From a virus: a stretch of DNA of 40,360 nt. Under the pieces are notes generated by a model. It saw only the letters and a list, made by a program, of their open reading frames with translations. It searched no databases and had not been told where the DNA came from. Location: positions 1-40,360 of the IMG/VR virus record IMGVR_UViG_3300010392_000262. One strand, written 5' to 3'. This document shows positions 1 through 40,360 of the stretch, piece after piece. A program made the position numbers and the translations under genes. Within the stretch, counting starts at the first letter, position 1; each line of letters opens with the position of its first letter.

Positions 1-138
1 GAGTGGGAAAATGATAGTAATGATAGTTATTTCAAATGGAATGATTGTATCTGTGATATGTTAGACAATGACATTATCGAGAGTTTAAAGGTAGATTTCA
101 AATTGTATTTTGAAGCAGTACAAAACACTGAAGTATAG
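1..138 (+). CDS. Hypothetical protein, C-terminal fragment
   Basis: This is the tail of a gene that begins left of the window. Frame 1 is open from base 1 to a TAG at 136-138 and gives 45 residues, acidic and rich in Asp, Asn and aromatic residues. It is followed by a possible promoter and then the next hypothetical gene on the same strand. I recognise no family, and the start is not visible. It is probably one of the small accessory genes typical of this part of a temperate phage. Confidence 0.5.
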   Translation, partial: EWENDSNDSYFKWNDCICDMLDNDIIESLKVDFKLYFEAVQNTEV

Positions 139-151
139 TAGTATCAACGGT

Positions 152-180
152 TTGACAAGATGAAAGAAGGATTTTATTAG
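152..180 (+). promoter_or_regulatory. Possible promoter upstream of the 205 gene
   Basis: A perfect TTGACA at 152-157 is followed by a 17-base spacer and TATTAG at 175-180. Transcription would begin a few bases before the ribosome binding site of the gene at 205, leaving a very short leader. The -10 box matches the consensus at only four of six positions. Confidence 0.35.
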
Positions 181-183
181 GTA

Positions 184-208
184 TATAGACTAGGAGGTCT
201 AAAGATGA
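184..208 (+). repeat. 25-bp duplicated translation-initiation element, copy 1
   Basis: These 25 bases are identical to 821-845. The unit contains TAGAC-TAGGAG-GTCTA, a 5-bp stem whose loop holds the Shine-Dalgarno core, followed by the ATG of the gene. Stem opening could affect ribosome access, but an exact duplication that simply carried a good initiation site along is equally possible. Confidence 0.75.
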
Positions 209-780
209 ATATTTTAAGAAAAACAATGGAAATGCTAAATGATAACAACATCAGTTTCGATGAATTTTATAATTTTTTAAGTCAAAATGAACTAGGCTAT
301 TGGGATGAAGTTAATTCAAGAGATATCATAGAAATGTATATAAATGAAAAAATTAATGAAGGAATTATTGTTTCTCATATGCTAGAAGCTTTGGAAGAAA
401 ATTTAAACTGTAATGTATTTAGTGTGTGGTTAGGAAATAGCATGGAAACACCTTATGCAATTGAAACAAAAAATGAATTACTAGAAGCGTTAGACATCGA
501 ACTAGAAGGCGTTGAAGGAAAAGAAAATTATATTACAGAAGGTATTTTTACATGGTACGACTTACAACTAAAACAACCGTTTAAAGTAGCAAAGGAAAAT
601 TTACAACTTGCAGAAAATGAAGACGATTGTATTATATTGAGATTTACAGAAAATTATATTGAATGTTACAATGAAGATTGTGAAAAATGGTTTTTATGTG
701 TAATCGATTCAAATGATTTGTTTGAGCTTAAAATCTTAGAAAAAGCTAAATTGACAACGGATGTTAAATGGGTATTCTAA
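205..780 (+). CDS. Hypothetical acidic protein
   Basis: A 191-residue protein, clearly acidic (many Glu and Asp), with no signal peptide or membrane segment. The ATG at 205 is set by the AGGAGG within the duplicated initiation element at 184-208. A C-terminal half rich in aromatic residues and Cys (roughly 115-191) looks like a folded beta-containing domain, but I do not recognise the family. It is followed after about 60 bases by a second copy of the same initiation element and a string of very small genes, suggesting one operon of accessory functions that ends at the terminator at 1431. Confidence 0.8.
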   Translation: MNILRKTMEMLNDNNISFDEFYNFLSQNELGYWDEVNSRDIIEMYINEKINEGIIVSHMLEALEENLNCNVFSVWLGNSMETPYAIETKNELLEALDIELEGVEGKENYITEGIFTWYDLQLKQPFKVAKENLQLAENEDDCIILRFTENYIECYNEDCEKWFLCVIDSNDLFELKILEKAKLTTDVKWVF

Positions 781-820
781 ACAAGATGAAATAACAATTT
801 GATTGTGTGTAACAAACTAT

Positions 821-845
821 TATAGACTAGGAGGTCTAAAGATGA
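821..845 (+). repeat. 25-bp duplicated translation-initiation element, copy 2
   Basis: Exact copy of 184-208, again placing AGGAGG in the loop of a TAGAC/GTCTA hairpin just before an ATG (842). A TTGATT (799-804) lies 16 bases upstream of the TATAGA that opens the copy, so a weak promoter may overlap it. The downstream proteins are unrelated in sequence, so only the control element is shared. Confidence 0.75.
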
Positions 846-958
846 GAATTTTAAAAATATTAATGGCTTGGGCATGTATGATACTTGTATCAATTTTATT
901 TCCAATTTTAGTTATATTCTTTGATTATGAAATGTCATTAGAATATAAAAACAGATGA
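842..958 (+). CDS. Small one-helix membrane protein
   Basis: A 38-residue ORF starting at ATG 842 with a strong AGGAGG seven bases upstream inside the duplicated initiation element. Residues about 5-27 form one continuous hydrophobic stretch (Ile, Leu, Val, Phe) preceded by Arg and Lys and followed by a charged tail, the layout of a single transmembrane helix. The role is unknown. Small membrane proteins in temperate phages can be holin-like, toxin-like or exclusion factors, but nothing here decides between these. Confidence 0.55.
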   Translation: MRILKILMAWACMILVSILFPILVIFFDYEMSLEYKNR

Positions 959-983
959 AATAAGCATTCTATGAGGTGATGAG

Positions 984-1103
984 ATGGAAAAAATAACAAA
1001 GCATGACATTGTAACAACTATACTGATGTTTGGTATATTAGCAAGTACTTTTGTATTAATCAGATATGCAAATGATATTAAGACATTACTAGAATTATTA
1101 TAG
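984..1103 (+). CDS. Small one-helix membrane protein
   Basis: A 39-residue ORF starting at ATG 984, with GAGGTGATGAG upstream acting as ribosome binding site. Residues about 9-27 (Val-Thr-Thr-Ile to Leu-Ile) are hydrophobic and flanked by charged ends, so a single membrane span is likely. It lies 25 bases after another tiny membrane protein in the same operon; the two could act together, but their sequences are not similar. Function unknown. Confidence 0.5.
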   Translation: MEKITKHDIVTTILMFGILASTFVLIRYANDIKTLLELL

Positions 1104-1124
1104 ACTTAAAGGAGATGACATAAA

Positions 1125-1286
1125 ATGTTTAAATATAAATATCATTATTCTATTATAGGAATAAGAGAAGGAATTGCTTTTGTATATGGCGATAGTGAAA
1201 ACGATGCTAGAATCAAAGCAAGACTAGATATGATATTTTATAGTGATAGTGTAGATTTTATAATTGATAGTGTAAACCAACTATAA
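1125..1286 (+). CDS. Small hypothetical protein
   Basis: A 53-residue ORF starting at ATG 1125 after the ribosome binding site AAAGGAGATG. It is basic and aromatic at the N-terminus (several Lys, Tyr and His in the first 9 residues), with an Asp/Ser-rich C-terminal half. No family is recognised. Tight spacing with the genes on both sides and a good ribosome binding site make it a probable real gene of the small accessory operon. Confidence 0.5.
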   Translation: MFKYKYHYSIIGIREGIAFVYGDSENDARIKARLDMIFYSDSVDFIIDSVNQL

Positions 1287-1299
1287 AGGAGTGTAAGAG

Positions 1300-1425
1300 A
1301 TGAACAAACAAAACCTAACTACTGAAGATATGGCACTGAATAACCATAACTATTTACTATCGTTAAAAGACATTGAAAAGGAAAACAGAAGAAAGAAACG
1401 TAATAGAAAATATAGTAAACATTAA
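1300..1425 (+). CDS. Small basic hypothetical protein
   Basis: A 41-residue ORF starting at ATG 1300 behind AAAGGAGTG. The C-terminal third (about residues 26-41) is almost entirely Lys, Arg and Asn, suggesting nucleic-acid contact. It is the last gene before the intrinsic terminator that begins six bases after its stop codon, which supports it as a real, transcribed gene. Function unknown. Confidence 0.5.
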   Translation: MNKQNLTTEDMALNNHNYLLSLKDIEKENRRKKRNRKYSKH

Positions 1426-1430
1426 TTATT

Positions 1431-1454
1431 AGAAGGTGAAAACCTTCTTTTTTT
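1431..1454 (+). terminator. Intrinsic terminator of the left small-gene operon
   Basis: AGAAGG at 1431-1436 pairs with CCTTCT at 1443-1448 around a six-base TGAAAA loop and runs into seven T residues (1448-1454). This separates the small-gene operon from the long non-coding region. Confidence 0.85.
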
Positions 1455-1891
1455 ATTGTCATTTTTTTAAGATCACATTTTCCAGGAAATTATACTATTA
1501 TAGTGCACATTTGCAGCAGATTCAATATATACCTAATTCGTGTAGTATCTACAGAATGTAAACAGTGTATATGTATTTAAACCTTACTGTAGACGTCATA
1601 CGTTCTCTTAAACAAGACTTATGTATAATCTGATACCATTACATTACCCACACATTAAAACGTCTTACGGATTCATATGCTATCAATATACGCTATATAT
1701 AAAATGTACGTATGATGCATGCATTGGATACAAAATAGTTTGTGTTTTTAGGTATGCTATTATATGGCTTTATTTTAGCTTTTAAGCGTTTTTATTCTAT
1801 CCTAATACTATCACACCTTAAAAATTACTTTTACGTTTTTAGGTTTTTGTACAATAAAAGTCTTGACATATTAAAATAAATATGAACGTAT

Positions 1892-1903
1892 TGTTTGATC
1901 TTT
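1892..1903. repeat. Arm of a 12-bp inverted repeat (partner 3001-3012)
   Basis: TGTTTGATCTTT here is the exact reverse complement of AAAGATCAAACA at 3001-3012. A partial copy, GTTTGATCTTAT, lies near 2096. The flanks also resemble each other: 1908-1943 and 3009-3042 are imperfect direct copies sharing the blocks GGAA, ATCCAAT and GATACT. Confidence 0.55.
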
Positions 1904-2040
1904 ATACACAATTCCAGGAAAATCCAATTGATACTATACTATGATGGTGATATTATATACTATGCAAATATGTAACGGTCATAGACTTGATGCTATAATT
2001 AAATTGTAATGATTACACATTAACATAAACTATTAATAGG

Positions 2041-2060
2041 TGTACTGTTCGCAGAGTACA
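2041..2060. other. Hairpin TGTACT / AGTACA
   Basis: TGTACT (2041-2046) pairs with AGTACA (2055-2060) around an eight-base loop that can itself form CTG-TTCG-CAG. It is one of many small stems in the non-coding region. Confidence 0.45.
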
Positions 2061-2224
2061 GTTACTATACTAACAAGGTAGACATTGTAGCAAAGTTTGA
2101 TCTTATGGAATAGTATACAACAATAGTGTAGTTAGTTTCTATAATGCTCCTACGTCGCACTAAGGTCAAGGGATATTTTATGCCATAAATAAACAGAGAT
2201 TAGAAGAATAAAAACAAAAGGAGC

Positions 2225-2282
2225 ATAAGTGCATGGTACATGCATAAGTGATAGTGTAACTATCATAAGTATAGTAGTACTT
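2225..2282. repeat. Three tandem ATAAGT-plus-hairpin units
   Basis: ATAAGT occurs at 2225, 2244 and 2265 (spacing 19 and 21). After the first two copies comes a different short palindrome: GCATG-GTA-CATGC (2231-2243) and GATAGT-GTA-ACTATC (2250-2264). The third, AAGTA-TAGTAG-TACTT (2267-2282), uses part of its own ATAAGT. The stems are conserved in form but not in sequence, which suggests selection for structure. Just upstream, ATGCTCC (2144-2150) and GGAGCAT (2220-2226) form a long-range pair that could enclose a larger fold. Confidence 0.65.
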
Positions 2283-2925
2283 AGTAAACAAAGGTTTTAT
2301 ACCATAAAGTAAAATGATATGATGTATGCTATATTATAAATTGATATGATAATAGTACATGTGTTAGTTGTAGAGTGTATGTCATGCATGGATTAACAGT
2401 ACACGTCTTGCACTAACGTGCGCTTGTTCGTTACACTCACATTTTTTATAGATGATTTTAAGGGATTAAGGTCAAGTGATTGTGAATGATATACATACAA
2501 AGAATGGATTAGGTAGAGAGTGAAGGGTGGAAGGAGTAAAGATGTACATATGGTAGAGTGATAGCAACATGTGAAGTGTATGTAAATAGTATACAAAGAG
2601 TAGGTATTAGTAACAAGTATTAATATGAGATGATAGTAGTAAGTATTAGTAGTAGGTACTAATAATACATTGATAGTAGAATAGTTTATGACATGAATTA
2701 AAAATAAGTCATTAATAGGTATGTAAAGAGCATACATGCATTGATGAAACAAGACAAACAATAAAGAAAGTAAGAAATAATTAGACGTGTGATAGTCATA
2801 TGCACTTATGGGAATATGATAGAGAGTAGATAGAGAGAGGAGTGTAAGTACTTTGAAAAACAAAGTAAAGTAAGACATTAGTAAGAAATTTTCTGTTATA
2901 GTCGAAATAAGTAACACTATGTTAC

Positions 2926-2957
2926 TAATGTATACCATACAAGTCAAGTATACATTA
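2926..2957. repeat. 10-bp palindrome TAATGTATAC / GTATACATTA
   Basis: TAATGTATAC (2926-2935) and GTATACATTA (2948-2957) are perfect inverted copies around a 12-base centre. The left arm and centre recur imperfectly at 3110-3135 (3 mismatches in 26 bases compared with 2927-2952). A smaller hairpin, GTAAC-ACTAT-GTTAC (2911-2925), directly precedes it. Confidence 0.65.
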
Positions 2958-3119
2958 ATCCATTGATAATAGATATCAATTAGACATAATAACCATGATG
3001 AAAGATCAAACATTCTGGAATTATCCAATGATACTCATAATCAGTTGAAACGTAGACAGTATAATCACATACTATACACATATTAATTAAGAATGATTAT
3101 CAATGGATTAATGTATACT
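2947..3119. repeat. 24-bp perfect inverted repeat with 125-base spacer
   Basis: Bases 2947-2970 and 3096-3119 are exact reverse complements. The left arm overlaps the palindrome at 2926-2957. The element sits immediately before the strand-bias switch near 3170. It may form a cruciform or a pair of protein-binding sites. Confidence 0.75.
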
Positions 3120-3484
3120 ATACAAATTAAGTATAGATAGGAGGGGTACTTTTGGAAATGACAATCATTCTCAGTAACCAGGGCAGCCCTATCACATCCA
3201 CTCACACACCAAACTTATTTTTACATTTCACACATTCCATACACCCCTTACAACAACTACTCTCTAACCAATCCATGCTTACTTCGCACATAATCGTGTA
3301 TTACTCGACATAGTACAGTTATATCAACCCTTCTACCATCAATGCATGTATACACAATACATAATCCAACATTTCATTAAATACCAACAAATATAGCAAA
3401 ATTACATCAAATTCAGTCAAACCAACACTCTACGACCAATCCATAAATGGATCACACATCAACTATCGACACATGAAACACCAT

Positions 3485-3638
3485 TGGATCAAAATAAATG
3501 AAATAAACACTAAAAAGGTATTGATGGTAGATAGGTAGTTATGCTATAATAAGATGAAACAAACAAAAAAATATCTAAAACACGAATGAGCTTGCGATTG
3601 AGTAGACAAACGGTAGTGCGTCAGTGGATCAAAATAAA
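3485..3638. repeat. 14-bp direct repeat flanking the first strong promoter
   Basis: TGGATCAAAATAAA occurs at 3485-3498 and again at 3625-3638, with the promoter at 3509-3555 between them. A pair of identical sites on both sides of a promoter could bind a regulator that loops the DNA, but this is inference. Confidence 0.5.
3509..3555 (+). promoter_or_regulatory. Strong vegetative-type promoter P1
   Basis: TTGATG (3521-3526), an 18-base spacer and a perfect TATAAT (3545-3550). Both the 18 bases ACTAAAAAGGTATTGATG (3509-3526) and the 11 bases TATAATAAGAT (3545-3555) are identical to those of the promoter at 4866-4912, while the spacers differ. The first gene downstream with a good start is at 3873, leaving a leader of about 315 bases. 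Confidence 0.75.
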
Positions 3639-3705
3639 ACATGGGAAAAAGTATTAAATCTACAACTATCAAGCATTTTCAATGGGTACAAGAAATTATG
3701 GATTT

Positions 3706-3769
3706 CTAATTGACTGTTTTTTATTATATATCTTTTATGTTTTATATATAGGAAATTATAGTCAATTAG
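3706..3769. promoter_or_regulatory. Inverted repeat CTAATTGACT / AGTCAATTAG in the leader of the 3873 gene
   Basis: CTAATTGACT (3706-3715) and AGTCAATTAG (3760-3769) are perfect inverted copies 44 bases apart, and AATTGACTGT recurs at 3819-3828. Each copy carries a -35-like TTGACT, so the element may be a divergent promoter or operator pair. A hairpin AGAAAT-TATGG-ATTTCT (3691-3707) overlaps the left arm. Confidence 0.5.
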
Positions 3770-3826
3770 GGTTTTGGGTTTGTTAATTGGCTAAAAATAC
3801 AGTAAAAATCAAAAAACAAATTGACT

Positions 3827-3841
3827 GTCTCATTTTGAGAC
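3827..3841. promoter_or_regulatory. Palindrome GTCTCA-TTT-TGAGAC before the 3873 gene
   Basis: A 15-base palindrome directly after a TTGACT (3821-3826) and 20 bases upstream of the ribosome binding site of the next gene. It could be an operator or an RNA hairpin that tunes expression. No well-spaced -10 box follows, so a promoter here is uncertain. Confidence 0.45.
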
Positions 3842-3872
3842 TGGACATAAATAATGGAATTGGAGGACATAT

Positions 3873-4853
3873 TTGAATGTAGCAAACATAAAAAGTGGAG
3901 ATGTAATAAATACATATAAAGAACTATGTGAACTCCTGGATATAAAACAATGTGGCGGAGATAGTAAGAAATCACAGGTCAAGAAGATGAAAGAATTATT
4001 CTTGTTTGAGCAAAAAGGAAGACGTTTCATTATAAAGGATGTATATAGTGAAAAGCACAGCTCTATATCTAGCGGTCACCTATCCAATGGATTACAAAAA
4101 ATACTACTCACCAAATTAATAGAAAACAAAACTAATATTATAACAATGAAATATGCAGAGTTAATAGATTGGTTAGGGATTGTAAACAATGCTTATATGA
4201 AAAACAAATATAGCAAGTCTACCTTTATAAAGGAAACAGATTATTCAAGTTTTGAATTAGATAAATTTTATGCAGATACGTGGACTGCTCTTAGAGCGAA
4301 TGTAATATATGCAATTGATGATCTGGATAAAAAGAATATTATACGTAAAAAGAATATGATCACCATATGTTTTAAAGGAACAAATAAAAATAAGATAAGG
4401 GTAGTATCTGATAATGAATTTGCTAGAATAAAAGAAATAGAAAAAAAAGTACTATTCAAACATGGGTTAAAAAGTATGGCTGTCGCGCATATGTCCGGTA
4501 AGCATAAAGAGGTGTCATCTGAAATAATTGAAAAAGTAAATGAATCTTTTTTAACTGATAACATTTTATATTATTATAATGTAGTTAGAATATCATTAAA
4601 TAGGAAGATTGTAGATGAACGCTATAAATATGAGAATATAGATCAGGTTCAATCGGAAGTAAATAATAAACTAATAGAAAAGTTTAACTCTCATTTTAAT
4701 TCAACCAATAATAAAGCTATTAATGAACTGCAGCTTGATATGGTAGCACTGGATGTTTATGAAAGAGATAAATTATCAAACATTGCATCGGATACGTATA
4801 TTGATAGTATGAAAAGTCTGATTAACCGGCTAATAAAAATAAATTCACCATAA
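3873..4853 (+). CDS. Hypothetical protein, possible replication or DNA-binding protein
   Basis: A 326-residue protein starting at TTG 3873, chosen because GGAGG ends six bases upstream; the nearby ATG at 3854 is in another frame. The first 60 residues (short helices, then a Lys-rich stretch and a strand near Arg-Arg-Phe-Ile-Ile-Lys) resemble the N-terminal module I recall from many Firmicutes plasmid and phage DNA-binding proteins. The rest is helical and basic. It is the first gene after the repeat-rich non-coding region, which contains iteron-like repeats, so a replication initiator or regulator acting there is a reasonable guess. I see no catalytic motif. Confidence 0.75.
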   Translation: MNVANIKSGDVINTYKELCELLDIKQCGGDSKKSQVKKMKELFLFEQKGRRFIIKDVYSEKHSSISSGHLSNGLQKILLTKLIENKTNIITMKYAELIDWLGIVNNAYMKNKYSKSTFIKETDYSSFELDKFYADTWTALRANVIYAIDDLDKKNIIRKKNMITICFKGTNKNKIRVVSDNEFARIKEIEKKVLFKHGLKSMAVAHMSGKHKEVSSEIIEKVNESFLTDNILYYYNVVRISLNRKIVDERYKYENIDQVQSEVNNKLIEKFNSHFNSTNNKAINELQLDMVALDVYERDKLSNIASDTYIDSMKSLINRLIKINSP

Positions 4854-4865
4854 TTTTAAAAATAT

Positions 4866-4912
4866 ACTAAAAAGGTATTGATGACAGCATGCTAAGTGTG
4901 GTATAATAAGAT
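4866..4912 (+). promoter_or_regulatory. Strong vegetative-type promoter P2, upstream of the RNA polymerase operon
   Basis: TTGATG (4878-4883), 18-base spacer, TATAAT (4902-4907). It shares the 18-base upstream block and the 11-base -10 block exactly with the promoter at 3509-3555. It precedes four closely packed genes ending with the single-chain RNA polymerase, so host polymerase would start that operon here. Confidence 0.8.
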
Positions 4913-4947
4913 AAGAACAACACAATATAGGGAGGTGACACAATCTA

Positions 4948-5109
4948 ATGACAAAACAAGCTTATGCAATGAACTATTTGCTAAACAACTATGAATCAAA
5001 CATGGAATTATTACCGGAAGTAATTGAGATGGAATTCAATATGACGGTTAATCAATTTATAGATACATATTTTGAGGAAGATGAAAATGGATATTACTGT
5101 AACATTTAA
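4948..5109 (+). CDS. Small acidic hypothetical protein
   Basis: A 53-residue ORF starting at ATG 4948, with GGAGGTG at 4931-4937 and about 40 bases downstream of the -10 box of promoter P2. It is acidic, with many Glu, Asn and Tyr residues, and predicted helical without a membrane segment. As the first gene of the polymerase operon it would be made early. Small proteins in this position can be host-takeover factors, but nothing in the sequence shows that. Confidence 0.6.
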   Translation: MTKQAYAMNYLLNNYESNMELLPEVIEMEFNMTVNQFIDTYFEEDENGYYCNI

Positions 5110-5118
5110 GGAGGAGAA

Positions 5119-5463
5119 ATGAAACAGAGTAAAAATGTAAAACAAATAAGATTAACAGACAATCATATTCTTACATATGATAAATATCAATTTGTATTAA
5201 AAACAAGAGTTGCCAGAAAGGGAGATGAGATAGAAGTAGGTAAATACAAAGGTCAATTAGTAAAGGAAGACAATTATAACGATACTTATTTTCCAAATAT
5301 AAAAATATTATGTAAACATGTATTAGATGATGAATTTAAAGATGTATTTGAGCTACACACAATGATCGAAATAGCAGAAAAATTTGATGAATTAATTAAA
5401 AATCCACATAATGATAGGATGGATATTGCTACGGAGTGGTTTGAGACTATAAAAAGCTGGTAA
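5119..5463 (+). CDS. Hypothetical protein
   Basis: A 114-residue protein with ATG 5119 after a clear AAGGAGGAG site, nine bases behind the previous stop. The first half has a beta-strand pattern with Lys-rich loops (residues 5-55); the second half is helical and acidic and ends with Trp. No motif that I recognise. Its position in the promoter P2 operon suggests an early function linked to replication or to the switch to late transcription. Confidence 0.7.
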   Translation: MKQSKNVKQIRLTDNHILTYDKYQFVLKTRVARKGDEIEVGKYKGQLVKEDNYNDTYFPNIKILCKHVLDDEFKDVFELHTMIEIAEKFDELIKNPHNDRMDIATEWFETIKSW

Positions 5464-5568
5464 ACAGCAAAGATAAGATTAATTTTATTATCGTGAGGGT
5501 GCATAATGGTGTTGCCTAGTGTAATTGGTCTAAGGTGATGCAAATGCATGATTTTGAAGGGAGATTGT

Positions 5569-5793
5569 ATGAATAAAGAAGAAAGAAAAGAATCTATAAA
5601 TTTTTTAATAGGTTGGCATTGTTTAGATCCAGAATATGTTTATAAATTATCCGATGATGAAATAGAGAATGAGTGCCACAAACAGGCTTTAATTGAAACT
5701 AATAACTTTTTAGAAGTTTCTGGATTGCGTTTTTCCGATGACGGAGATTTGGAGCCAGATGAAAATGATTGGGAGGATATATTTGAGTCTTAA
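5569..5793 (+). CDS. Small acidic hypothetical protein, coupled to the RNA polymerase
   Basis: A 74-residue acidic protein. I place the start at ATG 5569 because GAAGGGAGA lies at 5557-5564; the upstream in-frame ATG at 5548 would overlap that site. The C-terminal 25 residues are dominated by Asp and Glu. Its last 11 bases overlap the TTG start of the RNA polymerase gene, and the polymerase ribosome binding site (GGGAGG at 5771) lies within this gene, so the two are probably translationally coupled. Function unknown; an accessory factor for the polymerase is possible. Confidence 0.65.
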   Translation: MNKEERKESINFLIGWHCLDPEYVYKLSDDEIENECHKQALIETNNFLEVSGLRFSDDGDLEPDENDWEDIFES

Positions 5794-8383
5794 TAAACAA
5801 ATACATCTATATGGTGTGGGTACAGATTATTTTTTCAGCAAAAAAGAAGACAGGATAAATGATAAATTAATTAAAGCTAGGATAACAAAGAATACATGGC
5901 AAGATAAGATTGTTGATTTGAAGAATATGTCAGATAAAAAACTCAATAAATTAACAGATGAAGAAATCCTATTAATTGATGAACGTAATGATGAATATAA
6001 GAATAGGATTTCCGATGTAAATAAAGTGATTAAAACATATAAGGCTAAATTACTAAATAAATTACAATACAACAACAATAAAAGAAAACTCAATGCCTCT
6101 AAGTTAAAAACAAGTGATATCATATCTTCATTTGATTCCACGCTAACGAGGGTTCTTGGATGTAATGTTGGTGATGTAACACAGGAGGTAATGTTTGTAC
6201 AGACTTACTATTTTGAAGTTGCTGAGTCCCTAATAAAGAAAGGTTTCACATGGAATGGTGAAAGATATATAGCGTATACTGCATCAGCAGGGCAAATAAG
6301 GTTGAAAAAGTTTGTTGTAATAAAAGAGTCTACATATAAAAAGCATAAGATGACACTCACTTGTGGACTTACAGAAGAAATTATTAATGGAAAAGGAGGA
6401 ATAAATACAAACAAATACTTAGCCTATCTGGCATTAAACAATAGTGCCACTGAAGTATGGAGCGCGTTTGATATTGATAAATCCATAGTAGTAGACGATT
6501 TTGAAACAAATGTAGGTGGCTTAGTGGATTATATTGACTATGAAACATATAAAATAACACCAAAAAAATATATGAGCGTACCAATTCCTCATACTGACGG
6601 GATTGGAATGTATTTATCGGACAAAAATAGAATGGTTAGAGCACCGTGGATAAAAGGACTTATGACTCCATTTAGATATGATAAATTTATATTGAAATAC
6701 AAAGACGAATATCCTGATGCTAGATTTATAAAGGACATTTATGGAAAAGAGTACGACGTTATAGCAGACGATATACAATGTATATTTACAAAATCACAGT
6801 TTAAGATGTGGAAGTATTATGAGAGTTGGGATCATTATAAAGATGAATATAAAAAATATGGCTGTCATGCATCTTACTGTAACGAGGAGGTTTCAAATCC
6901 ACCAAATGCAAAAATAGGATATCAAATGCTTCAAACATTGACAGATATATCTGATGAGGAAATTGATACTCTAATGGAGACCACCATAGCAAATATAACA
7001 GATATGGGCGAGAATGTTGGCGTAATGTTAAAAGTTTTGGGAGCTGGAAAAGATAATCATAGAAAAAATAACCACCAAAAGGCGTTGAGTTTATATCCAG
7101 AACTACTACAAGATCCACATAGTAGAGAGACACTCAAATCTATAAAAGAAAGCCTTGTAAAAGAAGGGAAGGGGGGCAAAATAAGTATAAATGGAAAATA
7201 TACCTTTATATGTCCTGATATGTATGCTTTTTCGGAATGGCTATTCCTAGGTATAAAAAATCCAACTGGATTATTGAAAAGTAACGAAGTGAGTTGTAGG
7301 CTATATCCAAAAGTAGAAAAGTTGGATGTATTAAGAAGCCCTTCTTTGTATAGAGAGCATTTTATAGGTAAAAACACATTTGATGGGGACATACGAAAAT
7401 GGTTTACAACTAGTGCAATTTACATGAGTTCACACTGTTTTGCTAGCCTACTGCTAATGTATGATGTAGATGGAGACCAGAGTTTGGTTTGTGCAGATCA
7501 AACACTAGTGAGAGTGGCTGAAAGAAATATGAAAGGGATTCATCCATTGTATTATGACATGAAAAAAGCACCATCTCAAATACTCAATAGAGATACAATT
7601 TATGCAGGGTTGGACATGGCGTATAAAAATACAAGTATAGGTGTGTATAGTAATAATATAACTAAGGTCTGGAATAGTGATGAACCAAATTTAGATGTAA
7701 TCAAATTATTATGTCTTGAAAGTAATTTTTCAATTGACAGTGCAAAAACACTATTTTTCATAGAAAGACCACAAAATGAGAATAATTTGATTTCCAGATA
7801 TACTAAATCAAAAATGCCACATTTTTTCACATACGCAAAAGATAAGCCAGAGGGAAGGGTGTTACCACTGGATATAAATACAACTATGGGTAGGATCGAA
7901 TCAAGGATACCTGACAAAAGACTTACCTTTAAAAGTAATAACTTGACTAGATTTGATTACACAATGCTCATGAAAGATAAGGGAATTGTACTGGATGACG
8001 ATATTGTGGAAAAGTACAAATACCTAAACAGAAAGGTTGGGCATTACTCAAAACGCAACAAAAATGATGATGGCAGTCATATGTATTATATCTATAATGA
8101 AATAAGAGAAGAATTGCTATCAATGAGAGATGATGATCATGATGTTGTAGATATAATAATTGCATATGCATATGGGAATAAGTCAAAATATAAAAACACG
8201 ATATGGTCATGTTTCGGTGATATCATACTTAACAATTTGAAAGTGAATATGATAAAAAAAGAAATGGACATCACAATGGCGTGTGGTGTGTGCGGAGAAC
8301 GGGTGGCAAAAAAAACAAGGAATCAACTGTATTGCGACAGGTGTGCATATGAGGTTAAATTATCTAGAAAAAGATCAAAATAA
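5783..8383 (+). CDS. yonO: Single-chain DNA-dependent RNA polymerase, YonO type
   Basis: An 866-residue protein. The start is TTG 5783, six bases after GGGAGG; an upstream in-frame start at 5738 would lie inside the previous gene without such a site. Residues 560-566 read Y-D-V-D-G-D-Q, the DxDGD signature of the double-psi beta-barrel active site of multisubunit and YonO-like polymerases, with Asp561, Asp563 and Asp565 expected to hold the catalytic magnesium. About 40 residues earlier, R-S-P-S-L-Y-R-E-H (518-526) matches the beta-prime RxPTLHR element. The SPbeta YonO protein is of similar length (about 890) and transcribes late genes. A C-terminal zinc ribbon is present (Cys834, 837, 851, 854). 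Late-gene transcription here is inferred from position and family. Confidence 0.88.
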   Translation: MSLNKQIHLYGVGTDYFFSKKEDRINDKLIKARITKNTWQDKIVDLKNMSDKKLNKLTDEEILLIDERNDEYKNRISDVNKVIKTYKAKLLNKLQYNNNKRKLNASKLKTSDIISSFDSTLTRVLGCNVGDVTQEVMFVQTYYFEVAESLIKKGFTWNGERYIAYTASAGQIRLKKFVVIKESTYKKHKMTLTCGLTEEIINGKGGINTNKYLAYLALNNSATEVWSAFDIDKSIVVDDFETNVGGLVDYIDYETYKITPKKYMSVPIPHTDGIGMYLSDKNRMVRAPWIKGLMTPFRYDKFILKYKDEYPDARFIKDIYGKEYDVIADDIQCIFTKSQFKMWKYYESWDHYKDEYKKYGCHASYCNEEVSNPPNAKIGYQMLQTLTDISDEEIDTLMETTIANITDMGENVGVMLKVLGAGKDNHRKNNHQKALSLYPELLQDPHSRETLKSIKESLVKEGKGGKISINGKYTFICPDMYAFSEWLFLGIKNPTGLLKSNEVSCRLYPKVEKLDVLRSPSLYREHFIGKNTFDGDIRKWFTTSAIYMSSHCFASLLLMYDVDGDQSLVCADQTLVRVAERNMKGIHPLYYDMKKAPSQILNRDTIYAGLDMAYKNTSIGVYSNNITKVWNSDEPNLDVIKLLCLESNFSIDSAKTLFFIERPQNENNLISRYTKSKMPHFFTYAKDKPEGRVLPLDINTTMGRIESRIPDKRLTFKSNNLTRFDYTMLMKDKGIVLDDDIVEKYKYLNRKVGHYSKRNKNDDGSHMYYIYNEIREELLSMRDDDHDVVDIIIAYAYGNKSKYKNTIWSCFGDIILNNLKVNMIKKEMDITMACGVCGERVAKKTRNQLYCDRCAYEVKLSRKRSK

Positions 8384-8559
8384 CGGTGCAAGCTACAGAC
8401 TCGTTGCAATCACTACATCTCAGCGGTTTTCAAATTTTTCCAAAATCCTACAAGTGTTGCAACTGCTACATTCTTAAAATTACACCTCTCGAGATAATGG
8501 TCGAGTAGGAAGAATACAAGATATACACAGAAAATTGAACCTTCCCACAATATATAGTT

Positions 8560-8581
8560 AGGGGATGAAAAATCGTCCCCT
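8560..8581 (+). terminator. Possible terminator after the RNA polymerase gene
   Basis: AGGGGA (8560-8565) pairs with TCCCCT (8576-8581) around a ten-base loop. The stem is GC-rich, but only a broken T stretch follows, so termination may be inefficient. Confidence 0.45.
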
Positions 8582-8619
8582 TCTAATTAACTTAGCTTTC
8601 TTATATATCTCCTTTCAAA

Positions 8620-8660
8620 CAGTTCATAAAAATCGGGGAGAAATCCTCGGTTATGAACTG
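8620..8660 (+). promoter_or_regulatory. Long hairpin with GAAA tetraloop upstream of the RusA-like gene
   Basis: CAGTTCATAA (8620-8629) pairs perfectly with TTATGAACTG (8651-8660). Inside, CGGGGA (8634-8639) pairs with TCCTCG (8644-8649, one G-T) closed by a GAAA tetraloop. The ribosome binding site of the next gene starts 12 bases later. No T tract follows, so an RNA stability, processing or protein-binding element is more likely than a terminator. Confidence 0.55.
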
Positions 8661-8680
8661 AGATATGAATTGGAGGTAAT

Positions 8681-9214
8681 ATGAATAAATTTTATACAAT
8701 AGTAATTGATCGCGATTTGATAAAGAAGTATAATAAATATTACTTCAAACAGAATCCGCGTTGCAGAAAATCATATTTTATGAACAATTGGAAAACCGAG
8801 AAGAAAAAACCAAAAGAATTGTATTCTGCATTGAGTCTAAACGAATTATTGCCAATTAACCACCAACAATACTCCACATTAAAAAAACAATGGGGGAACT
8901 TTGGTATATGGTTGGCAAAACGATACAAATTACAAAATAAACAATTTACAAATGGAGTCATTGAATATATGACTTATAATGAAACTAGGACTACAAAAGA
9001 TGTAGACAATGTAGTTGCAAAAATACTAAACGATGGATTGCTCGTAGAGTCTGGTATGTTTATGGATGACTCATATAAATTTATTAACCCATATATAAGT
9101 AGTATGGATTATTGCAAAGAACACCCTAGGCTGGAGATCAGGATTTCTGTGTTGGATGATGATGTAAAAGACACATATGAAAAATTGAAGATACACATGA
9201 TGAATTTTAAATAA
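8681..9214 (+). CDS. RusA-like Holliday junction resolvase
   Basis: A 177-residue protein starting at ATG 8681 after TTGGAGG. Residues 107-118 (D-V-D-N-V-V-A-K-I-L-N-D) and 129-130 (Asp-Asp) match the RusA signature, in which Asp residues of a DxDN segment and a later DD segment bind metal for cleavage of four-way junctions; the strand pattern after residue 150 (R-L-E-I-R-I-S) also fits. RusA proteins are usually about 120 residues, so this one has an extra basic N-terminal part. In phages such enzymes resolve replication or packaging intermediates, consistent with its place ahead of the terminase. Confidence 0.75.
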   Translation: MNKFYTIVIDRDLIKKYNKYYFKQNPRCRKSYFMNNWKTEKKKPKELYSALSLNELLPINHQQYSTLKKQWGNFGIWLAKRYKLQNKQFTNGVIEYMTYNETRTTKDVDNVVAKILNDGLLVESGMFMDDSYKFINPYISSMDYCKEHPRLEIRISVLDDDVKDTYEKLKIHMMNFK

Positions 9215-9235
9215 TAATATGAAAGGGATGATAAT

Positions 9236-9406
9236 TTGAAAATATTAACACAAAATATGATGAAGGAGCTTTGTAGAAAAAAGTATCCAAATCTTACATT
9301 TGTACAAGCTATAGAGAAATTAAAAACGGATGGTTGGATTACAGTGATGAATCGCCAATCTAGCAACAATAAAAAGTATCTTGTTTGTGAAATATTAACC
9401 GACTAG
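9236..9406 (+). CDS. Small hypothetical protein, possible winged-helix
   Basis: A 56-residue ORF with TTG start at 9236 behind AAAGGGATG. It is basic. A helix (about residues 20-31) followed by G-W-I-T-V-M and K-K-Y-L-V-C strands resembles the end of a small winged-helix fold, but this is only a guess from pattern. It is tightly packed between the resolvase and a Cys-rich gene, in the same transcription direction. No family recognised. Confidence 0.5.
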   Translation: MKILTQNMMKELCRKKYPNLTFVQAIEKLKTDGWITVMNRQSSNNKKYLVCEILTD

Positions 9407-9430
9407 ACATTTAAGAAGGGACTGAAGATT

Positions 9431-9736
9431 ATGCTATGTGATGGATGTATATTCAAATGTGGTGTAACAAATATAGAAGATTGTAAAGGCTTTATGCCTA
9501 AAATAACTGAAGAGCAAAGATTGGAATTGCTTGAACAGGTCAGAGAACAAAATATGTCAATTCCACAATTTTGTAAAGATTATAATTTGAAGTCAGTGTA
9601 CTTTAAAAAGCAGTTATATGGAAAAATGGAGATGACTTGGAAAACATATAGCAAATTACTTGACCGTTTATTAGAAAAAGAAGAATGGGAATTTGAAGAG
9701 AAGCGATTTGAAGAAAGTTGTGTGGTTAATGGGTAA
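9431..9736 (+). CDS. Cys-rich hypothetical protein with helix-turn-helix-like segment
   Basis: A 101-residue protein starting at ATG 9431. Cysteines at 3, 6, 10 and 18 could bind zinc. Residues 25-65 read like a helix-turn-helix region (acidic helix, M-S-I-P-Q-F-C turn, then Y-N-L-K-S-V-Y-F-K-K recognition-like helix). The last 20 residues are acidic. Its stop overlaps the ATG of the following RNase gene (ATGGGTAA), so the two are probably co-translated. DNA binding is plausible but unproved. Confidence 0.65.
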   Translation: MLCDGCIFKCGVTNIEDCKGFMPKITEEQRLELLEQVREQNMSIPQFCKDYNLKSVYFKKQLYGKMEMTWKTYSKLLDRLLEKEEWEFEEKRFEESCVVNG

Positions 9737-11195
9737 AAATAAAAAAAAGATACATATAACATATAAAGCATATGGTGCAGCTCAACGTGTAACGGGTTCT
9801 GCTTCATTATATACAATAAAGGTTAATGAAAAAGAAACAAAAATATTGGTTGACTTAGGAGCAATACAAGATGGTAAATTTTCAACAAAACAACTATTCG
9901 ATATGAACAAGATTGACTTTGACATGAATGATATCGAATATGTTCTTCTTACGCACGCCCATCTTGATCATTGTATGAATCTTACACAATTACCAAGAGT
10001 GGATTTCAATGGTACTATATATTGTACCGCACTAACTCAAGAAATAATGGAACACATTACATTTGATGGTGTAAAAATACATGCGTCAACCGCAGAATAC
10101 CTAAATAAATCTAGTAAGAGCAAAATATACCCATACATGGATATGAGGTCTAGAGAAAAAATGCTATCGTTTGTTAGAGGGTATGATCTAGATAGATGGA
10201 TTAATATTGATGAAAATATCAGATTTAAATTCATAGGTGCCGGACATGTGAGCGGAGCTGCTTCAGTTATTCTAGAAGTAAAAGATGGGTATGAGCGAGA
10301 ATGTATATTTATCTCTGGGGATACCTCTGGAGGTAGAGATATTCCATTCACAAAGGCATTGGATTTGGAGCGTGAAAAGTATTCATTTACGACTATGCAA
10401 TTGGAGAGTACATATGCAGATAATTATATTCCACAAAAAGAAGACCATGTAATTATAGAAGAATTGTATGAGTTGGTGAATCAAACTTGCAAAATAGCAA
10501 AAGGAATAGCATTAATTCCTGCATTTTCATTTGCTAGATCAACAAACATATTTCTGTATTTAAAGAAGATGTATGAAAAATACAATGAATTGAGTGAGTT
10601 CCCTGTATATGGAATAAGCCCACTAATGTCCAAGTGCCATAAAAGTATTGGGCAAAATCCAGAATTCTACGATAAAAAATGGATGGGTGAGATGGACTTA
10701 TTTTCATGGGATAAATTAATTATGATTACGGATTATGACGATATGGTTCGTATAATAAACGAAGCCAAGCCTTGTATAATAGTATCAAGTTCCGGGATGG
10801 GCGTAAAAGGTATGAATAGTTTTATATTGCCAAAAATAGTGAGTGGGAGAAAGAATTCTGTAAGTTTCACAGGATATTTAGCGGCTGGAACTGAGGGATA
10901 TAAGTTGATCAATAAGGAACAAAAGACCATTACAAGTATGATTGATGGTAAAAAGTATACAGCACATGTGCGTGCAAAACTTCAGAATATTTCTGGATTG
11001 AGTTCGCACTGTTCTGGACAAGAAATTATTGAACAAATTTTGAAAACCGAAAAAAAGAAAGTCAAAAATATTGTGTTAGTCCATGGTGACAAAGAAAGAT
11101 GTGACGGGTTTAAGAGGATGCTTGAGGATGTTTATTCTGGTTATTCTGTAAACATTCATGTGCCAAGAATTGGGCAGACAATAAAACTAACTTAA
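9729..11195 (+). CDS. Beta-CASP metallo-beta-lactamase RNase (CPSF73/RNase J superfamily)
   Basis: A 488-residue protein. ATG 9729 is chosen because it couples to the upstream stop and begins just ahead of the first beta strands; the upstream in-frame start would lie deep in the previous gene. Zinc-binding motifs are present: H-A-H-L-D-H (76-81), His173 in G-A-G-H-V-S-G, Asp198 in S-G-D-T-S. Beta-CASP motifs follow: E-S-T-Y (226-229), P-A-F-S-F-A-R (264-270), V-S-S-S-G-M (352-357) and H427 in S-S-H-C-S. The length fits KH-less members of the family, which cleave RNA as endonucleases, some also as 5' exonucleases. In a phage late module it may mature or degrade transcripts; target unknown. Confidence 0.88.
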   Translation: MGKNKKKIHITYKAYGAAQRVTGSASLYTIKVNEKETKILVDLGAIQDGKFSTKQLFDMNKIDFDMNDIEYVLLTHAHLDHCMNLTQLPRVDFNGTIYCTALTQEIMEHITFDGVKIHASTAEYLNKSSKSKIYPYMDMRSREKMLSFVRGYDLDRWINIDENIRFKFIGAGHVSGAASVILEVKDGYERECIFISGDTSGGRDIPFTKALDLEREKYSFTTMQLESTYADNYIPQKEDHVIIEELYELVNQTCKIAKGIALIPAFSFARSTNIFLYLKKMYEKYNELSEFPVYGISPLMSKCHKSIGQNPEFYDKKWMGEMDLFSWDKLIMITDYDDMVRIINEAKPCIIVSSSGMGVKGMNSFILPKIVSGRKNSVSFTGYLAAGTEGYKLINKEQKTITSMIDGKKYTAHVRAKLQNISGLSSHCSGQEIIEQILKTEKKKVKNIVLVHGDKERCDGFKRMLEDVYSGYSVNIHVPRIGQTIKLT

Positions 11196-11213
11196 TTTGA
11201 AAAGGAGATACTT

Positions 11214-11825
11214 ATGAAGAGGGAAGAAAGTAGTGTATTAGCATTAGGAACTGATAAAATTTATGATTCAATTATTAGCCATAATTACGATAATAGGACA
11301 ATCATTATTGGCGAAGTAGACTCCCTATTGTTAGAATATGCGGTAGAATACGTTTTACGCTGGAATCGCGAAGACAAAAATATCCCGACAAACAAAAGAA
11401 AACCAATTAAACTACATATAAACAGCCCAGGTGGATCGGTATATAGTGGAATGAATTTAATAAATGTAATTCAAAACTCTAAAACACCTGTACACGCAGT
11501 AGTTCAAGGCTATGCGATGAGTATGGGATTGTTGATCCTTATTGCTTGCCACAAAAGATATGCATTCAATGATAGTATTTTATTACTTCATGATGGATCT
11601 ATGGGTGGCTACAACTCTACTGCAAAGATGAGAGATTTGGCTAGATTCACAGAAAAACAAGAAGAGCGAACTAAAAGCTTCATTATTCAAAATACAAAGA
11701 TAACTGACGAATTATATGATGAGATGTATACAAAAGAATGGTATATGTACAGTGATGAGGCATTTGAGCATGGATTCATAGATGGTATAATTGGAAAAGA
11801 TTTGAAAATGGATGATATATTATAA
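11214..11825 (+). CDS. ClpP-family serine protease
   Basis: A 203-residue protein starting at ATG 11214 after AAAAGGAGA. It has the ClpP core: I-N-S-P-G-G-S (69-75) oxyanion region, G-Y-A-M-S-M-G (99-105) with nucleophile Ser103, and L-L-L-H-D-G (123-128) with His126. The third catalytic position aligns with Glu175 in T-K-E-W-Y rather than the usual Asp, which needs structural checking. Length matches bacterial ClpP. Phage ClpP-like enzymes often mature capsids, but here it lies upstream of the terminase and a separate protease-scaffold gene is present at 17369, so another role (regulated proteolysis or maturation) is open. Confidence 0.85.
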   Translation: MKREESSVLALGTDKIYDSIISHNYDNRTIIIGEVDSLLLEYAVEYVLRWNREDKNIPTNKRKPIKLHINSPGGSVYSGMNLINVIQNSKTPVHAVVQGYAMSMGLLILIACHKRYAFNDSILLLHDGSMGGYNSTAKMRDLARFTEKQEERTKSFIIQNTKITDELYDEMYTKEWYMYSDEAFEHGFIDGIIGKDLKMDDIL

Positions 11826-11843
11826 TTTGAATGGGAGATGTGA

Positions 11844-12773
11844 ATGGAGAAAGAATATGAAAGAAAGAAAAATGAAGCTGATTTAGATTATATAATGAGG
11901 CTATGTGGACTGAAAATAGAAAAAAAGCCATCCGACTTAGAGTGGCAAGATATAGTTGACGCATGTGGTCTTGATACGCATAGAGATGTTCTAAGAAAAG
12001 CGGTTCAACCGAAAGGTTTTGGTGCACTTGCAGTATATAAAGAATTACAAGTTTATAGAAAATTAGTAGATGACTTACAGTTTATGAAAGGCGTAAAAGT
12101 CAAAAAACCAAGACTGGTAATAAGTGATATCCATTTGCCTTTTGCAATTGATGGATGGTTGGATTTTATTAAACAAACTCATGCTAAATTTGGATGTCAC
12201 GAAGAGATTATTATTAATGGAGATTTGTTTGACTGGCATAGTATTTCTTTTCATAAATCTGAGACAGACGCTATGACCGCAAACCAAGAATATGAAGAAA
12301 CTTTGAGGCAGGTTGCGTTACTAGTTGATGTATTTCCAAAAGCAAAAATGACTATAGGAAACCATGATCAGAGAATAGCTAGGATGAACAAAGAGTTGGG
12401 AATCGATGAAAGATTCTTAAAGTCTTTACCGGAGTTATTTAACCTACCTAATACATGGGAGCTATCCAGTGAATTTATTGTTGATAATGTATATTATAGA
12501 CACATTGGATGTGCTGGCGGAAAAGACGGGGCATTGAATAGCGCTATAGCCAACAGAATGAGCACTGTGGTATCACATCTCCATGCAAACGGAGGTGCTA
12601 AATATGCAACTTCACCAAATGGAGATAGTATATTCGGATTAAATACCGGCTGCCTTTTTGATGAGAACACATATGCTGGTAGATATGGAAAATTTAGTAA
12701 GTTAAAAGGAACATTGGGGTGTGGGGTAGTAGTTTCTGATAAAGAAGCATACTTTGTGCCAAAAGTGAATTAG
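11844..12773 (+). CDS. Calcineurin-like metallophosphoesterase with extra N-terminal domain
   Basis: A 309-residue protein starting at ATG 11844 after GGGAGATG. The catalytic core begins near residue 90 and shows the metal-binding series D95-I-H97, G-D127-L-F-D130, G-N173-H174-D, His220 and H245-L-H247, typical of phosphodiesterases and phosphatases of the calcineurin-like fold. The first 80 residues are helical, ending with a K-E-L-Q-V-Y-R-K-L helix, and may bind DNA or a partner. Similar two-part proteins are frequent near phage terminase genes. The substrate cannot be read from sequence; DNA ends, nucleotides or phosphoproteins are possible. Confidence 0.82.
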   Translation: MEKEYERKKNEADLDYIMRLCGLKIEKKPSDLEWQDIVDACGLDTHRDVLRKAVQPKGFGALAVYKELQVYRKLVDDLQFMKGVKVKKPRLVISDIHLPFAIDGWLDFIKQTHAKFGCHEEIIINGDLFDWHSISFHKSETDAMTANQEYEETLRQVALLVDVFPKAKMTIGNHDQRIARMNKELGIDERFLKSLPELFNLPNTWELSSEFIVDNVYYRHIGCAGGKDGALNSAIANRMSTVVSHLHANGGAKYATSPNGDSIFGLNTGCLFDENTYAGRYGKFSKLKGTLGCGVVVSDKEAYFVPKVN

Positions 12774-12788
12774 TATTTATAGAAAAAG

Positions 12789-12810
12789 CCGACAAGAGAA
12801 ATTTTGTCGG
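12789..12810 (+). terminator. Hairpin after the phosphoesterase gene, possible weak terminator
   Basis: CCGACAA (12789-12795) pairs with TTGTCGG (12804-12810) around an eight-base loop, followed by TATATTTG. The stem is good but the T tract is poor, so it may be a partial terminator or an mRNA-stabilising or processing hairpin between the enzyme cassette and the packaging genes. Confidence 0.45.
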
Positions 12811-12850
12811 TATATTTGTGTGAATACACTGTGAAAAGGAGTGATTATGA

Positions 12851-13879
12851 ATGGCAGCAAAAAAGAAGACAACAGTTAAAAAGGATACAATAAAGCTATA
12901 TTGTAGAAGATGTGAAAAAACACAGAGTGATGCAAATTATTATGAAGCAGTATCTCGAATAGATAAAAATGGCAAAATGAGTATTTGTAAGAAATGCACA
13001 GGTGAAATATATGATGGATATTTTAAAAAATATAATGATTTGACTACCGCAATTTATAAGACATGCCAAACAGTGGATGTGATGTTCTCAGAACAAGCAT
13101 TAGATGGGTTAAAAGCACATATGTTGAAGACAATTGAAAAAGGTGGAGAGTTAAAGTCGCCTTTTGGGACATATAAAAGTAAATTGAGCAGCACTTGTAA
13201 AACCAATGGTGTAGTGGATATGGATTTTTCGCATAGTGATAAAATTTCCTCTGATGAAGAATGTGTTGAAATTGATGAATATCAATACGACAATGATGAC
13301 TTAAAGTTAAAATGGGGCGACTATCCTCATGATACATTAATTAGATTTGAAAGAAAATATGATTTCTTAAAAAATAACTATAATGAAAAGACGAGCATGC
13401 ATACTGAGGCTATTTATAAGTATGTAAGATATTCTGTATTGGAAGAAATATCAAATGAGGCTGGAGATACTGGATCAGCAAAGACATATAATGATCTAGC
13501 AAATAAAGCTGCTACTGCAGCTAAGATTAATCCTAGTCAATTATCGAAAGCAGACTTGATGGACGGTCTTAATAGCTTTTCGGAATTATCATCTGCTGTA
13601 GAACGTGTAGTTGATGTAGTTAAAATACTTCCTAAGTTTAAATATCGAGCAAATGACGCATTAGATTTTACTATTTGGTGTTATGTGAATTATGAAAGAA
13701 ATCTAAATGGATTACCAGAAGTTCCGTATGAGGAAGTATATGCATTCTACGATAGAAAAGTTGAAGAATATATAGAACAATATGGAGATCCTTATGAATT
13801 ATTTACAGATGATCCAACTATAAAAAATAGAGATTCCATAAAGAAGTTCATAGCTCCTTTTAAGGATGGTGAAGAATAA
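12851..13879 (+). CDS. Zinc-finger protein ahead of the terminase, candidate small terminase subunit
   Basis: A 342-residue protein. ATG 12851 is the in-frame start behind AAAGGAGTG; the ATG four bases earlier is in another frame. An N-terminal zinc-ribbon pattern (Cys18, Cys21, Cys46, Cys49) is followed by a helical, acidic body and an Asp/Glu-rich tail. Its stop overlaps the ATG of the large terminase by one base, the usual place for the DNA-recognition (small) subunit. It is larger than most small subunits (about 150-200 residues), so this assignment rests on position and possible nucleic-acid binding rather than a family match. Confidence 0.7.
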   Translation: MAAKKKTTVKKDTIKLYCRRCEKTQSDANYYEAVSRIDKNGKMSICKKCTGEIYDGYFKKYNDLTTAIYKTCQTVDVMFSEQALDGLKAHMLKTIEKGGELKSPFGTYKSKLSSTCKTNGVVDMDFSHSDKISSDEECVEIDEYQYDNDDLKLKWGDYPHDTLIRFERKYDFLKNNYNEKTSMHTEAIYKYVRYSVLEEISNEAGDTGSAKTYNDLANKAATAAKINPSQLSKADLMDGLNSFSELSSAVERVVDVVKILPKFKYRANDALDFTIWCYVNYERNLNGLPEVPYEEVYAFYDRKVEEYIEQYGDPYELFTDDPTIKNRDSIKKFIAPFKDGEE

Positions 13880-15606
13880 TGCCATCTTATGGAAATTTTC
13901 AAAGTGATAATAAAAAGTTTACAAACTTATCAAACAGAAGTAACCATAATCCAGAATTCAATTCATCAGTTAAACCAACTGATGATAAATCAAAAAACAA
14001 ATTTGATGACAACATGGATAAATATACTGAATTTTTATCATGGGCTAGATTCTATCCAGACTTATTTTTAGATTTAATTAAGCCAAAGATAGGTGCATTA
14101 AAATTACATTCGGATCAGCGTATATTTCTAAGAAGCACAGTTAGATTCGTTAGTTTATATGGGGTATTTCCCAGGGGCTGGGGAAAAACATTCAATGAAG
14201 TCCTAGCTATGTATGTAGTATCAGTGCTATTTCCAAATATGGAACAGGCGTTGACTGCACAAACGAAAGAAAATGCGGCTTCACTATTAAAAGATAAACA
14301 TACTGAAATAATAAAATATTACCCATGGTTTAAAAATGAAATATATAAACCAAAATTCAGTAAAAATGATGCAGAAGTGTTATTTTTAAATGGTTCAAGG
14401 GTTGATATTTTAGCGAACGCACAAACCTCAAAAGGACAACGTAGAAAAAAAATCATGATTGAAGAAGCAGCACTTCTTGATAATGTTACATTTGAAGATG
14501 CGTTAGAACCAATAGTAGAGATAGGAAGAACTACTGGTGGAGAACTAGCAATAGTAAATCCGGAAGAATTAAATCAACAGATAAATTTCTTCACGACATC
14601 TGGATTCAAAGGAACTGATGAGCATGTTAGAAGCCAAACGATGGTGAAAAGCATGGTTGAATTAAAGGGTGAAATTGTATTAGGATCGGATTGGAAATTA
14701 GGATGTTGGAATGGAAGAGGTTCAAATAGAAAACAGATAGAAAAAAAGAAAAAAAGAATGTCTGCTGTTGCATTCGCACAAAACTACGAGTCAAAATGGG
14801 TAGGGAGTGTAGAAAACTCATTGGTGGACATACAAGCGCTTATGCGAATAAGAAGTTTGAATGAGCCGGTATTTGAGCCTAGAAGTGGGTATGAATATTT
14901 TCTAGGAGTCGATGTTGCACGTTCTCAAAATACTGCAAACAACCAATCATCAATAGTTGTAATAGAAGTAGAGAGATATCCTAGTGGAAGAATTAAAAGT
15001 GCAAACTTAGTAAATTTAATTAACGTATCCAATGCATTGAATTTTAGCTCTCAGGCGCTAGAGGTAAAAAGAGTAAAAAATAAATACAACGCATCTATGA
15101 CAATTTGCGACGGAAATGGTTTAGGTCAGGGTCTAATCGATGCATTAATGCAGTCTCAAGATGATCCAATTAATGGAGAGACGTATTTGGCATGGAACAC
15201 GACAAACACTGATGCTATTCCAGACGATAGCAATTATGAGACATGTCTATATGATTTAAAGGCACAAGGTGTCAATGTATCAGTAATAGTAAACTTCATA
15301 GACTATGTTGACAGTGGGAAATTAAGAATATTGGAAAAAAAACAATATTCAGACTATGATGTGAATGATAAAAAATATTATGAGACAAATATATTACCAT
15401 TCGTACAGACGGACTTCTTAATAGAAGAGATTGTAAATTTACAGTTCATAGATGGTAAAAAAATAAAACAAGTAGTAAAAAAAGTAAACAAAGATAGATA
15501 TTCTGCATTGGCGTATGCTCTATGGTATATTAAGAATTTTGAAGATAATACCATAGAAGATAAGGGCAGTGATATAGATTATCTAGCAAGATATTTGAGA
15601 TTTTAG
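13879..15606 (+). CDS. terL: Terminase large subunit
   Basis: A 575-residue packaging motor. The ATPase half shows Walker A P-R-G-W-G-K-T (98-104) and Walker B I-M-I-E-E (192-196). The nuclease half has Asp345 in F-L-G-V-D-V-A-R, Asp411 in T-I-C-D-G-N-G and Asp539 in N-K-D-R-Y-S-A-L, the acidic triad expected for the RNase H-like domain that cuts concatemers. It would bind the portal, the next gene, and pump DNA into proheads. It starts at ATG 13879, overlapping the preceding stop by one base. In SPbeta the corresponding gene would be yonF, an assignment from gene order that I recall rather than searched. Confidence 0.92.
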   Translation: MPSYGNFQSDNKKFTNLSNRSNHNPEFNSSVKPTDDKSKNKFDDNMDKYTEFLSWARFYPDLFLDLIKPKIGALKLHSDQRIFLRSTVRFVSLYGVFPRGWGKTFNEVLAMYVVSVLFPNMEQALTAQTKENAASLLKDKHTEIIKYYPWFKNEIYKPKFSKNDAEVLFLNGSRVDILANAQTSKGQRRKKIMIEEAALLDNVTFEDALEPIVEIGRTTGGELAIVNPEELNQQINFFTTSGFKGTDEHVRSQTMVKSMVELKGEIVLGSDWKLGCWNGRGSNRKQIEKKKKRMSAVAFAQNYESKWVGSVENSLVDIQALMRIRSLNEPVFEPRSGYEYFLGVDVARSQNTANNQSSIVVIEVERYPSGRIKSANLVNLINVSNALNFSSQALEVKRVKNKYNASMTICDGNGLGQGLIDALMQSQDDPINGETYLAWNTTNTDAIPDDSNYETCLYDLKAQGVNVSVIVNFIDYVDSGKLRILEKKQYSDYDVNDKKYYETNILPFVQTDFLIEEIVNLQFIDGKKIKQVVKKVNKDRYSALAYALWYIKNFEDNTIEDKGSDIDYLARYLRF

Positions 15607-15617
15607 GAGGTGAATAA

Positions 15618-17153
15618 ATGACAGATAAAGACAAGGAATTATTATCTGAACAAGAAGTTTGGGATGTTCTTGAATTTGCAAAAAGTGCGTCAACATACTA
15701 TAATAATTACTTTACACCAGACTTAGTAAACAACGCAATGAAAGATGTCAATATGAATCCTCTAGTTGCCGACCAAGATAAGATTGAAAAGGCACTACAA
15801 AATCCAAAAGATTCAGAAGAAGAATTAATAGGTTTTTCTCAATATTTTGAGCTTATAGATATGATATATAAACGATCATTATATTATATGGGTAATATGT
15901 TATCATTTGATTATACATATAGACCAATAACTACAAAGGCAGAAGCACTAAGCAAAGAGACTTATAAAAAAGATGAAGAACGGCTATTGGATTTTATGGA
16001 TAAATTCGATGTTAAAAAAGAATTTACCACAGTTAGCAGACAATTAATGAGACAGGAAACATTTTACAGTGTATTCAGAGATGATGGTGAAAGATATACA
16101 TTGCAAGAATTGCCTAGAAAATATTGTAAAATTACCGGAAGATGGGATTATGGTATATTATTTGATTTCGATATGTTATGGTTTCAACAACCATCAGTAG
16201 ATATAAATATGTATCCAGATTCTTTCAAGAAAATGTATATGGATTATTTCAATAATGAAGATTATACGCCGTCTAGACCGACTGGTATGAGAGATACATC
16301 ATTCACGTATTGGGTTCAAACTGATCCAGAAGATGGTTTCTGGGCATGGAAATTTGCGCCTGAGATTACTACACAGGTTCCATATTTTGCTCCGATGTTT
16401 AGTGATGTTGCATTGAGACCATTGATAAGAAATCTACAAAAAAATATCTATGTCTTACAAGCGCAACAAGTTATGATTGGTACAATACCGATGTTAAAAG
16501 ATAACAAATCTGGAAATGTAAAAGATATGCTAGCAGTAAGTCCAGAAACAATGGGTAACTTCTTGGGACTGTTGAAGCAAGGTTTGGATGATGCAATTAA
16601 GGTTTCTGCGGCACCATTCGACAACATAGAAAAAATCTCGTTTGACAGTACAGAGAAAGATATTCTTAATAGCTATACCAAGAGTTTAGCAGCTACATCT
16701 GTATCTGCCGGAAGATTAATTTATTCTGGTGATAAGCAAACAGCATTGGAAACGGAATTATCAGTGGCTGTAGATGAATATATTATGGAATATCTATACC
16801 CACACTTTGAGGCTTTTCTTGAGTATCATATCAATAAAAGAACTAAAAATTATAAGTTTAAAATTAAATTAGAAGGTACTAATATGCCTAATAATAGAAA
16901 AAGAAGATTTGATCAAGCTATGGCGTTAGCAGATAAAGGAATTGTACTTCCACAAAAGATTGCAGCATCAATCGGAATGAGTCCTAGAGATTTAGAAATG
17001 CAAGTGGATATGGCGTTGGCATCTGGTTTTGCAGATAAGTTAAAACCATTGTTAAGCTCATACACTATGACGGGCGACTCAAAAGAAGCTAATCGTCCAA
17101 AAAAGGATACAGGTGACTTGTCTGATAGTGGAATGGCAAATAGAGATAATTAA
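15618..17153 (+). CDS. Portal protein
   Basis: A 511-residue protein starting at ATG 15618 after GGAGGTG and directly behind the large terminase. It has the features of phage portals: an acidic helical N-terminal part, a central alpha/beta region with W-F-Q-Q-P and Y-W-V-Q-T-D segments, a long helix around residues 270-310 (R-N-L-Q-K-N-I-Y-V-L-Q), and a C-terminal part with T-S-V-S-A-G-R-L-I-Y-S-G, typical of this family. Twelve copies would form the DNA gate at one capsid vertex. Identification rests on position and pattern; it corresponds to SPbeta YonE by gene order. Confidence 0.8.
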   Translation: MTDKDKELLSEQEVWDVLEFAKSASTYYNNYFTPDLVNNAMKDVNMNPLVADQDKIEKALQNPKDSEEELIGFSQYFELIDMIYKRSLYYMGNMLSFDYTYRPITTKAEALSKETYKKDEERLLDFMDKFDVKKEFTTVSRQLMRQETFYSVFRDDGERYTLQELPRKYCKITGRWDYGILFDFDMLWFQQPSVDINMYPDSFKKMYMDYFNNEDYTPSRPTGMRDTSFTYWVQTDPEDGFWAWKFAPEITTQVPYFAPMFSDVALRPLIRNLQKNIYVLQAQQVMIGTIPMLKDNKSGNVKDMLAVSPETMGNFLGLLKQGLDDAIKVSAAPFDNIEKISFDSTEKDILNSYTKSLAATSVSAGRLIYSGDKQTALETELSVAVDEYIMEYLYPHFEAFLEYHINKRTKNYKFKIKLEGTNMPNNRKRRFDQAMALADKGIVLPQKIAASIGMSPRDLEMQVDMALASGFADKLKPLLSSYTMTGDSKEANRPKKDTGDLSDSGMANRDN

Positions 17154-17165
17154 GGTGGTGAATGT

Positions 17166-17363
17166 ATGTATGTAGTAAATATAGAAAAGTTACCAGAGGA
17201 TGAATTATTTTCATGTGGTAAAACTATGTCTAAATATTTAACCAAACAGGGTGTACATTTACTTTCTAATAAAGATGGCAAGTATTATTTTGCAAAAAAT
17301 GACAAACTGAAAGGTATTTATGACATAGCACCTTTCTATTTAAAGATGATGGAAAGGTGGTGA
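17166..17363 (+). CDS. Small hypothetical head-module protein
   Basis: A 65-residue protein starting at ATG 17166 after GGTGGTG, between portal and protease-scaffold genes with gaps of 12 and 5 bases. It has alternating hydrophobic strands (H-L-L-S-N-K-D-G-K-Y-Y-F) and a basic Lys-rich middle. Small genes between portal and protease are common in Firmicutes phages and are usually uncharacterised. No family recognised. Confidence 0.65.
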   Translation: MYVVNIEKLPEDELFSCGKTMSKYLTKQGVHLLSNKDGKYYFAKNDKLKGIYDIAPFYLKMMERW

Positions 17364-17368
17364 AGTGA

Positions 17369-18667
17369 TTGAAAAAATTAAAATTCTCAGTTAAATACGA
17401 CTTAATGGAGATGGCAAATTCAGAAATAATGAAAGTTAAAATGTACATAGTTTCGGAAGGAAATAACCTTCACCAAAAACCAATTAGCTGGGAGGCTATT
17501 CAAAGTGCAAAACCTACATTGATTGGAAAACCAATTGTTGCAAAATATAACAAATGGACAAAGGATCTAATGGGTCATGAAATTGACGAAGTTCCAATTG
17601 GTGTGATTTTGAGAGATGAAGATATCTTTGAGGAAACTATAGACGGAAAGCGATGGCTTGGTGCTGTTGGTGATATATGGATGAGATACAGCCAGGATAT
17701 TAGTGGTGTATTGATTAGAGACATGTTAAAAGATCTAAGTATGGAAATCCTAGTAGCAGAAGAATCTGACATGGGAGACATTGAGCAGTTTGCCTTTACT
17801 GGTGTAACATTAATTAATGAGAATCCAGCAATTCCAGACGCAAGAGCAGAAGTTTTGAGCTTCCAAGAAGTAAAAGACGAGATTGAGAAACGTGTCTTCT
17901 CTAAAGATGATGAATCTCAATTATTAAATTCAATTAATGAGAAAATTGATTTGTTGACAGACAAAATCGATAAATTTAAAGAGAAGGACGGTGAGCAAAT
18001 GGAAAAGGATACAATAGTAGAAGAAAAAATGTCTACAGATGAAACTTCTGAAGAAAAAATGTCTGCTGGAGAAGCCAAGGAAGAAGAAATGGCTAAAGAA
18101 GAAGATATGGGGTGTGGAGACAAGATGGCATCCGAAGAAAAAATGGAAGAAGAAGTTAAAGAAGAAAAAATGACTTCCGATGCATATGTTGAATCAAGTG
18201 CTCAAGAAGCAATGTTAGAAGATGTAGCAGAAGATCAAGCGGAAGCTGCGGAAGAAGAAAATAAACCAGGAGTCATGGAAATTGAAGTCACAATTTACGA
18301 GGGTATGCAAACAGAACTTGTAGATTTAAAAGCAAAAGTAAAAGCGATGGAAGAAGACAAGGATGTATATATGTCCGAACTTGAGGCATTAAAAACATTT
18401 AAAGCTGATTATGATGCTGCCAAATTCTCAAAAGAGGTAGAATCTACATTGCTGGAAGCTTCTGATATTCCAAAGGATATTAGAGAGGAATTCAAAACAT
18501 TAGCTGCTGAAAAATTCTCAGTTGATACAATCCAAGAATGGAAGAATATTGTATTTGCAAAAGCTTATGAATATTCAAAAGGTTCAACAAAAAAGAATAA
18601 ACATATGTCCATTGATATTCCAAAAGAAACCAAAGATGATAAAAAATCTAATGGTCTATGGAATTAA
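17369..18667 (+). CDS. Prohead protease fused to scaffold
   Basis: A 432-residue protein starting at TTG 17369 after AAGGTGGTG. Residues about 1-165 look like a herpes/HK97-type prohead protease: His70 in M-G-H-E, followed by a strand-rich stretch and Ser124 in D-L-S-M-E-I as the likely catalytic pair. Residues 205-295 are extremely acidic with several E-E-K-M repeats, then a coiled coil (about 300-350) and a Lys-rich end, all scaffold-like. An in-frame ATG at 17999 (residue 211) preceded by AAGGACGGTGA could start a separate scaffold product, as in nested protease/scaffold genes of other phages. The protease call is by pattern only. Confidence 0.72.
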   Translation: MKKLKFSVKYDLMEMANSEIMKVKMYIVSEGNNLHQKPISWEAIQSAKPTLIGKPIVAKYNKWTKDLMGHEIDEVPIGVILRDEDIFEETIDGKRWLGAVGDIWMRYSQDISGVLIRDMLKDLSMEILVAEESDMGDIEQFAFTGVTLINENPAIPDARAEVLSFQEVKDEIEKRVFSKDDESQLLNSINEKIDLLTDKIDKFKEKDGEQMEKDTIVEEKMSTDETSEEKMSAGEAKEEEMAKEEDMGCGDKMASEEKMEEEVKEEKMTSDAYVESSAQEAMLEDVAEDQAEAAEEENKPGVMEIEVTIYEGMQTELVDLKAKVKAMEEDKDVYMSELEALKTFKADYDAAKFSKEVESTLLEASDIPKDIREEFKTLAAEKFSVDTIQEWKNIVFAKAYEYSKGSTKKNKHMSIDIPKETKDDKKSNGLWN

Positions 18668-18695
18668 TTATAAATAAAACGAGGAGGAAGATTTT

Positions 18696-19019
18696 ATGGC
18701 AATTAATGCTACGGCAAAAGCACGTTTAAATAAAATGTGTATTGTTGCTAAAGAAGTTCAGCTTGGCGATATAATTGAAGCTTTGCAAAACCAAATTCAC
18801 GGATCACATGTTGCTACTGCTGACGAAGAAACAGCAGGTAGTGTAGCTATTGCAAGTGGATTAACTAGTATTGCTGGTTTTCTTATTCAAGTATATAGAG
18901 CCGATATCTTATTGGCAAGTTATGACGTATCTGCTAGTGGTGGAACGTTGACTGTTGCTACAAATGGTACAGATTATGTAGTAACTGAAAATGATGTAAT
19001 AAATTACGTAATTTATTAA
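18696..19019 (+). CDS. Small head protein, possible decoration protein
   Basis: A 107-residue protein starting at ATG 18696 after GAGGAGG. The N-terminal 35 residues are helical and basic; the rest is Ala/Ser/Thr/Val-rich with short beta strands, typical of virion surface proteins. It lies between scaffold and capsid genes, separated by 28 and 23 bases. It could be a capsid decoration or minor head protein. No family recognised. Confidence 0.65.
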   Translation: MAINATAKARLNKMCIVAKEVQLGDIIEALQNQIHGSHVATADEETAGSVAIASGLTSIAGFLIQVYRADILLASYDVSASGGTLTVATNGTDYVVTENDVINYVIY

Positions 19020-19042
19020 GGATTATAAGGAGGAGTAACATT

Positions 19043-19576
19043 ATGGCAAACGGTATTTTAGTACAAAACAAAGTACACGCAAAAGACACAGACGCACTAA
19101 ACAGACCAGTAGTAGTAGCTGCATCTGACGTACAAAACGGACACGTATTAGACATTTCTAATGACGGAACTAACGCTAATGGTTCAGAAGTCTGGACTGG
19201 AGTAGCACCAACAACTGGAAATTTATCAAACTTATGGATGGCATATTCTCCAGAAGTTGTAATCACTGCTGGTGCTTACAGAGGATTAACTCCAGACCCT
19301 AGACAATTCACAAATGTAGCTGGCAGAGTATTTGACGCGTTTAAACCACAGGTTGGCGATATTATGACATTAACAGAAGATAATTTAGCTGGAACTAAAT
19401 CTACTAATACATTTGTAGTAGCTACTAACACTGCTTTTGCATTAACTTGGGGGGCTGCTGCAGTATCTGGATTATCACTAGAATTAATTGAAGAGACTAC
19501 TTTATCTCTTGGTACTGGTGCAATTGGAAGTCAAAAAATAGTTGCTTACAAATTCGAAGTTGTAGCAATTGCATAA
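19043..19576 (+). CDS. Probable capsid decoration/stabilisation protein
   Basis: A 177-residue protein starting at ATG 19043 after AAGGAGGAG. It is rich in Ala, Gly, Thr and Val with a regular beta pattern, lacks Cys, and is placed immediately before the major capsid gene. That is the usual arrangement of a head decoration protein made in similar amounts to the capsid. Its codons share the capsid gene's preference for C-ending forms such as AAC and GAC, suggesting high expression. The identification is by context. Confidence 0.7.
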   Translation: MANGILVQNKVHAKDTDALNRPVVVAASDVQNGHVLDISNDGTNANGSEVWTGVAPTTGNLSNLWMAYSPEVVITAGAYRGLTPDPRQFTNVAGRVFDAFKPQVGDIMTLTEDNLAGTKSTNTFVVATNTAFALTWGAAAVSGLSLELIEETTLSLGTGAIGSQKIVAYKFEVVAIA

Positions 19577-19603
19577 TTTTAAAATTTAAGGAGGATTAAC
19601 AAT

Positions 19604-20689
19604 ATGATCAGATTACCTAAAAACGTTGTTACGTTTTCGCAAAATAATACAAAGCCTTATGAGCAGTTCGTAGATTATTTTAATCATAAGCATAATAAAG
19701 TAGGTAAATTCGACGCTTCAGTTGATTTACACACTAAAAAAGATCAAATCAACTTTGCAGTAAGAGAAGAAATCGGCAGATTAGCTAACGTTTCAAATAT
19801 GGAAGGCATTGCAAACGAAGTTATTGCAACTAATCCATTATATGCATGGGCAACTTTCGCAGTTATCGGAACAATGGTAGACGCTGTTTTACCAGACACA
19901 ATTATCGATTCAATTGGTTTATACACTGATTTAAGAGTTGGTGGATACGGAGATTCTTTCTCTTTTGATATCGAGACTAGAGACTTATTTGTAGTTTCTA
20001 AGTATGGTAATGGTTCTAGACAATCTGAAATCCACAAGCAATTCAAAGGTCAAGTAAACATTATTCCTGAGAACAGACAAATTACAGTTCAAACTTCATT
20101 ATACAAAGTATTATGTGGTTTAGAAGATATGGCTGATTTCGCAATGAAAGCTGCTAGATCATTAGAAACTCAAATGACTGTTGACGCATTTAACGCATTC
20201 AATGTAGCTATGGAAGCTCTTCCAACTGCTGGCGATGCTGCACTTAAGGTTGTTGGATATACTCAATCAGCTTTAGTTGAATTATGTCAAAAAGTTACTG
20301 CATTTAACGGTGGAAAGAAAGCCGTTATCGTGGGCACTCAATTAGCATTACAAAACATCTTACCAACTGATAGTAATTACAGATACTCTTTAGAGTCTGA
20401 TTATGTTAAGATTGGTTACATTAGAGATGCGTTTGGTTATGATGTAATGGTATTACCACAAGTTGCTGATCACACTACTGATTTCAAATTAGCTTTAGAT
20501 GACAACAACATTTACATTCTTTCACCATCAGGTGATAAATTAATCAAAGGTGCCTTAGAAGGCGCTACTATGGCAAACACTCAAGGATACACTAATACTG
20601 CTAACTTGACTGAAAATGCTACATTAAATAAGCGTTGGGGCTTCGCTGTTGCGACTTCATCAATTGCTGGTTTAATTGCATTATCATAA
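19604..20689 (+). CDS. Major capsid protein (HK97-like)
   Basis: A 361-residue protein starting at ATG 19604 after AAGGAGG. Length, lack of Cys clusters, the long helix near residues 165-200 and the C-terminal beta segments ending in W-G-F-A-V-A-T-S-S fit HK97-fold capsid proteins. It follows protease, scaffold and decoration genes and is closed by a strong intrinsic terminator, consistent with being the most expressed virion gene. Codon choice differs from neighbours, with more AAC, TTC and GAC. The identification is strong from context, moderate from sequence. Confidence 0.85.
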   Translation: MIRLPKNVVTFSQNNTKPYEQFVDYFNHKHNKVGKFDASVDLHTKKDQINFAVREEIGRLANVSNMEGIANEVIATNPLYAWATFAVIGTMVDAVLPDTIIDSIGLYTDLRVGGYGDSFSFDIETRDLFVVSKYGNGSRQSEIHKQFKGQVNIIPENRQITVQTSLYKVLCGLEDMADFAMKAARSLETQMTVDAFNAFNVAMEALPTAGDAALKVVGYTQSALVELCQKVTAFNGGKKAVIVGTQLALQNILPTDSNYRYSLESDYVKIGYIRDAFGYDVMVLPQVADHTTDFKLALDDNNIYILSPSGDKLIKGALEGATMANTQGYTNTANLTENATLNKRWGFAVATSSIAGLIALS

Positions 20690-20709
20690 TTTTGATATTG
20701 TCTTGTATT

Positions 20710-20738
20710 GGGGAGAGAAAATCTCCCCTTTATTATAT
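20710..20738 (+). terminator. Intrinsic terminator after the capsid gene
   Basis: GGGGAGA (20710-20716) pairs with TCTCCCC (20722-20728) around GAAAA, then TTTATTATATTT. It probably limits transcription into the connector and tail genes, giving a surplus of capsid message. Its stem overlaps a false upstream reading of the next gene, which really starts at 20762. Confidence 0.85.
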
Positions 20739-20761
20739 TTGAAAAGGAAGGATTATCTGAA

Positions 20762-21424
20762 ATGGCAAAATTAAAAGCTGAAATAGAAAAAGAAAATAAA
20801 GAATTAATGAAAGAAAATAAGAATCTAAAGGTAGAGCAAGGAAAAATGAATGATAAGATGTCAAAGCTTGAAGAAATGATGGAAAAGTTGATGAATCAAC
20901 AAGCTACAACTCCAATCGTACAAACTCAACCTATCGACAATTCTAATCAACCAATTCCACCAAATGAATACGTGAGAGTTACATCACTTATTAGAGGCAA
21001 GTTAAATGTTTCTACAGAACGATTTGGTAGAGGTACGGTTTTTCATTTTAATGCTTTTGGTCAAACAAAAAATATTAATTACCAAACTTTAGAGAACATT
21101 GTAAACAATAATAGGTCGTTTGCAGAAAAGGGTTATTTTTTCATACACAATAAAAAAGCCGTTAGGGATTTGATGTTGGAAGAGCATTATGAAAGCATTT
21201 TATCTAGAGAAGATATGGTTGAAATCATAGAAAATAAAAGTTCAAACATTGTTGGTTTATTTGAGACTTCAAATGAAGATCAAAGACAACAAATTGTAGA
21301 GCTACTGGTGGAACATGTTGCAGGTGGTGGAAACATTGATTTTAATAAACTAGTTGCCATGTCTGATATTTATGGTAAAGATATTTCTGTGATGATTAAA
21401 GATGTCAAAGATTTTAAAAAGTAA
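20762..21424 (+). CDS. Coiled-coil hypothetical protein after the capsid gene
   Basis: A 220-residue protein. ATG 20762 is used because GGAAGGA precedes it and earlier in-frame codons fall in the capsid terminator. Residues 1-46 are a Lys/Glu/Met coiled coil, followed by a Pro/Gln/Asn linker to about 65, then a compact domain (70-130, with F-G-R-G-T-V-F-H-F) and a helical C-terminal part. Its place after the capsid suggests a head-vertex, head-fibre or connector role. No family recognised. Confidence 0.7.
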   Translation: MAKLKAEIEKENKELMKENKNLKVEQGKMNDKMSKLEEMMEKLMNQQATTPIVQTQPIDNSNQPIPPNEYVRVTSLIRGKLNVSTERFGRGTVFHFNAFGQTKNINYQTLENIVNNNRSFAEKGYFFIHNKKAVRDLMLEEHYESILSREDMVEIIENKSSNIVGLFETSNEDQRQQIVELLVEHVAGGGNIDFNKLVAMSDIYGKDISVMIKDVKDFKK

Positions 21425-21456
21425 TCCAAGTCGTTGTGACCTTGGGAGGTGCTTAA

Positions 21457-21915
21457 ATGGCTACGACATATGATGAAATATATGATTTAGCCCTTGTTTC
21501 GATAAGGGATTATAAGTTGGATGAATTATTCAATATCAGTGAACCTGACTTCAAAACTTATTTAAAAGGTTTTTTAATCAGGGCTATTCCCAAGTTTACA
21601 AATAGTAGGCAAGATCTGGATGATAGGGATGATGTATTAGATACATTCAACATAACATTAACCACCAAAGAGCAGGATATTTTGGCGACATTATTAACTA
21701 ATCAATGGTTGGAAAAAGAAATAAAAGATGTGACTCAATTTAATTTGCATTTAAACGATACAGATTTTAAACATTATGCTGAGTCAAAAAATCTACAAGA
21801 AAAACAGAACTTACATGATAAAACTAGAGAGCGTGTTAACCAGGATATGACAGACTATGGCTTAAAGCAAATTGATTGGCAAGCTTGGGCTAATGGCAAT
21901 TTCTTTGGAACGTAG
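21457..21915 (+). CDS. Candidate head-tail connector protein
   Basis: A 152-residue mainly helical protein starting at ATG 21457 after GGGAGGTG. The pattern (N-terminal helices containing Y-D-E-I-Y-D-L-A, a central strand I-T-L-T-T-K-E-Q and long C-terminal helices) and its place second after the capsid match head-completion adaptor proteins of siphoviruses, which bind the portal. I assign it by context; the sequence itself shows no diagnostic motif. Confidence 0.65.
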   Translation: MATTYDEIYDLALVSIRDYKLDELFNISEPDFKTYLKGFLIRAIPKFTNSRQDLDDRDDVLDTFNITLTTKEQDILATLLTNQWLEKEIKDVTQFNLHLNDTDFKHYAESKNLQEKQNLHDKTRERVNQDMTDYGLKQIDWQAWANGNFFGT

Positions 21916-21923
21916 GTGATTAT

Positions 21924-22919
21924 ATGACATTAAAATTTTATAACGCATACAAAGCAATAGAAAAAACACCAAAAGAATCCTATTACGACAATGCACAAGC
22001 TCAGATAGATGCTCAATTTACAAACTCTTCAACAATAGATACAATTGGGGAAGAAGTTACATTTGGAACACAAGTATACACCGATACACAAGTTAGAACA
22101 GTAACTGTGTTTAATCCGAAGACTGGAAGAAAAGAAGGAAATGACTGGAGAAGAATAATTTTCCAATCACCAATTGTAGAAAATATTGGATACCGGTATG
22201 AATTTGATAATAATATTTGGCTTTCAACAAATGATAATAGCTATGGAGAACCTACTAGCAGTGTAATAACTAGGCGCTGCAATAATGTATGGCGATATAG
22301 GGATATCAATGGAGATTTGATGGAAGAACCATGCGTTGTGGATTATTCATATTCTGGAAATCAATTTGAATACAAGACTTCTATAATTACAGTTAGTGGA
22401 GATGCTTTGGTTATATTGCAAGCTAATGATAAATCAAAGGCATTGAAAATAAATGACAGAACTATACTGAATGGACAGGCATTTAAAATAAACGGAATTT
22501 ACAACTTTGGTAACAATGAGACTTTTGACTCGGATTCTTATCCGCTTATTTACATGGATGTATTTAAAGATATAGAAAGATCAGAGGATGATTTGGTTAA
22601 TAATATACCAGAATGGATTCCACCAATTCCTTCAGATCCAACACCTACTGATGGAATATTTATATTACCAAATGTGGTAGAAATTGGGAAAGATGAAGAA
22701 GTGGAATATACCGTATATAATTATGCAAGTGGTGTGCCTCAAGCTGATGTATTTACTTATGGATTGAGTGGAGCAGATGCATCAAACTATGAATTTACAA
22801 ATGTAGGTGGAAACAACTTTAAAGTTAAGTCTTTAGGACACGACTATACTAAATTAAAGGTTACATGTACTACTGGTATAGGTTCTGAAGATATAGACAT
22901 ACAATTAAATAATTGGTAA
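21924..22919 (+). CDS. Head-tail joining candidate with C-terminal Ig-like domain
   Basis: A 331-residue protein starting at ATG 21924 nine bases after the previous stop. The body is beta-rich with many Asn, Thr and Tyr. After a Pro-rich linker (near residues 230-243: W-I-P-P-I-P-S-D-P-T-P-T) the last 85 residues form an Ig-like (BIG-type) domain with strands ending K-V-T-C-T-T-G-I-G. Such surface Ig-like domains are added to many virion proteins and may bind carbohydrate on the host. The core role is probably in the neck or connector. Confidence 0.65.
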   Translation: MTLKFYNAYKAIEKTPKESYYDNAQAQIDAQFTNSSTIDTIGEEVTFGTQVYTDTQVRTVTVFNPKTGRKEGNDWRRIIFQSPIVENIGYRYEFDNNIWLSTNDNSYGEPTSSVITRRCNNVWRYRDINGDLMEEPCVVDYSYSGNQFEYKTSIITVSGDALVILQANDKSKALKINDRTILNGQAFKINGIYNFGNNETFDSDSYPLIYMDVFKDIERSEDDLVNNIPEWIPPIPSDPTPTDGIFILPNVVEIGKDEEVEYTVYNYASGVPQADVFTYGLSGADASNYEFTNVGGNNFKVKSLGHDYTKLKVTCTTGIGSEDIDIQLNNW

Positions 22920-22931
22920 GGAGGGATGTAG

Positions 22932-23441
22932 ATGGCACATTTCGAAGAGTTAAATGATATAAATTTTTATATAAAAAAGACTCTACTGGATGATGGAGAT
23001 TTGAAAAAGTTGCTATTTTATCCAGAAGAAGATGCACTAAAACCCTCTAATCCGATACCGGATGATGATCAAATATGGAAAGTGCATATGTTTCCGATGG
23101 AAAGGTATGTTGATGCCACAACGGATGACAAAACATACTTGAACTATTTTTATAACATGGGGAGAAATTATTCAAGCAATAATTCATTTGCATATATAGA
23201 TATTGTATTTGATATAATAATTTATCTTGATTCAGATGAAATAAATGAAGGACTCAGACGGATATCTATATTAAATTTAATTGATACGAAATTTAATGAA
23301 AAAGATTTAGGGATTGGATTGATGGATAAATCATATCTACAAGGATGGTCTGAACGAAACTACAGTAAAAATCATTATGGCATTCGGACAACATATAGGA
23401 TCAGTCTAAATAGTAATATAACTTGCATAAATGGAAATTAG
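22932..23441 (+). CDS. Candidate neck or tail-terminator protein
   Basis: A 169-residue protein starting at ATG 22932 after GGAGGGATG. It mixes helices and strands, with many Asp and Tyr residues and a hydrophobic centre (residues 94-106) that reads like a buried strand pair. In siphoviruses the third or fourth gene after the capsid often encodes a head-completion or tail-terminator protein of this size. No motif confirms it. Confidence 0.65.
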   Translation: MAHFEELNDINFYIKKTLLDDGDLKKLLFYPEEDALKPSNPIPDDDQIWKVHMFPMERYVDATTDDKTYLNYFYNMGRNYSSNNSFAYIDIVFDIIIYLDSDEINEGLRRISILNLIDTKFNEKDLGIGLMDKSYLQGWSERNYSKNHYGIRTTYRISLNSNITCINGN

Positions 23442-23448
23442 GTGTATT

Positions 23449-24183
23449 ATGTTTGAAAGAGAATTTATGAAGGGCAGTCCAATAACTATAAACGAACATT
23501 TAACATTGTACCAGCATACATTAGACGAAATAGAAGATTCTGTTGGATTTATGAACTATCAGATGGTAGTACACTCATCATTAAGGTTTAATTATGAGTT
23601 TGAATTCGAAATGGAAGATGCTGGATTAAAATTTAACGATTTTGATAATTATGATATTTTCTTAATGATGATGGATTCGCTCGATGATGGTGAACGAATA
23701 TTTATAGATGTTCTAAATTTTATGTTTAATACCACCTTTAAATTAGCATACAATGGAAAGAGAAAGATGTTTTCATATTTATCAAATTGTGGAGCGTATG
23801 TCATGCTGGATGAAGAAGCTTTTGTTGAGTTGAGAAATATATTAGCCATCATGTTTTTTTATTCGAGACCAAAAAGAAGGATAGCAAAAGATAAAAATGC
23901 CAGAATGCTTATACAGCGAGATATAAAAAGAAGGCAAAAGGATGCATGCAAATATAGCATTTATTCCATAATGTCATCAATAGTCTGGAGTCCAAACTCC
24001 AGCGAAACATACGAAACTATATGGTATAAAACTCCTTATCAAATATATGAGGGTTTTAAAACAATAGAAAAAATAAATAATTTTAATTATGTTTTACTCG
24101 GAGTACACAATGGAAATATAGATTCTAAAAAAGTTGAGTGGAATAAGATTAATTGGATTAAGGAGGTACAAAATGTCAATTAG
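23449..24183 (+). CDS. Hypothetical tail-completion region protein
   Basis: A 244-residue protein. ATG 23449 is preferred because AGGTG precedes it at 23440 and earlier in-frame codons lie in the previous gene. It is helical, with a Lys/Arg-rich segment at about 140-170 (P-K-R-R-I-A-K-D-K and R-D-I-K-R-R-Q-K) that suggests nucleic-acid or capsid-vertex contact. Its end overlaps the next gene by 11 bases. It lies between neck candidates and the probable tail tube protein. No family recognised. Confidence 0.65.
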   Translation: MFEREFMKGSPITINEHLTLYQHTLDEIEDSVGFMNYQMVVHSSLRFNYEFEFEMEDAGLKFNDFDNYDIFLMMMDSLDDGERIFIDVLNFMFNTTFKLAYNGKRKMFSYLSNCGAYVMLDEEAFVELRNILAIMFFYSRPKRRIAKDKNARMLIQRDIKRRQKDACKYSIYSIMSSIVWSPNSSETYETIWYKTPYQIYEGFKTIEKINNFNYVLLGVHNGNIDSKKVEWNKINWIKEVQNVN

Positions 24184-24988
24184 TAACAGATGGGCAATTC
24201 AGAGAATTTTTGATATGAGGGTAAAGGATGTATCGACAGATAAATTAGAAGTGCTAATCAGCGACTTAAAAACCGCGTCATTGGACTCAAATCAAGAGAA
24301 TATTTATTCGGAAGGTGGAGCAGGGAATCCGTATATTACTTCACACTCATTCTCTAAGAGAATGACAGGTACAGCAGAAGCAGCAACTTATTATAACGAA
24401 ATGTTGTCGTTATTAACTGGTACAGATGTAGTAACTGGCGCCACTACTTTATCGTATGTGGATGGATATGATTCTCCAGTTACTGTAACATCAAATGCTG
24501 CGACTTCTACGTATACACCAGTAGGTACAGCAGGGTCAGAAATCACTAGTCTTTTTGAGTATAATGTGGATGGCTCATTAGGAACTGAATATACACAGGT
24601 TGCAGGGGCTCCAGCTACAGGAGAATTTAGTTTTGCAGCTGGCACATTTACATTCTTTGCTGGAGATATTGCAGATGGAACTAGAATCATAGCGAATTAT
24701 TACATTGCTTCTGGCGCATCTGCACATACAATTACTTCAAATGTAAATGAATTTAGTAAAATTGTAAAAATTGAATTAGTGACATTAGTACAAGATGCAT
24801 GTTCTGGAATTGAATATGCTGCAATTCTTACAATACCTAAATCTAAATTGGATGGATCAGTGATGTTTGATTTAGCTTCAGACGGTGCAGTTGGAACAAT
24901 GAATGTTAGTTTTGAGGCATTAAAAGCTTCTTGTATTAGTAATGAACTGTGGGATTTAAAAATCGCAGATGAATCAGAATGGTCGTAA
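24173..24988 (+). CDS. Probable major tail (tube) protein
   Basis: A 271-residue protein. ATG 24173 is chosen for its strong AAGGAGG; the longer in-frame reading lies inside the previous gene. It is rich in Thr, Ser, Ala and Gly with a beta pattern, and the end (A-A-I-L-T-I-P-K-S-K-L-D-G, then N-V-S-F-E-A-L-K) resembles phage tail tube proteins. Position before the tape measure and a terminator downstream support a highly expressed structural gene. Residues about 85-165 look like an inserted Ig-like or decoration segment. Confidence 0.75.
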   Translation: MSISNRWAIQRIFDMRVKDVSTDKLEVLISDLKTASLDSNQENIYSEGGAGNPYITSHSFSKRMTGTAEAATYYNEMLSLLTGTDVVTGATTLSYVDGYDSPVTVTSNAATSTYTPVGTAGSEITSLFEYNVDGSLGTEYTQVAGAPATGEFSFAAGTFTFFAGDIADGTRIIANYYIASGASAHTITSNVNEFSKIVKIELVTLVQDACSGIEYAAILTIPKSKLDGSVMFDLASDGAVGTMNVSFEALKASCISNELWDLKIADESEWS

Positions 24989-25006
24989 AATAATCTCTGA
25001 TAGACT

Positions 25007-25048
25007 AGGCACATCTAAATGGTGTGTCTCGATGTGTTAGAGAACACA
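25007..25048 (+). other. Two adjacent hairpins after the tail tube gene
   Basis: AGGCACA (25007-25013) pairs with TGTGTCT (25023-25029, one G-T), and TGTGTT (25033-25038) pairs with AACACA (25043-25048) around AGAG. With the terminator just downstream they make a compact structured leader ahead of the homing endonuclease. Confidence 0.45.
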
Positions 25049-25076
25049 AGAATAAATAGGACAGATCATCCAAACA

Positions 25077-25105
25077 GCGAGACCATCCATCTCGCCCTTT
25101 ATTCT
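25077..25105 (+). terminator. Intrinsic terminator before the homing endonuclease gene
   Basis: GCGAGA (25077-25082) pairs with TCTCGC (25090-25095) around a seven-base loop and is followed by CCTTTATTCT. It probably ends the capsid-to-tail-tube transcripts and keeps expression of the following endonuclease low. Confidence 0.7.
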
Positions 25106-25136
25106 ATTAATAGGATTATTACTGGGAGGTAATAGT

Positions 25137-26234
25137 GTGGGAAAATTAAAAAAGCACGATGAATTTATTTCTAACTTGAGAATAAAAAATAAAAAAATGT
25201 ATGATGAGCTTGAATTTTTAACAGAATATGAATATGCAAATCAGTATATTTTAGCAATGACAAAATATGGAACAATAAGAACAAAGCCAAGCAAGCTTTT
25301 ATCAGGTAGAGGTTACACTATAGAATCCGCGGTAAATAAAACGGAATTTTGGATAAATAAAGCAATTGAAGTACATGGAAGTAAGTATGATTATTCCTTG
25401 GTTGATTATGTTGGTAATAAAAAAGAAGTGACGATTATATGCAAGACACATGGAGAGTTTAAGCAAAAATCAATTAGTCATTTATTGGGGTACGGGTGCA
25501 GAAAATGTGGAACTAGTATGGGAAGTTTAAAACAATTAAAATCAAATTCTGAATTCATAAAAGAATTAAAGTCGAGACAGCCCAAACTTTTATCAAGTCT
25601 AAAAAATATTGGTAAATATGAAGGATATAATAATAACATATTAGTTGAAGACGATTTTGGAAAACTTAAAACAACCCCGTGTAGACTGTTGGCTGGGAAA
25701 TTACCAAATATAAAATCAGCAGTTAATAAAACAGAATATTTTAAATCAATATTAAAGTATAAAAGAGGTTCTGAGTACGATTACTCCGAAGTCAAATATG
25801 TGGATTCTGAAACAAAAATAACAATTATATGCAAAAAACACGGAGAGTTCACACAGCTTCCATACAATCATTTGGGTGGTCAAGATTGTCCGCATTGTAG
25901 AGAGTCTAAAATGGAATCTAAAATAAGAATAATATTGAATGACGAGAATATAGGTTTCATACAAGAACATACTTTTGAAGATTGTAAAAACAAAGGAAGG
26001 CTTATATTTGATTTCTATGTTCCATCAGTTAGAGTCTGTATTGAGGCGGATGGCATTCAACACTTCGAGCCTATTGAATTTTTTGGGGGAGAGAATGGTT
26101 TTTTAAAGACAAAAGTAAATGATGAAATAAAAACGGAATACTGTGAAAAAAACGGGATTACCTTAATACGGATTCCTTATTTTAAATTTGATGATATAGA
26201 AGAAATATTGATTAGAGAGGTGATAAATAAATGA
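25137..26234 (+). CDS. Free-standing homing endonuclease, EDxHD/Vsr-like
   Basis: A 365-residue protein starting at GTG 25137 after GGGAGG. It has two similar N-terminal units (about 10-125 and 140-255), each ending with Y-D-Y-S-x-V, I-I-C-K-x-H-G-E-F and a C-x-x-C pair, probably DNA-binding zinc modules. The C-terminal nuclease shows Glu260, Asp292 in F-D-F-Y-V-P, the A-D-G-I-Q-H-F segment with His309, and Asp329, the pattern of EDxHD homing endonucleases related to Vsr. Such enzymes cut homing sites in relatives lacking the gene. It sits between virion genes after a terminator, typical of an inserted selfish gene. Confidence 0.82.
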   Translation: MGKLKKHDEFISNLRIKNKKMYDELEFLTEYEYANQYILAMTKYGTIRTKPSKLLSGRGYTIESAVNKTEFWINKAIEVHGSKYDYSLVDYVGNKKEVTIICKTHGEFKQKSISHLLGYGCRKCGTSMGSLKQLKSNSEFIKELKSRQPKLLSSLKNIGKYEGYNNNILVEDDFGKLKTTPCRLLAGKLPNIKSAVNKTEYFKSILKYKRGSEYDYSEVKYVDSETKITIICKKHGEFTQLPYNHLGGQDCPHCRESKMESKIRIILNDENIGFIQEHTFEDCKNKGRLIFDFYVPSVRVCIEADGIQHFEPIEFFGGENGFLKTKVNDEIKTEYCEKNGITLIRIPYFKFDDIEEILIREVINK

Positions 26235-26587
26235 GTAGACATGACAAGCCGAGATACTGCAAGGTGTGTGGGAACCAATACAGACCATGCGTTGGGTGCC
26301 ATTCTGAAAATATTGCAATAACACCTAGAAAACACACATGTTCAAATGAATGTTTTGTTGAATTCGTACTCATGGTGAAAGGAGAGAGTGATTTGATTAG
26401 AATAATTTTCAAAGATGATGAAAGACTATATTTAATAGAAAAAATTAATAAGAAAACGATAAAATTAAAAGGAAGAGATGGTTTGATCAAACCAGAAGAA
26501 ATTTTAGCAGTCACTTATTGTCCAATAGAAAAACTAAATGAACTGGCTAAATTATTCAAAAATGAAGAGGAGGAATGTAATGAATAG
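26231..26587 (+). CDS. Cys-rich zinc-binding hypothetical protein
   Basis: A 118-residue protein starting at ATG 26231, overlapping the endonuclease stop by four bases (ATGA). The first 45 residues hold six cysteines (10, 13, 20, 23, 37, 41) arranged as C-x-x-C pairs, likely a zinc ribbon. The C-terminal part has an I-I-F-K-D-D-E-R-L-Y strand and a helical acidic end. It may be a tail-assembly or regulatory protein of the virion operon. Function unknown. Confidence 0.65.
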   Translation: MSRHDKPRYCKVCGNQYRPCVGCHSENIAITPRKHTCSNECFVEFVLMVKGESDLIRIIFKDDERLYLIEKINKKTIKLKGRDGLIKPEEILAVTYCPIEKLNELAKLFKNEEEECNE

Positions 26588-26867
26588 ATATGCAACAGGT
26601 GGATATGCCGCAGCTTCAGTTGCGGACGCAGAACTAATGGGTACATTAAAAACACACGAAGGAAGAGATGTTGGTTTATTGGCTAGGGCACCATTTCTAT
26701 TGGCAACACTTGCCATCATAGTAGATGCAGAAACTACAGTTGTAATAAATGAAACTACAGAAATAACAATAACTGCAGACATTCCATATTCAAATGATCA
26801 AGTTTTAGTTCACTCATTAGTTTTTAAAGCAGACGGTGTAAATTATAAATTAGCATACAATTATTAG
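26580..26867 (+). CDS. Small virion-associated hypothetical protein
   Basis: A 95-residue protein. ATG 26580 is taken because AGAGGAGGAAT directly precedes it; the longer in-frame reading would be inside the previous gene. Ala, Thr and Val-rich with a beta pattern in residues 45-95 and a small-residue stretch G-G-Y-A-A-A-S-V-A at the start. It precedes a larger surface-type protein with a 12-base gap. No family recognised. Confidence 0.6.
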   Translation: MNRYATGGYAAASVADAELMGTLKTHEGRDVGLLARAPFLLATLAIIVDAETTVVINETTEITITADIPYSNDQVLVHSLVFKADGVNYKLAYNY

Positions 26868-26879
26868 GGAGGTGACACT

Positions 26880-27878
26880 ATGTATAGTGGATCATATCTA
26901 AGAAAAGCACTTTTATCTGGAGTTTATTTAAGCAAGAGACTTTATGTTGCTTCGAAGAATGCACTCAGGGACTTAATTGATAATTGTGGTTTAATTGCAT
27001 ACAATACAAATGAAACAGATGGAATTTTATATGATGAAGTAGGATATGAATCAAGACCAGCTAAACAAGCTTTACAGGCTATTGGTGATAGTGTAAGTTA
27101 TATTGAACTGACAGGTTTTGAAAATGAACCATTGTCTTATATAGACGCAGCTACAGGTCTTACGGTAAATACAAATTGGAGTGCATCAGCACAGTTTTTA
27201 ATTCCGACCAATGGAATAGCATTTTTAACAACTACAAAAGCTGGTATTACTTATTATCTAGACCCAACATTCAGACAAACAAACGGCAAATATCCATTGA
27301 CGACAGGAACAGGAAACGAAGCAATATATGCTCAGCAAGAGTTTTCACCAGCAATACCGACTCAAGTTATATTGACTAGAGAGTCGTTACCTGGCAGTCA
27401 AGGATATACGGTAGCTGATGGAAGTCAAACGGAAGATATTGCTGGGTTGATACCTTATGCAATAGGTGAGATTATACCAAACTTTTTAAACTCAAACATA
27501 TCTATTGCATATGTTGATGGAGTTCATCCAACAGCGCAGTATTCTAAACGTGTCAAGTATGATAGAAGGGTTGTTGATGGGGTTGTTGATAATGGTGTTG
27601 ATTATAAGAATTGGGATAATATTGACACTGCCAATACAATAGACATATCGTCTGACGGATTAAAATTCACTGGTGATGGGAATACTCAGAGAGCAAGGCT
27701 CCCGTTAGAATTAAAACTATCTACTGATTACATGCTTGTTGTTGACATAAACCAAAATGACAATTTGGTAGCTGGTGGTTTTAGAATTATGAGTGGTGGA
27801 GATTATTCATCAGTAATAACGCCCTTGCCAACAGGTATAACGGGTGAGTATAGAGTTTATTTACATCTGTATCTGTAG
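26880..27878 (+). CDS. Frameshifted virion surface protein, N-terminal part
   Basis: A 332-residue product starting at ATG 26880 after GGGAGGTG. It contains a segment near residues 160-215 that reads like an SGNH-type or fibre domain (S-L-P-G-S-Q-G-Y-T) and an Asp/Val-rich region after 215. It stops prematurely at TAG 27876-27878. The same protein clearly continues in the -1 frame from about 27860 to 28396: adding one T to the TTT at 27860-27862 joins the strands as Y-R-V-Y-F-T-S-V-S-V-E. Intact, it would be about 505 residues. Either a real mutation, an unusual programmed shift or a sequencing error. Confidence 0.65.
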   Translation: MYSGSYLRKALLSGVYLSKRLYVASKNALRDLIDNCGLIAYNTNETDGILYDEVGYESRPAKQALQAIGDSVSYIELTGFENEPLSYIDAATGLTVNTNWSASAQFLIPTNGIAFLTTTKAGITYYLDPTFRQTNGKYPLTTGTGNEAIYAQQEFSPAIPTQVILTRESLPGSQGYTVADGSQTEDIAGLIPYAIGEIIPNFLNSNISIAYVDGVHPTAQYSKRVKYDRRVVDGVVDNGVDYKNWDNIDTANTIDISSDGLKFTGDGNTQRARLPLELKLSTDYMLVVDINQNDNLVAGGFRIMSGGDYSSVITPLPTGITGEYRVYLHLYL

Positions 27879-28147
27879 AGCCAACATTTAAAAGGCTAGC
27901 ATGTGAAATCCGAAGCACTGCAACAATAGGTGGGGTTGTAGATATAAGAAATTATAGAGTTTATGAAGTTGCAAATCTTCAAAATCCTAGTGACCCACTC
28001 AATAGTCCATTACCAACATCAGGTTCATTTGAATCAGGAAACTCTATTATATGGGCTGATTTATACAATGGTATATTTATTACAGATTTAAATGATATAA
28101 CAACTGACCATTTAGCTGGCACTAATAAAATACTTGCGTATGATGAT

Positions 28148-28396
28148 ATGGCAAATATAACACTACAACAACAATGGGTATCTGAAGATAAACAACAAAT
28201 AGGGTGGACGTCGGAACCAATAGAAAGACATTCAGAATGTGATTCTAAATTTAGAAAATTCCTAAGTATGAATGAACAATTCTATGTTCAAACATTTGAA
28301 GGAAGTGGAATATATGAGCCATACTTAGTTGATGATGGAACTGGTACATTTATTCCATTCATGGTGCTTAAAAATTGGGTGGAGGTGATTGAGTAA
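28148..28396 (+). CDS. Frameshifted virion surface protein, C-terminal part
   Basis: The frame of this 82-residue reading is open from 27854, well before the ATG at 28148, and encodes the natural continuation of the gene at 26880 (residues E-P-T-F-K-R-L-A then I-I-W-A-D-L-Y-N-G-I-F). There is no ribosome binding site in front of 28148, so it is probably not a separate gene. The end is beta-rich and finishes V-L-K-N-W-V-E-V-I-E. Its stop overlaps the ATG of the next gene by one base. Confidence 0.5.
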   Translation: MANITLQQQWVSEDKQQIGWTSEPIERHSECDSKFRKFLSMNEQFYVQTFEGSGIYEPYLVDDGTGTFIPFMVLKNWVEVIE

Positions 28397-28866
28397 TGGA
28401 TAAGTATGAATCTAATTTAACAGGTGCATATCTAGATGAACAAAACACACTCATGAGGATAACTCCCGAAGGTGGAATAGCTGTAAGAATGATAAATAAT
28501 ACAGGAGCGAATAGCGTAAAAGGAACATTATTAGAAGCATCATCATCCGTAGATGATGCAGTGGTAATTCAAACTAATGAAGTTGATACAATTGGAATTA
28601 TGTATTCTGATGGAGTTGCAGATGGTGAGGAAGTATGGGTAGTGGTATCTGGTAAAGCACAAGTATTGCTAAAAGACGGAGTAACCGCTGTAAGAGATTA
28701 CTGGGTGTTTACATCAACAACAGATGGTAGAGCAGATATGTTAATCGCTCCATCTGGTGGTACCATACAGGCATTAGAAGGTCACTTTAATGAAATAGGA
28801 CATTGTGTAGAAGCTAAAGCAAGCGGAACAGATGTATTAGCTTTAGTAGTTATACACTTTAATTAG
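28396..28866 (+). CDS. Hypothetical virion protein, decoration-like
   Basis: A 156-residue protein starting at ATG 28396, preceded by GGAGGTG and overlapping the previous stop by one base. Val, Gly and Ala-rich with short strands and a pattern (G-E-E-V-W-V-V-V-S-G-K-A-Q-V-L-L) seen in small beta-barrel capsid or tail decoration proteins. The C-terminal part repeats G-H-x-x-E-x-x-H-C and A-L-V-V-I-H. Its place between virion genes supports a structural role; no specific family is claimed. Confidence 0.65.
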   Translation: MDKYESNLTGAYLDEQNTLMRITPEGGIAVRMINNTGANSVKGTLLEASSSVDDAVVIQTNEVDTIGIMYSDGVADGEEVWVVVSGKAQVLLKDGVTAVRDYWVFTSTTDGRADMLIAPSGGTIQALEGHFNEIGHCVEAKASGTDVLALVVIHFN

Positions 28867-28877
28867 GAGGTGAACAC

Positions 28878-29342
28878 ATGGCTTATGAGTCAAATAACAC
28901 AGGTCAAGATATGGATGGATTGAGATATACAGGAACAATAGGTTTAACAGCACCTTTCTCAACTCCTATGGCTTTGGCAAATACTTACTATAAAATGCTA
29001 GGTGTTTTTGGAATATCAGGCATAAATAAAGAATTTACGGCTAATGTGGATGGTTCATTAACATACAATGGCGAAGATGGCTGGTTAGAAGTAAACGGCA
29101 CATCAGATGTAGCGTTAACAAGTGCGGGTAAATTAACTTATGCTTTATTTAGAAACGATGTATTAATTCCAGAAGCACAATCACCACATGATTTTGTTGC
29201 AAATGACAAATCAGAAAATATGTCAATAACAGGACCGATATACGCAGAAACAGGAGATGTATTCCAAGTATATGGACAAACAGATGTTATAGGAAATACC
29301 GTAACACCAGCAAATTTAAATGTTGTATTTAGAAAGGTATAG
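28878..29342 (+). CDS. Hypothetical virion surface protein, beta-rich
   Basis: A 154-residue protein starting at ATG 28878 after GGAGGTG. It has a regular beta pattern with Gly, Asn and Thr turns, ending V-F-R-K-V, which resembles the jelly-roll or TNF-like folds used in phage fibres and decoration proteins. Spacing with neighbours is 11 and 9 bases. No family recognised. Confidence 0.65.
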   Translation: MAYESNNTGQDMDGLRYTGTIGLTAPFSTPMALANTYYKMLGVFGISGINKEFTANVDGSLTYNGEDGWLEVNGTSDVALTSAGKLTYALFRNDVLIPEAQSPHDFVANDKSENMSITGPIYAETGDVFQVYGQTDVIGNTVTPANLNVVFRKV

Positions 29343-29351
29343 GAGGAAAAT

Positions 29352-29642
29352 ATGATTGACGCAAAAGTAGTAAACAGTTTATCAATGAATCAGGCATATT
29401 GTCTTCAAATAAATTCAGAGACAGATATTACAGACCCACTGATAAGAGCGAATAAAGAAATAGAGACAACTTATGAACAGGAAGTTGGTAAAATATTTGA
29501 GCGAAATGGATTGAAATACTTTGTTGTGTTTAGAGATGAAAATGCTGGTTTTATTGAGTCTTTGGACTTTAATATATTAGTTGAATTGAAAAATAAATAT
29601 GCTAGTAAGTTTTTTCAATATAAAGACCTATTAGACGAATAA
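29352..29642 (+). CDS. Small hypothetical protein
   Basis: A 96-residue protein starting at ATG 29352 after AGGAGG. It is acidic, with helix-strand alternation (I-F-E-R-N-G-L-K-Y-F-V-V-F then an acidic helix). It is the last gene before the terminator at 29648. Role unknown; by position possibly a tail-assembly factor. Confidence 0.65.
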   Translation: MIDAKVVNSLSMNQAYCLQINSETDITDPLIRANKEIETTYEQEVGKIFERNGLKYFVVFRDENAGFIESLDFNILVELKNKYASKFFQYKDLLDE

Positions 29643-29647
29643 TAATC

Positions 29648-29692
29648 AGGGTACTATTACTACATGCGTGGTGTGTAGTACCCTATTTTTTT
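29648..29692 (+). terminator. Intrinsic terminator, with competing inner hairpin
   Basis: AGGGTACTA (29648-29656) pairs with TAGTACCCT (29676-29684), followed by A and seven T residues. A second stem, TACTACA with TGTAGTA, lies inside and partly competes, giving two alternative folds. It ends the tail-accessory transcript. Confidence 0.85.
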
Positions 29693-29706
29693 AAGGAAGT
29701 GTGAAA

Positions 29707-29901
29707 ATGAAAAATGAAAAGAAAACTGAATTGATCATGAATATCAATCAGGCTATATATTATTACTCGAATAATGCAGAATTGGTAAAATTTGGGTTAG
29801 TGTATAGTGAGAGAGCTGGAAAACAAGTAGTTGGATTCGTATTTAAGATAGATGAAAAGTATCTAGATCTCAAGGATAGATGGATGTCCAGAAAAAGATA
29901 A
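29707..29901 (+). CDS. Small basic hypothetical protein
   Basis: A 64-residue protein. ATG 29707 is preferred over the in-frame GTG at 29701 because GGAAG lies seven bases upstream. It is basic with a Lys-rich start and end, a Tyr-rich helix (A-I-Y-Y-Y) and a strand G-F-V-F-K-I. It directly precedes the tyrosine recombinase gene and could be an accessory or directionality factor, but the sequence does not show this. Confidence 0.55.
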   Translation: MKNEKKTELIMNINQAIYYYSNNAELVKFGLVYSERAGKQVVGFVFKIDEKYLDLKDRWMSRKR

Positions 29902-29921
29902 TTTGAATGGGAGTGGTGTGA

Positions 29922-30950
29922 ATGGGAAAAAGATCAACAGTATATAATAGTATAGTTGGGGAAAAGTATGAATTAGTAAATGAAGATAACCAAGAGTTAT
30001 TGGAAGAATGGAAAGAGTACATGACATCGGTTGATAGGTCTCAAAAAACCATAGAAGGTTATAGTAGCGACTACAAAATTTGGGCAGTGTTCTGCTATGA
30101 AAATTGCAAAGATAAGTATTTCGTAGATATTACAAAACGAGATATCATAAAATTTCAAAATTATTGTTTAAAATTAGGGCATTCTCCTTCTAGAGTTAGG
30201 AGATTAAGATCAACTCTGAGCTCTTTGAGTAATTATATCGAGAATATATTAGATGATGAATACCCAGATTTTAGAAATATAATTAACAAAATAGAAGCAC
30301 CAGCTATGACTAAGGTGAGGGATAAATTAGTATTAGATACGGATGAGTTTGTGGAACTGATGGATAAATTGATATCGGAGGGTAAAGAACAAGAAGCGTG
30401 TGCACTGGCTTTAGCTTGCTTTTCTGGCTCAAGGAAGGCTGAGTTGGCTAGATTTAAGGTTGAATATTTTTCTGAAGAAAATGTAGAACATGGATTATAT
30501 AAAACTCCAGAGAAGATAATTTCAAAAGGACGCGGAAGTCAAGGTAAGAAAATCTATAAGTGGACGGTTAAAAGTTGCTTTGAAAAATATTTAAATATAT
30601 GGCTTAAAAAACGAGATGAAATTGGGATAGATAGTGAATGGCTATTTGTTACGAAGAATGATGACGGTGAATATATTCAAGCAAAAATTTCAACATTAAA
30701 TAGTTGGGCGGATACCATAACTAGAGTGCTTGGTCAGAAATTTTATTTTCATGCAGCCAGACATCATTTCACAACTTTTTTGTCGAAATTCAAGGTTCCA
30801 CAACACGTAATACAAGCAATAAATTCATGGGAAAGTCTTGAAATGGTAAAAATTTACAATGATCAGGAAGCGTCTGAGGAATTTGGTGATTACTTTGGAG
30901 ATGACGGAATCAAGGAATCAACGGAGGGATCAATAAATAATTTAAAATAA
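29922..30950 (+). CDS. Tyrosine recombinase / integrase family protein
   Basis: A 342-residue protein starting at ATG 29922 after GGGAGTGG. An N-terminal SAM-like domain (about 25-120) precedes a catalytic domain with Arg171 in S-G-S-R-K-A-E-L, lysines near 202-210, H277-A-A-R280, Trp303 in the position usually His or Trp, and Tyr312 in K-I-Y-N-D. All catalytic residues are present, so it should cut and rejoin DNA. Placement inside the late virion genes, close before the tape measure, matches SPbeta YomM as I recall it; SPbeta itself integrates with a serine recombinase. Whether this enzyme integrates the phage or acts during lytic growth is open. Confidence 0.85.
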   Translation: MGKRSTVYNSIVGEKYELVNEDNQELLEEWKEYMTSVDRSQKTIEGYSSDYKIWAVFCYENCKDKYFVDITKRDIIKFQNYCLKLGHSPSRVRRLRSTLSSLSNYIENILDDEYPDFRNIINKIEAPAMTKVRDKLVLDTDEFVELMDKLISEGKEQEACALALACFSGSRKAELARFKVEYFSEENVEHGLYKTPEKIISKGRGSQGKKIYKWTVKSCFEKYLNIWLKKRDEIGIDSEWLFVTKNDDGEYIQAKISTLNSWADTITRVLGQKFYFHAARHHFTTFLSKFKVPQHVIQAINSWESLEMVKIYNDQEASEEFGDYFGDDGIKESTEGSINNLK

Positions 30951-30971
30951 CTTTACCGACGGGTAATTTTA

Positions 30972-31020
30972 TATGAGACGAGGGTAGAAAATGCGACGCC
31001 CTCTTCTTTTCTTATCGCAT
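30972..31020 (+). terminator. Possible weak terminator after the recombinase gene
   Basis: A stem GAGGGT / GCCCTC (one G-T) with a twelve-base loop is followed by TTCTTTTCTTATC. It is imperfect, but lies in the 88-base gap between the recombinase and a homing endonuclease and may reduce read-through. Confidence 0.4.
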
Positions 31021-31038
31021 TGAGAAAAGGAGTGTACT

Positions 31039-32022
31039 ATGGGGAAAAGAAAAAAACATAATGAGAGAAAAAAATTTAAAAAAAGTGAATTAACAGACGA
31101 AATAATTCGATTTATATCAGAATTTGGAAGGATTCCAATAGCAAAAGATTTTGAACATTTGGATGGATATCCACATAGGAAGACATTGACAAATCATTTT
31201 GGGTCGTTCAATGATGCACTGAGAGCTGCCGGAGTCGAACCAATTAAACTAAGTAGAAAAGAACATCATCTTAAATATAATAATAAAGAATATTTGTCAA
31301 GCGCTATATTTGATTATATAGACGCAACCGGAGAAGTTCCGACGCTCAAAAAACTCATAGAATACCATTCTATGCACAGCCTAAAAAATAAATATGAAAA
31401 AATATATGGAGGTTTCAATAATGCTTTAATTGAATTGGGTCTAGAATTAAATTCAGTATCTCAATATACTGATGATGAACTTAGACAGTATTTTGAAAAT
31501 TTTGTATTGAAATATAAGCGAATCCCAAGAATACATGAATTTAATAAGTCAAAAGACTATCCATCGTTTTGGTGTTATCAAAAAAGGTACGGTTCATGGA
31601 ATAAAGCAGTGATTGCATATGGATATTTACCAAATGATTCAAATAGAAAATATGTATTAGATGACGGGGAAATATGTGCAAGTGCTTATGAATATGATTT
31701 TAGCATATGGTTAAAGAATAAAAACATACGATATGAAAGAAATGTACTGTATAGAAACATAGACCTTGATTATGAAGGGAAAATGGACTGCGACTATGTT
31801 ATAACCATTGGAGATAATATATATTATATTGAGGTTGCTGGATTTATTTCAGAAAGAGAAAAAATAAGTGATGCCGAACAAATGTATTTATTTAAATTAA
31901 GATATAAGGAAAAATTATTACTCAGAAATGGGCTTAAATTTTTATTTCTAAAACCACACCATTTCGATGACTTCAGTTTTGAGTCTGAGACTGAATATTT
32001 TTTAAATTTGAAAGGAGAATGA
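31039..32022 (+). CDS. Homing endonuclease with three DNA-binding repeats
   Basis: A 327-residue protein starting at ATG 31039 after AAAAGGAGTG. Three repeats (about 18-65, 85-135, 145-195) follow the pattern G-x-x-P-x-x-x-x-F then F-G-S-F-N-D-A-L, F-N-N-A-L or Y-G-S-W-N-K-A-V, as in homing-endonuclease-associated repeats. The C-terminal part (205-310) resembles a PD-(D/E)XK-type nuclease: Glu218, M-D250-C-D252-Y and Y-I-E265-V-A-G. It is unrelated to the endonuclease at 25137. Its stop lies just before the ATG of the next tail gene (32024), so it looks inserted between tail genes. Confidence 0.75.
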   Translation: MGKRKKHNERKKFKKSELTDEIIRFISEFGRIPIAKDFEHLDGYPHRKTLTNHFGSFNDALRAAGVEPIKLSRKEHHLKYNNKEYLSSAIFDYIDATGEVPTLKKLIEYHSMHSLKNKYEKIYGGFNNALIELGLELNSVSQYTDDELRQYFENFVLKYKRIPRIHEFNKSKDYPSFWCYQKRYGSWNKAVIAYGYLPNDSNRKYVLDDGEICASAYEYDFSIWLKNKNIRYERNVLYRNIDLDYEGKMDCDYVITIGDNIYYIEVAGFISEREKISDAEQMYLFKLRYKEKLLLRNGLKFLFLKPHHFDDFSFESETEYFLNLKGE

Positions 32023-32023
32023 T

Positions 32024-32404
32024 ATGAAAATAGAATTATTAAAAGATTTAACAATTGAGGACGAACTATTAACCGTAGAACAAATTGCATCTATGGCTAC
32101 AAGAGTTAGCCAATTAGATATGCTTTCCAAAATCTACATAACACTTAATTATGTGGCGTATGATCTATCAAAATTCAACAACGAAAGCGGTGTAGATATG
32201 GTAAAAATCTATGAGTTTATTGACAAGAATTTATGGAAAGCGATCACCAGAAAAATGGGAAGAAAAAAGATTGCTTACATTAAATCATTGGCGAAAGAAA
32301 GATATTTAGAAATAAATAATCCTATTAATAAATTGGTTTTATCTGCGGATGACCTAAGTGTACTCCAAAAGATGGGTGATGAAAATGCCAAAAAAGATAA
32401 TTAA
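32024..32404 (+). CDS. Candidate tail-assembly protein
   Basis: A 126-residue protein starting at ATG 32024 after AAAGGAGAATG. It is helical and Lys/Leu-rich, with the length of tail-assembly chaperones, which normally lie one or two genes before the tape measure. It overlaps the next gene by 20 bases in the +1 frame. I found no convincing slippery site for programmed frameshifting, and the downstream gene has its own start. Confidence 0.65.
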   Translation: MKIELLKDLTIEDELLTVEQIASMATRVSQLDMLSKIYITLNYVAYDLSKFNNESGVDMVKIYEFIDKNLWKAITRKMGRKKIAYIKSLAKERYLEINNPINKLVLSADDLSVLQKMGDENAKKDN

Positions 32405-32840
32405 AAACTACACAGAACTTTTTAAAGCCATGAATGAAATTACGTTTGTGGCTTTAACTGTGCTTGGAGATAAAGTACAAGAAATGTGGATTCAGTATAC
32501 ACAAGAAAGATGGTATGATAAATATGATCCAAATGTGTACGAAAGAACTTTTGCAATTTTACAAGCAATAATACAAACGGACATAATTCAAATTGGAAAA
32601 AACAAATTTAAAGTTGATGTTTATATCGATTACAATGTTATGAATGCCTACCATCCAAATACATATGGGATAATAGATGGTGAAGCAACTGTAGATTTGA
32701 TAGAAAATATAGGACATGCATTCATTGGAGACACAAGGGATGGAACGCATGCATTTGAGGATATAATTGAATGGCTTAGGATGGATTACGAAAGATACTT
32801 ATTATCTGAAATTCCTAAGTATGGGTACGACTTAAAATAA
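32385..32840 (+). CDS. Hypothetical protein before the tape measure
   Basis: A 151-residue protein. I place the start at ATG 32385 because GGGTGATG precedes it; an upstream in-frame start would overlap further into the previous gene. Residues 12-110 are helical and aromatic with W-I-Q-Y-T and R-W-Y-D-K-Y, followed by acidic strands. Immediately before the tape measure, it may be a tail-assembly chaperone or a minor tail protein. No family recognised. Confidence 0.65.
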   Translation: MPKKIIKNYTELFKAMNEITFVALTVLGDKVQEMWIQYTQERWYDKYDPNVYERTFAILQAIIQTDIIQIGKNKFKVDVYIDYNVMNAYHPNTYGIIDGEATVDLIENIGHAFIGDTRDGTHAFEDIIEWLRMDYERYLLSEIPKYGYDLK

Positions 32841-32853
32841 GGTGGTGATTTAA

Positions 32854-35800
32854 TTGGCTGAAGATTTCAGAGTATCCCTCATAGGTGAATTAAACGAGGC
32901 AGCAACAAAAAAAGAGATAGAATCGGATTTAAAAAAGATAGAAAAAAGTGTTGGTAATATTGACATTGGTAAATTAACATCAATGAATCAAACCTTTAAA
33001 AAGACAAAAGAAGGAACAAAAGAATTAAACAAAGAGATTTTGACTTTTAAAAATTCTCTTGGACAAACAACAAGAGTGACAAAGGATGCTCAAGGAAATA
33101 TTGAAAAAGTATCTCAGTCAATGAAAGTTTTAAAAACAGAGTCAAAAAAAACTACTGATACTACTAAAAAATTGACAGATGCAACTAAAGAGGGAGCAAA
33201 AGCTTCGATGTCATTTGGTCAACAAACACTCGAAGCGGCGAAAAAATTCGGAATTTGGTCAGCAGTGACCTCGATCTATTTCGCAGCAATTCGTGGACTT
33301 AAACAAATGGTGGATGAGGTTAAAAACCTTGATGACGCACTCGTAGAAATGTCAAAAGTTTCTGAATTGTCTGGAGAATCACTCCAACGATTTGGGGATA
33401 TAGCAGCAGATGTAGGTAAAAAAATAAACGCAACCGCTGCTGACGTAGTTAATGCTGCTGCAGATTTCTCAAGAATGGGATTTGGAGAAGAAGAATCTCT
33501 TCGATTAGCAGAAGATGCTCTGGTATTGACTAAAATAGCAGACGGAATTACAGAAGTCGATGAAGCAACCAAGGCATTAACTTCTACATTAAAAGGTTTT
33601 AACATGGATGCGTCTGAAAGTAGACATATAATTGATGCATTGAATGAAGTTTCAAATAATTTTGCAATAAATACAGACGATTTAGCAGAAGGGCTTAGAC
33701 GTACTGCCGGTGTAATGGCACAATCTAATACATCATTCGAAGAGACAATAGGACTGATCACTGGAGCGCAAGAATCTTTGCAGCAAATCGAAAAAGTGTC
33801 AAGTGGATTAATTACCATTTCTACCAGATTAAGGAAAGTGGGAGAATCTACAGAAGACGTTAATGGACTTACTGTAAAATTAGATGAAGCATTTAGAAAA
33901 TACACTGATGGTGCTGTAAGAATAGAAGATGCAAATGGATCAATGAGGTCAACATATGACATATTGACTGATTTGGCACAAGTTTGGGATACATTAGATG
34001 ATAAGTCTCAAGCATATTTAGGATTTTTAGCCTCAGGGACTAGGCAAACACCTGTTCTTAATTCTCTAATGAGCAATCTCAACAACACAATTAGTGCAAC
34101 TAGCACAGCTATGGATTCGGCGGGTTCAGCACAAGAAGAGTTTAATAAAGTAATGAACAGCTTACAAGGTAGACTCGATAAGCTTGGTGCTACTTGGAGT
34201 AGGATCGCAACTGATTTTATTAGCAGTGGATTCTTAAAAATGTTGTTAGATATGGTAACTGAAATATCATCATTGGTTGAATCAGTTGGAATGTTGAATA
34301 TAGTTTTATTGGGATTATCAGTAATATTCGCCAAAAATGCAAGCAAAATGCTGCCATTCCTAGATGGATTAGTAAGTATGGGTATTGGATTCGAAACAAT
34401 AGGCATAAAAGCTACATTGGCTGCAGCCGGAGTAACCGGATTACAGATAGCCATGGGTGGAATAGCTATAGTGGTTGGTGCAGTTGCCGCTGCATTCGTA
34501 ATATTAAATAAACAGCATCAAGAATTCATTAGAGACACAAAAGAATCAAATGAAGAATTAGAAATATATATAAAACAATGGGAAAAACTTAATGAAGTGC
34601 AACGTGAGAATGCCAAACTCAAGGCGAATGAAATTGTTGCAGATTTACGAACAGAATATAAAGAAGCGAAAGAAGAACTTGTAGGACTAAACGAAGAGCT
34701 TGATAGACTAGATAAAGCCCTAGAAATAGAAAACATGGGTAACCAGACTGATAATGCTGAGAATTTATCTAAAGCAGTTTCAGAGCTAAGAGATAGACAG
34801 TCAGAGTTGAATCTAGTTATAGAAACATTTGAAGATGCTTTGGCGATATCCAATGGTTCTTTAGATGAAAAAACAAAAAAAGAAAAAGAGGTACGGGAAA
34901 CGTCAATTGCGTTGACCGAATCATGGAAATCTCAATTAGAAACAAATGAAGAAGTAATAAAATCTTTAAAACAATCAATTACAATTTATACAAAAGTTCA
35001 AGATAAAATTAAAGAAATTACAAAAGATTACGAATTCATGTCTGATGCGGGCAAGGAACAGGCTAGGGCATTCATACAAAATGAAATCGATAAATCGAAA
35101 AAGCTTAAAGAGGCAGTTCTTGAACGTATAAAACTCTACCAGGCTGAATTCGATGCAATGCTAAAATTGATCATGATGGGAGAAGAAACACTAACCACTG
35201 GTCAGCTTAAAAGATTCACAGAACTCAGTAGCGGAATTGGTGCACTTGTAGAACGAGTGGAAGAAATTACAATTTCTACAAATAAACTGGAATCTACTTT
35301 TGATGATATCACAAAAACTACAGAAGAAACGACCAAAGCATTAAAAGACCTTTCATCTCAAATTGAGTCAGAAAATGTCAAAGCTGTAGAGAAATACCGC
35401 GACACCATCGTCGAAGCCTTGGATGAGGAAAAAGAACTTATTGATCGTAATAAGGAAGCATGGGAGCGTGATTTTGAAGACCGTCAAACTGCTTCTGATC
35501 GATATTATGAAGATTTATTGGACTCATATGATGCTGAGACAGACGCATTAAAAGAAAAACGTGAAATTGAAGAAGAAATAGCGGATATACAAAAGACTCA
35601 AGTTGAATTAACAAAACTTCAAGAGAAATTAGCTGATATTTCCAAGCAACGTAATGTTCGCGTATTAACCGCAAGTGGATGGCAATGGGTTGCTGATCCT
35701 TCAGAAATTGCAAAAGCCAATGAAGAAATAGCAGATATGGAAGAAACTTTGGCTGAGCAACAACAGGCTAAATTAGAAGCCGATCAAGACCGTTCTAGAG

Positions 35801-36522
35801 AGGCTACACGTCGTCACTATGAAGAAGAAAAACTCATAGTAGATAGAGCGTTCGAAGATGAACAAACTATCGTAGAACGTGGATATGAAGATCAGTACAA
35901 TACAATAGACTTTTGGCTAGATGAAATAAAAGATGAGGAATCATCAAATTATGCAGATCGTATATCCAACTTACAAACATTTGTAAATAATTACAATGCT
36001 GAAATGGCTAAGATGGGTGGAGGAGCAATAGGTACACCAAAAACTCCAACTATTCAAGATCCGGGTGGAACTCCAACATCACAAAGGGATGAAACAATCC
36101 AACAAATGAAACTGAATAGTGCTCAATGGGGTGCAGCTTCTGAGACGGAAAAGAAAAGATTAGCTGACGAAAACCTAAAGCTAGGTGGAAGTATTGGTTG
36201 GAGCAGAAATCCTGCTGGAGAATGGATAGATGAGTCTGGAAAACGTGCGTATGCGAATGGTGGATTAAATAATTATACTGGAGATGCGGCAATGCATGGA
36301 ACATCAACACGTCCAGAAATGGTATTAAATAATACTCAAGCTGCTGGTTTATTTAACTTTGTAAAAAGTTTAAGCAATATGGACATGTCATCGATGATGA
36401 ATAAAACACCAGTTTCATCTGGTGGAGGCGACACATATAATCTTAAAATAATGGCTCCAAATGGTGCTACATTGAGTGGATTATTAACACAAGCAAAACA
36501 AATGTCCAAACATGGGAGATAG
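32854..36522 (+). CDS. Tail tape-measure protein
   Basis: A 1222-residue protein starting at TTG 32854 after GGTGGTG. Residues about 130-330 match the TP901-type minor tail core (helices with N-L-D-D-A-L-V-E-M-S-K, then A-A-D-F-S-R-M-G). A hydrophobic span around 475-555 may insert into the host membrane. Long charged coiled coils fill 555-1050. The end has the common phage motif Y-A-N-G-G then H-G-T-S-T-R-P-E-M-V-L-N, and a final helix. Using the rule of about 0.15 nm per residue, the tail would be near 180 nm, in the siphovirus range. It is the expected partner of tail tube and baseplate genes. Confidence 0.93.
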   Translation: MAEDFRVSLIGELNEAATKKEIESDLKKIEKSVGNIDIGKLTSMNQTFKKTKEGTKELNKEILTFKNSLGQTTRVTKDAQGNIEKVSQSMKVLKTESKKTTDTTKKLTDATKEGAKASMSFGQQTLEAAKKFGIWSAVTSIYFAAIRGLKQMVDEVKNLDDALVEMSKVSELSGESLQRFGDIAADVGKKINATAADVVNAAADFSRMGFGEEESLRLAEDALVLTKIADGITEVDEATKALTSTLKGFNMDASESRHIIDALNEVSNNFAINTDDLAEGLRRTAGVMAQSNTSFEETIGLITGAQESLQQIEKVSSGLITISTRLRKVGESTEDVNGLTVKLDEAFRKYTDGAVRIEDANGSMRSTYDILTDLAQVWDTLDDKSQAYLGFLASGTRQTPVLNSLMSNLNNTISATSTAMDSAGSAQEEFNKVMNSLQGRLDKLGATWSRIATDFISSGFLKMLLDMVTEISSLVESVGMLNIVLLGLSVIFAKNASKMLPFLDGLVSMGIGFETIGIKATLAAAGVTGLQIAMGGIAIVVGAVAAAFVILNKQHQEFIRDTKESNEELEIYIKQWEKLNEVQRENAKLKANEIVADLRTEYKEAKEELVGLNEELDRLDKALEIENMGNQTDNAENLSKAVSELRDRQSELNLVIETFEDALAISNGSLDEKTKKEKEVRETSIALTESWKSQLETNEEVIKSLKQSITIYTKVQDKIKEITKDYEFMSDAGKEQARAFIQNEIDKSKKLKEAVLERIKLYQAEFDAMLKLIMMGEETLTTGQLKRFTELSSGIGALVERVEEITISTNKLESTFDDITKTTEETTKALKDLSSQIESENVKAVEKYRDTIVEALDEEKELIDRNKEAWERDFEDRQTASDRYYEDLLDSYDAETDALKEKREIEEEIADIQKTQVELTKLQEKLADISKQRNVRVLTASGWQWVADPSEIAKANEEIADMEETLAEQQQAKLEADQDRSREATRRHYEEEKLIVDRAFEDEQTIVERGYEDQYNTIDFWLDEIKDEESSNYADRISNLQTFVNNYNAEMAKMGGGAIGTPKTPTIQDPGGTPTSQRDETIQQMKLNSAQWGAASETEKKRLADENLKLGGSIGWSRNPAGEWIDESGKRAYANGGLNNYTGDAAMHGTSTRPEMVLNNTQAAGLFNFVKSLSNMDMSSMMNKTPVSSGGGDTYNLKIMAPNGATLSGLLTQAKQMSKHGR

Positions 36523-36532
36523 GAGGGAATAA

Positions 36533-37840
36533 ATGGCAATAATTTTTGAACCAATTAGACAACTTATGACACCTCAAAATACTGCAATAGACCCTTCTGT
36601 TGACAATGATTTCATTGTAGTACTAAATGGTGGTACAGGGATAGCATATAGATATAGGGTTTTTGATGTAAACAACAATTTGGTAGCAACCCCATCTACG
36701 AATCGTGTAGACCTGGGGGCTACTGTTTTTAATGGAGACTCAATACCACATACTGTAAATGGTGGAGATTTAGTGGCAGGAAATGAGTATAGATATCAGT
36801 TTGACTTATATGGAAATGACTTAACCGTCAGCTCTATTGATCTTGGAACAGATATTCTTACTGTGGCTAATCACAATTTAAACAGTGGAGATATTGTATA
36901 TATCCAAAGTGATACTACATTACCACCGGGTACATCTGCATTCACTGTGTATTATATAGGTAGAATCAACTCAAATGAATTGGCATTGTATGACACTTAT
37001 GAAGCCGCAAAGATTGATGGAACTAGAGTCAACATAACTGGAGCAGGAAGTGGAACTATTACAATATCAAATATAGCAATAAGTGCACAAGTAAAATTCT
37101 TTGCAAATAGCACACCATCATTAGTTTTAACCGGTGGAACTTTGACTGAACAATCAGAAGAATTTGTTCCAGTATATACACAAGCGGAATCTATACTTAA
37201 CACATATTTCAATGCGTATTTATATGATTCAGATGGAAATCTTGAGGATGAAAGTGGACAAGTATTTAGTTCTGATGTTCGATATACATTTAGTGGATTA
37301 AGAAGCGGGCTTTCATATAAAGTTCAATTTATAGCAGTAAACGCACGAAGTCAAACTTCTGATACTGGATTGGTGGACTTTGATGTAACTTATGCTACAC
37401 CTAGTATTGGCATAGAACCTACGGTGACAAATCAAGAAAATAGATCATCAGTATTAGTTGAATGGGCAGACATAGTGCAAATTATTGGATCGATAACTGG
37501 TTCAAGTTCATATGTTGACGATTTTATGGAAGCGGGAAATACCGCATTAAACATTACATCCGGTTCATTACTCGAATTTACTGGGTTAACAATTGAAGGC
37601 GATCAAACATTAGCATTTATTTGGTATCCAGATACAACAGGGTATAGTGGAGACATAGTAAAAATGGAAAACACTACCTCTGGAGATTATTTAACTGTGT
37701 CTTATGATGGAACTAGATTTTCTAGAGATATAAATGGAGTAGTTTTTAATGAACCAAATCAAGCATTAGTTTCAAATCAGGTTTATTTAATTGCAATTAC
37801 ATCTCAAAAGTTATTTATAGTGGATTTCACAACAATATAA
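36533..37840 (+). CDS. Tail protein with fibronectin-type domains
   Basis: A 435-residue protein starting at ATG 36533 after GGAGGG. Residues 20-90 and about 195-290 have the strand pattern of fibronectin type III or Ig-like domains (Y-T-F-S-G-L-R-S-G-L-S-Y-K-V-Q-F). Between them, 105-180 matches a common phage insert (L-N-S-G-D-I-V-Y, Y-Y-I-G-R-I-N). The last 130 residues resemble a laminin-G or lectin-like beta sandwich. Position right after the tape measure suggests a distal-tail or adhesion protein contacting host sugars. Confidence 0.7.
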   Translation: MAIIFEPIRQLMTPQNTAIDPSVDNDFIVVLNGGTGIAYRYRVFDVNNNLVATPSTNRVDLGATVFNGDSIPHTVNGGDLVAGNEYRYQFDLYGNDLTVSSIDLGTDILTVANHNLNSGDIVYIQSDTTLPPGTSAFTVYYIGRINSNELALYDTYEAAKIDGTRVNITGAGSGTITISNIAISAQVKFFANSTPSLVLTGGTLTEQSEEFVPVYTQAESILNTYFNAYLYDSDGNLEDESGQVFSSDVRYTFSGLRSGLSYKVQFIAVNARSQTSDTGLVDFDVTYATPSIGIEPTVTNQENRSSVLVEWADIVQIIGSITGSSSYVDDFMEAGNTALNITSGSLLEFTGLTIEGDQTLAFIWYPDTTGYSGDIVKMENTTSGDYLTVSYDGTRFSRDINGVVFNEPNQALVSNQVYLIAITSQKLFIVDFTTI

Positions 37841-37852
37841 AAGGAGGATAAT

Positions 37853-38728
37853 ATGAGCGGTTTAGGCAATTTCTTCTTGGGCGTAACGCCCTTGCAGTCT
37901 TTCAACCCAGTAGTACCTCCTGGAGTTTCTTATGACAAGATAACATTTTATGGTGGAAATACTGGAACAACAATAGACTCCGTATGGGGCAGAAACGAAA
38001 TAATAGATGATGAAGTAATAGAAGGTTATAATTTGGTAACATATATACCGGAATGGACAACTTCTACATATATGTTGGCATTGTTCGACAACACGTTGGA
38101 TGCTGGTAATATTTCTGGATTGACATCGCCAATTCTTACATGGCAAATATTCAGACAAGACCCAGACCAAACACAACTCAGACTTTTAGCAGAAGTAGAT
38201 GTTTCTGAAACTTCATATGAAGATTTTAGAGCGTTAGTAAATAATAATTACAGATATTTAATATTTGGTAAGAGTGCAACTGAGATTTCAAATCCTTTGA
38301 CAAGTGGATTTATAACACCAGAGCATTATGGTTGGTTTTTAATAGATGCCACGGATGAGATTCCTTATAAATTTGATTTAAACACAACTAGTGGTTCTAA
38401 TCAAACAGATGAAGACTATACTGAGTTTAATACAAACAATAGGACTAATTCATTTAGTAGAGGAAATAGAAATGCTAAGAGAAATACAGTTAGTGCAGTA
38501 ATCAAAGATGAAACACAATGTTTAACTATTGATCAAACGAATGAATTACTTAACCAATTTAACACATTTATAACAAGTACAAAGACTAAATATGTAAAAG
38601 ATAGAAGAGGTAGAATTTACAAAGTGTTTACATTTGGTGAATCAGAACCTCAATGGAATGAAAATATATTAGATCAATTAGTTAGAGTTACATTTAGCTA
38701 TGTGGAAAGTGGAGATGTATTTGAATAG
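37853..38728 (+). CDS. Baseplate/distal tail candidate
   Basis: A 291-residue protein starting at ATG 37853 after AAGGAGG. It has an N-terminal beta region with P-V-V-P-P-G-V-S, a basic middle (S-F-S-R-G-N-R-N-A-K-R) near 200-212, and a C-terminal part ending with Y-K-V-F-T-F-G-E-S-E and L-V-R-V-T-F-S-Y-V-E, the sort of strands found in distal-tail or baseplate ring proteins. Order after the tape measure agrees. I cannot name the family. Confidence 0.65.
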   Translation: MSGLGNFFLGVTPLQSFNPVVPPGVSYDKITFYGGNTGTTIDSVWGRNEIIDDEVIEGYNLVTYIPEWTTSTYMLALFDNTLDAGNISGLTSPILTWQIFRQDPDQTQLRLLAEVDVSETSYEDFRALVNNNYRYLIFGKSATEISNPLTSGFITPEHYGWFLIDATDEIPYKFDLNTTSGSNQTDEDYTEFNTNNRTNSFSRGNRNAKRNTVSAVIKDETQCLTIDQTNELLNQFNTFITSTKTKYVKDRRGRIYKVFTFGESEPQWNENILDQLVRVTFSYVESGDVFE

Positions 38729-38739
38729 GGAGGGATTTG

Positions 38740-39882
38740 ATGGCTACATTACAAGATTATTTAGCATACTTAGATAGACCAGAAAAACGTCCCGTGTATA
38801 AAGTTGAATTACTTAGAAAAGAAAATGAAGAACCTTACGCCAGTATTGAGGGAGACCTAGAGAATAACTCAGGGTCTCTTAATATTAGTTTTTCGGAAGG
38901 GGTTAGACGTACATGTAATTTCACATTACAAAACTTTGATTTACAATATATACCACTAATAAAAGATATTAATATAGCAAGTAAATTCAAATTATATCTT
39001 GGGTTTAATATTGATGGAGAGAATTTCTATCCTCAATCACAAGGAGTATTTTTCTTTGATGACCCTTCTTTAACAAGTGCTAATGCCAGTAGGACAGTTT
39101 CTATTGGTGGGACGGATAAATTTGCTGGATTAAATGGTGGAAATGGTGGAATTCTAGAAGGTACATATACTGCAGATTCTGGCACTAAGGTTTCACAGAT
39201 TGTCAGAAGTGTACTTGCACTAGATATAGTTAGAGACCCAATTGAACCAATAATTGACGAGTCGCTTGAAGATTTGACGATACCTTATGATTTAACAAAA
39301 GAGATGGGTGAAACAGTTTCTAGTATATTGTTTGATGCTGCTTTTGCAATATCGGCATATGTTTATTACGATGAAAATGGGGCATTAAATTTAAAACCAT
39401 TGAAACAAGATAATCAGAAGGGTGTTGTATATAGTTATACATATGATAATGTCAATTACCTTGGAAGCGGAAAACGAATTGGATTAAGTCAGTTGTATAA
39501 TGCAACTGTTATTATAGCAGACAATACACAAAATAGTAGTATACCTCTTTATTATGAGGCGGTAAACAATGATCCGAGTGACATCAACTCAGTAGTTAAC
39601 TCAAAGAAAAAAGTTAAGAAAATTGTTGATTATATCAAAGGGATAACTACCGTTGATGAAATAGAAATAAGAGGAGAATGGGAGCTTAGAAAAGTATCAG
39701 CGTTAGGCTCAAGTTGGAGTATAAATAGTGTTCCATTTTATCATCTTGATGTAAATCAAGTAGTTACAGTCGGTGATGAATATGTTGATTCAGACTTTGA
39801 AAGATCTTTAATAAATAGTATTTCAATACCAATTGGAACTGGTGGAACAATGACTATAAATGCAATCAAGACAGTTGAATAG
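38740..39882 (+). CDS. Baseplate hub-like protein
   Basis: A 380-residue protein. ATG 38740 is used, five bases after GGGAGGG; the TTG at 38737 would be only two bases away. The sequence (K-R-P-V-Y-K-V-E-L-L-R, then S-L-N-I-S-F-S-E-G-V-R-R and long beta segments to residue 380) fits hub proteins of the gp27/XkdQ type that close the tail tip. Central residues 150-220 include helices typical of the hub insert. Assignment is by pattern and location. Confidence 0.7.
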   Translation: MATLQDYLAYLDRPEKRPVYKVELLRKENEEPYASIEGDLENNSGSLNISFSEGVRRTCNFTLQNFDLQYIPLIKDINIASKFKLYLGFNIDGENFYPQSQGVFFFDDPSLTSANASRTVSIGGTDKFAGLNGGNGGILEGTYTADSGTKVSQIVRSVLALDIVRDPIEPIIDESLEDLTIPYDLTKEMGETVSSILFDAAFAISAYVYYDENGALNLKPLKQDNQKGVVYSYTYDNVNYLGSGKRIGLSQLYNATVIIADNTQNSSIPLYYEAVNNDPSDINSVVNSKKKVKKIVDYIKGITTVDEIEIRGEWELRKVSALGSSWSINSVPFYHLDVNQVVTVGDEYVDSDFERSLINSISIPIGTGGTMTINAIKTVE

Positions 39883-39893
39883 GAGGTGTACGG

Positions 39894-40178
39894 GTGAATG
39901 ATTATCAAGAAGCTGAATTGCTGAATGAAGTCCAGAAAGAAATGATGTACAAACTATTTGACATTTGGGCAAGAGAAAACAGATTAACTCAGCAGAAGGT
40001 TGCTATAGTGGCAACTGGTGGAGTTGCAGATGCTACCGCTACTGTATATTTTCCTCCTGATTTAGTAACTGTGAGTAGTCCATTTAAAAATAAAACAGGA
40101 AGAACTTTGGTCAACGGTGAAAAAGTATATATACTTTTAAAATACAAAGAGAGCGATCAAGGATGGATTATAGATTAA
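39894..40178 (+). CDS. Small baseplate-region protein
   Basis: A 94-residue protein starting at GTG 39894, five bases after AGGAGGTG. A helical N-terminal third is followed by an all-beta part (A-T-A-T-V-Y-F-P-P-D, then Y-I-L-L-K-Y-K-E-S-D-Q-G-W) with the look of a small beta-barrel or OB-like fold, as used at the tail tip. It follows the hub gene by 11 bases. No family recognised. Confidence 0.65.
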   Translation: MNDYQEAELLNEVQKEMMYKLFDIWARENRLTQQKVAIVATGGVADATATVYFPPDLVTVSSPFKNKTGRTLVNGEKVYILLKYKESDQGWIID

Positions 40179-40191
40179 AAGGAGGTTTGGT

Positions 40192-40360
40192 ATGGCAAAA
40201 GGAAATTTACCAAATGATGTAAGTTCCGGTGTACCTAACGTCGGAAATTTAACAAGTGAACAAATAGAATATAATAGACTATATAATTCATTAACTAGAA
40301 CACAAACTGGAGAGGGGAAATACCCATCACCATCAGGTACATCTCCTAGTTCTGGCTTGA
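40192..40360 (+). CDS. Tail-tip or fibre protein, 5' fragment
   Basis: ATG 40192 follows AAAGGAGG and the frame is open to the window edge, giving 56 residues. It is Gly/Ser/Pro/Asn-rich (for example G-K-Y-P-S-P-S-G-T-S-P-S-S-G), typical of a flexible N-terminal linker of tail fibre or tip proteins. The rest lies outside the window, so no firm function can be given. Confidence 0.6.
   Translation, partial: MAKGNLPNDVSSGVPNVGNLTSEQIEYNRLYNSLTRTQTGEGKYPSPSGTSPSSGL

Follow-up and report, generated by a model that had tools for sequence, protein, structure and literature searches.

A predicted YonO-family RNA polymerase at the head of a phage late operon and a putative compact late promoter that recurs in satellite-like elements

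The stretch of viral DNA analysed here (40,360 nucleotides; hereafter the window) encodes on its plus strand an 866-residue protein that was found where the initial annotation had placed it and is preceded by a good ribosome-binding site (Table 1). The open reading frame opens with TTG; an in-frame ATG at 5738 could serve as an alternative start, but the N-termini of relatives line up at the TTG instead. The annotated catalytic DVDGD signature was recovered as well, and its DNA pattern has a single match in the whole contig. In an alignment of 38 homologues (SPbeta YonO included), D561, D563, G564 and D565 are invariant, as are R518, P520, L522, E525 and H526, and the same holds for the four cysteines (C834, C837, C851, C854) of a C-terminal module. 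The upstream R-S-P-S-L-Y-R element, which had been likened to the RxPTLHR of beta-prime and which we take to be its counterpart, includes R518, P520 and L522; its R524 varies.

Table 1. Positions of the features discussed (window coordinates unless another source is named; L numbers denote loci in other contigs or genomes).
Feature	Position	Strand	Basis
Ribosome-binding site GGGAGG of the polymerase gene	5771..5776	+	Sequence; 6 nt before TTG 5783
Predicted yonO-like single-chain DNA-dependent RNA polymerase, 866 aa	5783..8383	+	ORF, homology, alignment, fold
R-S-P-S-L-Y-R element, residues 518-524	7334..7354	+	R518, P520, L522 invariant in 38 homologues
Catalytic DVDGD, residues 561-565	7463..7477	+	Sequence and 38-sequence alignment
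C-terminal four-cysteine zinc-ribbon-like module (C834, C837, C851, C854)	8282..8344	+	Alignment
Putative late promoter AGATAATGGTCGAGTAGGAAGAAT, predicted start 8508	8492..8515	+	Position and conservation with L002
Leader hairpin GGAAG...CTTCC predicted at the 5' end of the late transcript	8508..8545	+	Folding; like helices enriched in relatives
Second leader hairpin GGGGATG...CGTCCCC	8555..8585	+	Similar hairpin in L002
Late operon following the putative promoter, reaching almost to the contig end	8681..40178	+	ORF and profile matches
Head maturation protease	11214..11825	+	PHROG 94, E 4e-37
phrog_3314 protein, position of SPbeta yonG	12851..13879	+	Profile match and gene order
Terminase large subunit, yonF position	13879..15606	+	Profile match and SPbeta gene order
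Portal protein, yonE position	15618..17153	+	PHROG 2739, E 1e-63
Tail tape measure protein	32854..36522	+	Profile match
SPbeta element, GGG at 2225219	B. subtilis 168, about 2225204-2225226		
yonO 3'-end relics just before the promoter array	L266:2133-2417; L267:14741-15181; L268:11580-11936		
Further yonO fragment in a satellite-like element	L280, from 3608		

Searches of phage records with tblastn aligned the protein with yonO of SPBc2 (NC_001884; 43.9% identity over 98% of the query, E=0) and with Psychrobacillus phage Perkons (44% identity), while its nearest relatives among viral contigs (L002-L004) reach up to 70% identity. The profile search suggested in the initial annotation returned phrog_8308 (E 1.5e-249), which also matches B. 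subtilis, and the Pfam family RdRP (PF05183, E=3e-10); given this latter match and the tblastn alignment to SPBc2 yonO, chance similarity can be excluded. The suggested structure prediction, an AlphaFold2 model with a pLDDT of 90.9, gave an RDR2/QDE-1-like fold, matched over its full length rather than overlaid barrel by barrel: in a Foldseek search of the PDB the only significant matches were RDR2 and QDE-1 structures (E 2e-18 to 1e-12), namely RDR2 (7w82) at E 2.4e-18 and QDE-1 (2j7n, 7y7t) at E about 1e-14, with a probability of 1.00 and 760-950 alignment columns spanning the whole model. A profile search of PDB sequences yielded no significant match for the polymerase core and weak zinc-ribbon matches to Rpb12 only.

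The SPbeta enzyme is a biochemically proven RNA polymerase whose activity is abolished by substitution of the Asp triad, and both phage production and 37 late genes require it (PMC5467207). In the alignment with SPbeta YonO, the DxDGD triad of the window protein stands at a conserved column. Judged by full-length homology to SPbeta YonO, the invariant triad and the two-barrel-polymerase fold of the model, the window gene product is, as first proposed, a YonO-family single-chain polymerase, and it adds to an already known family. The remark that few such enzymes are characterised holds for biochemistry and not for sequence, where relatives are common: YonO-like polymerases are encoded in 129 viral-contig stretches and 104 genome stretches. 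The Pfam label and the RNA-dependent polymerases at the top of the fold search could conceivably speak for an enzyme that works on RNA templates like its eukaryotic fold relatives; however, the SPbeta enzyme strictly requires a DNA template in vitro (PMC5467207), and the window protein, orthologous to it over the full length at 44% identity, occupies the same late-operon setting, which makes such a template preference extremely improbable. Within the family, the yonO genes of six loci (L060, L076-L078, L080 and L081) are interrupted at one shared position, about residue 652, as expected of a self-splicing intron or a similar insertion. Cytobacillus kochii AcN7-3 has two yonO genes (L089 and L127), the latter followed by homologues of SPbeta yomW/V/U, with no terminase in that place.

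The long late operon claimed for this locus was borne out, with plus-strand genes running over about 31 kb and the polymerase gene at their head. The order after yonO is RusA-like protein, beta-CASP nuclease, head protease, metallophosphoesterase, phrog_3314 protein, terminase and portal, then phrog_3313, phrog_4147 and phrog_4088, and later an HNH endonuclease, an integrase, the tape measure and tail genes. The core parallels SPbeta yonG-F-E-D-C-B; in contrast, SPbeta has the HU gene yonN and a 1.7-kb non-coding region before yonK where the window has its RusA-like and beta-CASP genes. The beta-CASP nuclease (9693-11195), situated early in the operon, has as its best NCBIfam models archaeal aCPSF1 and type VII Cas14 (E 3e-56, far below the cut-offs) and is a possible RNA-processing or termination factor. 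The HNH endonuclease (25137-26234) is of the homing type and the integrase (29922-30950) of the tyrosine type; SPbeta carries its integrase yomM in a similar place.

When the window DNA was compared with that of the relatives at 70% identity, a conserved non-coding block (8457-8571) came to light directly after the polymerase gene; this counts as one comparison because L002, L003 and L004 give identical matches. At the equivalent place in other yonO loci, GATAATnGTCtnTAAGGGA recurs. An unseeded motif search of the 700 nt after yonO converged on a conserved coding segment and T-rich sequence, and the motif was therefore seeded by eye, followed by cross-validation and a collection-wide scan. The resulting weight matrix, built from 106 loci made non-redundant by their downstream sequence, scores at least 10 in 85 of them, as compared to 3.7% of dinucleotide shuffles; in five-fold held-out scoring, 87 of the 106 loci reach at least 8 bits (chance about 10%) and 75 at least 10 bits (chance 3.7%), and 68 loci have their top plus-strand bin, across the whole locus, directly after yonO. 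The element sits 48-137 nt past the yonO stop, is displaced to about +780 in two low-scoring loci and has no good match in about a fifth of the loci. Sites of at least 14 bits number 54 in the 370-nt bins after yonO versus 24 elsewhere when both strands of 1.76 Mb are counted. When 2.9 million viral contigs were scanned for TAATNGTCTNTAAGGGAR, 46 stretches were found, 17 of them located behind yonO (about 8 independent sequences) and 12 lying in satellite-like contigs; the reversed pattern, used as control, gave 39 stretches, none after yonO and none satellite-like. A search of the available literature library found no published YonO promoter. Five adjacent partial matches to the SPbeta region downstream of yonO were seen in one Bacillus genome (L168-L172; G005:C1:2969212-2969877) and are possibly a promoter array.

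The element varies with the polymerase clade, reading TAATnGTCTwTAAGGGA in Bacillales and TTTTGTGysTATAAGGGAA in the Lachnospiraceae type. Conservation in the Bacillales set is confined to positions -13 to +5 relative to the first G, with no -35 element or upstream box, on which grounds the idea that a host sigma factor reads the late operon from this element was rejected. Its GATAAT is similar to a -10 box, but it is absent from the Lachnospiraceae form, the conserved core runs on to +5, and SPbeta does not express its late genes when yonO is missing (PMC5467207), so that host recognition appears very improbable.

SPbeta coordinates were placed on genome G038, taken as B. subtilis 168 (100% match to SPbeta). 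With a spacer one base shorter, the SPbeta site scores 23.5, the next-highest value seen in the scanned SPBc2 stretches being 15.4. The main objection to this strong site comes from the published SPbeta 5' end (168 position 2225998; PMC5467207), which lies 779 nt downstream of the site's GGG and falls on GGATAATAGTCATTTATGAGGG, a weak match of 9.0 bits within a long hairpin of the non-coding region. Since it sits inside a hairpin of non-coding RNA, this end could reflect stable RNA processing or initiation at a second promoter; we favour these readings over the possibility that the strong site is not the promoter. The non-coding region itself (L082:15021-16703; 1.7 kb between yonN and yonK) is apparently structured and includes the Rfam DUF3800-VIII RNA.

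The window's own copy of the element, about 109 nt past the yonO stop, is a weak match with a score of 10.4, the top plus-strand score of the standard-spacing model in the window yet close to chance maxima (other window positions score 10.3-11.8). Its score being only 10.4, the promoter call draws on its position and on the block in common with L002, where the counterpart reads AGATAAATGCCGATAAGGAATAAC. The window variant is GATAATGGTCGAGTAGGAAG, as compared to GATAATCGTCATAAGGGAG in SPbeta. The RNA that would begin at 8508 is much more stably folded than its shuffled versions (z -3.7), and Rfam has no match in the window. Among 62 Bacillales-type loci, 37% show helices of at least 7 bp that use the 5' end, versus 13% in shuffles.

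In many Bacillales loci the element is followed by a hairpin that uses its GGGA, which, together with the published SPbeta 5' end lying elsewhere, could also be explained by a conserved start of a structured RNA leader, acting in antitermination or processing within a longer transcript, the polymerase still being YonO-like. This seems unlikely, however, as most Lachnospiraceae-type loci and the satellite arrays described below keep the element and lack the 5' hairpin, the conserved bases extend 13 upstream of the GGG, and tandem arrays before capsid operons resemble promoters. We consider it likely instead that the YonO-family polymerase of this SPbeta-like temperate phage transcribes the late genes from a compact element past its own stop codon. 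The polymerase would most likely be made by the host polymerase from an early or middle transcript, would then recognise the element directly and start at the GG of 8508, and the transcript from the 8492-8515 promoter would read through the packaging, head and tail genes. In Bacillales, transcripts may often begin with a hairpin built from their own GGGA 5' end, perhaps a protective one.

The 12 satellite-like contigs from the pattern scan share related capsid, terminase or portal genes; 11 of them measure 14-18 kb and one 68 kb. The family (L259-L268, L269-L295, L311-L323) consists of tail-less integrative elements of about 16 kb (mostly 14-18 kb), mostly without yonO, that encode a tyrosine integrase, a replication protein or primase, a BhlA-type holin, an SU10-type major capsid protein, a regulator, a terminase and an SPP1-type portal. 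No tape measure or tail genes were recognised in these elements, whose largest ORF spans 550 aa. Upstream of their capsid/terminase/portal operons, the YonO-type element occurs in 1-6 copies: ten contigs, read whole or in part, have 1-5 good sites each in the non-coding DNA that precedes the capsid operon, and many of these score 22-26 bits. A search by capsid protein alone gave 27 loci, partly non-independent because some contigs are also in the pattern scan. They contain 39 matches scoring 14 bits or more, all on the plus strand; 36 precede the capsid gene and 3 follow it. Such an upstream match is present in 13 of the 27, and some of the remaining 14 have none that is strong because the contig ends there. 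Whole genomes contributed 13 further loci, six of them with sites scoring 13 bits or more ahead of the capsid gene; one of these, L321, is a repeat of an element met before. About half of the family's loci carry putative YonO promoters before the capsid operon.

In three of these elements (L266-L268), yonO 3'-end relics of 94-146 codons adjoin the promoter array, and L285, which has the same capsid family, retains a long intact yonO portion of at least 511 codons; the elements may hence have carried and lost yonO, or have captured the junction. Several of their proteins resemble SPbeta late proteins (holin, yomJ and yomX regions); these are small homologues. None of the 15 element-carrying genomes contained a yonO gene, but none of 45 controls did either, so that the comparison does not discriminate. 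A search of the available literature library found no SPbeta satellites. We regard it as a lead that these are putative satellites or dependants of YonO phages that would borrow the YonO of their helper. The composite proposal, in which YonO uses a compact, clade-specific, T7-like promoter and tail-less capsid-encoding satellites parasitise YonO phages via arrays of this promoter ahead of their own late genes, with a kept or captured yonO 3' end, appears on balance probable.

Among single-chain relatives of the cellular RNA polymerase, YonO serves as the model, and the paper characterising it left undetermined the sequence that it recognises, leaving open its promoter and any need for helpers (PMC5467207). 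What is new here is a promoter prediction with clade variants, read from sequence, which offers a testable answer to this question for the YonO family, makes both promoter and helper questions amenable to in vitro experiments and could be a starting point for orthogonal expression systems. If true, a satellite family tuned to the promoter of a phage polymerase would exemplify a new way in which one mobile element parasitises another.

Compared with known systems, the window enzyme is closest to SPbeta YonO (Forrest et al. 2017, PMC5467207), with 44% identity over the full length, invariant catalytic residues and C-terminal cysteines, and the same phage-encoded setting upstream of a late operon, and differs in length (866 aa versus 839 aa). 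With QDE-1 and plant RDR2 it has in common the predicted single-chain two-barrel fold, whereas identity is about 13% and those are eukaryotic RNA-silencing enzymes. The satellite-like elements resemble capsid-forming phage satellites (cf-PICIs) in their size (mostly 14-18 kb), integrase, own capsid, terminase and portal and in having no recognisable tape measure; unlike cf-PICIs, they have promoter arrays for a single-chain phage polymerase. In T7-type systems a phage polymerase reads the late genes, and T7-type promoters (TAATACGACTCACTATAGGGAGA) are, like the YonO element, compact, without a -35 box, ending in TATAGGGA and followed by a 5' hairpin; the polymerases, however, are unrelated, and the resemblance is convergent or fortuitous.
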